A DNA stretch of 64,000 nucleotides from Rhizophagus irregularis (lineage: Eukaryota; Glomeromycota; Glomeromycetes; Glomerales; Glomeraceae): contig NC_089441.1 of NCBI RefSeq assembly GCF_026210795.1, forward strand, positions 1,240,001 to 1,304,000, written 5' to 3'. The notes below the pieces were generated by a model that saw only the letters and a list, made by a program, of their open reading frames with translations, was not told where the DNA came from and did not search any database. Positions 1 through 64,000 of the stretch are shown here, one piece after another (the stretch's first letter is position 1; each line of letters starts with the position of its first letter). A program made the translations under genes and the position numbers.

Positions 1-349
1 TCGTCTTGTTACATCTTTCCTTCCATATGTGTTCTTGTATTTTTGTCAAATATAGATCGAAAATATCTCTCAAGATTGTTTTAAATGAACTATTTTTACA
101 TACATTCATCCATTTTTCATTAATAATTCCTCTTGTAATTTCCCTGATCATATTGTGCAAAATCATGATATTAGATCGATTGGTCAATATGTCCATTAAA
201 TTTTCTTTAAATTCTTTTATTTCGTTCACGTCTTCGTCCATCATTACATATTCACATATTTCTTCAATACTATCACTGAATAACTTGCTCTCATTATAAA
301 TACCATTTTTTCCGCAAGACCATATATGTTCCCACGTCTCTATCTCTAC
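1..349 (-). pseudogene. LINE ORF2 C-terminal tail, continuing past window start
   Basis: If the 695-bp insert and one duplicated octamer are ignored, the minus-strand reading from about 341 continues the Cys motif (TWEHIWSC) and then a Lys/Asn/Glu-rich tail without a stop to base 1. This is the 3' end of the LINE coding region. The real stop and 3' UTR lie outside the window. Confidence 0.65.
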
Positions 350-1044
350 TAGGGTTGGATCGGTCCTAGCAAAGACCGGTCCTGCGTCAGTCTTGGGACC
401 GGTCTTCACGGTCTTCGGTCTGAGATCTGAGGACCGGTCTGGACCGGGACCGATCTTATATTATTAATATCCAATAAAAATGAGCCAAATTTTTGTGCTT
501 ATGTACTTCTAGGGCACGGTTTTTGCCAAAACCGATTATCAGTTCGGTTTTTAACATTTTCGCAACATTTTTTATTAAAAAAATGTGCAAAAACCTTTTT
601 TTCGTGAAATTATTAATAAAAAACGTTTTTGTAACGTTTCCTATTAATAAAATAATTAAAAAACGTGCGAAAACGTTTTTTTATTAAATTACTTAATAAA
701 AAACGCTGCAAAACGTTAATTACTTAATAAAAACGTTTTTGCAACGTTGTTTGTTAAAATAATTAAAAACGTTTGCGAAAAACATTTTTTTTTATGAACT
801 TATTAATAAAAAACATTTTCGCAACGTTTTCTATTAAAATAATTAAAAAACGTTGCGAAACGTTGTTTATTTGTTAAATTACATGTTAAAAAACGTTTCA
901 CAACGTTCTTTAATGTTTTAGAGGTCTTAAAATCATGGGGACAAAATTTCTTGAATTTAAATCGGTCCAGTCCCAGTCCGATCTGGTCCAGGTTGAAAGA
1001 CCGGTCTTTTTGGGACCGGACCGGACCAGACCGATCCAACCCTA
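350..1044. mobile_element. Non-autonomous hAT-type element, 695 bp
   Basis: Inserted in the LINE. The ends are inverted: TAGGGTTGGATCGGTC at 350 and its complement ending at 1044. The octamer ATCTCTAC flanks both sides (342-349 and 1045-1052), a perfect 8-bp target duplication typical of hAT elements. Subterminal regions carry many GGACCGGTC repeats in both orientations. The middle is a degenerate series built on AAAACGTTTTTGCAACG and ATTAATAAAAAACG. No transposase is encoded. The outermost bases match the element at 40975-42283, whose right end closely matches this left end. Confidence 0.9.
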
Positions 1045-1587
1045 ATCTCTACTATGCATCTAGGACATTTCGTATTCTGAATTCCCCAAACTTTCCTTTC
1101 GTATAAGCGCTCATAAGTGGGTAATATCTTTAAGAAATTTTTAACTCTAAATGATCTTATTGATGCATCTATCCTATTCGTAACATTTCTTTTTGTTGAA
1201 ATTTCATTATTAATCAGTCTAAACGTTTCTTTCCAATCAATCATTACATTGGCTCCATTACATTCCACGAAACAATCTTTCACGTGATCCAATAATATTA
1301 AATCGATCCTGTTTATATTGTTACTAATTGCTTTAAAACATTTTCTATATGCACCTTCTATCAAATTATAATTCCATCTTAATGCATATTCGTCCACCGC
1401 TATATTCGAATATTTTACTACTACTTCTTTGATTGAGTGTTTACATCTGATCAATTCTTTCTTTAACGCTGGTAATTTCACACTTTTCAGCACCGCCATA
1501 TCGTTCTCTTTCTTCTCGTTGATTAGTAACTTAATATTTTTTAATTCTAAAACTGTATTAATACAATTTAAGAAAATATAACACGGA
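1045..1587 (-). pseudogene. LINE ORF2 RNase H end and C-terminal Cys motif
   Basis: Bases 1499-1053 on the minus strand, plus the upstream bases to 1587, read on from the RNase H domain: VVVKYSNIAVDEYALR carries the last conserved Asp-Ala pair. The segment then reaches WGIQNTKCPRC, the first half of a C-terminal zinc-knuckle-like motif of LINE ORF2. The reading is cut by the element at 350-1044. Beyond it, bases 341-1 continue in register (EIETWEHIWSC, giving CPRC-x-HIWSC) to the window edge. Confidence 0.7.
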
Positions 1588-1831
1588 TAAGGTTACTTGT
1601 CTAAACCTCCTCAAAATCCTACGATTAGTTTCGTCAAAATTTTACTATAGATTTATTATAGTTTCGGCAGAGTTTCAGCAGTTTCGGCATTTATAATAAG
1701 TTTCGGCAGTTTCGTCTTTCTCCAAAGTTTCGCCAGTTTTTTAATATAACTTTAATATAGTTTCGGCAGAATTTCGCTTTTCGGCGAAACGCCATCTTGC
1801 CTAAACCCCTAGGTTTCGGCAAGCAACCTTA
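1588..1831. mobile_element. Small DNA transposon (MITE), 244 bp, TAAGGTTRCTTG ends
   Basis: Inserted in the LINE RNase H region. Terminal inverted repeats TAAGGTTACTTGTC and TAAGGTTGCTTGCC extend with mismatches over about 24 bases. Both sides carry the octamer AACACGGA (1580-1587 and 1832-1839), a perfect 8-bp duplication. The interior repeats TTTCGGCAG and TTTCGGCGAAAC in direct and inverted forms. There is no coding capacity. The terminal sequence differs from the TAGGGTTGG family, so this is a second hAT-like family. Confidence 0.88.
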
Positions 1832-1954
1832 AACACGGATCATCTAGTTCTCTTCTATTACTACCTATATTACTATATTCGATGAGCCATGTTAATATTT
1901 TATCGTCGGTCCTTAGATCCACTATCGTGTTGTCTGGTATAACCATCAAAGCTG

Positions 1955-4015
1955 TTATAATTCCAATGGCATAAATTTTCCTTCATTTCTTGTATTACGA
2001 ACTTTTCCTTCTATACTAAACTTTTCTTCCTTACTATTTTTTGCAAATATCTCTATCCCAAAAAATCCGTCTAAATTTAAATCTGGACCTTTTTGTATTA
2101 TACCTCCTAACTGAAGAAAAATTTCTTTATCTGTAAAATCAAAAAAATCATTATCTATAAAATTGTTTAAATTTTCATAAATTCCCATTTTTTCTATGAC
2201 ACTGTTTAACCATAACTTAGCATTTGTTCGTAAATCATTTTTATCTTTGTCAATAACCATATCGTTGATTATTATCTCCTCTTTGTTAGTGTTTGCAATT
2301 CTATGTACGCTCACATTTCTTTTATCAATATTTTCGAGCGTCATGTATGGTTTAATATATTTAATGTCTTCGTTATCTTTTTCCCATCTTCCTGGTATCG
2401 TCATAGCTATATCTTTTTCTATATAAATGTAACATTCAGAACTCCGATCTTTTTTCTTTCTGATATTATAATCACATCCTTTATAATTAATCAAAAATGG
2501 AGAATTGATTACATCGTTGTTCTCTTGTAATTTGTCATATTCTAACATATGTTTACCTATTTCGTCATAATAACGATAACGTGATTTCTTGGACCTTATG
2601 CTGCAAATATTATCATTTGAATTAATATCTCTCCATGTAATCACTTCTTTATTAGTTTCTTTTCTACTTTTTTCTGAAAGATTTTCATTACTTCTCGTTT
2701 TCTTGGTATCTTCTTTTCCCATTCTTTTGATTAACATTTCGTTATATAATTCTCTTTCTAATATACCATTTATCGTTATACGATCTCTTACAATTTTAAA
2801 CCATTTTGGTTCTATTCTCAACGCTAAGCCATTTTCTTTCAAAAAATGTGTCCATTTCATCATTTTGTCTGTATATGGTTCTATTAGTTGTTCTACGAAC
2901 ATAACACCACATTTTTTAATTCTATTTTTATAAAATTTAAATTCTTCATCTAAAACTTCTTCAATCAGAATGTGACCTCCTTTGATTCTGTGGTTTTGAA
3001 ACAAATCGTCATAATTCTCATGATCACATAAACGAAAATTCTTATAATCCAGTACTATTAATGCGTTCCCGACGAATCTTTTAGTTGTAAATTTGACTTG
3101 AGAAACTTTTTCTGCAAAACATAATGGTGTCCATATTTCTTGTTGCATCTGCTCCATTTGTATTTTAAATATTGATCTAACTATTTCATTACCGTTTGCC
3201 ATATACATTATATTTTTACTTAGACTTTCGAGCTGTAAACTAAATAGATCTTTAACTCCATATATATCTTTATCGTATATTATGCAATTAGGCAGAGTAC
3301 TTGGCATCTTACATTTATGTTTAATCAACGTATTTACTGGCGCCATTAATTGTTTAGCTTCGCTCTCTGTAATTACTACTCCCTGTAATTGGTATTCTAA
3401 CGCCGGTATCATATTAATATTCCACAGTTTACATACTTGTTTATCTGTTATTATTTTCCTATTCATTATTTTGACAAAGCCTTCTATCATATCTTTCATT
3501 TTTTTAATATGAACTGCTCTGTTATTATTGTACGTAAAGAAAATTCCTAAAAATCTGTTACCATTTTTTGAATTAATTTTTTCTATTTTTTGCCCCTCTA
3601 TTATCATCTCTCTTTTCTCCGCACTGTTTATTCTAATTATTTCATATTTTTTTGGATTTGCTTTTATATCATTTAATTTATAAAAACTATGACATATCTC
3701 TAACATATCCATCATTTGGTCATGTAATCTACTTATTAGTGTCGTGTCATCCATAAACGCAATCGCGTTAATTGAAATACTATGATTTGTCACCTCCTCT
3801 TTTGTTATGTTTTCTTTGAACTCCGACTTAATTTCATAGCCTACTTGTTTTCTCATGTCATCTAATTTACATAACAATGGGTCGTAAAAAATTCTCCATA
3901 GTATTGGAGACCACACCTCTCCCTGATCGATTCTGTCTTCAACTTTATATTTCTCGGTTAAATTATTATTAACTATTACTCTATTGAATTTATTGTGAGA
4001 TATGTCTAAAACCAA
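1955..4015 (-). pseudogene. LINE ORF2 reverse transcriptase, C-terminal part, and RNase H start
   Basis: In register with the preceding segment. DQGEVWSPILWRIFYDPLL is motif B (usual form QGxxxSP). NAIAFMDDTTLISR is motif C, with FMDD in place of the usual YADD or FADD but both Asp present. Thumb sequence follows to about residue 300, then about 300 residues of poorly conserved connection. Near the end, LNLDGFFGIEIFAKN looks like the first catalytic strand of an RNase H domain. The frame ends at 1955, and the RNase H reading continues in another frame (residues ITALMVIPDNTIVDLRTDDK), so a frameshift lies at about 1960. Confidence 0.8.
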
Positions 4016-4024
4016 ATTTATCCA

Positions 4025-4813
4025 TTATTCTGGTAACTTTATGCGCTCCATTCCTTTCTTCAAACTCTTTGAGCTTACGGAATCATATGCTTTACTTATG
4101 TCCATTAGCACTATCCACGCTTCTTTTTTGTTAATATTAGCATTCTCGATTATTGCTTGTAAAATTTTAATTGGCTCAAATGTACTTTCATATTTTAATG
4201 CCACAAAATTTTTTCCTCTTAAAATATTATATTTTGTTATGATATCGTTCAAACGATTTGTAAGTATTTTAATCACGATTTTTCTTGCTGTTTCGATTAA
4301 CATTATTGGACGCGTTAATTTTAAATCTCTATTCCACTCCATTGTTTTTTTGATTGGATATATTATTCCATCTTTCCATTCCTTTGGCCATGTTCCTTCT
4401 TTTATTACGAGGTTTATTATTTCTATTAATGCTTTCTTCGTGTAATATCCGCTTTTCTTCCAGAAATCGTAAGGAATACCGCTTGCACCAGCTGCTTTGT
4501 CATATTTGACGTTTTTTAATGTTAAATCACATTCTATAAGTGTCACCTCATCACATAAATGATCATATATATGTTCATCAACAGTTTCTAGTTTGTTGTA
4601 ATACGGTTCCCAGTTTTTACCAAACTCTTCTTCATCAAATTTTCTTGTGCACGTCCAATTTTTATAATGTTCTACTACTTCGTCCTTTATTTCTTCATGA
4701 TTTGTAATTATTCTAACCCTGTCTTCACTTGTTTTCTGGCAACTATCTATTTTGATTTGTCCTCTTCTTTTATCCATGATTCTAATAATCATTTCTTTTA
4801 AATCTGTTGTCAT
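4025..4813 (-). pseudogene. LINE ORF2 reverse transcriptase, N-terminal motifs
   Basis: Reverse transcriptase motifs 1 to A. KAAGASGIPYDFWKKSG matches the finger block of LINE polymerases, RPIMLIETARKIVIKILTNRL matches motif 2, and VLMDISKAYDSV is motif A, with the catalytic Asp in MDISKAYD. The frame stops at LPE followed by TAA near 4022. The next frame, starting at 4015, is in the same register, so a single nonsense change separates the two polymerase halves. It would copy element RNA at the nicked target. Confidence 0.85.
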
Positions 4814-5096
4814 TAGTTGTTCCTGTCTTTCTAATTTTTCTCTATTGCCAGACTATTTTCATATTGTTGTACGTTTACCATATCACACAACAATCTATTT
4901 TTTTCCTTTTCTATCTTGACTTTAGATATATTTATCGATGTACTGTCTTCTAGGTTATCGTGCAAAGTATTGTATTATTTTTCGTCTCTGTTGTCATCTT
5001 CATATTACAGATATCGTTAAATCTATTTACTAGTATCTTATAGTTAGTAATTACTTTCCTTTCTCTTGCACCAAAATTTTCCATTACATCCAAATT

Positions 5097-5792
5097 CTAT
5101 CTTGTTTCTATGTTGAATTCATTTTTTTCCATTACCAGTTTGCTCCATTTTTTCCAGCATTGTTCTATTTCTTTAATAATTTTTAATTTGATCTTGACTC
5201 TATCGCAATCGGACATTTCTTTGATGTTCAAGTTGTATTCTTTCTTCGTATTCGTTGTGGTATTGTTCTTTACTCTTAATTCTTGTTTCATTTCAGTTAT
5301 TTCTTTTGTTATTACATTTTTTAGCTTGATCCATTTTTTGTCTGTTTCACTTATTATTTCTTCATTATTTTCTTCATTTTCGTCCATATCCATTTGTCTT
5401 TCTATAATACTATTTTCTACTCTTTCCGCAATTTCTTCCCATTCTTTACCTGAAAACTTGTTTCTAAAGTATCCTGTGTCTTTTCCCTTATTATTATTTG
5501 ATATTGTTGTCTCGTTATCTATTTTAATAGTTACCGTTAATGCTTTGTGGTCTATCAATAATTTGTTTTCTACATTTAATACTTCGTGTTCTTCAATTCT
5601 CTGAAGCATTTCGCTATTCACAAAAATGTAATCTATTCTTGTACTTATTGTTCCGTTTGTCCATGTGTCAATCGGATCATCGTTGTTGAAAAAACAGTGG
5701 ATGTCTACCATATTATAACTGTCTAACATTTCTAAAAATATATTTTTATCTTTTTTCCCTTTGTTTTGTCTTTGTTCGTTGAAATCTCCCAT
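5097..5792 (-). pseudogene. LINE ORF2 endonuclease C-terminal part and linker
   Basis: Continues the endonuclease. VMGDFNEQR (the first M of the frame lies in this block) is the GDFN motif with catalytic Asp and Asn. Further on, DTWTNGTISTRIDYIFVN is the conserved RIDYIF block, and LLIDHKALTVTI carries the terminal SDH-like motif as IDH. Residues 90-231 are a charged linker. The frame closes at a TAG in ETR-stop, after which about 280 bases contain recognisable continuation in two different frames with further stops. This copy cannot make a full ORF2. Confidence 0.8.
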
Positions 5793-5842
5793 TACTATTA
5801 CATCTAAATTTTCATTTTTCCCATTATCTATCCATCTATCTA

Positions 5843-6895
5843 CTATTGATATAATTTCCTTTTTTTGTTTTTGTTGTTACCGACCATGTAGATATTTATA
5901 ATTCTTATCGACTTTTTATTTCCTTTAAGTAAAATATCTATTGATTGTGCGTATCCTTCTATTTCTTGATAATTAATCGTTCGTACTTCTGTCCAATATT
6001 TTTGTATTAAAATTTGACTTCCTTTGCTTTTTTCTTCTTCAGCGCTGTTGTTCCTAATCATCATATTTTCCCATTCTCTATATATGTATTTTCCTTTCGA
6101 TTTTTTAATTTTTGTTTCGTTAATTCCCGCTACATCCCAATTTTCTTTTTTGATAAAATTTTTTAATCTCTCTTGTTTGTTATCTGTTCCTTTATCATCA
6201 TTTAGTCCCCTTATATTTATACATCCTATTTTTATTTTATTATTGATTTTGTTATTGTTTATATTTTTATCTGTTTTTTTGTTTTTTATGATTTTATTTT
6301 TTTCTATATAATTTTTTAGCGTATCGTTATCGTCCAAAGTCTCCTCCTCATACATACTCCTCAAATGTGAAGTTGATTCAATATCTATGTCCATAATGGA
6401 CCCCGTTTCCTCCTCTTCTATCATTATCGTAGTTTGTTTGTCTATGTTTGTATCTGCCGATGTATTGTCCAGAGTCCTTCTCTCCTCCGTATTTTCCTTC
6501 ACTTCTGTTTTGATGTTCTTCTCTTCTTTTGTTAGATTCTTGTTGTTGTGTGTATCTATTATATCCTTGTTGAGTGTTGTAATTTCTATAGTTGCCGAAT
6601 CCTCTCCCGTTTGGTCTTCTGTCATAGTTTCTTCCACTAACTCTAAATTCTTGTCGTTTATCATTGTGTCTATTGTGTCTTGGGTATGATATAAATCTTG
6701 GATCGTAATCTTGTTCATAAAAGTTATTATTTCTGTTATGTCTATGTTCATTGGGTCGTCCTGTCTGTTGTCGGTATTGTGGGTTATATACGTTGTTGTA
6801 TTGTCTTCGTCCTCTTTGTTCCCCTTCAAATCTATAATCACTTGCGTCTTGTCTACCATTATTTCTTCCGTGTTGATAATTTGATTTCCTTCCAT
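5843..6895 (-). pseudogene. LINE ORF2 N-terminus: start of endonuclease domain
   Basis: The first part of ORF2, 350 codons. Residues 1-215 are acidic, Thr/Asn/Asp-rich low complexity. From about residue 220 it reads KIGCINIRGLNDDKG and then WDVAGINETKI, the first two conserved blocks of the exonuclease-endonuclease-phosphatase fold (the N of the first block and the catalytic E of NETKI). The frame ends in an A-run (T-run 5860-5866 on the plus strand), and the rest of the domain continues in another frame just downstream, so a one-base length change broke it. In an active LINE this domain nicks target DNA to prime reverse transcription. Confidence 0.8.
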
Positions 6896-8366
6896 TGTAC
6901 CTTCTGTTGAAGTTTTGTTGGCTGGTCCAAAAGGGCTGCCCGATGTAGCCTTTATTCCATGTGAAGCACTTGTTATTTACTAAAAAATGTATTTTCATAG
7001 CGTTGTCTCTTTCCTGTCCATTTTTGAAGTATACTGTAATTGTTTTTCTTCCTTTTTGTTTGTCTTCATTGATATACCACTCTTTAGCCTTTACGTTGTT
7101 TAGATTTTCATGAATGTCTTTATAGTCTATTCCCATGTCTACGTCTATAAGTTTGGCCATGTATTTCTTCCTTTCCTGTTTCTGTTCTGCCATTAAATTT
7201 TGGGGTATTATCGTGATTCTATTGCCATTTTTATCAATTGGTATAGACCATGTATCTCTTAATTGTGCATCGTTGCATTTTAAATCTATTAATACACTTT
7301 TGTGTCGTTTGCTTCTATCTTTTGATGTTTTGGTATTGTTAAAAACTCTGTTGGTACTACCCAATCCATAGTTATCTAATGCAGCGCTTATGTCACTGTT
7401 GCTGATTTTGATCGGTATATTTTGAATATCGCATTTTAACGGGTCATTGATCGTCACTTCCTTTTCTTGATCCGGGTAGAATCTGCCCACGTTGTTACTA
7501 ATCGTTTCGCTATTGGTCAACCTTGTTCTTTCTTCTTTTGTTGCAAACATTACGTATATGTATGTATTACCGTTCTTATTTGAGATGTCAGTCCTAAATC
7601 TTTCTTTGTTAAAAATTTTTTCAAGTTCATTTTCTATTTCCTCTTTTGATAATTTTTGTGTGTTAATGTTGATCTTTGCGTAATATCTTGTTCTAACGTT
7701 TGTAAAATTTTTTTCGTGCATTGATATGTTGTTTCCATTGGCTGTTAATGTAACTCCTTCCATATCATTTTTATCTATCTGTTTTTCGTTCACGTGACAT
7801 CTCTTTTTTCCTTCGCTCTTAGAGCCTTCGCCTTTGGAGGTGTTATCGTTATCGTCTTCTATCGTTATAAGTTGTCCTGTAGGTACCTTCGTTGTAGTAT
7901 TATATTCTGGTCTGTCGTTTGTTCCTACTTCTATATTGGCCATGTGTTGGTTTATTGGCATAGCTTTAAAATATTCTTCCATTTCTTTATCTTGTTTTCG
8001 GAGTTTATCTTTAGTTATATGTAACTCATGTTGTAAGGCATTTCCTTGTGAATAAAGTTGTTGCAATTCATGGTCAAAATGTTGTCTTTCATTTTCAGTA
8101 ACTTTTTTATAAAATGCCTCCATTGCATCTTTTTGTTTCGTTAGGCAGACTGTGACCACAGCTCTTATTAACGCCGCTGTTATAACGTCAGTTCCCATAA
8201 ATATTGCTATATCATGGTCTTGTGCTTCTAGTTCCCAACCTGCGTTTTTTAGAATCTCTGTGCGTTCTTTTTCACTTTTGTATACGTATCCTTCTAGCGT
8301 TGCGAAGTCTAAAGTTGAGACTGATACTCCCATTATTATAATTTGCTGCGGATTTCTATTGATCAA
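6378..8366 (-). CDS. LINE ORF1 protein (nucleic-acid-binding type)
   Basis: An intact 662-residue frame upstream of ORF2, in the position of a LINE ORF1. About residues 85-135 are rich in charged and Gln residues in a coiled-coil pattern. Residues 220-480 hold a compact alpha/beta region that could be RRM-like. The last 170 residues are strongly enriched in Arg, Asn, Tyr, Gln and Gly, as in RNA-binding tails. No CCHC knuckle is visible. The expected role is binding element RNA in a ribonucleoprotein. Its last 170 codons overlap the start of ORF2 in another frame. The frame is open although the rest of the element is broken. Confidence 0.75.
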   Translation of the reverse strand: MINRNPQQIIIMGVSVSTLDFATLEGYVYKSEKERTEILKNAGWELEAQDHDIAIFMGTDVITAALIRAVVTVCLTKQKDAMEAFYKKVTENERQHFDHELQQLYSQGNALQHELHITKDKLRKQDKEMEEYFKAMPINQHMANIEVGTNDRPEYNTTTKVPTGQLITIEDDNDNTSKGEGSKSEGKKRCHVNEKQIDKNDMEGVTLTANGNNISMHEKNFTNVRTRYYAKININTQKLSKEEIENELEKIFNKERFRTDISNKNGNTYIYVMFATKEERTRLTNSETISNNVGRFYPDQEKEVTINDPLKCDIQNIPIKISNSDISAALDNYGLGSTNRVFNNTKTSKDRSKRHKSVLIDLKCNDAQLRDTWSIPIDKNGNRITIIPQNLMAEQKQERKKYMAKLIDVDMGIDYKDIHENLNNVKAKEWYINEDKQKGRKTITVYFKNGQERDNAMKIHFLVNNKCFTWNKGYIGQPFWTSQQNFNRRYNGRKSNYQHGRNNGRQDASDYRFEGEQRGRRQYNNVYNPQYRQQTGRPNEHRHNRNNNFYEQDYDPRFISYPRHNRHNDKRQEFRVSGRNYDRRPNGRGFGNYRNYNTQQGYNRYTQQQESNKRREEHQNRSEGKYGGEKDSGQYIGRYKHRQTNYDNDRRGGNGVHYGHRY

Positions 8367-8596
8367 TGAAAGTCTTCGATTCGATGTACTATCTTGCGTA
8401 AAAAGCTAATGCCTCTCTCACAGTAATAATTAGGAAATTCTAAATTAATTGCAAAAACCGGCGCTTTAATTACGATCATGTTAATACTAATAATTGTAAG
8501 AACGATTAAATTATACAATATTATATTATACTATTAGGAATAATTTTCCTTCATATTAAGTAACTTAGTAAATTGAAGTTTATTGCTAAGTTCTCT

Positions 8597-9236
8597 GAGT
8601 GTATATTCAAATCCGGTCGCATACCTTCAGTACAGTCATGTGCATTTTATGATCTCTCATTCCGGCTAAATTTCAAGAATCATGAGTCATCAACTTAATC
8701 GTAGATTGGATTTAATAACATAGGCACCCTTTTACATTTTTTTTTTTATTCGCATTATTTTTGTCTTTATTGTATTTTTTTCGCGTTATTTTCTTTTTTT
8801 TCACGCCATTTTTTCTTATTTTTTTTTACATTGCACTTCTACCTTTTTCTTTACAAATATGACTCGCTCTACACGTTAGTTATATTCCTTTACCTTATTA
8901 AAAGTGCCATGAAATATTAAATAATAATAAATTTATTTTTTTCAGATTCTTATTATTATCTTCGAAAAAAACCTTTACAATAAAATGATTACATAGTTTC
9001 TTGTTTAGTTCATTTATAGCAAAATAATTTTGTTAAACTATTTATTGTAAAGTTATAAAATTCTTAAAATTATTATTACGAAATTTAAAGTTAAAAAATT
9101 TTTAAAAAAATTCAGACAGTTCGTTATATTCAAACTCAATAAGTAATTAGAGTCAGGTGAGATCGGAGTCCGGTGACTGTCTACATAAAATGCACATGAC
9201 TGTACTCAAGTATGCGACCGGGCACCTAGTGCACTG
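8597..9236. mobile_element. Inverted-repeat DNA element, about 640 bp
   Basis: Long terminal inverted repeats: CCGGTCGCATAC-CTTCAGTACAGTCATGTGC near 8613 and the matching complement ending near 9221, followed inward by ATTTTATG on both sides. Including weaker outer matches (GAGTG/CAGTG) the repeats are about 50 bp. The interior is T-rich and A-rich low complexity without an open frame. No convincing flanking duplication was found, so the outer limits are uncertain. Confidence 0.75.
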
Positions 9237-10120
9237 AATAAGATATTACCGGTTCTTTGAATAAACGTTCATACATTGTATATCTTTCGTTTTGCATCCT
9301 AAAGAAAAGTTTGTTTTTATCATTGTTTTGTTTATACTGCATAGCAAATTATGAATTACTTTGCAGAAACTTTTAAAATCGAAATCACATCGTGACCAAG
9401 TTGAAATTTTATCACAGACCTTATAACCAAGACTTGGTCATGATATGGTTTAAAACGGCCACGATAAGTTTAAGATAATCGTATGTATAAAGTTACTGCG
9501 TATTAAGGAAATCGACACCTGATTTATTCGGGTCGTACAAAAATAGTATTTGAAATCGCAAAAAATAAATATATGACAAATATTAAAGAGTTATAATTTA
9601 TTTATTTAAAATATGTTGTAAAGTGTTGTATAAAATTTATTAAATTGTTCTATTCTAAAATCGAATAATACTCAAAATCCATTCTTTACTGAAATGTATC
9701 AAATTGTGTCCAAATAGTAAACAAATCGTGGCCAAATCACTGGCCAAATCGTGCAAGTAGACGATTATTACTGAAAATTCACGGCTACATGCAGTTACTG
9801 CGCATTAAGACGATCGCAGATCAATTTTTCGATTAATCCAACAAATCGTTACGAATTTATTATCAAAGTCGTTACGATTTTTTTTAAACTTCTTAACCAT
9901 TTGATAAAATTTAATAAATGTATTGTATAAATAATTAATAAAATTTAATCAATATATTGTAAATATCTTGTAAATACATAATTAAACTACATTGTTAAAT
10001 TTTAGTAAATACATAATTAATATTTGTATTGAAACAATTCTATATATTGATATAATAAAGAAATACTTGTTCCTCATATAAAAAATAATTTCCAAATTCG
10101 GGACTATTACTGGTGTACCA
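9237..10120. other. AT-rich intergenic stretch with a repeated AGTTACTGCG motif
   Basis: No gene is visible. The motif AGTTACTGCGTATTAAG at about 9493 recurs as AGTTACTGCGCATTAAG at about 9798, each next to an ATCG-containing segment, and AAATCGTGGCC-type words recur between them. This suggests an old, diverged repeat rather than a coding or regulatory unit. Confidence 0.5.
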
Positions 10121-10220
10121 TTCATATCAACTTCACTTTATAAGATATATCTTAAAGATTCAATTCAGCATCCTCGCCCATTAAAATAAAATTTGAAGGT
10201 GAAACTACAAAAAAAAATAT

Positions 10221-10908
10221 AAGAAACAGTTAATAATTGTTTCTTTAACTAAGAGATCAAGTTTCAAAGTTCAAATAATATCAAGACTTACACAGCTTAT
10301 CTATTATGAAACGAAGCTGAGCCCTAAAAAATGGTTAGAACAGTAAGTAAACCATTTTTCAATTTGATAAAAAGTCAAAGTTTCAAAATAATTCTGAAAT
10401 TTACCATATGTCTTTAAATTCCAAATGTCAAACTACAAAAGAAAAAAGTAACATTAGCCTTAACCCTACAAAAGGAGGATAAAAAAGAAACCTTAATGAA
10501 TGTTACTTTAAAAATTTAACTTTTGAAGTCCAACTTCGAAACTTACTCAATGTTCCATTCAGATACAAATATGTAGAATATGAAAACATGATAAAAAATT
10601 TTCAAATGTTTCAAAAACTCAAAAATCGGAACTGGCTGTCTAAGAAAAAGAAAGAACAGTTAATAACAGTTTGTTATTAAAAGTAAATGAATTAAAGAAA
10701 AGAAAACAAAGAACAAAAAACTCACCAAAATTCGCGTCCTAAAAGTTAAAGAGGCAGCCTCTAAAAAAGGAAAATGAAATGTTTGTGACATTTCATTGAA
10801 AAAAACAATATTAATGAATCCACTTACCGAAATCCAAATCCACGACCAAAACTGTACGAGACCTACAAAAGAAAAGAAACTAAGATAATGTTAGTAAATA
10901 TTTCTTTT
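10221..10908 (-). repeat. Hairpins at the 3' ends of successive introns
   Basis: Perfect inverted repeats follow each other, one per intron, each 2-20 bases from a 3' splice site on the minus strand: 10221-10228 with 10238-10245; 10327-10336 with 10350-10359; 10446-10455 with 10499-10508; 10661-10668 with 10672-10679; 10773-10782 with 10788-10797; 10872-10879 with 10901-10908. Arms are 8-10 bp and loops run from 3 to 43 bases. Arm sequences differ (AAGAAACA, AAAAATGGTT, AAGTAACATT, TAATAACA, AATGAAATGT, AAAAGAAA) while pairing is kept. Confidence 0.75.
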
Positions 10909-11862
10909 AGTTAAAGCATAATAAAAAATTAAAAATGAAATACTTATTTTCAATTCAGCATTTAGAGACCCCGAAGAACCAGTCAACCAAATTAAATAAA
11001 AGAACAAAATGTAAGTAAAGATGTCTCATTTTTTAAAAGTAGAAAAAACGATAAAAAGTATTTAACCATTTACCATAATATCCAAAGAGACTGGAATGCC
11101 GTAATAGCAGTTACAAGAGATAAACGTTCAACATTATATAAATCATTTTTTTTTAAAAAAAAAGAAATTATTTTAACGTTAAAGAAAATTTGTGAAAAAT
11201 TAAAAATGCAAATATGGAAATAAAAAAGGCTTTTCTGAATTTAGAATAGAAGTGAAACTGAAATATTACTAAATGATTCGTTAAGGAAATTGTAGAGAGA
11301 GGGAAGGATTAAGGGAGCGAAAAGGAAAAGGGGAAAGGACGAAGGAAAAAAAGAAAGAAAAAGGTTGAAAATGGTTGAAAAAGTTTAAAAAAGTTACTAG
11401 TGAAATTTACACTTAAGAAGTCAATTATTAAACACATTCGTAAAAAATTAAATACTGTAACCGCTGAACCATCTTTAAAAATTTGCCAATACATTGTCAA
11501 TTTTCTGCAAAAATACTCCAAATTAATTTTTTTCTTACTATATTTGTTATTTTTAAAATAAATATTATAATTTTATAAGATTTTGAAACTAATTAGTTAT
11601 GAAACAATAACGATGTTCTTACAATTTGAGACTATTTCGCTAATATAACTTAGCAGTTACGTAATCAAGGCCTAATTCATGACGATCACTTAACAATTAA
11701 GCGATAAAACATTAGATTTCTGCAAAGTTATTATTCTAATCTGTAAATAAAATTAAATTGATAATAAATGTAAAATTTTCCAATAATATAGCTTATCCTA
11801 CAAATGTAAAATACAATACTATATAAATAATAAAAAAGATTCAAAATTGTTCGAAACTTACT

Positions 11863-12621
11863 GGGATTCCAGGACCCCGAAATATATATGTAGGGGTAAG
11901 GTGCATAATTGCGTCGCCAACATAGAGAAATTTTACGGGGTTAGGTATTGATTTGCGTACAACCTGAGGATTTTTTAGCCACGGTCAGACTATTAAAATG
12001 CGTATTTTTAACAGTTTTTTTGTTTGAGTAAGGGTTTATTTTGCGTATTTTTAGTAATTTGGCTGATCATAGTATTTCATGAGATAAATAAAAATAAATA
12101 TAAATATCTATTAGTGCAAAAAATAATAATTAGCACTTTATTTAGTGCAAAAAAATGTGTAATGTTTGTACAGTACATTTAATAAATACATTTATATGAT
12201 TATGTGACATATAAAGTGATTAAAAAATTATTCATTTTTTATTTTTATTTTTATTATAGACATCGGATCCGGGACTACAAGCAATTGCTAGTAGATCGGA
12301 ATACAAAGATAGCGAAGCAAAACTAAGCTAATGCGAGTTCGTCCAATCCCCCATGGTTTGAGAGGAACCGTCCAGCCTATTATTCTTTTGAACCCTAGGC
12401 ACAACCAAAAATTATTCTTCGATAAATGTCAAGTTTGATAATAGGTAAATCACATGATGAATCGGCGGGTCAGGAAATTAATTTGCGTACTTTTTCCAAT
12501 TATCCAAAGTAAGGAGGTAATTTTGCGTACTGAACTTACAGAAAACCCTTGCGTACAGCTATTAGTAAAAAGTTCGAAAGCCACTTACCTTTTTATATAT
12601 ATTTCGGGGTCCTGGGATTCC
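11863..12621. mobile_element. Inverted-repeat-flanked insertion, about 760 bp
   Basis: The arm starting GGGATTCCAGGACCCCGAAA (11863-11889) is repeated in inverted orientation at 12595-12621. The enclosed sequence is unlike the surroundings. It carries GCGTAC-containing words (ATTTGCGTAC, TTTTGCGTAC, CTTGCGTAC) at both ends and a TAGGGGTAAGGTGCATAATTGCG segment near 11891. It interrupts the exon/intron chain on the minus strand. No transposase frame is present. Flanking duplication is not clear, so it could also be an inverted duplication of an exon. Confidence 0.5.
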
Positions 12622-13371
12622 GTATCTCTAGATTGGAGCTGTTTTCCTACAAAATAAATAAATAAATAAATAAAAATTATTAAAAGATTTTTTAAAAGAA
12701 AGTTCGAAGGTATTTCGTAAACTTATTTCAGGGTTCCAGTAAAAAAGGTGGAGCTGGTATCCTATGTATGAAAGAAAGAAAAATAACTTTTCTCAAAATT
12801 CTTGAAACTTACCAGGGTTCTAAAATACATCAAAATTGGAGCTGAGGAAAGAACTTTTTTTTTAGTTTTTAGGATCTGAGGTCCCATATCGAAACCGGAA
12901 ACCCTATAAAATTAAAAAAAAAAAGAATTAAATTTTTTTTTTTAAGATGTATTAAAAGTGAATCGAAACTTACCAAGGAAAAATGAAAAATAAGTTTAAC
13001 AAAACTTCTTCAAGGAGTTTCGTACTGTACTTTCGAAAACCTGCTAATCAAGGGTTCGTTTCAGTATTCCCAAGTCAAGCCGGATTTCCTACAAAATTAA
13101 AAGAAAAGAAAAGTTATAAAAAAGTTTTTTAGATAATTTTTGAAATTAGATCCAAAAACGATCTATTCTGTTTTTTCATGTTCGCATTACTCCAAGAGGA
13201 TACTTTTCTTGATGGATGTAAAATTTGAAACGCATCTATTAAACCTGTTGTTTAGAAGTATGCATTGCCTTGGAATCCAAATCAAAGACGGGATTCTAAA
13301 TAAATTTTATGAAATTTTTTTGAAAACTTGGTCTGGAAACATCGGAACTGGTTCTCTAAAAAAAGGGCGAA

Positions 13372-13397
13372 AATGAAACGCTAGTAAACGTTTCATT
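13372..13397 (-). repeat. Intron hairpin, further copy of the same type
   Basis: Arms AATGAAACG (13372-13380) and CGTTTCATT (13389-13397) with an 8-base loop, lying directly upstream (minus strand) of the acceptor at about 13357. Same placement as the hairpins at 10.2-10.9 kb, with a different arm sequence. A weaker one (ATGAA/TTCAT) lies at 13476-13498 beside the acceptor near 13466. Confidence 0.7.
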
Positions 13398-13760
13398 AAA
13401 ATACTAAAAAGATATCTGGATCCCTCCACTATGCTTCCAAAACTTCAAGGTAGTATCAGCCATCTAAAAAAGAAAATGAAACATTAGAAATAGTTCATCA
13501 AAAGAATATATTAGAAAAAAATTGCCTGATTTCTTACCAAATTCCACGTTCTGAAAAGTAAAGATGAAAGTTTCGTTAAATGATTAAATCCTCCCACATC
13601 TGAAGGCTGACGGGAAGACAAAACCTAAAAAAGTGAAATATTGAAATATTAGTACCAATGAGAAAATAACAAAATTAAATAAAAGAAACAAAAATCTACT
13701 TACATTTCACAAGAGAACCGCTGAAACCTAAAAAAAAAGAAATATGATTGTTAGTAATGA

Positions 13761-15807
13761 AGACAAAGGAAAGTAATGAATATGAAAATAAACCAATTAA
13801 TCATTACGTGCTTTTTAGACAGCCAAATGGGTATTAATTTTTTTTTTTTACAGTAGGGGAGGGACGAATTAGAGGAAAAGGAATAGAGGGAAGAGGAAGA
13901 GAGGGAAAGGGAAGAGAAAAAAAAGGAAGTTATGAGAGAGAGCAATGGAAAGGAGAACTGTTACACAATAATTGAAGACAGTAATCGGGAACTGATTGCA
14001 GCATCTTTATTTAACGTCACATCCATAGTTAAGAGATCGTTACATATTATGTACAGAAAATTTGCTGGTCTCCGTGAATAAGAGTATTAAAAAGAAATGT
14101 ACTCGACCTGAATAAACCAGATGAGGATATTGTAAGAGGAAAAAATGATAGAGAGTGAAAGGGGAAGGAGAAAGCTTCGTAAAAAAAAAAAATTTAAAAA
14201 AAGATTTATAGTTAAAAGGTTAATCTGTTAAAAGTTAATTTAAAGTTAAAAATTTGAAGTTAAAAAAGTTTACAGAATCCTGTGATTTGTTACTACGCAG
14301 TTAAGTGATCACATTTGACGTCGTAGTACAGAATGTCTCGTGAAATTATTGATAATAACACCTGTGTTTAAAAATTCACGTATCAGTGTATCACGTGATA
14401 AATTATTAATGATTGCCAATTAAGCTTTTTTTAAAGTACCGTAAATTTTAATTTTAATTTGAATACGAAAAAATTGAATATAACGCAATTAAAAATAAAT
14501 AAATTTAAACAACCATAAATGAATAAAATTCCAACGTAAATTTTCGTCTCAAGTATCGGAAAAAACCGTCTATTCCAGGTTCAATAACTATTTTAATGTA
14601 TTTGTAGAAGCTCAGAAATATATTTAAATTTGAGTGCTATCCTTCCAAGAACAAACTCCAATAATTCTTAATTGTGAAACGTTTGACGATATATGTGTAA
14701 TGTTCTCACGTACTATAGTCAAGTTATCTCCCTTAATATAAACTAAGTTCAACACCATGAAATATACTTAGAAGATATAAGTTCTAATTATGTATTTTTA
14801 GATTTTGATAAATAATTCTTATCTTATCTGAATGAAAAAATTCCCAATGAGATTATAAAAGGATTGATTGTCATAATCATATGCAAATTAGCGACAACAT
14901 TATTCTCAGTCCAACTTTTTTTGATACGTCGCTTTGCTATTTATAAATACAACAGGTTAGCAATCGTGATGGAACAAAAGATGTTTCTTATTTTCAAATG
15001 AGCTAATTTTCATTAATCATGAGGTTTCTCATGTCTGTTTGTTACATTTATTGAAAGAATATGAATATCGTATTTGTTGTATTTGTTGGTAATAGTTTGA
15101 AGATAAATTCATGTTATCCGTTATCCAATAAATTTTGTTAGGAATTTTAGTGAACGCATAAAAAAGTTACAAAATATTTTAGACAATATCTGGTAATTCC
15201 AGAAAACCCTTTTAAGAGTTTTCTAAATAACGGGATTTTTTGTTTTATTTTTTTTTATTATTTTGGAAAAAAAATTGGCACGAACTCCGAGGTTCAAAAT
15301 GAAGACGCAGCATAGTAATAAATGAAACCATATACGTACAGTATATGTACAAATTTATTATGAAACATCTCATGCAAAAATTTAATTTATCAAGCATCTG
15401 GATCTTTTTTTTTTTTTTTCACAACAATCTTAACAATCTTGGCGTTTTATCATTATTATTTAGATAATATTTCGTAATAAAGATAAACATTCGGCGTAAC
15501 AATAAACCGAAAACAAATTACGAAATTATGTAATTAATAAGGAGAGTATAACGTTCACATGATATATCAATGAGTTTTGGAATCATGGTCGAGACCATAA
15601 ATGGAATACTGGGACCTGTTGTAACCCTGTTAACCGGGTACAACAAACCGGTTAATTGGTTGTAACCAATTGCAGAAAAATCATTTAATTTTGAACTGAT
15701 TGTTCTATTCAGAATATTATGATCATCATTTTGTTGTGTAAGTCTCGGCAACCAATTAATCGGGATAACTAAGCCGATATGAATAAAACTTCAATAGATT
15801 TCCAAAA
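13761..15807. other. Intergenic, with purine-rich tract
   Basis: No gene recognised. Bases 13854-13960 form a nearly pure purine strand (GGGGAGGGACG, GAGGAAGAGAGGG words). A similar tract occurs at 11290-11375 and a shorter one at 14146-14175. On the opposite strand these are pyrimidine tracts. The rest is AT-rich. Bases 15600-15680 contain GTTAACCGG and ACCGGTTAATTGGTT palindromic words just upstream of the F-box gene. Confidence 0.5.
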
Positions 15808-15927
15808 ATGGTTAGTACAAATAAGATCAGTTCCAACGCCCCGAAAAATTTCATTCACGACCTCTTTATATATTTATTCAACATATTTCGCCTCAAAACT
15901 GAAGTAAAAGTAAAATATCAAAATAAG

Positions 15928-17382
15928 ATGACATATCTTATTGAGGATTGTTTAAGAATAATCGTTACCAAATTGCAAAATGATTCAAGTTCCTTATATT
16001 CGTGCATTTTGGTGAATAGATTTTGGTGTCGAATGACCATACCGATATTATGGAAAAATCCTCTTGCTTTTAAAAATATTTCACATGATAAATTTTACAC
16101 CACAATAATTAATATGTTACCAACATCATCAATAAAATTTTTAGTTGAAAATAACATTGTGTTACCTTCACCTATAATTTCAAGACGACCTTTATTTAAT
16201 TATCTTAGTTTTTTATCACAAATTTTACCAGGTTTTATTGATGGAATTATAAATTTATTAATTAAGGATGAAATATCTGATTTAATGAATTTTCAAAATA
16301 TTCAAAATAGTTATAAATTAATTTTATTAGAACAAGAAATTTATAAATTATTTATTAATAATTGTAAGAATATCATAAGTTTTCATTGGCAAACAGTTTT
16401 ACCTTTATTTCAATTTCCAGGATCATTTACTTATTTTTCAAAATTATATTCCTTAATTATAGATTTTCAATGTATTAATTCACTAACTTTAAATAATATG
16501 GCACAAACTTGTCAAAATATTGGAGATTTAAAATTATTGTATTGTAACGGAAATAATCCAGGCTTAATAATGCTTGTTGACGCTCAAAAAAATTTAAAAT
16601 CTTTATTAATATATTTTAAAGGCGGTCAAAAACAATGTACACAATTAAGTGAAGTAATAGAAAGAAAAGCTGGAAAATTAACTAAACTTATCATAAAACC
16701 AAGTATTGCTCCAATATCACCTAAATTTCTTTTATCATTGAAGTATTTAAAACATTTGGAACTTAATAATGATCATGGTTATGAATATTATAATGAAGGT
16801 AAAGAAATGCAAGAATGGAGAAAATATTTATCAATTGTTTCTTTTCCGGAACTTCAATATCTTAAAATTTCATATTTACCAAATTATGATGATTATAAAT
16901 TGATCGAAAAATCTCATCAAGGCTTATTAGAAATTAATATATGTCGTAGATATGAATACCAAGATTCCGTATATACTAGTAAATTAATTAAGGCGATCGC
17001 CAAATATTGTCCAAAGATTAAGAAATTAGCAATTGACGTTGAACTTGAAAATTTAGATGAAATAAGAGAAATGTTATTAAATTGTCCACAATTAAAAACT
17101 ATAGATCTTTCAGCAATTAATGAGAAACAAATTATTTGTGATAAATTATTAGAAATTATTATTGATTTTTCACCAAAAAGTTTGTATAAATTTTCATTTA
17201 ATGGTTATTGGATATTTTCGGTTGAAAGCTTACAAACCTTTTTTGAAAATTGGAGGAATAAATTTCCAATTAAATTTTACATTTCTTTTAGCGATGAAAG
17301 TTGGGTTACTGAAGAATATGGAATTATTTTGAAAAAATATTTAGATGAAGGAATAATTAAAAGAACAAATTTTTTTTGTTAA
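15928..17382 (+). CDS. F-box protein with leucine-rich C-terminal region
   Basis: A predicted substrate-recognition subunit of SCF-type ubiquitin ligases. An F-box occupies residues 3-45 of the chosen start (DCLRIIVTKLQNDSSSLYSC, then LVNRFWCRMTIPILWKNP), which gives the pattern of a short helix, the S-LYSC core, and the W-x-NP end usual in the large F-box families of Glomeromycotina. The rest (about 440 residues) has irregular Leu-rich repeats such as LKYLKHLEL and LPELQYLKIS-like units. An in-frame ATG 120 bases earlier (15808) would add 40 residues without F-box features. The later ATG at 15928 fits the family better. No introns are needed. The partner and target are unknown. Confidence 0.85.
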   Translation: MTYLIEDCLRIIVTKLQNDSSSLYSCILVNRFWCRMTIPILWKNPLAFKNISHDKFYTTIINMLPTSSIKFLVENNIVLPSPIISRRPLFNYLSFLSQILPGFIDGIINLLIKDEISDLMNFQNIQNSYKLILLEQEIYKLFINNCKNIISFHWQTVLPLFQFPGSFTYFSKLYSLIIDFQCINSLTLNNMAQTCQNIGDLKLLYCNGNNPGLIMLVDAQKNLKSLLIYFKGGQKQCTQLSEVIERKAGKLTKLIIKPSIAPISPKFLLSLKYLKHLELNNDHGYEYYNEGKEMQEWRKYLSIVSFPELQYLKISYLPNYDDYKLIEKSHQGLLEINICRRYEYQDSVYTSKLIKAIAKYCPKIKKLAIDVELENLDEIREMLLNCPQLKTIDLSAINEKQIICDKLLEIIIDFSPKSLYKFSFNGYWIFSVESLQTFFENWRNKFPIKFYISFSDESWVTEEYGIILKKYLDEGIIKRTNFFC

Positions 17383-19510
17383 CATTTACTTATATCACAT
17401 TTCTTTTTGTACATTTCATGTATTGTATGTTAATATAAATAATAAAAATCAAATCGATTAGACAATATATTTATATAAGTATAAAATTTCAAAATATATA
17501 AATTAACGTGTAAACGACTCCAGATGGAGTTACTCAATATTTTAGGTGATAGATCGAAAATCATATTTCATTATATAATTCCGGCCCTAAAGAGACTCGT
17601 AGCTAATAGTAAATGAGTGAGCCCTGTTATGTCTCCAGTGGTCAAAATTGGATGTGCGGAATGTGCGATCCACACATCACTTTAAATTTGCGCACAAATT
17701 ATAATAAATGAGGGTTAGGATTTGCAAACATTGCACAATAAATCGCGCACATTTGATGCGCGTAAGCCACAAAAACGCGTTAAGCCGTTAATGGTTAGTC
17801 CATTAGAACTTAGTTCCTATGAAAGTGCTTACGAGTATTGGTTTACTAGATTTGGAAATATTGATAATAAAATATAATAATCATTAAGTTCATATTTTTT
17901 AATAAACATGTGCGCATTGCACACATCTCTTAAATTTGGCGTGTGCACACACATATCCGCACATGATTTTCAATCTTGCTCACATAACTAAAAATAATCA
18001 TGTGTGCTGTGCTAACAAAACACTGTCATAATCTTATGATGCTTATCAAAGTCTATAAACTCTATAAACTGTTTCCGTTTATTAAAAGCCAATTTTCTTT
18101 TCAAAATGTGAATAAAGTATGCTTAATGTTAAATTTTGTATGTTTTTGTAAATGTGTGTTATAGTCTTTGCATATTTAGATCGATTGAATGGATTGAATG
18201 GTATTGGATTAATGTATTAAAAATGATTATAATAAATCGTATCAGGCAACATTCGAATCACGTGATACCAGTTAAATCACTTGTGCAGCACTTCGTGCCG
18301 AATATATTGTCAAATAAAAAAGAGTTTAAATTGTGGAATATTACGAATATTACCTGTTACATTTTTTTAATTTTGTGTAATAATAACAGCAAAATAATTA
18401 CACAAATTAACAATAGTAATAATAATATAAATCTTATTAAAATTTTAATAAAACCGGATTTAGTACCATTTAGCACTGCCTAGAAGTCTGTATTTTTTGT
18501 TTAACGAGATTTTTATTAAATTTTTGTACAAAATATAATTCCTTTTTTTTTTCAAATCAAAAAAATTTTTATACGTAGATCATTTTAGTATAGTCGTAGT
18601 TTTCGGAAAATCAAAGAAATTTAATCGTTAATTTATAAACAGTTAAAACAAAACAAATTCATCATAATTATTTAAAAATATTAATATTTAATATAATAAA
18701 AATTATGAATATTAAAACTATGCAATAAAAAAATGATAAAATTCTAATTTATTTATTTTATAACGTGAAATTATAATAATTATAATGTAGATCACATGTA
18801 TAAATTTTGTGGCACAGCAATTTGTTAATTTTAACCAACACGGAAAATTGTGATTTTGATATAAAATGAATATATATTTTTTATTCTTTTTATTTTTTTA
18901 AAAAAATAAAAATTTTATTATATACGAAAGTATAATTTACTGTTTTTTTTAACTATCTTTTATTAAAATACATTGCTTTCCGCTATTTTTACTTAATGGA
19001 AGGATCGGGATCTGTTCATACTACAATGCGTGTTTATTATTTTTTTTATTATATAAAAAATAAAATAAATTAATACTAAAACAATATTTTAAAAAATAAA
19101 ATAAAATTAAATAAAATAAATAGAAAAAAATAAAAACATAAAATATTCAATTTTCTTATTTTATAATTTTTTTTAAAAAAAATAATGATGATAAAAATAA
19201 ATTATTATTACTTAATGCTTTTTTTTTATTAGATTCAAATCTTTGCTTAACAAACTGATTGGCAATTTTTTATTAATTTACTCTTTTTAATATAAATGCT
19301 GTATTTTACCTAACTGCCAGTTTCTTTTATTTAATTATCTTTTATTAAAATTTTAGTGCAGTTAAGTTATAACATTTGTTGTGCGACGTTTAAAAAAATT
19401 ATACAGGCGAAAAAAATTAAATTATTAGAAAAATATATAAACTATGACATAATAAACTAAAAAAGAAATAAGTTATCTAAATTAAATTAAAAAAAAAATG
19501 CATAAATTTT
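17383..19510. other. AT-rich intergenic region with a possible inverted-repeat element
   Basis: No supported gene; a frame at 18136-18483 is low-complexity and unrecognised. Bases 17643-17975 start CAAAATTGGATGTGCGGAATGTGCG, and the far end contains the imperfect complement (CCGCACATGATTTTCAATCTTG) with CACACATC/TTTAAATTTG words on both sides. This resembles a diverged small DNA transposon, but no flanking duplication is seen. Bases 18500-19480 are simple A/T-rich sequence. Confidence 0.45.
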
Positions 19511-19514
19511 TAAA

Positions 19515-19935
19515 TCTAAATTCGGCCGGAATTAACGAAATTTTGGCCGGAATTAATAAAAATCCTGGTTAAACTCGGGCCCGGCCGGAAAATTTAATGC
19601 CAACCCGGATCCGGACCGGGTGAATTTTGAAAGAAAATTGCCGGCCCAAACCTGGATCCGGGTCCGGGTTTCTGGGTTCCAGGTAGGGATTGGAATCGAA
19701 AATCGAATCTTTTCAAGATTTTTCTTATAGACGACCAACCTGACTTTGAATCAGTTTCTAATTTCAGCAAAAATAATCAGCACTTGGCCGGCATGAAAAA
19801 TTACTTTGGAGTCAGGTTAACTTACATGTAAAAAATTGCTGAGAATCGATTCTCGAGAATCGATTTTACTATGTTTTGTCGATTTTCGATTAATCGATTC
19901 CAATCCCTAGTTCCAGGTCCCGTTTTTCAGGCCTC
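19515..19935. repeat. GC-rich CCGG/GGATCCGG repeat element, interrupted
   Basis: A block far more GC-rich than its surroundings, with GGCCGGAATTAA, CGGGCCCGGCCGG, CCCGGATCCGGACCGGG and GGATCCGGGTCCGGG in direct and inverted forms. It is split by the 226-bp element at 19684-19909; across the insert the sequence continues GGTTCCAGGTCCCG and ends near GCCTCTAGCACTG. It is probably part of a non-autonomous transposon. The second terminus was not located. Confidence 0.45.
19684..19909. mobile_element. MITE of 226 bp with TAGGGATTGG ends
   Basis: Terminal inverted repeats TAGGGATTGGAATCGA at the left and the complement TCGATTCCAATCCCTA at the right, flanked by the perfect octamer GTTCCAGG (19676-19683 and 19910-19917). 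Subterminal GAATCGATT and AATCGA words are repeated in both orientations. It is non-coding. End sequence and 8-bp duplication are those of the hAT type, and the first bases match the other TAGGG(A/T)TGG elements in the window. Confidence 0.9.
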
Positions 19936-20622
19936 TAGCACTGTCTATAGACGGAGATGTTACAGCTATTTGCGAAAATAACGGACTATCTAATTCATTT
20001 TATGAAATTTTCATATGCAGTCATACGCATGGGAATATCTGCCCGGACCGTCAAATTCATTTTTTGAATTTTTCATATGCAGTCATCCGCAGTTATATCA
20101 CAATAATTCTAGCAGTTTACTACTATGCATGTATGACTGCGTATGTTTGCAAAAATCGATTTAGGTGGTCCGTTATTTTTGCAAATATCTGTAATTGATC
20201 TGTCCATTCCGGACATATTAGTACACCTGATCAGATTCTTATGTTGCACAAAATTGAAAGCGATTTATTTAATTTTATTTTTGATTTTTTTTTTTTGAAA
20301 AAATATAGTAGAAACTTGGCAATATAATTTATTAATTATATGCCATTTTTTATTCTTGAAACTTAATTATTAAAAATAATGAAGTTCAACATTATACTAT
20401 AAAAAATATAAACTAAAAATGCCATCTGTCAACTCCATTCTATTTTATGATCATACTAATTTAGTTCTACATACCAGCTTTTTAAACATAATGAAGTACG
20501 TGTTACTTCTGGATTAATATGATTATGAGTTGGACTAACTGTATGTTTAGCAATCGAAAATATTTGTTCACTAGCTACACTAGTTGCTTGAATAGCACGA
20601 TAATCCATTGCAATATAGGATA

Positions 20623-21930
20623 TTATTTAACATTTGCTTTCCACCATAAGAGTGATTCCACATTAGTTTCAGGTTCAGAAAAATATGCATCAATTTCATT
20701 TCTTGTACTTAAATGAGTTGTGCTATTTTCTATAGCTGCAAGACTAAGAAAAAATTTATGAGATGTTTTAGCAATAAGTAATATAATTTGTTTCATTTTC
20801 TTGTGTAGGCTCATATTTTTCATATATGAAGTATGTTGTAGTTTATATTGTTTGTATTTTTTCATTAAAATTATAAGTTTGTTTCAAGATTTTCATCTAT
20901 GGAAAGTATAGGTAGAAGTCTAACAATGAATAGATAAGATTACATTATTAATTATACATTGAGTTTGAGAAGTAATTTACCAAGACTTAGTTTAGTAGAG
21001 CAAAGCATGGATCAAGTAGACCTGGAACCATAGATAAGACCAATATGTTCCAAGCTTGGTTTTATTGCATTAGCAACAGTTGATTGACTGTATTCAGAAT
21101 TTGTATGTTTATTTAAGAGTTGAATTAAGCCACAAAAGATTACGCGTAAATTACCCTGAGTAGGTACTAATGAGGAAGAGGAGAGCATTGTTGTTGCATA
21201 ATAAATAAATAGGCTCAAGAATAACTAATAGATCCTACTTTAAATAAATTATTAAATTATTATAAAAATCATTTTTAATATCATTTTTAATTAATTTAAT
21301 TCATAAAGAATTTAAATAACACTAACTGAAATACATTTCCAATCTTGTTACATAGGGTAAGGTTACTTGTAACAAGAATATTAATTATAGAATGAATGTG
21401 TTAAACTTTTCTAGCATTATATAAATACTATTCTAACATCAGTTTCAGGCATTAAAAAGTGGAGTTTCTCTCATTTCAAAAATTTTCTTTGATTCTCTAA
21501 GTAATGAAGGTGAATTTTGAAGTTTACAGAAAATTCCTGTGCTTTATGAATTTTTTGTATCAACTAATTTTATTCCTTCTTTAACTCCAAGGTTAAGAAT
21601 ATGTGCAGCATAACGAAAGTGATCTATATCATTATTTTCAAATTCTTCAAACAATTTTGTCCTAAATATACATCCTGTAGTAATCATATTGGATGCATTA
21701 TCAGTTAAAAATTCCAAGAGCTTTTTACCTATATTGATTTCTCTTAAAGTTTTAATGGTTTCATTACTTTGATTTTCAGCAGTATGACCATTATAAAATG
21801 GAATGGTATCAAGTAAAATTTACATATCATCAATCCAATGTATTGTTACATTAAGATAAGGTTATTTTCATACATCAGTTGTAATTGATACATTTGAAGG
21901 GATTGTACCTAATAATTTTTAAGCTCACTT
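20623..21930 (-). pseudogene. Relic hAT transposase
   Basis: Broken minus-strand coding sequence. At about 21690 it reads DNASNM, then RYAAHILNLGVKEG (the Asp-containing block and AHILNL block of hAT transposases). At 21218-21012 it reads MLSSSSLVPTQGNLRVIFCGL and then KPSLEHIGLIYGSR. At 20720-20623 it reads EIDAYFSEPETNVESLLWW, the start of the C-terminal dimerisation region. Stops and frame changes separate the pieces. The order is correct for one element read right to left. No ends were identified. Confidence 0.75.
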
Positions 21931-22894
21931 TTTTTATCCATAATTTTTGGAGACTATGTCATAAGTAGTATGTAAAAATGCAACTACACATGTATTACGT
22001 GTATCTCTGCTTTGACACCACCATTCTGAAAAAACATCTTTCCAACATTGTATCTTTTTCAATATATATGCTAAAATTCTTCACAAAGATTTTACATATG
22101 ACTTTTATCATGATTTTTGAGATTGTGAGGAAGTTTAAATTGAATGAACTTATATACTAACTGATCAAAAAAATCCCCTAATTTTTTTTTGGTGAAAAAT
22201 ATGATCTAGCATTTTAATATGATACTTAAAGATAATATTAACCATTAGTAACAACTAACATAACAAATGATATTAATTGTCTACGTGGTACAGGTCGAAA
22301 AAATCTCACAACGAGCCTGAGAAATGAAGACATTTTCATGAACAATAAAGAAAACTGAGACTTTTTATCTTATTGATGATTGATCCAGTCTTGCATGTAA
22401 TATTCTTCTGTTGTCATTATTTACTAAAACTTTGTTGAAACAATTTAAATTTATCTCTATCACTATATTAATAAAATTTTCTGGCAGCTTTATTCTTTTC
22501 AAACTTTTTCTAACATTGTTGTACTCACTGAATCATATGCTTTTGAATATCCATTAATAATATCACAAAATAGCATATCACTTGAAGGTGAGTTTTATAG
22601 AATATAATACTATGTTGAATTCCAGTAATAATTAAATAGAAAATTTTATTTATTGATTTTTTTGAAATTTTTGGTTTGAAAGATTGATCGTATTTATGAT
22701 ATCTCAAGACTAAATTATAGTTGCTTTTATACATATGTAAAGATACTGTATATATACAGAAAACAGTGTCTTCTTTCACTAAATAATATGTAAGCATTAT
22801 AAATATTGATGAACTTAAGATATTTTTAATGATGCTTCCATTTAGTTGATAATGATTTTAACAAAAATAATAATAAAATGATGGTAATTTAGTT

Positions 22895-23130
22895 GATGAT
22901 AAATATTATTAGTGTAGAACAGAAATTAATATTCACTTGCTTCTCCAGCCTTTACATAATTCAAAATTTTTTTAGTTGTTAAGTTAATTATATGTGCAAG
23001 ACATTGCATATTATTTTTTTTATGAAGAAAATTAATTTCATTTTGAGTACAAATTTGCTCAAGTTCTTTTAAAAATGTATTGTTGTTTGAAGTATTATCT
23101 GCTATTATTGCTATATATAATCTATATCAA
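22895..23130 (-). pseudogene. Second relic hAT transposase fragment
   Basis: The minus strand reads IAIIADNTSNNNTFLKEL and, after a gap, MQCLAHIINLTTKKILNYV. These are the Asp block and the CLAHIINL block of hAT transposases, but clearly different in sequence from the relic at 20.6-21.9 kb. Upstream and downstream sequence is too decayed to extend the fragment reliably. It indicates a separate, older insertion. Confidence 0.6.
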
Positions 23131-26100
23131 TATATCAATTTAATTTATATGTTAGATAATTACAGCCAGTATATATTTAAGCAAATTCATTCCTAGAAAA
23201 AAAGAAGCCGCTCCAGATTGGACAAAAATGGGTATAACAGATTATCAAAAAAATTTGTTGATTATACAGAAAATATTGATTATAATTATCATACAAATTA
23301 TCAATACTACTTTCATTACTTTCACTATTTTGATAATCATTTGCCATAAATTTTATTACATTTTATAATCCATTTTAAAAATCATTTAGTCTGAGCATTG
23401 TAGAATTATGCATAGTCCATTATCCATTTCTTTAACAGATTTATTATCAACTTTTCAATGTAAATATTCTTATGTAAATTCTAAGGCCAATAATAACAAT
23501 AATGATTTGTTTTTGAGTTAATTAATATAAATTATTGTAAGATGCAATACTTTATCATTATTATCAGAAATGGTGACTTCAAATATAAAAAATTTTCTAG
23601 TACAGCTTTATCAAATGTAGTCATACTTGAAGAATTCTTCTAGACTGTTAAATGATATTTGTGATTGTTGTGTACCCTATGATAATTGTGATTGTTGTAT
23701 TGTTGAAGACATATTTAAATATGTTTTTAAACTAAAGATAAAGATTTCTCATTAACTACAAAAAAATAACCATTTACTTATATGTAATAACATATAGGAG
23801 ACAATCAACCCCCAGCACCCATATTTTAAATACTATGCTATTATCTCTAGATTTCCTTTGCTTATTGCTTATATTGTGAAGAGTTTGTAATTACTTAGGA
23901 GAAAGGAATATACTGCATTGATTATGAAAAGCATAAAGTAAGACATTTTTGACAATTGCAACTTCCATTTTTATGACAAGAACTTAATGTATAATCACTA
24001 TTGTCTATTACTTCACAGTTAGGCCATTGTGTGCTACATCTCAATAACAGCTATTTTTGTTTTCAACATCATTATATTTAATAAATTTGGACCAAATAAC
24101 TAATGAAAAATCTAATAAGTATATTTGATTAGGGTTAGGGTTAAAAGGTAGTTATATGAAATTATTAAAAGAGTCCCATATGGCTATAAAGATCAATAAG
24201 TATTACAATGCTGAATATGTAAATGTTATTTAACCATTGTGGCATTAAATTCCTTAATTTAATAATACTTCATACATTGTATATTTGGGTAAAAGGATAA
24301 TTACTAATAATAAATTATTAAGAATAATCTTATTACATTATGGTAAATAATAAATCAATAATAATAAGTGGTATAAATTCTAATTTTTTATGTGAGCCAT
24401 GGATCAACTTTTTGCAATCTTGTACGTAAATCTCCAGCACTTAAGAGGCTATTTTTGCATTTGCCCTAACTTTTCACCAAATGTTGATTCATCAGAAATA
24501 ACCATGCTTGCCTCTGGATCTTGCTACATCTGAAAGGGCAATACTTGCTAGATTTTTTTTGAGTTCACTATATAGAGATATATCTGTATCAGTCATTGGT
24601 ACTCTGAGCTTAGATTGTAATACTCTTAAATTTGCCCAATCTCCTCTTTCATATTATCAGGAAGGGATTCTTGTTCTGTATTCAATCCTTTTACCGCATT
24701 TAATCCCATGATACTTTTGTACCTAATCTCCATGATCTACAGCAATGTAATATGTTAGAATTATAATCCCATGAATTACTTGAAAAATATAATTCAGGAA
24801 TTTCCCCTATCAAACATAAAAAGCAAAAATAATCTTCAAAGAAAATTTCGTATTTCTATTTTATTTATGATTTTTATTCCAAGAGATCTTCATATCTTAA
24901 ACCTCTTCGTCCTCTTATCATAAAATATATTTACCATCTTTGTATCTTCTTTTGTCTGTTGATTTTTCTGATGATTCTTCCTCAATTTGAAATTGTTGTG
25001 CTTTTTTAAGTGAAATACGTTTTGGATTATGACCTTAAGCACTGTAAAGATCTTGTATTTCAATGATTGCATCATTATCTGCACTTATTCTTATATTCTT
25101 TCCATTTTCCAATTTTACACCCTTATCCATTAATTTGAGTTTTATCTTCTTCATTCTGAAAATGAATAAATCTATAACTAAAAGGTTTAATTTTTTATTT
25201 AATATTAAAATTAAATATTAAAATTAATGTTTTTACTATACATACTTTAAGTAAGGTTTGAAGCAATGAAGATATCACACTTTGGATTTAAAATTTCTAT
25301 TTTAATAAGTTGTCAAATAAATAAAGGAAATAATCAAAATGATATGCATTTTGCTGTAAAAACTGAAAATTAATTTAACAGTTATTTTTACTGATATGGT
25401 AAAAGCTGGAATATTTATTGTAACATATCTCCCATCAACATCCAAATAACCTTGTTATTATTCTTGATAAATAATATTGAGAACTAGTTATAATTCATAC
25501 ATTGCAGTCATTTTGTTTTTTTTGTAACAATTCAAAATTTTGAAAAAATTATTTTTGATTATAAAGAGAGTTATTAAGCAAGGATTTCACAAATGAATTG
25601 AAAATTAAGACTAATTATTTGGGACTACTGTAGCATGTTTTCACAATTGAATTCCTTTCATTGCTTAATATCAGATTCTTTAAAATCTTTAGTAATTATT
25701 GGAGTAATAGGAGTTATAAGTCTGACAAATATTGTGTCTTTTTGTGAATAAACTTGAAAGAAGCCTTATCAACAAGTTGATTTAAGATAATTATTATTAT
25801 TTTTTTTTATCTGCAACACATTTATAAATTTGTTAGCAGAGAAATAAAATTTAATTAATCTATACTAATATTATTAACCTATAAACCATCCATCATCTAT
25901 AAACCTCATATGTGCACCGTTAACTAAGTTATTCCCACTATCTTGAATCTATCAGTCATGCAAGTACTATTATTTCTATTACTTATGACAAATGCAAAGT
26001 ATTTCTTTAGTGGAATTTGCTAGCTTTGTATCCCAGATTACATCCTGCATCTAATAAATGTAATGTTATTCCTTGTATAATATATTTTTATGAATACACA

Positions 26101-27365
26101 TTTTTTCATATAAATCTAGCTTAATCAAAACTTTTATAAACAGTTTTTAATAAAGTACAAACATTTGGAGGAATAGAGATATTTGTTGCAAAGTACCATT
26201 AACAAATACCTTTTTTGTTTTGTTTTTATTTTCCAGCCACTTTTTTTTGTGATTGAGAGTGCTTCAGACTTTTGTTCTTTGGTCTTTGAGGCTTGGGGTG
26301 GCCAGGTAGGTTTCTTTCCATCCTTTTCTGCCTTTACCTTCAATTTCCCTTTGTTTTCATTGCCTTTAGTTGGCACCCAACTGTATTTGAAAATATCGTC
26401 AACATTTCATTTTTCTCACATTTTCTTTAAGAGATACTTTGATTTCAAGACTTGATAAATCATAAAATACATCATCATCATTAAATTCATAATACTTCTG
26501 AATTTCATTTAGATTTTCAGGCTTACTTTTCATTTTACTGCTTTTTTTTTTGTTTTTTCCTTATCTTTATAATAAACTGAAATTTTACTTGAAATTATTT
26601 TTGATATAGTAGACTTTAGTACTATATGTATAGATTTGGTATATTGAGAAAAACTAGTAATCATTGAATAAAATTAAAAAATATTTGCATAATTTGTTTC
26701 TTAATATCAATGTCACAATGTCATGGTTAATATGCTATCTTCAATTTTATTTTCTAAACCATAAGGTAATTAGGAGGTTGTATTATCAATTATTTGATTA
26801 TTATAGAAAGAAGGTTCTTATGGCTGAAGTTCTATGATATTGGTAATATTCCTTAAGCAACTTATTATTTTTTACAGACAACCTAGCAGTAACCTCCTTC
26901 AGATCTTCATTTCATTGATCAGCAAAATTTCCCATTGTGTTCCTTGTTAATTTCACTCATAAGTTGGTAACTCTCAATGAGGTCATACAAGCTAATTTTA
27001 TCTATATATCTCATAAAGTACTCAGCCTCTGGTATTATTCATTTTTTAAATCAGGTATTTGTAAGATACTCAAAATATTTTATGCATTAATAAAAATAAT
27101 TTTTTGAAAAATGGTTGGGTTATTATATATTTGAAAGTTAGTTACTAGGCTGAGTATAAATAAACTTGATTGTCAACCAAGCCCAGTTTAGCAATCCTAT
27201 CTTACCAATGATTTGTCATCTTTTAAAAATAAAAAGCCATGTTAATTAGCTAAGCCAAGAGAAGCCTCCTCTTGATTTTATGATTATCACAGTGAAGATT
27301 TTATTTTATCTCTATTACTTTATAGCATTAGAAATTATGAATATATTTATAAATTCATTCTATTC
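23131..27365. other. Decayed repetitive region with unassigned coding remnants
   Basis: No intact gene. Minus-strand remnants include 25140-24893 (reads KNIRISADNDAIIEIQDLY, a stop, then NPKRISLKKAQQFQIEEES) and 26376-26134 (Lys-rich, reads GKLKVKAEKDGKKPTWPP). Their composition is unlike random AT-rich sequence, so both were probably coding. I cannot assign them; transposon-derived is likely from the setting. A short TTAGGGTTAGGG word at about 24131 is isolated. Confidence 0.4.
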
Positions 27366-27368
27366 CAG

Positions 27369-27555
27369 CCCTATAAAAAATTTTACCGTTATTTTTGTAA
27401 AAACTACGTAAAAATGAGCCTTTCACGGATCCATTCACGGAAAATGTAAATAATCCGATAAAATTCCGTGATATAAGGTTATTAATTCCGGAAATATGAG
27501 CCTTTTACGGAAAAAAGATGGAATATAAAAAATGGATCGACTTTTTTCACAGGGC
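27369..27555. mobile_element. Short inverted-repeat element with CCCTATAAAAAA ends
   Basis: The left end GCCCTATAAAAAATTTTACCG and right end (complement) GCCCTGTGAAAAAAGTCGATCC form an imperfect terminal inverted repeat. The interior repeats TTTCACGGATCCATTCACGG-like and TTCCGTGATA words. About 187 bp, non-coding. The C-CCTRTRAAAAAA terminus is reminiscent of Tc1/mariner-type MITEs; no duplication was confirmed. Confidence 0.45.
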
Positions 27556-29747
27556 AAAGACTACAGAAATGAAAAATTAAAAAAAAACCCAAAGTACTTT
27601 AAAAGAATTAGTAAGTCAAATAACATTAAAAAGTGTAAAGTTTTTTAATTCAACTGATAAATTAGCATCATATCAGAAAAAATTTCCAGTATGAGAAGAG
27701 ATCTCGCTGATTCATCATGTAAATACGTAAATATATATATATATATAGTATGTAATATATATCAATTATGGTACGGATGAGTGTGAGAACACAATAAAAA
27801 AAATTTGGACTATAGTATTAGCATCGAGAATGTCCATAATATATGCCTAAAAAACTATAAAAACATCTAAAATATCTGGAAAATGTAACAAAATATAAAG
27901 ATTTAGGACATTATCTTGGAAAGCAAGAACAAAACTTCAGAATTCTGGAATCCCTTCATAAGGAACACAAATTATTTTCGGAAAATTGGATAAATAGCTA
28001 AAATTATTTCGGAATATTTAATTTTTGTTTTTTTGTTTTTGTTTTTTTGATAGTTTTTAGATGCGTAAACATTAAATATTGCTTGATGATTTACATTTTT
28101 TTTTTAAAAAAAAAAATTGAAAATAACAATATTATATTTGTTCAAGAAATTCAGAATTAGCAAGAGATATTTTATAATAGATTTTACAATATTATTATCG
28201 TTATGCTATAAAAGGCGGATTTGTTGGTAAAGTAAATAGAGCAAATTGGAATAAATCTATTAAATGAATTAAGGATGCATTATATTACAGTTTATTTATT
28301 GATATTTTTATATGTAGAGTATATTGTATTATAGAGTAGTAAATTTATTATCTTCAATTGAATAAGTACATGATTTATTTTGGATTTGTTGTACGTGGTT
28401 TCTTAATACCGGATCTTGGCCAGCATTATGAAATCCTAGTCCGGCACTATGCCTTAATTCTGGCCAACGTCCTTTATTGGATTCGGAATCATATAGATTC
28501 TGTTACCACCTACAACAGATTCAAAATACTAAAATTTTTATTTTCACACTTGCATAAATAAATATTACAATTGAATATACGATGTTTTACTTTAATTTGG
28601 CTCACGAAATTTACAAGGAAAAAATTACATCAAAGCTGTTGTTTTGGTATAATAATATATGAAATAATTTCAGGATTACCTCTGTATCATGATAATAGTA
28701 TATACTAATAAAAATTTAATTATAAAAAATTATCAAAGAATTAAACCAACTAAAATAAGCAAAATTAATATTATACATTAAATAACGTTAGACGTAAATA
28801 ATTAAACTAAATAGACCAATCGTTGATAAATTATACAAGGTTTTATTATTATATCAGATATATGGTACTGTATTATTTAGTAAATGTCATTAAAAGGCAA
28901 ATAATGATGTAAATAATATATTCAGTAATTAAGATTTTCTTTGTTTACGTGTAAAAAAAATAACGATGTTTCATTGGTTTCATTTGAAATGGGCTTCTTA
29001 ATTAATTAGCATTGATATTTGTGATCTTTTTCTGGATTATTAGATATAAGAGGACAAGTAAGATAGAGTTTACGCGATGATAGATAGTATGTGTACGTTA
29101 ATTACTTAACCTTTCTCCTTATTAGAGCCCTCCTTTCTTTCTTGAACTTAATCATCGTACTCGCTAAAGTATTAATATAAATAATTTATCATATTACGTA
29201 CAGTAATTAATCTTTTGTTTGACCCATAATTACTGTATCTTACAAAAATATCATTTTTTTCATAACATTTACTTCACAATCACATTATTATACAAGTTGA
29301 ATCGAATAAGATATGGATAAGGAATTTGAAAGATTTCACCAACTTATCAAAAAAAAAAATTTGAGGAAAAAGATCAATAATAACAAATAATAAACAATAA
29401 ATGCTTATACATATCAGATAACCTAAATTCATATTTACATTAAACTAATGCCAAATCGTTATATATTGGATAAGGGAACTAAAATGGTTTTATTGTTGGC
29501 TTGGAACATGGATAGGATATCATCCACCTTTTATCAACACACCGCAAGATGCACATTACCCAATGGTATCTATTATTGTAATTATTATTAAAAAAAAAAT
29601 TTTTTGTTTTAATATTATAAAAATTTGATACACAAAAAGATTTTTTAATTATACTTTATGATAAGCCTAAAATCCAAAACCAAATATCTAAAATATAAAT
29701 ATAAATATAAATGCAACTATCTAATTCCCTCCCTCAAAGAAACTATT
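27556..29747. other. AT-rich intergenic region
   Basis: I see no gene or clear element. A short less AT-rich patch at 28398-28510 contains two related CCGG/TTGGCCA words in opposite orientation (GGATCTTGGCCAG and CTGGCCAACGTCC), possibly a small decayed repeat. The region nearest the F-box gene (29460-29740) should contain its 3' end and terminator, but no specific signal stands out. Confidence 0.4.
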
Positions 29748-31337
29748 TTAATAAAACAACTTTAATAATTGACTTGATGGGATAATTCTAACATTTTGTT
29801 CTTTTAAGGAATTAATTATTTCAATTATTTCTGATTCCTCATCATCTAAATCAAATTCATCTTCAATTCCCAACACTCTCAAAGAATTATGAACTTTTTG
29901 ATAATTATTCAAACATATTAAATAACCTTCTCTCAAAGATTTATTATTAGGAATAATAAATTTTTCTATATTAGCTTTACAATTACTAGTAAAATATTCA
30001 AAGGATGATAAATCAATGAAAAAGTCAAAGAATAAATGATGAACAGTTGTCAAATAATCACCCAAAGTTTTAACTAGTAAACTTGCACTAACTCTATAAG
30101 ATCCAATTTGAATATTTAAAATTTTTAAATATGGTAACTCACAAATAAGGGGAATAATTAAATCCAAATATTGTCCTGAAAAGATTTTAATATGTAAAAA
30201 AGTAATGTTCGGACAGTATTTTTTTACTGTTCTGATTGTCTCTAGAGTAATAATGTTTAAGGATAGTTTGTTTAATGATTCACCACCAAGAGATTTAATC
30301 ATAGTATCTATAACATTTAATTTTATGTCATTACCATCAAATCTATCATAAAGGTCATCAAGTCCACTATGCCATAGTTTTAATTCTTTAAGTTGAAATT
30401 TTTTATCAGATAGAAATTCATAATGATGTGATATAAAACCTTTACAATAAATAAATTTAAGTCGTTCCAGACGCTTTAAATTTGATATGAATGATAAATC
30501 AATATCTCGAAAATCCAAACATTCAAACAATAACTCCTTTAGAGTTTCTGAACGAAATTCTAATGCTTTTATAATTTTTTTAGCATTTTCTTCTATATTA
30601 ACAATACATATTAAGACTCTTTCTAAAGGTTGTAATTGAATAATATCTAAAAATGGCTTGACGAAAATTTTGTTTAATTTGAAAATCCATAAATCACAGT
30701 TAATAATATTACGACAAAATGTAGGAATAATAGTTAAAAATTCAATAGTATTTTGACAACTCATATAATGATTATGCCCTAAATCAATCTCCATATTCAA
30801 AGATCTTAAATCCGTAATTCCAGGATTAAAAGTTATAAAAGTGGAAACTTTTGGTAAGTCAATATAAGAATCATTTTGAGATACGTTTAATTTAAATTTC
30901 TGTATATTTGAGCCTTGTCGTAAAATCATATGATATATAACATCCATCAATTTTTGTACTCTATAATCTTGATGTCTGTCAACATCATATCCTTCAGAAG
31001 GGTTAAGCCAAGTAATAATATTTTGTTTAACAAAATCTTGATCGATCCTTCTCACATATTTTCCGTACTCAAATAAAGGTGGTTTGTTTATTGGAAAATC
31101 TATTTTATAAGGAATCAAGGAAGAAATTTCATCCTCATTAAGACAGACGAGTAAAGTGTTTATTACTAATGGAAATTTAGGTTTTCTGTAAATGGGTCTA
31201 AAAGGTTCTTTCCAAATTATGGGAATAGAAAGTTTACAATAAAACCTATTCACGAATAAACATCTATATAATGATCTGTTATCAAGAAAAGAGAGTATAT
31301 CACCAAAACATTCATCAGGTAATGAAGATAAAGGCAT
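29748..31337 (-). CDS. F-box protein with leucine-rich C-terminal region
   Basis: A single 529-codon frame. Residues 1-45 form an F-box: PLSSLPDECFGDILSFLDN, then SLYRCLFVNRFYCKLSIPII and WKEPF. The remaining 480 residues are Leu/Ile-rich repeats (LERLKFIYCKGF, ELPYLKILNIQIG, SLNKLSLNIITLETI) that probably build a curved substrate-binding surface. Expected role: adaptor in an SCF ubiquitin ligase via Skp1. Start chosen at the first ATG, with the F-box Pro five codons in. It shares overall plan but little sequence with the F-box gene at 15.9 kb, as in expanded fungal families. The target is unknown. Confidence 0.88.
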   Translation of the reverse strand: MPLSSLPDECFGDILSFLDNRSLYRCLFVNRFYCKLSIPIIWKEPFRPIYRKPKFPLVINTLLVCLNEDEISSLIPYKIDFPINKPPLFEYGKYVRRIDQDFVKQNIITWLNPSEGYDVDRHQDYRVQKLMDVIYHMILRQGSNIQKFKLNVSQNDSYIDLPKVSTFITFNPGITDLRSLNMEIDLGHNHYMSCQNTIEFLTIIPTFCRNIINCDLWIFKLNKIFVKPFLDIIQLQPLERVLICIVNIEENAKKIIKALEFRSETLKELLFECLDFRDIDLSFISNLKRLERLKFIYCKGFISHHYEFLSDKKFQLKELKLWHSGLDDLYDRFDGNDIKLNVIDTMIKSLGGESLNKLSLNIITLETIRTVKKYCPNITFLHIKIFSGQYLDLIIPLICELPYLKILNIQIGSYRVSASLLVKTLGDYLTTVHHLFFDFFIDLSSFEYFTSNCKANIEKFIIPNNKSLREGYLICLNNYQKVHNSLRVLGIEDEFDLDDEESEIIEIINSLKEQNVRIIPSSQLLKLFY

Positions 31338-32305
31338 CTTTTTACTAAAAAAAGAAACCTTATTTTTGTTAAATAAATATTTTTTTTTTAAGAAGGAAAA
31401 AATGAGATTTTTTTTTATTTTTTTATTCGTTCCATTTTTGTATTATTTTGGTCAAATGACCTGGTCGATCAATTTAATTCACGTTACATTACATATTTCG
31501 AAAGATTTACCGACAATCTTATTTAGGAAGGCTAATTACGGTAATTTTCTTTAATTTTGACCGGAATTATTTTTAACCGGTTAAAACGGGTTACAATTAC
31601 CGTTGCATTTTTTAATAAGAAAATTCATGCATTACGTAAAATTCACGACCAAATTATATTTACCTAAATAATTTCTCGATGAGCGAGTCATGATGATGAA
31701 ATCCCTATCTAAATTTCATGATGTCATTATGATGTAATATTATTTAAGTGATCGCTGCGGTACCTCTAGTACGTAATATTTATATTAGTCGTACCGTCTA
31801 TTTTTTTCCCAAGAAGCGGTATTTATACAATATATAAAAATATAAAAAGGAGAATGAAATGCATATCTAAGTTTTCGTAAAAAAAAAAAATATATATTAT
31901 ATTGCGTGATGGAACATATGTATCGTATATAGCAAAAAGATTCTTTGCCGACAACTCGATCACATGACATTAGGATATTTGGTGTCCTAAACATGTCCTG
32001 TAAAATTAACTGTAATTATGACGTAATAGGCTATTTAATAATCATCGCAAAAGTAATAGTCACACTCTTGATCGGCGATCATTTGAATTGTGGAATTCCT
32101 ATAACGTGACTTATTTTTAAAGGTTATATAATAAAAGCTAGCCAAAAAAATATAATGACCGATTTTTTAAACAATAACAGAATTTAAATTTTATTATTAT
32201 CGTTTTTCTAAGTAAATTATGTAATACAATTATTGATATATTTAAGGAACGTTCACATTTCTAATAAATTAATAAAACTTTCTCTGAATTTACGAATAAA
32301 AAAAA
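31338..32305. other. Intergenic between divergent F-box and helical-family genes
   Basis: No gene supported. Bases 31545-31605 contain ACCGGAATTA, ACCGGTTAAAACGGGTTACAATTACCG words, resembling repeats near 15.6 kb. The last 40 bases before the gene at 32306 (AAAACTTTCTCTGAATTTACGAA, then an A-run) resemble the leader conserved before its paralogues. Confidence 0.45.
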
Positions 32306-33208
32306 ATGGGAACTACAAATGTAACTGATCTATTCAGTGATGATAATGTACAAGCCAGCATGATGGAATTTGGCAAAGGAATGCAAAAAGTCATGGTAAA
32401 TTTTCAAAATTGTACCGAAAGAATTAAAATTGGAAGATCTAGTGCTATATCCGACCATATTAGAGAAACTAGAAGACTTCGTGATACGTTTCGTCAATTT
32501 GTTGAAGATTCATTGGAATTCAACGAACGTTTATCAAATTATTCGCTTGATATTTTATTTTTTATAAAATGTTTTAAAGATTTTGATAATTATTCTGATG
32601 AAGTTGTTTTAGGATTAATGCACGACCTTTTAGAAAAGTCTCGAGAAAATCATGAATTGTCTAAAGAATTAAAAAAAAAAATAAAAACTGATGACGAATC
32701 TGGAATTAATGACCGGTTGATCAAAATACAAAATTCTTTACCAGGTCGTATTGAAACGATTAATGATGAAATTAATAGAAAGAAAATATCAGCATTAATT
32801 CCGAAAGGTAATGGATTAGCTAGCGCAGTTACTAGATATGTTATTTCTCTTTTCATTGATGTAAAATATCTGTATCGTAAGCTGGATGAAATAGTTTCGA
32901 TAAAAGACTTTGATAATAGTTTAACGTCAATTATTATGGAAATTAGCAAGATCGAAACTTTTTGGGGCATGCAAACCGAAAGAATCAAATACCTTATCGA
33001 TAATCTCGAATCTGGTAGAGACATTAATCGTCAACGAGCTGTTCACAATATCGAACAAAAGTGGAAAAATGTAGAAAAAGAATGCCAAATTTATAATAGA
33101 GCGATGAACGACGTATTGACCAGGGATAGACTTATCTGCATTGAGGTAAAATCAATTTCTTATTACACTCATTCAAGCAATAAACTAATTCTTGAATAAA
33201 TTTAGTAA
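32306..33208 (+). CDS. Unassigned helical protein family, member 1 (281-codon spliced frame)
   Basis: I do not recognise the family. Related to the minus-strand genes at 34921, 37838 and 39921. Shared blocks: an N-terminal MMEFGKGMQKVMVNFQNC-like start; RRLRDTFRQFVEDSLEFN; LIKIQNSLPGRI; a hydrophobic segment near residue 175; IETFWGMQTERIKYLIDNL; and WKNVEKECQIYNRAMNDVL at the end. It is mostly helical with heptad-like spacing and has no signal peptide. Unspliced, the frame runs to 33199, but GAG at 33143-33145 is followed by GTAAAATC, and a TTTAG acceptor at 33205 places TAA immediately after it. The frame thus ends in an intron-stop arrangement shared with two paralogues. It lacks about 40 residues found before the hydrophobic segment in the others. 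Confidence 0.75.
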
Positions 33209-33901
33209 AGAATCACGACACGTAATTTCTGCGTCAATTAAATTATGACGTATCAAAATGAAGAAGTAATAGATCTTTTTTTGATATATCAAGAGATTAT
33301 ACGAGTTATACATTTATATATATGATTATTTTTTGGGCCGTGTATATTGTCATTATTGTGTTCTAATCTGCAATAAAGAAAGCTTTAGTATTATTGATTA
33401 ACCTCTTTAGCTAATTTATAATTCTCTTAAGTTCAATAAATCTCGTAACAAAAAATTTAATCAATTATAATGTAATTTTTAATTTTGTCATTTTCGGTAA
33501 AATTCTTAAATTTTCCATGATCATTTGCGTTTGCGTATCATTATTACTAAATTCAAATATAAATTTCGTCGGCAATATTAATAATTATTTTGATTTAAAA
33601 ATTATTTGGGAATAATTATAAAACATACATTCTATTTTACTATCTAACGCAAAATGTTAGTAAGAGAAGCGTAAATTACGTATATTTTATCACGTATTTA
33701 ATATCACTTTATTTATACTTTATTGATAAATAAATATTTTACAAAAAAAAAAATACATAAATTTTTAAATTTTAAAAACAATTTCTCGAACATCCCAAAA
33801 TAATTTATGACCCCATAACTATAGTTAATTTGTAGTTAAAACACGAATCATCATGCTTTATTGCACTATGCATGTTTAATATCAAGAAAATAATTTGTGC
33901 C

Positions 33902-34921
33902 TCAATCAAGATAGTCGTTGTACAATACATTATTCATCACTTTATTATAACTTTGGCATTTTCTTTCTATATCTTCCCAATTTTTCTTAAGAATGTGAAC
34001 AGTTAAACTTTGTTGAATGTTTTGATCTTTTTGACTTTCGAAATTTTTGAGATTTGTAATAATATTTTTAATACTTTCGATTTGCTCGCCCCAAAAAGTT
34101 TTGATATCACTAATTCCCAAAATAATTGTTCTTAAATTATCGTTAAAGAGATTTATCATTTTCAATTCATTCTTCTTACCACTCAATTGATTTTTAATTA
34201 CTTTTTTTTCTTCGTCTAACCATTTTTCTGCATCCTTCTTAGCTTCTTCAAATACTTTCATTTTAGTAAGTCGAGCTAAATTTGATACCACAAAAAAATA
34301 AATAATATAACGTGTATCACCTTCATATGATATTAATGCTTTCTCATTTGAAGCAATCTCGTTTTCAAAATCTTCAATATATCCTGGCAAAGAATTTTGG
34401 ATTTTAATTAATTCGTTCATGATTCCGCCGCATTTTTTATCATCCGATTCTCCGTAACCAAATATACTATTTACTAATTTTTTAAAAAATTTCATAATTC
34501 CATCTTCTTCATCAAAACCAACTCCTCCATCAACAAATAATCTTTTTTCTAATTCTTTAGCTAATATATAATTATCATTTGATTCTTTTAAAAGGTCATT
34601 CAATAATACTAAAATTCCTTCATTAGAACAATTTCCATTAAGACATTTTTTAATAGATGAAACTTTAACCGCATAATTTTTTAAACGATTATTAAAATCC
34701 AATGAATCTTTAACAAATTTACGAAACATATCATGAAGTTTTTTAACCTCTTTAATATGTTTATTCATAATATTGGAATGTTTGCCGATTTCTTTGGTCC
34801 AATATTTAAAATTTTTCATGATTATTTTCATTGTTTTTCCATCTATCATACAAGTAAACTGTGTATTTCCTGTAACATTATTACTAGATTCAGGTTGGGT
34901 TTCGTTGTCGATATTAGTCAT
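33902..34921 (-). CDS. Unassigned helical protein family, member 2 (339 aa)
   Basis: Paralogue of the genes at 32.3, 37.8 and 39.9 kb. The start MTNIDNETQPESSN matches that of the 37.8-kb copy. Conserved blocks run in order: KKLHDMFRKFVKDSLDFN; LIKIQNSLPGYIEDFENEI; a hydrophobic stretch YIIYFFVVSNLARL near residue 205; KMINLFNDNLRTIILGI; IKTFWGEQIESIKNIITNL; and WEDIERKCQSYNKVMNNVL. Long helices with one central hydrophobic segment recall all-helical membrane-inserting proteins, but no homology can be shown from sequence reading, so I leave the function open. Unlike its paralogues it has no intron at the stop codon; the stop is encoded directly. Confidence 0.78.
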   Translation of the reverse strand: MTNIDNETQPESSNNVTGNTQFTCMIDGKTMKIIMKNFKYWTKEIGKHSNIMNKHIKEVKKLHDMFRKFVKDSLDFNNRLKNYAVKVSSIKKCLNGNCSNEGILVLLNDLLKESNDNYILAKELEKRLFVDGGVGFDEEDGIMKFFKKLVNSIFGYGESDDKKCGGIMNELIKIQNSLPGYIEDFENEIASNEKALISYEGDTRYIIYFFVVSNLARLTKMKVFEEAKKDAEKWLDEEKKVIKNQLSGKKNELKMINLFNDNLRTIILGISDIKTFWGEQIESIKNIITNLKNFESQKDQNIQQSLTVHILKKNWEDIERKCQSYNKVMNNVLYNDYLD

Positions 34922-35030
34922 TTTATCTTTTTTTTTTTTTTTTTTTTGTGAAATTTTAAGAGAAAACTTTGTCAGTGAAAATACAACAGTTTAGTTGTCA
35001 TGTAATATGTAATATGAAATCATTTTTAAA
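34922..35030 (-). promoter_or_regulatory. Conserved leader/promoter block of the helical family
   Basis: Upstream of three minus-strand paralogues the same features recur in order (coding orientation): AAAATGATTTCATATTACA (at 35027-35008, 37960-37941 and 40013-39996 in plus coordinates), about 40-60 bases, then a TTTTCTCTTAAAATTTCAC-like word, then a pyrimidine/purine-rich run and the ATG. The plus-strand paralogue at 32306 keeps only the inner word (ACTTTCTCTGAATTTACGAA). The shared block suggests duplicated promoters and common control. No factor can be named. Confidence 0.55.
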
Positions 35031-36751
35031 TTAGTGTCGTGACACCGTTATTTTAAGAACAAAAAAACAAAAACCAAATGATAAAAGTGCGTCAAATTTG
35101 TTTAAACTCGCACGTCCGAAATGTGTGACAGGTTACGCCGATAATACGTACGGCGCAACTGTCAATCACCTGCCTGACTGTACCACCATGGACAAACTGG
35201 CTTGATTGTGTGATCTGCCCAATGAACGACGATACAACTTTGAATGTGCTTTAAATTTAACGAGCCGCATTCTTATTTTTATCATAAAAATTAGATTTGG
35301 CAAATGGTATCTTATCTCACAGATCGTGCACATAAAAATCAGTATTTTTAACTTTAGTTTATATTTCTTTTTGATTTAAAATATTATTATTTCCTATTTA
35401 TTTACTTCATCTTACGTAGCGTAGATTCGAAATTTTATAATTTCATAAACTAATGGAAATTTCATCATCTAATTTTGTAAAACTAGGAAAACGGTAATCG
35501 TTAAAGTCCGTCGCGTTTATTTACTCTGGATCTTTTTTTTTTTATTACAACATTAAACAAAAAAAAATTGATTACGAAAAATAGCAAATTAACAGTGTTA
35601 CAATTTACAAAAAAAAAGGAATATGACTGAAAGGATTTTTTAAAACATATAGAAAATCATTGTTTAAATTTGAATGTTAAAAAATTTCTTCAACGTAAGA
35701 ATGCTATTGTGGAAAAACTTTGCATAATAATTTAAAATTAAATAATCTTAAAAAATTAGTTAAATCAAATTATTTATTTAGTTATGTTTATATGAAATCA
35801 ATTTAATAAATTAATAAAGTGAACGATAATATGTAATTACTATTTGTTGCTAACTTAGCCAAGTCTTTAAAAAACTTTTTGTCACCTGATCACCACGTTG
35901 AGTTGCACCAACATTGATCAGGAGAAAGCGAAAGGGAAAGGCTAATGGAAGGAAGGAATATTACATGGGTTAACTATCAAATCATTTAGCGCATAATAGA
36001 ATGTCCTTCGCTACGCTCGACAAAAGAAAATTGCATATTTTTTATACGAATTCCCTTTATTATTAAACAAGTCCTAGTTTGTTCGAAGCGTAGCTGAGGA
36101 TATCTTCGGTTAGACACATTGTAATGCAAGGTATGTCTGTCCGCATGCGTGATTAACCAATAAGATGTATACTTGATCGTTATCACGTGATCAGATTTTT
36201 GGTGACGCGTAATTTTAAACGAGTGCTTTGGACATTACAACGGATCCCGTTACCTAGTTATAACAGATAAAGAAGGTTTAGTATTGAATATTTAATACAG
36301 TATATCCTAAGTCTTTTATTTTAAAGTAATCGATTAATGTTACAATGTTTAATTTGGTCATTTTCAAATTTTTATTTTCATCAAATAGTTTGCGTATCAT
36401 TATTGTTTCTAAATTAATTATTTGATTAAAAGTTACCATAAATCATATATTTACGTAATTAATCCTATTTATATTTTATTGGTAAATAAATATTATATAA
36501 AAAAAAATTACATATTCTATGTAGAAACAATTTCTCGAATAACCCAAATAATTTTTACGATCCTTTAATTTAAATTCTCAAAGCTACTACTGAATAATTA
36601 AATCAAGAACTACGTTAAAATAATAAAGCAAAAGAAAACAGAAATATTATAAAATAATTCCTAATATTTAGTCTCTATATTTCGCTTGTATAATTTTCGT
36701 TGAATAATCAATCTTAACAGTTAAGAATTCTTATAATCTTTCTTCTGTGCA
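35031..36751. other. Intergenic; contains GAAGCGTAGC repeat words
   Basis: No gene. Bases 35990-36190 contain CCTTCGCTACGCTCGACAAAAG and GTTCGAAGCGTAGCTGAGGA in opposite orientations, followed by TGTCTGTCCGCATGCGTGATTAACCAAT. A related segment, GTCCGGAGCGTAGCGGAGGAC then GTCCGTCTGTCTGCCACGTG, lies at 51184-51255. The pair looks like a dispersed repeat, with an inverted arrangement in this copy. Confidence 0.5.
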
Positions 36752-37838
36752 TTATTGCTGTAATCAATTTATGTTAAAATATAAATCATTAGATTCATTG
36801 AATTTGATTAGATCATCTTAAACGATAAGAAAATAATTCATACCTCAATGTATTCGTCGTGCAATAAATCATTCATCGCTTCATTGTAAATTTGACATTC
36901 TCTTTCCACATTTTTCCATCTTTGTTCAAGAACGCGAACAATTCGACGTCGTTGAATATGTTGACCTTTTCCGAATCGTTCAAGGTTTTCAATAAGATAT
37001 TCGATAATTTCGATTTGTGCATTCCAAAAAGTCCTGATCTTACCAACTCCTATAATAATTGTTTTCAAATTATCATCAAAGAGATTTATCATATTCAATT
37101 CATTTTGATTATTTTTCAATTGATTTCTAATTTCCTCCCTTTCTTCTTCTAACCAATTTTCCGCTATATTGATCACAGCTTCTTCATAAGATTTTTCATT
37201 AGTAACCAAATCTATCAAACTAGCTACTTTTAATAAAATACCAATACATAAACTATAAAACACACCGCCTTCATATGATATTAATACTTTTTCTTCTGAA
37301 TTAATCTTAGTTTTAAAATCTAGAATATGTCCTTGTAAAGAACTTTTGATTTTTTTTAATTCGTTCATGATTCCTTCATTTCTTTTATCAAAAAATATTT
37401 ATCAATCAAATTTTTTAATTCTTTCATAAATCCACCATCTTCTTCATCAACAAATAATCTTCTTTCTAGTCCTTTAGCTAATCCATGATTCTTTTTAGAT
37501 TCTTTTAAAAGATCTTTCAATAATACTAAAATATCTTCATCAGAACAATTATTATCATTAAAACATTCTGTAAAAAATAAAATATCAAGGGAATAATTTT
37601 TTAAACGTTTATTAAAATCTAATGAATCCTTAATAAATTCACGAAAAATTTCATAAAGTTTTTTAACCCCTTCAACTTGTTTAGTCAAAATGTTAGAATT
37701 TTTAATTTTGGTGCAATTCTTAAACTTTTTCATGATGCTTTTCATTTTCTTATCATCTAAAATACACATAACTTTTGTATTTTCTAGTATATTATTTTTA
37801 CTAGATTCAGGTTGAATTTCGTTATTGATATTAGTCAT
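36752..37838 (-). pseudogene. Unassigned helical protein family, member 3 (frameshifted)
   Basis: The first frame runs from the ATG at 37838 (matching the paralogue start MTNI) to a stop at 37365. The second frame, read from 37368, continues the family pattern (IKSSLQGHILDFKTKI; NMINLFDDNLKTIIIGV; IRTFWNAQIEIIEYLIENL; WKNVERECQIYNEAMNDLL). The frames differ by one base near an A-run at 37390-37395 on the plus strand, so the copy is disabled, unless the run length is an assembly error. A longer upstream ATG at 37919 belongs to the leader, not the family. The end is spliced: GAG at 36846-36844, then GTATGA, with acceptor TTACAG at 36758 and CAA-TAA following. Confidence 0.75.
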
Positions 37839-38890
37839 TTTACTTTTCTTTTTTTTTTCGTGAAATTTTAAGTGAAAACTTTTTGTCAGTAAAAGTATAA
37901 CTATAAATAATTTTAACAATTAGCTCGTCATGTAATGTCATGTAATATGAAATCATTTTCAACATTTTCAAATCAGTGTAACATAATCGTGACCGTTTTT
38001 TTTTTTAAGAGCGAAAAACAAAATGATCAACAATCACATGATCAAATATAATCATACGCCGATGGATTTTTTTGTCAATTACCCCACCGTTATAAAGTAA
38101 AAGAGTATAAAATCCATCGGTATATACGTTAGTTACGTTACGCACAATGAGATAAGCCTGTTATTCCATGGATATCTAATAAAAACTTCGTGTACACTGA
38201 TGCTCCCTTCGGAATATTTGGTTATTCATTGATACCCATGGAATAAAAAGTATGAATTTAACGTCACAAATCACATTTCACATCAGTATTTTTAATTTTC
38301 CGATTTATTGATAATTTATTCCTAGAAATTAAATGAGACTCTGATTAATGAAGAAAGTTCGGCATAATTTTGGCAGTTTTGCAATTATAATTCCATAAAA
38401 TAATGGAAATCTTGTTAATAGAATTATTCAATTATTTAAAGCGGTCACGATCAGATAAGGTATCCCCTCCCTATAAATGCTAAATATATATTTCTTGCAA
38501 AATAGAATCCAAATTCTGGAAGGTTTTAGATTTTATGAAACTTCTAAATAAACGATAACGTGTATAAAAATTATTTAATATTTTTTTTAATTTTTTAATA
38601 TACGTACATATTTTTAAATCAGAAATTACATTATTTCAAATTCTTAAATCCGTATTCAATTGTCAAAAATATAAAATACTTACAAATCGAATTATTCTTA
38701 ACGATAATTTTAAAATTTATTATAAAAAAAACTTTGAGATTAAACTGATTGCTAACGCCAATAAAATATGTAACCTAAATAATACTGAAAAACTAAAAGT
38801 AATTCTAAATATTCAATAATTAAATAATTCCCTCTGAATGACCTTCATATTTAATCACCAAGAATCTTATGATTTTTCTTCCATGAATTA

Positions 38891-39921
38891 TCACTATATA
38901 ATTTATCGTATAAAATATACATAAATCATCAGTCGTATTGTTTTGAATAAATTATAATGAAGAAAGTGGTTCTTACCTTAACGTATCTATTTTCGTGCAA
39001 TAATTTTTTCATCGCAAAATAATAAAGTTGGCATTCTTTTTCTACATTTTTCCATTTATGTTCAATATTGTAGACAATTTGACGTTGAGTAATTCGCTCT
39101 CTACTGGAGCTTTTCAATCTTTTGAGATTATCAATAAGATGTTCGATACTTCCGATTTGCGAGTCCCAAAAAGTTTCAATTCTGCCAATTCCCATAATAA
39201 TTGATCTTAAATTTTTACTAAAGAGCTTTACCATTTCCACTTCTTTTCGCTTATTATTCAATTGAATTCCAAATTCTTCAATTTTGTCATTTTTGTCTAA
39301 CCATTCTTCCGATTTCGCCACATATTCTTTGCAAGGTTTTTTTTCAGTAAATACATCTAAAAACTTAGCTAAATTTAATAGCACAATAACACAGTACCTG
39401 TAAAATGTACCACCTTCATATTTTACTATTTCTCTACCATCTGATTCAATCTCGTTTTCAAAATCGACGGTAAAATTATATGTAGAATCTTTAATTATAG
39501 ATAATTCGCTCATAATTCCAACATTTTCATCATCATTAACTAACCTATTTTTTAATTTCTTGGCTAATTCATAATTCTTTTTAGAATCTTTTAAATGACT
39601 TTTCAATAATTTCGAAATTTCTTCATTAGAATAATTAATATCTTTAAAACATTCTGTAAAAAAAAAAATTTTACGTGAATAATCTTCTAACTGTTTGTTC
39701 AAATCCAATGATTCTTTAACAAATTCACGAAAAACTCCTTGAAGTTTTTTAACTTCTTTAATATTTTCAGTTATAATATCGGAACGTTTAATTTCAATTT
39801 TAACACAATTTTTAAAATTTTCCATGATCATTTTTATTTCTTTACCGAAATCCATCATACTAATAACTTGTGTATCATCTTTACTACGATTAGGTTGAAT
39901 TCTGTCGTCGTTATTAGACAT
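38891..39921 (-). CDS. Unassigned helical protein family, member 4 (315 aa, intron at stop codon)
   Basis: The start MSNNDDRIQPNRSKDD aligns with the paralogue starts. Conserved blocks: MMDFGKEIKMIMENFKNC; KKLQGVFREFVKESLDLN; LKDSKKNYELAKKL; a hydrophobic segment FYRYCVIVLLNLAKFLDVF near residue 175; MVKLFSKNLRSIIMGI; IETFWDSQIGSIEHLIDNL; WKNVEKECQLYYFAMKKLL. The unspliced frame runs on to 38929, but the coding sequence to 38977 is exactly 315 codons. It is followed by GTAAGAACC, and an acceptor TATATAG ends at 38894 directly before TGA. The stop codon therefore lies alone in the last exon. Function unknown. Confidence 0.78.
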
Positions 39922-40013
39922 GTTGCTTTCTTTCCACTTCGTAAAATTTTAAGAGAGAATTTGTTGGGAATGTAATACAAGTACTGCATTAATATTGTAA
40001 TATGAAATCATTT

Positions 40014-40424
40014 TTCCAAGTTTGTGTAGCCATAATTGTGACACTAATTTCTAAGAATATAAAACAAATGATTAACAAATAATAAAGATGTACAATTCAT
40101 TATCCTCTTAATGATCAGTCATCCGCCTCTTCTAAAAATAGATTTATTTGTCACCACCATCATTAGTCAAAATTCTATTTGACACGCCCTTAGTCGTCAC
40201 TTAGTTGTTCACATGATCACTGATTGGAAATAATTACTATCCCAAATTCATCGGTCATCTATTCCAGTCATTTTTTTTCTATCACGCAACAAATCGCAAT
40301 ATTTTCAATATTACTTGTTGCTTTGTCATCGTGTTGGGACTTGGGACATGTTTAATTAATAAAATCTATTTTTAGAAGCGGACGGGTTATATAATTAATG
40401 AATGTCATCCTGACCTGAAATCTA
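40014..40424. other. Intergenic, upstream of helical-family member 4
   Basis: Apart from the conserved upstream block of the neighbouring gene at 39996-40013, there is one inverted pair: GTCATCCGCCTCTTCTAAAAATAGATTT (40117-40145) and AAATCTATTTTTAGAAGCGGACGGG (40362-40386). This could be the termini of a small diverged element of about 270 bp. No coding sequence. Confidence 0.45.
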
Positions 40425-40820
40425 TATCCCTATGAAAAAAAATTTCTTTAAAATATACTTAAAATGTACTTATATATTTTAAAATATATCTAAAATGTAC
40501 TTAAAATTTTTAAATGTACTTATAATATACTTAAAATTGCAATTTTAAGTATATTTAAAGTATAAAATTTTATACTTAAATTACATTTAAAATATACTTA
40601 ATTGCAATTTAAATATAATTTAAGTATAATTTAAGTGCAAAATTTTATACTTTAAATATACTTAAAATTGCAATTTTAAGTATATTTTAAGTATATTTTA
40701 AAATGTTAAGTATATTTTAGGTACATTTTAAAAATATATAAATATATTTTAAGTATATTTTAAAAAAATACATAAGTATATTTTAAGTACATTTTAAAGA
40801 ATTTTTTTTTTATAGGGATA
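40425..40820. mobile_element. Fold-back (palindromic) MITE, 396 bp
   Basis: The element begins TATCCCTATGAAAAAAAATT and ends with the near-exact complement AATTTTTTTTTTATAGGGATA. The two halves are complementary over most of their length, built from AAATATACTTAAAATGTACTT and AATTGCAATT words, so a single strand could fold into one long hairpin. The outer ends and a possible TA at each flank suggest a Tc1/mariner-type non-autonomous element. No coding sequence. Confidence 0.8.
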
Positions 40821-40974
40821 TATCAAAGAACAACAAAACTATTATTAATTTTCATCATTAATTTAATTTTATTACATTAATAAATAAGCAATTCATTATC
40901 GGTTAATCATTATCAGACATTTTCTTAAAACTTAGAAAATTATGATCATCGATAACTCTTGAAACTATTGAAAC

Positions 40975-42283
40975 TAGGGTTGGATTAGTCCAGTCCGGTC
41001 CGGTCCGGTCCCAAAAAGACCGGTCTTTCAGCCAGGACCGGACGGACCGGTCTTAAATTTTTTAAATTATCTAATTTATAATAGCGGTATTGTTGGGTTA
41101 TAATGAAATGCAGGTCGCACTATAAATTATGACATTAATTTATTATTTATTACCAGTTACCTTTGTTGTCATTGTAAACTAAGTATGACCCAAATATATA
41201 AAATCTCAAAGTTTAAAAGTAAAAATACTGGATATAATTTTAAAGCCTTATGCGACTATCAAAAATGGGTATATAGCAAACATGTATTGTATGGTTAGCT
41301 TTGTATGTATTGTATTATTAAAACTTTTTAATGTATTTAATGTATGGTCCTTTTCCAATTATGTATGTATTGTATGATAAATGTGGTTATTGTTTGATTT
41401 AAGGATAACTTCTTGCCACACTTATTGTTACCAAATTTGACTATTTCACATTTTTTATTATGGCTAAAACAATTCAACTCGTATTATTATAATCTTTCTT
41501 TTCTTTTTATTTAAAAATAAGTATTTCTACCATGTTTATTACTATTTTTTTCATTTAAAAATTAAAAATAAATATTTCTATCACGTTTTTATTACTACAA
41601 TATTCTCTTTTCTTTTCATTTAAAATATTTCTATTAATATTTTTATTATGTTTATTACTGTGTCTAAGTTATTCTTTTAAATATTGAGACTATATCTGAT
41701 GACGAAACTATATCTGAAAATGAAATTTAATTCCTTATGAGTCATCATCTATAAATATTGTAAATGTTTGCATTATCTCTAGCATTACATTAAGAAATAT
41801 TTATTTTATTTATAATAAAAATAAATTTTTGTTTTTGTAAATCCTAATCTTATATATGGCGAAAATAAATATGCAATACATAACATACGTTCATTTTTAA
41901 TATCCATACATGTATGGGCACAATCAAAGCATACATAAGCATACAATACATACAATGTTAAGCATACACTACATGTTTTATAATCACCTATCAAAAATAT
42001 GAAAAATAAATTATCAAATTGATGCTGATCATTTAACACAAAATAATTGAACATTTTAAAGCATCAAAAATGATATTGATATTACAAAATACCAACATAT
42101 GAAAATTTTGATATTTCGAAATAAGCATTATTAATAATATATAATTTAACATTTTTATATTAAATGATAAATTTTATATAATCGGTCCCAGTCTGGACTG
42201 GTTCTCAAATCTTGGACCGAAGACCATAAAGACCAGTCCCAAGACTGATACGAACCGGTCTTTGCTGGGACTGACCCACCCTA
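40975..42283. mobile_element. Non-autonomous hAT-type element, 1309 bp
   Basis: The left end is TAGGGTTGGATTAGTCCAG. The right end (complement) is TAGGGTGGGTCAGTCCCAGC. The octamer ATTGAAAC flanks both sides (40967-40974 and 42284-42291), a perfect 8-bp duplication. Subterminal regions are rich in GGTCCGGTCC and GACCGGTCTTT repeats; the right-end series (CAGCAAAGACCGGTTCGT, GTCTTGGGACTGGTC) matches the left end of the 350-1044 element. The 1-kb interior is AT-rich with no transposase. A short frame at 41806-42054 is not recognisable. Confidence 0.9.
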
Positions 42284-42854
42284 ATTGAAACGCATCTGGC
42301 GGCACTCAGGGGTTTCATTTCTTATATTTATAATACATATATTAATGTATTTATTGTGTATGTATACTGTAATATCTCAAAAACTACGGATTCTTTGTAG
42401 ATCCATAAAATTTATTTCATATGAATTTATACTGTACATTTTTGATTACATCTTCAATAAAGAAAATTAAATTATTTGCATAGAAAATATGGTGCATATT
42501 AATTCTTTAGCATATGATAATTTTTAAAATGTAAGTAAAGAAAAAAAACCACTTTAGAAAATTTATCACGCAATTCACGCCATTTGAAAATAAAAAAAAA
42601 TACTATTTAAAGCAGAGCTGATTACTATAAGGATTATTTAATATTTGTAATAAATTTTTTAAAAAAAAATTATAATTACAACAGTATTATAACTTCATTA
42701 AAAATTTCTCGATTATTTGTAAGAATAATTATGACTGCAAGACATTAAAATAATTCAAAGTTGGCCAAATTATATAATGCATGTTAGGATAACACTTTCT
42801 TTTCTTCATTTGTCAATTAAAGTTGTGTAATGGGTGTGACAGAAGTTAATAACT

Positions 42855-43207
42855 CAGAGTGTTCTGAAAGGGACGGGTTATTGACCCGACTCGTATTCCG
42901 GTTTGAAAAAAAATAGTTTCAGTTGACAGTAGTTGGGGTCACATTATTTGATGACCTGTAGCCTGCATGAACTTGACCTGAGTCGGTTATACCTTTACTT
43001 TGTCCCAGCGACCTAAATCTTTTTATTATATTTTTAACTAAAAATTTCAATTTTTTTATATTAAATACAACTTGACGGGTCGAACCTGGGTTATCTGAGT
43101 TAGACTATAATCAGGTCAAGTCGAATCTAAGTCATTACTTTTACACTCAGGTCAAGTTCGAATACACCTCAAAATCTGACCTGACTCGACCCCTTCAGAA
43201 CACTAAA
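42855..43207. mobile_element. MITE, 353 bp, AGTGTTCTGAA ends
   Basis: Left end CAGAGTGTTCTGAAAGGGACGGG and right end (complement) TTTAGTGTTCTGAAGGGGTCGAGTC. Flanks TTAATAACT (42846-42854) and TTAATAAGT (43208-43216) are a duplication with one mismatch. The interior has many GACCTGA, GGTCAAGT and GACCCGACTCG words in both orientations. It is non-coding. A third family of hAT-like small elements, older than the ones with perfect duplications. Confidence 0.75.
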
Positions 43208-44056
43208 TTAATAAGTGTTACTAATTTCTATTTATTTTATTGTTCTACTAAAATAATAACAGTGTTGAAACTGAAGAAAGTAACGAATCCCAACATCAAA
43301 GACAATGATAAAAATTTTTTCAATAAATTACCTAGCCACTAACCCATAATCTCAATAGCATATTTAAATTATTTAAAAATCAATATGTATAATTTTTTTA
43401 TCAATAATTTATATGGTGAATTGATATCAAAGATATCAGATATACAGTCTACTCGAAGTGAGTGGTTTAGCAAACCAGGCCTTCATTATAAGAAAATTTC
43501 GTTAACATATATGAAAATCTGGTATAACCCGGGAAAAGTTTGGTAAATTATATAATACTTGTCACAGTGTCACACACAATATCTTCGTTATATTAAATAA
43601 AAATTCGTTATGAACAAAAATTCCATACAGCATTTTATTAGTATCTTCAGATTTTTATTTATATGATAAAATTGGTACAACACTGAAGGTTCGCTATATT
43701 AAGAAATTCGTTAAATCAAAATTCGTTTTAACAGTTTTTACTTGTTTTTGATTAAATATAACGTATAAAACATTGTTATTTAAATGACTTATATAAAAGA
43801 ACTCTTTCATCACATCAAAAAAGTTTAATGATCTTTTTATTGAAACCTCTTGATAAACAAAACAATATATATATATATATATAGTTATAATTTAATTAAA
43901 AAAAACAAAATTCCTAGGACTTTTGCTAAAAAATGAGTGATATAATGTTCAATAAATCCTAGAAAATATATAATATATTCATATACTTAATAAATACTAA
44001 GATTTTCATTTCAATTAATAAATAGCTATTAATGAAATCCATCAATATGGTTGAAT
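43208..44056. other. Intergenic with TTCGTTATATTAA words
   Basis: No gene. Between 43490 and 43735 the words TTTCGTTAACATATATGA, TTCGTTATATTAAATAAAAATTCGTTATG and TTCGCTATATTAAGAAATTCGTTAAATC recur, with GTACAACACTGAAGG in between. This looks like the ends and body of another small, diverged repeat. The last 150 bases should contain the 3' end of the kinase-fold gene. Confidence 0.4.
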
Positions 44057-47000
44057 CTAATCTGCTGCTAAATTTCTTAATTCTTTTTTTTCTTGTTCTA
44101 ATTCTAATTTCAATTCATTCAAATTCTTTCTTAATGAATTTATATCTTCAGCCATCATATTAGAATTTAATTGAATTCTAGTTCCTTCCTGAGAATTAGT
44201 AGCAAATTTAAAAATTTTGTATTTATCAAGATTAAAAGAATACAACTTAAGAATATTTTCAATCATAAGACTAACTTCCAACTCTTTATTTTCTTGAACA
44301 ATATTCTCTAACGAATAATAATTTTTGTTCAACTCTAATAATCCATCATTATATTTTACAAGAATATATTGAAATTCTTTAGTGTATTTGTCAGCCAAGT
44401 TAGAGGTTTTCAAATCTCTGGTAGAGCCAATAGTATTTCCTTCTTTATTAATAAAGCTTTCTAGACAATTTTGCAATTTTTTAATTGCTTCTTCTCGTAA
44501 AGTTAGAAAGCCACCCTTGGCTTTCAGAAATTTATTAACTTGATTAAGAACCTTTTTTTTCCTATTAGCATCATAAGAAGCTGAAGTTCTTGATAATTCT
44601 TGTTGGAGCTCATCTAACTCTTTTTGTTTAGCTTCTTTTTCTTTAGGAATTTCCTTAGTATCTCCTCCACTTAATTTATTTACTAATTCTCCTTTAACTT
44701 CACTCAATTCTTTTTCCTTGTCTATTAGCTTTTTAATACGCTCTTGATCAAGATTAATTAATCTTTGTTCTAATTCATTTATTTTATCTTCTTTAATCTG
44801 TAAAGCTTGAGTTAATTGCATTTTGATTTGTTCTTCATTTATCAATTTATGTTCCAATTGAGAAATTTCATTTTCCAACTTGGCTTTCAATTTAGTAACT
44901 TGTGAGAGATCTCTCACCACATTTTGCAATCTATTGCTTTCTTGTTCTATTTGTTCATAATTATCTTGGAACTGATTTAGTCTATTTGCTAATTGCTCTT
45001 TTTGTTCAATTAAGTTTTCTTTGTGAGATTTTAGTTCTTGAATTTCAACTTCTGTTTGAGTTAATCTTCCTTGCAAATCAACTTTTTCTTGCTCTAACTG
45101 GATGATTTGAATTTGAACTTGCTTCTTAGTCAGTTTATTTTGTTTCAGTTGTTCGGCTAAATTGCCAGCTAAACTTTGCTTTTCATTTTGCAGGTTAATA
45201 ATTTGGGTTTGCAAAATATCTTCTTTTTCTGCAAATTCTTTAATTTGTACAGCTAAGTTAAACCTCAGATTTTGATTATTTTGCTCAAATTTAAAATTTC
45301 TTTGTTGTGAATCAACTAACTCATTTTCTAACTTAAGATTTTCTTCTTCTATTTTCTTATAGTTACTCTGAGATTTGTCTTGCTGCAATTTTAACTCTCT
45401 AATATTAGCTTCTATTTGAGATAATTGATTTTGCAGATTAATTTTTTCATGATTTAACTTGCTGATTTGTTTAGTCTGTTCAGTTAAATTATCAGTTAAG
45501 GCTTGATTTTCTTGCTTAAATTGGGAATTCCTTTGTTGTAATTTAGCTAATTCCATTTGAATAGAACTTTGATAATTAGTTTCAGCAATCACTTCTAATT
45601 TAGGAAGTTCCTGCTCAGCATCATCATCTTTTTGTTTCAACTCAAGAAATTTCAATCCTTGAAATCCTTCTAGACTTTCATTTAATTCTTCACTAGTAAA
45701 ATCAAGTAAATGACTCGTATAACATACTTGTGGATGAGATTCTACAATTTGATTATTATGCTTAATTGGTGCATTTGTAAATTCCATAATATTGCTTTTT
45801 AACTCTTCATTAATAACTACAGAACGGGTAATCCATTTTTTAATAATATTTAAAATATATGATGCAGATGGTCTTTTTGATGGATCCTCATCCCAACATT
45901 TTTTCATCAAATCTACATAACATTGTGGAGTATTTTCAATAATTTCAGGTCGTTCACCTTTACAAATACTTAAAGCAAGTTGAAAATCGTGTGCTTTATC
46001 ATTAAATGGTAAAATTCCAGATGTAAATTCCCACATAATTATAGAAAAACTAAATATATCACTAGCTTGAGAATAAGGTTTGCCTCTTAAAACTTCAGGT
46101 GCCATAAATGGTATAATACCATAAATATAATCTTTTTTTAAAAAAGATTTTGCAAGTTGATATGATCCTAAATAATCACTAATATAAATTTCATATTTAG
46201 ATCCATTATATTCACATAAAATATTACCATCATGAAAGTTATAATGAATAAGACCATTTTTATGAATAGTATTAAGACCCATAACAATTTTATGCAACGT
46301 ATATAATTTTTGTTGCCAATTATTCGCTATTTCTATCAGGCACCCTCTTAAGTTACCTCTATTTGCATATTGCATTATTAACATATAATTTGAAGTATCT
46401 GGATCTTTTGTAAATCCATAGACTCGAATAATTCCATTTGAATTAATAATTTTCCACTATATAAAATAACATTAAGCAATTTAGTATAAATAAATTAAAA
46501 TTAAAATTAAAACAATAATAATAATAATTAATCATACTTCATTTAAAAATTCATTTAAACTTTCATCTGAATTATTAAGATAATCAAAATATTTAAGAAT
46601 TACTTTATATTTTTTATATGTAGCTTTATATATAGTACCAAACCCTCCTTTGTCAAGATATTCAACCTCCTCAAATTTATTATAAGGAACCCATTTTAAT
46701 TTATTTTCAGAAATAAATTGATCCATAATTTTACTTTCACTAGTCCCGAATCTTTAAAATATAAATATAAAATTATATTAAATTTAAAACAGATTTAAAA
46801 TTCCAAATTTAATATTGATGAAGGATATTAATAACACTTACTCTAGATAAATTACCGATTTAAAACAATAAATAAATAAATTAATACTTTATTTTTATAT
46901 AGATAATATATAATAACTTATACTTACCATCTAGAATATTTGAATAATTTTTCGAATAGAAAAATATTACATGTAATATTATATAAACAAAATAGAACCA

Positions 47001-50000
47001 AATAGTAACTTATAACTTACCATCGAAAATACCTGAATAATTTTTTAAAGGAAGAATTTATTTAGTTTAAATTATATGGATATATTTTATATATAAATAG
47101 AATTAAATAAATAACTTACTTTCTATATTATTAAATAAATGATTTTAAATAAAGAATTTAGTTTAAATTATATGTATATAAATATAATAGAATTAAATAA
47201 ATAACTTACTTGCTATATTATTAAATAAAAGATTTTAAATAAAAAATTTAATTTAAATTATATGTATATAAATATAATAGAATTAAATAAATAACTTACT
47301 TGCTATATTATTAAATAAAAGATTTTAAATAAAGAATTTAGTTTAAATTATATGTATATAAAATTAAATAAATAACTTACTTTCTATATTATTAAAATAA
47401 ATAGATATTAAATAAAGAATTTAGTTTAAATTATTTGTAAATATTTTATATATATAGTAGAATTAAATATCTTACTTCCTATATTATTAAATAAATAATT
47501 TTTCAAATGAAGAATTTAGTTAGTTTAAATTATGTGAATATAATAGAATTAAATAAATAATAACTTACTGCCTATATTGTTAATTAAATAATTTTTTAAA
47601 TAAAAGATTTAGTTAGTTTAAATTATGTGTAAATATTTTATAATAATAGAATTAAATAAATAACTTACTAACTATATTGTAAAGTAAAAAATTTTAAAAT
47701 AAAGAATTTAGTTAATTTAAATTACAATGTAAAGCCATTCTAACTTGATTGTTTAAAGATCTAATTTTTGATAAATATTTGTTTGAATGCCCCCTCTAAA
47801 TTTAAATTGTGATTGCTAAAATTTCCTGAAATTTTCCAAATTTTATTATGTTTATTTCATTAAGTTTAATAATGAAACCTCCCTGGACATTAAACAAACA
47901 ATCAAGTTGGAACAGTAATAAAGTTAAATAAATAACTTACTAACTATATTATTAAATAAATAATTTTTTAATAAAGAATTTAGTTAGTTTAAGTTATATG
48001 TAAATATTATTTAAATATAATAGAATTAATAAATGACTTAATGACTTACGATCTAAAATATTTGAATAATTTTTAAATAAAGAATTTAATTAGTTTAAAA
48101 TATTACATTAATTTAATAGAATTAAATAATTAACCTACTTTCTATATTATTAAATAAATAATTTTTAAATATAGAATTTAGTTAGTTTATATGTAATTAA
48201 TGCAAATGTTATTATAAATAACATAACAGATAATAGAATTAAATAAATAATTTATAACTTACGGACTAATATATTTGAATAGTTTTTTAAATAAAGAATT
48301 TAGTTGGCTTAAATTATTATATAAATATAATAGAACTACTAAATAAGTAACTTATAACTTACAAACTAAGAGATTTTCAAATAAAAAGAATTTTGTTAGT
48401 TAAATTATATACAAACATCCAGAAATTATCTAAGATGTAAGAATTCGTAGTCCTGTGATAGGGGTGTAATCCTATGTAAGTTTACATAAGTTCACGTACA
48501 TTTTCATAAGAAATTTACAAAAACTTACACAAGATTACATATATTTACACAAATTTAAGTAAATTCACACCCCCATCACATGGTTACGTCTAAAAAAATA
48601 TAAATATAAATAACTTACAATCTATAATTTATTAGAAAAAGAATTTAGTTAGTTTAAATTATATGTAAATATTATATAAATATAATAAATAATAACTCAC
48701 TCGCTATATTGTTAATTTAATAAAAATATTAATTTTAAATCATATGTAAATAATTTTATAAATATGATACATAGAATTAAGTAATAACTTACCAACTACA
48801 TTAATAAATAAAGAATTTGTTAAATAAAGAATTTAGTTAATTAAATTACACAAATGTAGTAGAATTAAATAAATAACTTATAACTTACGGACTAATAAAT
48901 TTGAATAATTATTAAATAGTTTAAATTATGTATGAAAATTATATAAATAAATATAATAGAATTAATTAAATAATAACTTATAACTTACCTTCTAAAATAT
49001 TTGAATAATTGTTTAAATAAAGAATTCAGTTAGTTTAAATTATATATAAAAATATGTAAATATAATAGAGTTAAATAAATAACTTATAACTTACCATCTA
49101 AAATATTTGAAATTCAGTTAGTTTAAATATTAAATAAATATAATAGAAATAAATAAATAACTTACCTTCTAAAATATTTTGAAATAAAAAAAATTTAAAT
49201 TATATGTAAATAATTTTTATAAATATAATACATAGAATTAAATAATAACTTACGATCTAAATAATTTTTAAAAAAGGATTCAGTTAGTTTAAATTAAATA
49301 TAAAATTATATAAATATAATAGAATTAAATAAATAACTTATAACTTACGATCTAAAATATCTGAATAATATTTTAAATTCAGTTAGTTTAAATTATATGT
49401 AAATATTAAATAAGTTTAATAGAATTAAATAAATAAAATTAAATAATAACTTACGAGCTACATTATTAAATAAATAATTTTTTAAATAAATAATTCATTT
49501 TAGTTGGTTAAATTATATGTAAATATTGCATAAATATAATAGAATTAAATAAAAACTTACATTCTATATTATAAAATAAATGATTTTTAAAAAAAAAGTT
49601 AGTTTAAAATATACGTAAATAATAGAATTAAAATAAATAACTTACCCCCTGTTATTAAATAAATAATTTTTTAAAAATAAAGAATTCAGTTAGTTTAAAC
49701 AATACATAATATTATATAAATATATAATTAAATAATTGACTTACGAACTATATTAAATAAAGAATTTTTTAAATAAAGAATTTAGTTAAGTTTGTATATA
49801 AAAGTCAAGAAACACAAATAATATATAACTTACACCCTGTATTGTGATTGATTAATAATAATTTAAAAAGAGTAATCATAACCAATTAGACAATTAGATA
49901 ATTTGATATAGAAATTAAATATATACAGTGACTTACAATCTTGATTATTTAAATAAATAAGATTATTAGTTTGAATTATATGTAAATATTTGTAAGCTAA

Positions 50001-50481
50001 TATTATAAAATTAAATACTTACTTGCTATAACATCATTGATTATTAAACAATTATATTTAATGAACAATTTAGTTATTTGAAATACCATGTAGAATACAA
50101 TAAAAAACAAATAACTATTAACTTACCAACTATGATAACATTAATAATAAAATAAATTATTTGGTCAGATTAAATATAATAGGAGTAAGTAATTCTTCTA
50201 TTGTCAAACTACAAGGTAACCTGTAACTTACGAGCTAAAATAGTTAAATAATTTTTAATAATGCAGTTAGTTTAAAATATTAAAATTATATGTTTGTAAT
50301 TTACAAGTTTTAATATTATCATTTGAATTTTAAATTGTGCCTACCTTTATTTTCTTCAATTCCTGAATCTAGTTTTATTATATTGTAAATTTTGTTATAA
50401 AAAAAGATTTTAAATTTCAATTTGTGTTTAATAACTATGTACATGCTATGCGCTTTTACCTTTATTGTTGCTTTGAGCCAT
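44057..50481 (-). CDS. Kinase-fold protein with coiled-coil tail, 37 predicted exons, 918 aa
   Basis: Predicted join: 50481-50460, 50368-50345, thirty-two 3-nt exons and one 1-nt exon (50234-46842), 46751-46538, 46456-44057; total 2757 bases, an integral 919 codons. Residues 1-15 read MAQSNNKDSGIEENK and 16-48 come from the micro-exons. A TKL-like kinase domain spans about 70-340: KGGFGTIYK loop, Lys in VILKYF (about residue 101), and IHYNFHDGN (190-197) in the catalytic loop. The usual HRD there is HYN, and the metal site reads SDYLG, so catalysis is doubtful and this may be a pseudokinase. APEVLRG, SDIFSFSIIMWE and DPSKRPSA are typical. Residues about 415-770 are Gln/Glu/Leu-rich coiled coil. 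Kinase-fold genes of this kind are abundant in Glomeromycotina. A TTTTTTAG 18 bases before the ATG suggests a 5' UTR intron. Confidence 0.75.
46842..46842 (-). other. Predicted single-nucleotide exon
   Basis: The minus strand reads TATCTAG, A, GTAAGTG: an acceptor, one base and a consensus donor. The thirty-two preceding 3-nt exons keep phase 1; this base changes it to phase 2, which is exactly what the next exon (46751, starting with the third base of a codon) needs to enter the kinase domain in frame. Without it the frame hits a stop within about 20 codons. A one-base exon is known in a plant gene (Arabidopsis APC11), so the spliceosome can handle one. Confidence 0.6.
47738..47912. mobile_element. 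Small inverted-repeat element inside one array intron
   Basis: The termini TTCTAACTTGATTGTTT (47738-47754) and complement TTCCAACTTGATTGTTT (47912-47896) match in 16 of 17 positions. The enclosed 175 bp are unlike the surrounding intron repeats and account for one of the two long introns of the array (about 270 instead of 95 bases). Non-coding. Confidence 0.7.
48454..48580. mobile_element. Small inverted-repeat element inside another array intron
   Basis: The termini TGTGATAGGGGTGTAA and complement TGTGATGGGGGTGTGA enclose 127 bp with GTTTACATAAG/CTTACACAAG-type repeats. It explains the second long intron (about 255 bases). A partial TAG-AC-GTAACC splice-like word directly beside it (48583-48592) may be a repeat unit damaged by the insertion. 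Confidence 0.65.
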
Positions 50482-51495
50482 TTTATATCGGAATGCTTCC
50501 TAAAAAATAAGGCAAATATAATTAAACGCCTTTATTAGAGTATATATAGTTGCTTGTGTATTATTTTATGCAAAATGCAGATGCTCAGGTAACGTCATTA
50601 TTTGTATCACTTGTCGATCATTTGACAAAAAATTTTACCGGTCGAAAAAAAAACAAAAAGTAGTTATTTTTTTTCACTTCTTTTATGGTAGGTTATGTAT
50701 ATTTTGTTGAAGTTTTGCTTTAAAAAATAGAGAAATTTTTACCAAAGACGTTTTGCAAAAAGAGTTTAATATTTCGGAAAAACGAAAAAAAGTTTCACAT
50801 TTCTTTCGATACAAAATTCAATAAACGTTAGTACAGTAGTGCACTATGCAAATTTTGATATGAAGTGAAGTAGACGGGCATATAAAAAATTTTTTGACGA
50901 AAACATTTTAACCTTTGAAAATAGCTGCGGGTGGCGCAGTAAGTAAGAGATGATCACGTGAAGGCATCAAAGGAAGGTATAGGACAAAGGAAGGAACGAA
51001 TTAAATTTCAAGGGATGAGTCGATGAGATAATTGATCAACCACTAATCCTACCTTACAGAATCAAGAAATATAATCTGTAAGAAAAAAAATTAATGATGG
51101 TTCCCATCATCCTACCAAGAATTGCATCGCACCAATTCCATTTTTTTATAATCAAAAAAGCATTATATATAATAACATTTAATTGTCCGGAGCGTAGCGG
51201 AGGACTTTACGTTCAAGTAAAAAGAAACGCCATGTCCGTCTGTCTGCCACGTGAGACGATTCTGATTGGTGATTTATATATCTTTTAGATCGATCGTCGA
51301 TTAAACAGTTAAAATTTTTGAAATGTCTTGATCAATCAGACAATCACTTAGTAAAATTTTCGAATTCTGCGCCGGGAGTTCGAGCTTACGAAACGAAACT
51401 GATTTGTGTGATGATGCAATAATTGACATTGTTACTCAAAAAGTATATATATAAGTAACTCATTCGACTGCTCATTCAATTTATTTAATTTTTAA
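50482..51495. other. Region upstream of the kinase-fold gene
   Basis: No gene supported. Bases 50935-51060 are less AT-rich (GCGGGTGGCGCAGTAAGTAAGAG, AGGAAGGTATAGGACAAAGGAAGG). Bases 51184-51255 carry the GTCCGGAGCGTAGCGGAGGAC repeat with GTCCGTCTGTCTGCCACGTG, related to 35990-36190. Promoters of both the minus-strand kinase-fold gene and the plus-strand candidate at 51.5 kb should lie here; no specific element is recognisable. Confidence 0.4.
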
Positions 51496-51826
51496 CGCGA
51501 AAAAATCTATCAATATGCCAGACGAACTGTTAGATTTGCAACACAAAAGGCTTTAGAAATACTACAGGAGTCAGGACAAAAAAAGTATATGGAAGAGCGC
51601 GCAAAAAAATCTTTTAATATAACTGCATTGAAAGAGTGGGAAGAAGCCGGTGAACCGTTTGAGGAAGACGACGTAATTCTAGGTATTTTAATCACTTAGA
51701 ATATGACAGATCTCAATATATTAAAACATTATCTCATTATCTATTGAAATTCTAGCATACTTAGAATATAAGAGAAACGAAGCCCGTAAAAATGGCGCTA
51801 ACCCTGGAACAGTGAGAATTTATTAG
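51496..51826 (+). CDS. Small spliced candidate gene or gene fragment, unrecognised
   Basis: An open frame from 51496 (after a TAA) reads RTVRFATQKALEILQESG, KKYMEERAKKS and EEAGEPFEEDDVIL to 51682. A GTATTT donor at 51683 and an ATTCTAG acceptor ending at 51755 join it in frame to AYLEYKRNEARKNG and NPGTVRIY-stop (51824). Charged, helix-like composition and balanced codon use set it apart from its surroundings. The first exon has no early ATG: either it starts at 51589 or an upstream exon joins at the AG at 51519-51520. A further GTAAGT...TTTAAG intron lies at 51841-51899. Not recognised; it may be a partial copy of a larger gene. Confidence 0.45.
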
Positions 51827-51899
51827 AACGGAGTCAGCAGGTAAGTCTATTTAATGTTTATTTTGATTAATACCAAACTCATGTATTCTTAACTTTAAG

Positions 51900-53379
51900 G
51901 AGCCGGAAGACATAACTCTATCAATGGCGGAGAACAAACACCTGGAAGTATGCATAGGGTTTACTGATGAGATCAGACTTTAATGCAGTTAATTACTCAG
52001 TCTATGCAGAGATTACTTAAAAATGCGGCTATAGAACTTGTATATGCGAGAGTATCATACAAGACCATATTATATTGGAGTATAGATAAACCATTCAATC
52101 GGTATTAGACGGTTGGTTAAATATATGATGGATCGTGCGTGACTTAATATTATAATAATTGATAATATAATTTTTTTTTTGAACATTTAACATTTATTAG
52201 TAATATAATATGAACATTTTACATTTTTATTAGTAATATAATTTTTTGAAAATTTTTATATCAATGTATTTTTTTTTTACATAATAATTGATAAATTTCA
52301 ACAATCTTTATACCGTAAATATTATATGAAAAATCACATGATTTTCGATATACCAAACTTTTATTACCTATAGAGTTCGGTTTATAAAAAATTTGCAAGT
52401 AAAAAAAATTATTTCCTAATTGAACAATAATATCCAGAATCATATAAACATGCTAAATTGCTAACAGAGAAACATAATTTACGTAAAGCAAAATTTTCTG
52501 TACCTCCTATTTAAAACATTGCAGTACAAAAATATAACTGTATAATGGTAAAAAATTTACAGAGGCCCAGATGTAATAATCTGATTTTTCCGATTTATTT
52601 TTTAATTGAATTGATATTCTCGAAATTGTTTATCACTTACGAATTAATGGAACAAATAATATTAAAGTTTATCACATAAATTATGCAAAAAAGTACAAAA
52701 AGTAAAATTTATTAAAAATGATGTGAACGGCTTTTGTTTGCATAACTATCCTAAAAATGAGGAATTATGCAAGAGTATATTCTTCAAATTTAAATAAATA
52801 GATTTACGGCTTATGTACAATCTATCTATTGATACTTACAGAGTCAAAACTTGTTGCCACCTGGATCACTAAGCCTTGGGAAAGAAGAAAAAAAAGAACG
52901 AGAGAGGGATGAGTGGGAAAGGAGGAAAAGAAAAGGAGGGATAATGACTATATATGGAGTTTCTAGAGGAAACCAAAAAAGGTACTGGAACGTATTAATA
53001 CTCTACAAAAAAGATGTCCGGAAATTCAAGTATGTCTAAAATAAACTATTGTCACGAGTTTTCATATAACATTATAACGGCACGTGTTCATGTTACACAA
53101 TTCAAATTATTTATATGGAGACGTCTCAAGTATTTTTTTTAGTTACAGTATATAGTAACTTCGTAATTTCTTTTCATTCGTTCATTCTTATCATAGATCA
53201 CACTAAAAATACTCTAAAAATTTCCAAAATTTGATGAGTGTTTAGAAATTTAGATTGAAATATGGAAATATGTATTAAATGAGTTCTTGTACCCTCATTC
53301 CAGATCTTAAAACTTTTGTCTGAACAATGAAAAGTATTCTACATTTGGTTAGATTTTTTTCGTATATCATCTGAAGAGT
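51900..53379. other. AT-rich intergenic region
   Basis: The sequence just after the intron at 51841-51899 (GGAGCCGGAAGACATAAC) may be the last exon of the preceding candidate gene. A 62-codon frame at 52851-53039 is Lys/Arg/Glu-rich and not recognised. Nothing else is visible. Confidence 0.4.
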
Positions 53380-53910
53380 TTTCATGAAAGTTCATCCATA
53401 TCAAAAACATTTAAATCAATAACTTTATGAAGATTTATTAAACTTTTATTTGGATCCTGATAGCGTATAATCTCAAAATGTTTGGCTTCCTAGAAAAATT
53501 TAATGAAAACATTTTTCACGAATCATTAATTCTGGTATTGTTTTAACTAATTCAAGATGGATAAATAAAATAGCTATTAATGATAACAACTTTAATGTAT
53601 CATATTTACCATATAAATTTGAAATATTGTTAAGAAGAAGCCAAGATGAATTTATCCCAAAAATTTCATGAATTATGTGATAATAAACCTAATATTGTTA
53701 CATTTATTAAAATAAAAGAAACAGAAGAGATTATTGGTTGATAATATAGGTTCTTCTAATCATGGTAAAACCAAAGATAGTTTTATATTTTCTTTTAAAA
53801 ACAAGAATAATTTAATGATACAATTTCGAGTTAATGTGAAAATATGGATTGTTTGTGCTTTATGGTTCAGTTCTACAGCTGATCCATATTTTAGTTACGA
53901 TATTCAGTGA
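53380..53910 (+). pseudogene. Broken BTB-TLDc-type gene (BACK end and TLDc start)
   Basis: The plus strand, across several frames, shows LYEDLLNFYLDPDS (the segment preceding TLDc in this fungal family), SRWINKIAIND, SYLPYKFEILLRRSQDEFIP, FHELCDNKPNIVTFIKIKETEEIIG, and later a frame with DSFIFSFKNKNN. The blocks are those of the TLDc domain in the intact gene at 59.7-61.2 kb (LYHTSLDGFN, HKHCDNKGATIWIAKL, QLIGGYNP). Stops and frame changes after nearly every block show that it is not functional. The N-terminal BTB part was not found. Confidence 0.75.
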
Positions 53911-54473
53911 TATCAGTATATTAATATCATAAGTGTCAATATGAAAAAGAGATAGAGATAGTGAAGATAGATTGATTATTTAATCAATTAAAGTAAAACG
54001 AAATTTTTTTTTGGTTATAAAAATAGTTATATTAACTACAAAATTTATTTATTAATGAATTGTTAATAAAAACAACGACATCTCTTATGACGTCAGTGCA
54101 AGCTTCAATTCCCGTACCTATGCTTATGCTACGACTGCTGTTAACAATCTTCAGTCTTCACCGCCAATAATGATAGCATTCTCTCAGACAAAAGCTGCAC
54201 TACCTCCTTCAAGACAAACTTTAGCAGCAGTAACTAAAAAAAAACAATTCAATTTTATTATAAGAGATGGAAATTTATTATTTCTATTTTATAAATAATA
54301 AATGTAATTTCAATTGATTATTTTATCACAATTTTTTTTTTACATATAAGCAAATATTATATAATAATAAACAATTGGAATAATATATAACAAATTTTAA
54401 CATACCAATCCTTCTGTAAAGTAAAAGCTGAATGAATGGAATCTAAAAATTATAAAATATAGTAAAATTGGTT
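53911..54473. other. Intergenic; possible exon fragment at 54100-54235
   Basis: Bases 54100-54235 are compositionally coding-like. The minus strand reads VTAAKVCLEGGSAAF and then, after a stop, ENAIIIGGED; the plus strand also has an open frame (TTAVNNLQSSPPIMIAF). I cannot assign it. It lies directly before the tandem array and may be part of the same duplicated block or a gene fragment. Confidence 0.35.
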
Positions 54474-55496
54474 AGAAGACTCGAGTACTCTAAGTAAGCT
54501 TTACAGAAAAGACAAATTCAAGCCCCCATGCCTACTATCAACTGACATTAACGTATATCGTGAGTGACCAAACTCGTGCAGAGGTACTGTCACATTGATA
54601 ATAAGACATGAGACCCACCACCAAAGGGAAGGGCCCCACATACAGAAGTCTGCGACATAGCTTGAGATATATTAATACAGTATTATGTTTCTCATTTAAG
54701 GTAACCAGACTTCTAGAAGAGGAGGATAACCAAAGCACTCTAGGTGCACAAATCCCTTATACATCCCAGCTTAGCCATTTCCACTTACCATAAAATCTAA
54801 AACTTTTGCAGTAAGGATAAGAATGAATGTGTGATAACAAAAACGAATTTTAAGAAGATTTCAAAAATTTCTTGTTAGATATTACCTAAGGTACTAATCT
54901 AAAAACAAAATATATGGTAAAAATATATTAGAAGACTCGAGTACTCTAAGTAAGCTTTGTAGAAAAGACAAATTCAAGCCCCCATGCCTACTATCAACTG
55001 ACATTAACGTATATCGTGAGTGACCAAACTCGTGCAGAGGTACTGTCACATTGATAATAAGACATGAGACCCACCACCAAAGGGAAGGGCCCCACATACA
55101 GAAGTCTGCGACATAGCTTGAGATATACTGATACAGTATTATGTTTCTCATTTAAGGTAACCAGACTTCTAGAAGAGGAGGATAACCGAAGCACTCTAGG
55201 TGCACAAATCCCTTATATATCCCAGCTTAGCCATTTCCACTTACCATTAATAGACAAAAAAGCTCAATAAAATCTTCTAAAACATTTGCAGAAAGGATAA
55301 TAATGAAAGTGTGATAACAACGACGAATTTTAAGATTTCCAAAAATTTCTTGTTAGATATTACCTAAGGTAATCTAAAAAATAAAATATATGGTAAAAAT
55401 ATATTAGAAGACTCGAGTACTCTAAGTAAGCTTTGTAGAAAAGACAGATTCAAGCCCCCATGCCTACTATCAACTGACATTAACGTATATCGTGAG

Positions 55497-57894
55497 TAGG
55501 GTTGGTAAAATAACCGTTAGTTATGAATTTGGTTAATTAACCGGTTAATTAACGGTTAGTTAACGGTTAATTAACCCATAAATAACCTGTATATATAATT
55601 TTAAGGAAGTTAAAATAAATTTATAATTTATTAAATATTATAAAATTTTAATATATTTTATTTATTCTTCATCATCTAAATTAATAACATTTGCTTCAAA
55701 TCCAAATATACTATCATTATCAGAACTATTATTATTATCATCTTCTTTATTTTCATTATCAGAACTATTATTACTATCTTCTTCATTTTCATTAAAATTA
55801 CTAATCTGTTTCTTTTTTTGTATTTTTACAAGTCTATTACACATTCGAAGATTTCCATAAATATAAACTAATTTTTTAACACGTTCATTTTTCAATCTAT
55901 TTCGAATTTTATTATGAATAAAACCAAAAGTAGAAAAATTTCTTTCTGCAGCTGCAGAAGATGTAGGAATTGAGAGAATTTTAATAGCCAGTTGTTGAAG
56001 TTTACTAGTTGGCCATGATTGCCACCATAAAGATGAATTAAGAATATTAGCAGATTTCCAAATAATTTCATTATCATAAGGTGAATTTTTATTACGAAAA
56101 TTTACCAATTCAGCAAATAATTCTACTGCTTCTTCCTGATTAAATCTTTTATTTACAAATGTTGTAAATTCTACATAACCAATAGATTCAACTTCATCAT
56201 TTTTACTTTTTTCCAAAAATTGTGGATCTAACATATAAGCTGTTATCATAATAGGATGATAAGTATATTCCCATTGCTTTGCAATAAGTTCTTGAAGTTT
56301 ATCAGAAAAATTACAATCTATTTGATTAATTTGATTCATTACTTCTTTGAAATATGAATAAACATTTGAAAGAATTGAAATATCTGATTCAAATAACTTT
56401 AATGCTGAAACCATTGGTTCCATAATTTTTGTTATTATATCTAAATCTTCCCAAAACTCATCTGATAAAATATGAGCTCTTAAAGTTAAATCCATATTTT
56501 GACGAATTCTTATATCCATTAAAGCCTGTTCAAGTGCTGTTCTTGAATTTTGAAGTGATTGAAAACAAGCAAGATGTGTTCCCCATCTTGTAAGTGCTGG
56601 TAAAACCAATGCAATTTCTTTAGAATAATTTTCTTTTTGAATACGTTTCAATTTAGCTGTTGCCTGTACATGTGCCTTAAAATAATTGACCAACTTTTTT
56701 GCATTTTCAACAACAGATTTAATTTGATCAATCTTTAAAATATCACTAATTAAAAGATTCATTACATGAGAATTACATCCTAAACAAACAATACTTGGAT
56801 AACTATCTTCAATAATTCGCCAAGCTGCTTTCATTACACTAGCTGTATCTGTAATAACTGCTGAAAATTTATTAATACCAACAATTTCCATTTGTTTAAT
56901 AATTTCATCTGCAACCCATTTAGCTGTATGAGATTCTTCACCAGAATAAATAGCATCAAAGAATAATGGTTTTGGAGTACAAATAACAAAATTTTGAACT
57001 GATTCTCGATTAATATTAGACCAACCATCTGAAACCATTGTAAGAGATTTAGCTTGTAAAATTTGTTCATTACATTCAGCTTTAACTTCATCAAAAACAT
57101 CATCAAGTAATTCATCAGCAAGTTTTCTTCGATTAGGTAATTTGAATGCTGGACGTAATTGTTGAAAAAACTGAATAACATAATTATTTTCAAGAAAAGA
57201 AAAAGGAACTCCAGCAGCAAATAATGCTTGAGCTAGTAAAATTTCAAGAGTATCTTGTTCTTCTTCACTCATACGATCAACAAAATTCTCAATTGTTGTA
57301 TTTTTTAAATGCTTTTTTGATGTTTTTACTGTAGGAATAAAAGTAGAAGTAGTAGCATCAGAAGTTTCTAATAGTTCAGGAATTTGTTGTTTCTTTGTTT
57401 TTGCACTTTCTGGAGCTCTAGGACAACTATCATTAAGATGAACTTGCATTCTTTTAGCTGTACCTTGTTCAAAAACTTTAGAACAATAATTACAACGTAC
57501 AGAAGGATGTGTTTTTTTCTTAGACCTACTACTTTCTTCATTACTTTCTGCTTCAGTAATTATTGTCCAATGTTTCCAAACAGTTCCCTTTTTTTTTACC
57601 ATGATAATGAACAATAAATTTGCAAAAAAAAAGTGTTTTTTTAAAAAAAATTTATCTTAAAAAAAAGATCATGCAATATGTAGATCATAGATTTAATCAA
57701 TATTTATATTAATTAATATTTAATTGTGTAACAAAATAATGGATTATCATTTAATCACATGATTTAAATTCTGCATTTTGATTGGCTAATTATAAATAAC
57801 GGTTAATTAACCATTTTAAATCAATCATAACTAACAAAATTAACGGTTAATTAACCATGGTTAATTAACCGTGGTTAATTAACCCCCATCCCTA
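55497..57894. mobile_element. Autonomous hAT transposon, 2398 bp, intact
   Basis: Ends TAGGGTTGGTAAAATAACC and (complement) TAGGGATGGGGGTTAATTAACC, flanked on both sides by the octamer ATCGTGAG (55489-55496 and 57895-57902). Units 1, 2 and 4 of the surrounding tandem array preserve the empty site ATATCGTGAGTGA, which confirms the duplication. Subterminal regions carry many GGTTAATTAACC / CGTTAATTAACGG repeats in both orientations, the usual transposase-binding arrangement of hAT elements. It contains one uninterrupted transposase frame on the minus strand, so it may be mobile or only recently inactive. Confidence 0.93.
55662..57602 (-). CDS. hAT-family transposase (BED finger, 646 aa)
   Basis: Start chosen at MVKKKGTVWKHW; an ATG 12 bases upstream is also possible. 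Residues about 8-60 form a BED zinc finger: VWKHW, CNYC, then H and C in VHLNDSC. The catalytic core carries LTMVSDGWSN (first Asp), FSAVITDTASVMKAAW (second Asp), and the VCLGCNSHVMNLLISD block. The C-terminal dimerisation region reads SLWWQSWPTSKLQQLAIKIL and then SSAAAERNFSTFGFIHNKIRNRL, with the catalytic Glu in AAERNFS. The last 60 residues are Asn/Asp/Glu-rich. Length and all three acidic residues are intact. It cuts and reinserts elements with matching ends and makes 8-bp target duplications. Confidence 0.93.
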   Translation of the reverse strand: MVKKKGTVWKHWTIITEAESNEESSRSKKKTHPSVRCNYCSKVFEQGTAKRMQVHLNDSCPRAPESAKTKKQQIPELLETSDATTSTFIPTVKTSKKHLKNTTIENFVDRMSEEEQDTLEILLAQALFAAGVPFSFLENNYVIQFFQQLRPAFKLPNRRKLADELLDDVFDEVKAECNEQILQAKSLTMVSDGWSNINRESVQNFVICTPKPLFFDAIYSGEESHTAKWVADEIIKQMEIVGINKFSAVITDTASVMKAAWRIIEDSYPSIVCLGCNSHVMNLLISDILKIDQIKSVVENAKKLVNYFKAHVQATAKLKRIQKENYSKEIALVLPALTRWGTHLACFQSLQNSRTALEQALMDIRIRQNMDLTLRAHILSDEFWEDLDIITKIMEPMVSALKLFESDISILSNVYSYFKEVMNQINQIDCNFSDKLQELIAKQWEYTYHPIMITAYMLDPQFLEKSKNDEVESIGYVEFTTFVNKRFNQEEAVELFAELVNFRNKNSPYDNEIIWKSANILNSSLWWQSWPTSKLQQLAIKILSIPTSSAAAERNFSTFGFIHNKIRNRLKNERVKKLVYIYGNLRMCNRLVKIQKKKQISNFNENEEDSNNSSDNENKEDDNNNSSDNDSIFGFEANVINLDDEE

Positions 57895-58605
57895 ATCGTG
57901 AGTGATCAAACTCGTGCAGAGGTACTGTCACATTGATAATAAGACATGAGACCCACCACCAAAGGGAAGGGCCCCACATACAGAAGTCTGCGACATAGCT
58001 TGAGATATACTGATACAGTATTATGTTTCTCATTTAAGGTAACCAGACTTCTAGAAGAGGAGGATAACCGAAGCACTCTAGGTGCACAAATCCCTTATAC
58101 ATCCCAGCTTAGCCATTTCCACTTACCATTAATAAACAAAAAAGCTCAATAAAATCTTCTAAAACATTTGCAGAAAGGATAATAATGAAAGTGTGATAAC
58201 AACAACGAATTTTAAGATTTCCAAAAATTTCTTGTTAGATATTACCTAAGGTAATCTAAAAAATAAAATATATGGTAAAAATATATTAGAAGACTCGAGT
58301 ACTCTAAGTAAGCTTTGTAGAAAAGACAGATTCAAGCCCCCATGCCTACTATCAACTGACATTAACGTATATCGTGAGTGATCAAACTCGTGCAGAGGTA
58401 CTGTCACATTGATAATAAGACATGAGACCCACCACCAAAGGGACGGGCCCCACATACAGAAGTCTGCGACATAGCTTGAGATATATTGATATACAGTATT
58501 ATGTTTCTCATTGAAGGTAACCAGACTACTAGAAGAGGAGGATAACCAAAGCACTCTAGGTGCACTATTCCCTTATACATCCCAGCTTAGCCATTTCCAC
58601 TTACC

Positions 58606-59712
58606 AAAGAAAATAATATTACTGATTTCTATTCAAGTTTGACGCTTATTCCAATTTTTCCTCTAACTGTTAACGTTAAGTTGTCATTTTAAAGGAAGTT
58701 TATATTGAATAAAGTGTTTATAACTATTTTTTAACAATTTTTAATATGTTTTTCGTCGTTTGTTTACTATAAGTTTTCTTTAACGAAAATTTTCAACGAA
58801 AATAAGGAAGTTTCGACGAAACTTTTTTTTGACTACTAGAAGCGGCCGAAAGACTTGAGATATTTTTGTGTTTTTGAACATGGAGTTAAAAGACGAGATA
58901 AACAAAGAATATTTGTATATTTTTTATTTTTATTTATTCAAATATAAACTCAATAATAAGTACGGGTGTAAGTACAGAAAAAAAAAGTGCGAGTGCGAGT
59001 AAGTAAGTAAGGAAATTTCGTGTAAAAAAAATTGATATTTCATGGGAAAATTCAACTGAGTCATCATTACTTACTGATCATAATCACAATTTTAGGTTCC
59101 GATGCATGATTATTTTTCTTATGAGTCATTTGATTGTTGTCGATCTTATTAAAGAAACGTAGATTACTGCGCCTATTATTATTATATAATGATATCCGTA
59201 TGAATTCATCTGAGCACGTAATATATATCCCTTTAAACGAATTGCAATTGAAAAAACCTTACATTAAAAAGTTAGGTTTCATTTCGGCGTTTAACCAGAC
59301 AAAGGTATTGGTTCTTCTATTTGGAATTTAAAAAATTGCTAACTTAAAAATAGAATAAGGTAAAGATGAAGTATATATATTGATTATCATTATTAAGATT
59401 TATTATTAAATTATTATATTATTAATAAGAAAGATTAAAATAATATTTATAAAATTAATTAATTATTATTATTAAGATAATATTTTTTATGATATTAATA
59501 TAAGAAGTATTATACTATTGTATTATATTGTTATTAATAAGAAAGATTAAAATAATTATTATACTATTAAAATAAGATAATAAATATAAATATATAATTA
59601 TATGATATTATTATTAATAAATATATTAAATAAATTATTAGTCTATTTTGAATGCCAATAGAAACGTTGTATTTTGCACGTATTACATAACCGGTATAAA
59701 TCATTTGTTGAA
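58606..59712. other. AT-rich intergenic region
   Basis: No gene recognised. Bases 58755-58830 contain AACGAAAATTTTCAACGAAAATAAGGAAGTTTCGACGAAAC, a run of GAAAC/TTTCG words. Bases 59340-59660 are simple A/T sequence with repeated AATAAGAAAGATTAAAATAAT words. A 65-codon frame at 59134-59331 has no recognisable features. Confidence 0.4.
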
Positions 59713-61189
59713 TTATTTTTTAATTACTTGAAATACTTCATATTCTTCTATTTTAATCAATGATGGAATACCTATAGTATTTCTACCAATTTTGGAATCA
59801 TAAAACCAAATACCGGAATTAGGACAGTATAGATCACCCATACTAGGGCCATGACCTGCATGGCAATAAATAGCACACATTGCCGTATTAAATCTTATTT
59901 TTGCGGTGGAAATATTTTTTCCATCTGGGATATTGAATAGAAAACTAGATCTGGTATTTTTTCGACCATATCCATTCCAATCAAGAGGATTATAACCTCC
60001 AATTAATTGAGTTGAATCTTGAAGTTTTGCTATCCAAATAGTAGCTCCTTTATTATCACAATGTTTATGAAATGATTTTGTATTAAATCCATCAAGACTT
60101 GTATGGTATAATAATTTAAAATCATAAGGAATAAATTTTCTATTATAGTATGAAGGATCCTTTTTATCAATCCATGATGCAAAAAGAGGAATATATTTTG
60201 GTTCAATTATTGTTGAATTAAGTTTTAAATGATTTAAATTTGATTTTCTTGGTGGTATCATATTTTCTTTAGGTTTAATATTAGGAACTAAGTTAAATTC
60301 TACAAGATCAGCAACTAAATCTTGTGGTAAAATGTTTTTATAACAAAAAATCTTGTGAATGAAATCATCAGGTTCAATATTATAAAATCTAATAAAAGGA
60401 ATAAAATTCTGTAATATTATTTCAATCCTTTTAATATCATCTGTACTCCATTTAGTGGGATTATTCTCCACGTTTATTTGAGCAAGACACCATTTCAATA
60501 AATTTTCCCAAATTTCAATTTCTTCCACATACAAATCATCCCTTTTTAACAATAATTCTAACAAAGGAGCTTTTAAATTAATAAATTCATCAGAATTAAA
60601 TAAGATGCTAGGTTCTTCACAAATTTTCTCGAGACAAAAATTTGATAAATCCGTAAATTGTTCATATTGATAACTAATTTCAAGAATTTCAATCGGATTT
60701 TGTTGTAAAAATTCGGCTTGCTGTTCAATTAAATATTTTTGAATATAAGAAATTAGTGAATGAATATTAAGTTCATCCACTGCAATCAACAACTTTAATA
60801 TATCTTGACACTGTAGAGTTCTCAATTCGATACTTCCACTATATAAGAATCTAATTTTAAATGATAATTATTAGAAATAATTAAATAAAAAATAAAAAAA
60901 AAATATTTTAAATTATTATATATCATATACAATACCTGAGAATTATATCAAATAATTGCGGAGAAATATTTGGTTTTTCGAAAATAAATTTTCCATCTTT
61001 TTTCTCGGCCCATACATTTGAAAATGCAGAACGAAAATATTGAGACCTAGTACATAATATATATGAGTGAGCATGAATTTCTTTGATATTTGGCTTTACA
61101 CCGGCGTAAATGATAACATCGTATCCTATTTCTGATTCAAAAATGTTTTTGTAGTCGTTAGATAATTCAACCAAAAAGTTTGAGGTCAT
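59713..61189 (-). CDS. BTB-BACK-TLDc protein, two exons, 463 aa
   Basis: Exon 1 61189-60936, intron 60935-60851 (GTATTG to AAAATTAG), exon 2 60850-59713. The join gives ILRFLYSGSIELR, the expected last strand and helix of a BTB domain. Residues 1-125 are BTB (YDVIIYAG, EIHAHSYILCTRSQYFRSAF); about 130-210 are BACK-like (LSNFCLEKICEEP, WENLLKWCLAQ). Residues about 270-460 are TLDc (LYHTSLDGFN, GATIWIAKL, QLIGGYNPLDWNGYG, SFLFNIPDG, GPSMGDLYC, GIWFYDSKIG, EEYEVFQV). BTB-BACK proteins commonly act as Cullin-3 adaptors; TLDc is tied to oxidative-stress resistance and V-ATPase binding in other eukaryotes. The role here is inferred only. Large families of this architecture are typical of Rhizophagus-like fungi. 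The low-complexity leader (61250-61420) is A/T homopolymer-rich. Confidence 0.9.
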
Positions 61190-63770
61190 GTTTTTTTGTT
61201 TTAAGTAATGAAAAAAGTAATAGAATTTTTTTCTAGATTTTTTTATGTTTGAAGTTTTTTTATTGAAGTTTTTAAAAGTTTTGAATTTTTTTTTCTTTTT
61301 TTTTTTTTAAAAAAAAAAGAAGGTAAAAAAAAGAAGGTAAGTTTTTTTTTAAAAGAAGGTAAAATGAAAAAGAAGGTAGACGAAAAAAAAGTAGGATGTT
61401 GAAAAAAGTAGAATGTTGGATTGAAGTTGAAATCTTGTCTCTATTTATAAATTAAATCCTATGAATTATGGCTATGACTCATATTACTTACATGAAGTTT
61501 CAAACTTATAAAACGAAGAAATACCAAAATGACACAATATTTCAGGTGATGTAATATGTCAAACATTATGTAAATAATACAATAAAAATAACTATCTAAT
61601 TAAATAATAGTTTACTGGGTAAGATGGTTGTAATATCACCGAACTGTAAAGCAGTTCGGATGATATTTTAACCACTACCTATAAAAATTATAATTAATCT
61701 AAATGGCGTAATACATCAAAAATATCAAAGATATTTACGCAACAATAATTTATATAATAAAACAGTATAAAATAATACATTAAAATAAACTAAATCTACA
61801 TATGAAAATCAAGTTAGTATTATCTTACATAATATTGGTCATGACTAATCAACTTTAGCAATTCCAGTACGATACGACTGAAGGCTACTTTTAATTTATT
61901 TAAACATATTTTAAAGAAACGAATGAAATGAAAATAAATTAGATTAATTATTATATACAGATTGTCGATTTTTTTATTTCATAATGATTTTATTATTAAA
62001 AGAAAATTTTATTATACTTATTTTTATCTTTAGAATAATTTATTTTACAGGTAATATTTATAAATACATATACTGATCAATAAGTTATTATCGTATTAAT
62101 ATCTAAAATAATGTATTGTGTCATAAATATCTTTATAATACTGTAAAACCATCATATAATCTTGATCTGGATTAAATCAAATCTTCATTGAAACCATATA
62201 CCTTGAATTAGCAATCAAACTCCCGCGTTTTCGTGCATCGCCACCGACATGTGATTTCCTAATTTTAATCAATTACGTCAGATAAATATTTTTTTTTTCT
62301 TTCTCTTCACTATAACTTTTTTTATAAACTTATTTTAAAAAAGAGTCATGTTAAACCAACAATTATAATTAAAAAATGTTCGTTCAAATTTTAAGTCACT
62401 ATGGCAACGTTTCTTTCTTTTTTTTTTGTAGGTATCGGTACAATTATACTGAAAATGATTATCCGAAATCACATGAAACCGGCATGTGTGACCAGCAAAT
62501 ATGGTGGTTCATAATCATTTTTTGGTACATTTGCTTTTACATCGAGATTTGGCATCTACGGGAAAATTTTAAAAAAATTCTATACAAAAATAATAAGCTA
62601 TGTAAATTTATTAATTCGTTTAAATAAAATTAACATACAGTATATGCATCGAATGCATCGGAAATTTTTTTTGCATTAATAGTTATATCTTGTATGCAAA
62701 AAAATAAATAACTTTGGTGGATCATATAATCTATAAAAAATTATAGTTTAAAATAGACATAGGAAGTTGCAATTAAATGACTTCTTGGCTAGCTTTTTAC
62801 TATCAATCTAAACTAACGCTACTAATTAAGATTTTTGCACACAAATATTACGATGCAACTTAAAAGACAACTATGTAGAAAGGTGGAATTAGGATTATTG
62901 TATATTTCTCTCATCTATTTTTATGATTTATATTATTAAATAAAATTTTCACTAAGATAAATTGTGGTTGGAAACTGACAGTTCTTTCTTTAACTTTAAT
63001 CGATAAGTGATGCAAATAAAAATTTTAACATGGAAAAAGCTAAATACTGTAATATGTACGTTAAAATTTTTTTTACACGCAAACCGAAAGAAACCATGTG
63101 TATAATAAATATTATTATTTTGCCGTATAAATACTTTATTTTACAACTCTGCTAATTTTTTACTAATATTTATTATAAAGAATTTTTTCTATTTATATCT
63201 TACTTATTTACTAGTTGCTTAATAAAAATCATGAAATTTTATTAAATTATGTAATTTATAATTACATATAAAATTATTTTTGACCTTATTTTATATCTAA
63301 AAGAATATTCTTTATTATTCAGGTTAGTATTTGATTTCTTTCACTCTTTTATCGTTTCCTTTTTTAGTTTGTGCTCATTTTTGTTTCTATCATTGACTTC
63401 TACGATGACATTCTTAATAATTAGTTAATTAGTACAATTTGTTTGAATAGTAGTGTAGGATCGCCACAATCAACAAATCATAAAAGTTGCTATGTTTTAT
63501 TTTTTTTTTCAAATTATGATATGCTTACGCCAACTGTTGATCAAACTAAATAAGTAAATTGTTATGCATATCTCTTCTAAATTTAAAAACCGAATTTTTT
63601 GTAATAATTCTTAAATTCCATGAGGAAGTTTGGAAGTTACTTTCTGTAACACTAACAGAAAGTTCTATTTTTAATAATATATCATTCAGTTATAAATAAA
63701 ATACGTTCAAAATTTCTGAATTCACTATCGTTATCGATACTTGTTTATAAAATATACAGTAACATAAAAA
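61190..63770. other. Intergenic; AT-rich, with one strong hairpin
   Basis: Contains the T/A homopolymer leader of the BTB-TLDc gene, a hairpin at 61625-61674 described separately, and otherwise featureless AT-rich sequence. An 83-codon plus-strand frame at 62376-62627 (Trp/Phe/Ile-rich, WWFIIIFWYICFYIEIW) could be a membrane segment but lacks any supporting feature. Confidence 0.4.
61625..61674. repeat. Long perfect-to-near-perfect hairpin
   Basis: TGGTTGTAATATCACCGAACTG pairs with CAGTTCGGATGATATTTTAACCA around a 5-base loop (TAAAG). The inner 8 bp CCGAACTG/CAGTTCGG are perfect, then one bulged A, seven more pairs, and after a short mismatch five outer pairs. No U-run or gene boundary is adjacent, so a terminator role has no support. 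It could be a tiny fold-back element or a structured RNA. Confidence 0.65.
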
Positions 63771-64000
63771 ATGGAACTCGCAAAAACAAAGGACGGAAAT
63801 TTTTTTGACCCAACACCAAGATTAAAATCTAGTCCTATACCAATTAAATTTATTTCTTTTAATAAGTATGATGACGTATGTATTTATTGCGGAGAAATAT
63901 ATATTACGACTCTTTCTTGTTATACGCAAAAATATTGCAAAAAATGTTTATCGAGTTATATTAATAAGATAACTGATGATGATACAATTGATACATACTT
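63771..64000 (+). CDS. N-terminus of a Glomeromycotina-type kinase-family protein, cut by window end
   Basis: The frame opens at the ATG after CATAAAAA and has no stop to the last base (76 codons). It reads MELAKTKDGNFFDPTPRLK, then SPIPIKFISFN, and a Cys cluster: CIYCGEIY and YTQKYCKKCLSSYI. The C-x2-C and C-x2-C spacing suggests a small zinc-binding module. Starts with this Pro-rich lead and Cys module precede the kinase domain in many Rhizophagus-type protein kinases, so a kinase domain is expected beyond the window. That part is inference. Confidence 0.65.
   Translation, partial: MELAKTKDGNFFDPTPRLKSSPIPIKFISFNKYDDVCIYCGEIYITTLSCYTQKYCKKCLSSYINKITDDDTIDTY

Follow-up and report, generated by a model that had tools for sequence, protein, structure and literature searches.

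Tandem arrays of predicted three-nucleotide exons in a kinase gene family of Rhizophagus irregularis

Introners are near-identical introns present in many copies within one genome. Exons of a few nucleotides are known from several other settings. The micro-exon genes of Schistosoma carry exons of 3-81 nt, 10-20 of them per gene, separated by introns of up to 5 kb, and their products are secreted (PMC10526429). Single 3-nt micro-exons occur as well, for example in Drosophila homothorax (PMC7392893), and 1-nt exons have been described in Arabidopsis APC11 (PMC4674806) and Fusarium CYP621A (PMC12940212). In recursive splicing an intron is removed stepwise and nothing is left behind (PMC8605326).

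A kinase gene with an unusual first part lies on the minus strand, from 50481 to 44057, of a 64,000-nt stretch of Rhizophagus irregularis DNA; "the window" denotes this whole stretch. As in the Schistosoma genes, serial tiny exons (from 3 nt) would lie in one gene, the gene belongs to a multigene family, and the products would be variable. As in homothorax, the exon would be of 3 nt and handled by the ordinary spliceosome, and as in APC11 and CYP621A a conserved 1-nt exon, here a terminal "A", would fix the frame. Stepwise removal through closely spaced acceptor and donor sites recalls the ratchet points of recursive splicing, and the many near-identical introns per genome recall introners. 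The explanation that fits best, and that is held to be very probable, is that of a family of at least 95 kinases whose N-terminal segment would come from an array of 3-nt exons, spliced in order and in phase 1. This is read from genomic sequence, with no transcript or protein data.

Exon layout and splice signals of the window gene

All features of the gene are on the minus strand. Exon 1 (50460-50481, 22 nt) has the start codon and encodes MAQSNNK plus one base, ending in phase 1. Exon 2 (50345-50368, 24 nt) is directly followed by a GTAGG donor. The array that comes next (46928-50234) consists of 32 units, triplets each with a homologous intron of about 95 nt after it. The triplets read, in order, CTC TTG CAA ATT GGT TTC GGG AAT CTC ATC ATC in the first part, AAG ATG AAG TCC TTG CGA ATT TTT TCC AAA ATC in the middle part and TTA TTA GCA GAA AAA CAA CAA AAA (ATG) ATG in the last. 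A 1-nt exon (A) at 46842, flanked by TCTAG and GTAAGT, then takes phase 1 to phase 2, matching exon 3 (46538-46751, 214 nt), in which the kinase domain starts (FGTSESKIMDQFISENKLKW...GGFGTIYKA). Exon 4 (44057-46456, 2400 nt) contains the remaining kinase domain, a long coiled-coil-like tail and the stop. On its own it passes the Pfam kinase-domain cut-off (PK_Tyr_Ser-Thr / TKL-like), matching PF07714 PK_Tyr_Ser-Thr with E=3e-28 and 99 bits (cut-off 23) and PF00069 Pkinase with 5e-27 and 95 bits (cut-off 32). The joined frame with 32 triplets is 2757 nt including the stop, or 918 amino acids; with 31 triplets it is 2754 nt.

A splice-flanked triplet array upstream of a kinase had been noticed in a sequence-only reading of the window. 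Its presence on the minus strand was confirmed and its coordinates were right, as were the flanking exons of 22, 24, 1, 214 and 2400 nt and the joined frame of 2757 nt with 32 triplets. The count of 32 AG-NNN-GTAAG repeats stood for all units except one. Strict AG-NNN-GT[AG][AG]G sites number 31, on the minus strand from 50234 to 46930, and the 32nd unit, at 47023, reads TTTTCG-ATG-GTAAG and has lost its acceptor AG. With CG in that place, this unit (unit 31 in order, 47021-47032) is probably a 12-nt in-frame exon, GTATTTTCGATG, starting from the next upstream CAG; use of this AG keeps the frame. The expected make-up of the window array is then 31 three-nucleotide exons plus a single exon of 12 nt. 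Another array (L038) holds a 12-nt exon candidate similar to unit 31.

Neighbouring sites of the window array lie 71-124 nt from each other in all but three places: one gap is of 192 nt, and two, of 256 and 272 nt, contain inserted DNA. In the enlarged intron between exons ATT and TTT (48366-48618) the inserted element contains a 28-nt inverted repeat (48465-48539); in the one between exons TTA and TTA (47672-47940) the insertion has inverted ends of 17 nt, located at 47738-47754 and 47896-47912. The exon triplets are untouched by both insertions. Over the whole window an AG-to-donor spacing of 3 occurs at 34 sites on the minus strand, against 2-8 sites at other spacings, and at 6 sites on the plus strand; outside the array the 3-nt spacing is at background level.

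The exon length is held across the family. In 33 array segments acceptor and donor are 3 nt apart in 365 cases and, at the terminal exon, 1 nt apart in 32; all other distances from 0 to 15 total about 14. Lengths other than 3 inside arrays, as found by a scoring matrix, are 6 (three cases) and 12 (two cases), with single weak candidates at 23 and 28 nt. The introns range from about 73 to 114 nt, typically about 94, with no preference for frame-keeping lengths. The donor is GTAAGT in 822 of 980 units and the acceptors are TAG, CAG or AAG. A branch-like CTRAY motif is present in 672 of 870 introns, compared with 219 after shuffling, and is missing from about a quarter of them. With GT donor, AG acceptor and branch site on the flanking introns, the triplets have the flanking signals asked of spliceosomal micro-exons. 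Donors weaker at +5 (GTAAAT, GTAATT) mostly follow G-ending triplets (33 of 45), as if the exon-side G compensated for lost U1 pairing.

Elsewhere in the window, fragments of a LINE-like reverse transcriptase (RVT_1) lie in two frames at 1955-4813, and a hAT-type transposase (zf-BED, DUF659, hAT dimerisation) lies at 55662-57614. Several related proteins of about 300-340 amino acids are encoded on both strands at 32306-39921; the two that were searched (32306-33199 and 38929-39921) had no Pfam match.

Reading frame and junction codons

The array starts in phase 1 because the length of exon 1 is 1 mod 3 and that of exon 2 is a multiple of 3. Among the genes checked, exon 1 measures 22 nt, or 19 nt in one paralog, and the lengths seen for exon 2 are 24, 45 and 75 nt. 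In most paralogs the 1-nt exon "A" lies about 80-96 nt after the last triplet, and exon 3 is open in phase 2, the phase set by this exon. Many paralogs have GTG or ATA where exon 3 of the window gene has an internal ATG; since this ATG is not conserved, the start of translation is placed upstream of exon 3. The sequence-only reading had called the triplets one-codon exons. This phase-0 reading, in which each triplet is a codon, was rejected, as exon 1 and exon 3 both require phase 1: each exon completes one codon with two letters and begins the following codon with one. The triplets TAA, TAG and TGA are absent, but TAT and TAC are absent too, and the pattern is therefore a lack of TA at positions 1-2 rather than stop avoidance. 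In all arrays TA is absent from the first two triplet bases, and TG, GT and GC nearly so, for which the coding frame offers no explanation.

A test that does not depend on the arguments of the sequence-only reading uses the codons at the junctions. In phase 1, which is fixed by exon 1 and by the kinase, a junction codon is formed from the last base of one triplet and the first two of the next. The sample of 37 arrays, of which 22 were covered for the greater part or in full, yielded 980 triplets and 870 neighbour pairs. In genomic order a phase-1 stop was found at 1 of the 870 junctions. Shuffling the triplets within arrays gave 32-33 stops (minimum 16 in 2000 shuffles), reading the neighbours in reversed order in phase 1 gave 45, and the frame shifted by one base gave 147. 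No stop avoidance was seen in the frame that starts from the second base of the triplet. The dinucleotides AA, AG or GA follow a T-ending triplet in 1 of 219 cases and other triplets in 173 of 651 (Fisher P = 1e-23); the reversed-neighbour control of this comparison gave P = 0.55. Unit pairs are not independent, through shared ancestry and duplicated blocks of units. When each triplet pair was counted once over the whole set, there was 1 stop against 30 in the reversed reading. Of the 19 arrays in which at least 0.5 stops would be expected, 18 are free of them, and the sole remaining phase-1 stop is in L056.

Stop avoidance is thus limited to directly adjacent triplets, taken in genomic order and read in the predicted frame. 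Letters about 94 bases apart are unlinked at the DNA level; it is joining in RNA, followed by translation, that links them. From this order-, frame- and neighbour-specific avoidance it follows that the triplets would be included in genomic order, in phase 1 and with all members. The proposal that these are real 3-nt exons joined in frame into the kinase is therefore strongly supported, though RNA and protein data are lacking.

The rival that survives best accepts the array as real and has its triplets skipped in many combinations, giving many N-terminal variants per gene, as the sequence-only reading had suggested. Any skip keeps the frame, every exon being 3 nt, and stops arise at only about 3.5% of the junctions that skip one triplet. 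That figure, 27 stops of 776 (d=2), is however no lower than the 29 expected. At d=3 there were 29 stops against 26, and for d=2 to d=8 stops occur at the shuffled rate, whereas avoidance would be expected if the skipped products mattered. The donors are also nearly all at the U1 consensus, as for constitutive use. Variation by skipping thus finds no support here and is unlikely.

Family members and change within arrays

The arrangement is not that of a single gene, as had been supposed. A search pattern spanning two successive units matches the genome at 2071 places, and its reverse matches nowhere; the first 100 or so matches listed form ten clusters, and all ten have a kinase directly downstream on their own strand. 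A second pattern, for the 3' end of an array (TTG exon, intron, 1-nt exon), matches at 95 places, and again the reversed form has no match. A kinase exon lies 60-387 bp downstream in 85 of these 95. For 8 further array ends a kinase match was found by search, raising the count to 93 of 95, and direct reading of L078 raised it to 94 of 95. The last, L079, has no kinase exon within 1.2 kb downstream; a DNA-transposon-like insertion may explain the absence. The arrays L080 and L081 have no kinase within the downstream stretch examined, and by eye L080 is free of phase-1 stops. Exon 3 has at least 150 matches in the genome, nearly all of them open. The family has at least 95 members, more likely 150 or more; these searches were confined to one genome, for which 2,533 kinases have been counted (PMC10234402). 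The arrays hold from 12 to 78 three-nucleotide exons, and a genome-wide total of 4,900 or 9,300, depending on the pattern used, is an extrapolation only.

Homologues of exon 1, 22 nt long, lie upstream of other arrays and encode MGQSNGK, MGQCISK, MAHSNDK, MAQSNDK, MALSNDK and MVLSNDK; with the 19-nt exon of one paralog included, all exon 1 lengths found are 1 mod 3. Exon 2 homologues in four paralogs are of 24, 24, 45 and 75 nt (counted by hand), so that the length is 0 mod 3 in 5 of 5 genes checked. The paralogs at C1:1864241 and C1:2288648 begin with MGQCISK or MGQSNGK, compared with MAQSNNK in the window gene. An MGQ start could lead to myristoylation in some paralogs, and membrane association with a variable arm is therefore one idea.

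Both ends of the array are kept across paralogs, with CTC TTG .. ATT GGT (encoding L-x-N/D-W) as the opening triplets and CTT or CCT followed by TTG as the closing ones, but the middle is not. Residues R, F, N, D, E, W and Y abound in the encoded middle, whereas C, A, S and T are scarce there. Relative to shuffling, tryptophan, glutamate and phenylalanine are commoner among the junction codons, and valine and glycine are rarer. Among the closest relatives, with 1-2 flank changes, the exon triplets differ in 19% of pairs against 0-6% for control intron triplets. The corresponding values are 23% against 3-10% at 3-5 flank changes and 40% against 10-20% at 6-9. At equal flank distance the exon triplets are thus 2-10 times more often different; many of the closest-copy pairs come from a single array (C15). 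Either diversifying pressure acts on the triplets or the introns are homogenised around them, and the two are not separable. Among close copies the second codon position changes least. This is unlike classical positive selection, and classical diversifying selection on the protein is not claimed.

Units of two or three cassette types take turns along the C15:4355500+ array (L067, L034). A GTATGT donor accompanies GGA, TTG has its own flank set (TTATAAG), and AAC, ATT, ATA, ATC and CAT share a further flank set; whole units and small blocks have therefore been duplicated. The same array has units whose flanks are identical over 111 nt yet enclose triplets differing at two of three bases.

These patterns bear on a second rival, in which mobile introners were inserted into a continuous coding stretch, so that the triplets are old and the introns young. 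In its favour, the introns resemble one another far more closely than do the triplets between them, the result expected if copies had been inserted. Yet insertion exactly every 3 nt and in a single phase is hard to explain, and triplet and flanks travel together in cassettes (GGA/GTATGT, TTG/TTATAAG), which fits tandem duplication of whole units. Introners would also be dispersed over unrelated loci. Instead the intron-core places listed, at least 100, cluster in arrays, nearly all of them upstream of kinases, and among the places listed the clusters checked are on the same strand as the nearby kinases. Introner insertion is accordingly left with little to recommend it.

It is more improbable still that the arrays are pseudogene remnants with exon signals inherited from a former functional state. 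The L079 end and the arrays L080 and L081, with no kinase in the downstream stretch examined, would suit such decay, but stops are absent in nearly every tested array despite the quick change of triplets, and the exon 3 matches are almost all open.

Least tenable of all is a non-coding minisatellite within one long first intron, excised whole or recursively with nothing left: such tandem repeats are common in AT-rich introns, and Drosophila offers a precedent for recursive splicing in which exons appear to be of zero nt (PMC8605326), but this account predicts neither stop avoidance across introns in one frame and order nor an exon length confined to 3, 6 or 12 nt amid introns of drifting length, and it joins exon 2 to exon 3, which, with the array and the 1-nt exon omitted, runs into a dead end after 33 amino acids. 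The sequence-only reading had argued against such a minisatellite and had named excision of the whole array as one intron as the outcome that would refute its proposal; the frame and order test bears out the former, and the truncated frame disfavours the latter.

Proposed mechanism and comparison with known systems

For the preferred explanation, in-order splicing of 3-nt exons ahead of a kinase, the repeat unit would consist of a free triplet and a spliceosomal intron of about 94 nt, homologous between units, that has a near-perfect GTAAGT donor, usually a CTRAY motif, and a TAG acceptor. The triplets would be joined in genomic order and in phase 1, and the 1-nt exon would then set the frame of the kinase. 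With only 3 nt between them, the two splice sites of such an exon could not be occupied simultaneously, and for this reason the introns are inferred to be removed one after another, each step adding 3 nt. Intron definition is inferred because the introns are short and uniform and the donors near consensus, and inclusion of the array is inferred to be constitutive. Unequal exchange or conversion between the near-identical introns may lengthen and shorten the arrays; whole residues would be added or removed with the frame unbroken while the triplets diverge fast. Neither the one-by-one order of intron removal nor the mechanism of exchange has been shown; both are inferences. The product would be a kinase with an N-terminal arm of about 12 to 80 extra residues, conserved at its ends and hypervariable in its middle, whose binding partner and function are not known.

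A more far-reaching suggestion, possible but tentative, is that the arrays are a device for remaking a hypervariable recognition segment, rich in aromatic and charged residues, residue by residue in more than 100 kinases, with triplet changes favoured or targeted. The introns would provide the pairing for unequal exchange, by which residues are added, removed and swapped in frame. The segment would serve possibly in partner discrimination or in self/non-self signalling between hyphae.

If confirmed in RNA, the arrays would be, to our knowledge, the densest known interruption of coding sequence, with up to about 80 introns for about 80 residues. They would challenge the limits placed on exon size and on the serial, faithful splicing of tiny exons, and would offer a natural test case for sequential intron definition. 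They also suggest a new route to protein diversity, in which introns act as recombination spacers between single residues. Because 3-nt exons are hard for standard annotation to place, current gene sets may lack, or give incorrectly, the N-termini of a sizeable number of R. irregularis kinases.

A literature search, from which many subscription journals were excluded, found no report of tandem 3-nt exon arrays in any organism and nothing on 3-nt exons in Rhizophagus. Novelty in fungi, as first proposed, holds for the arrays and not for tiny exons as such, since a 1-nt exon is known in Fusarium CYP621A (PMC12940212).

Each known system differs from these genes in a definable way. First, unlike the exons of the Schistosoma genes, those of the Rhizophagus arrays are uniformly 3 nt, stand 12-78 in tandem and are separated by homologous introns of about 94 nt. 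In a micro-exon gene the tiny symmetric exons make up much of the coding region; in the window gene they provide only about 100 of 2757 nt. Nor is the product evidently secreted, being a kinase without an evident signal peptide; exon 1 (MAQSNNK, MGQSNGK and similar) has no hydrophobic leader, as judged by eye. Second, 3-nt micro-exons of the homothorax type are isolated and alternatively spliced, whereas the Rhizophagus exons are arrayed. Third, the 1-nt exon of APC11 or CYP621A is single and stands alone, whereas the "A" exon closes an array of 3-nt exons and recurs throughout the family. Fourth, a ratchet point has its acceptor abutting its donor and leaves nothing in the mRNA, whereas here three bases, constrained as coding, lie between the two sites and each step would leave 3 nt. 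Fifth, unlike introners, the Rhizophagus introns are confined to the arrays of one gene family and duplicate together with their triplet. The gene architecture could be new while its chemistry, that of spliceosomal micro-exons, is known; on a stricter view it could be counted as an extreme variant of the micro-exon gene.
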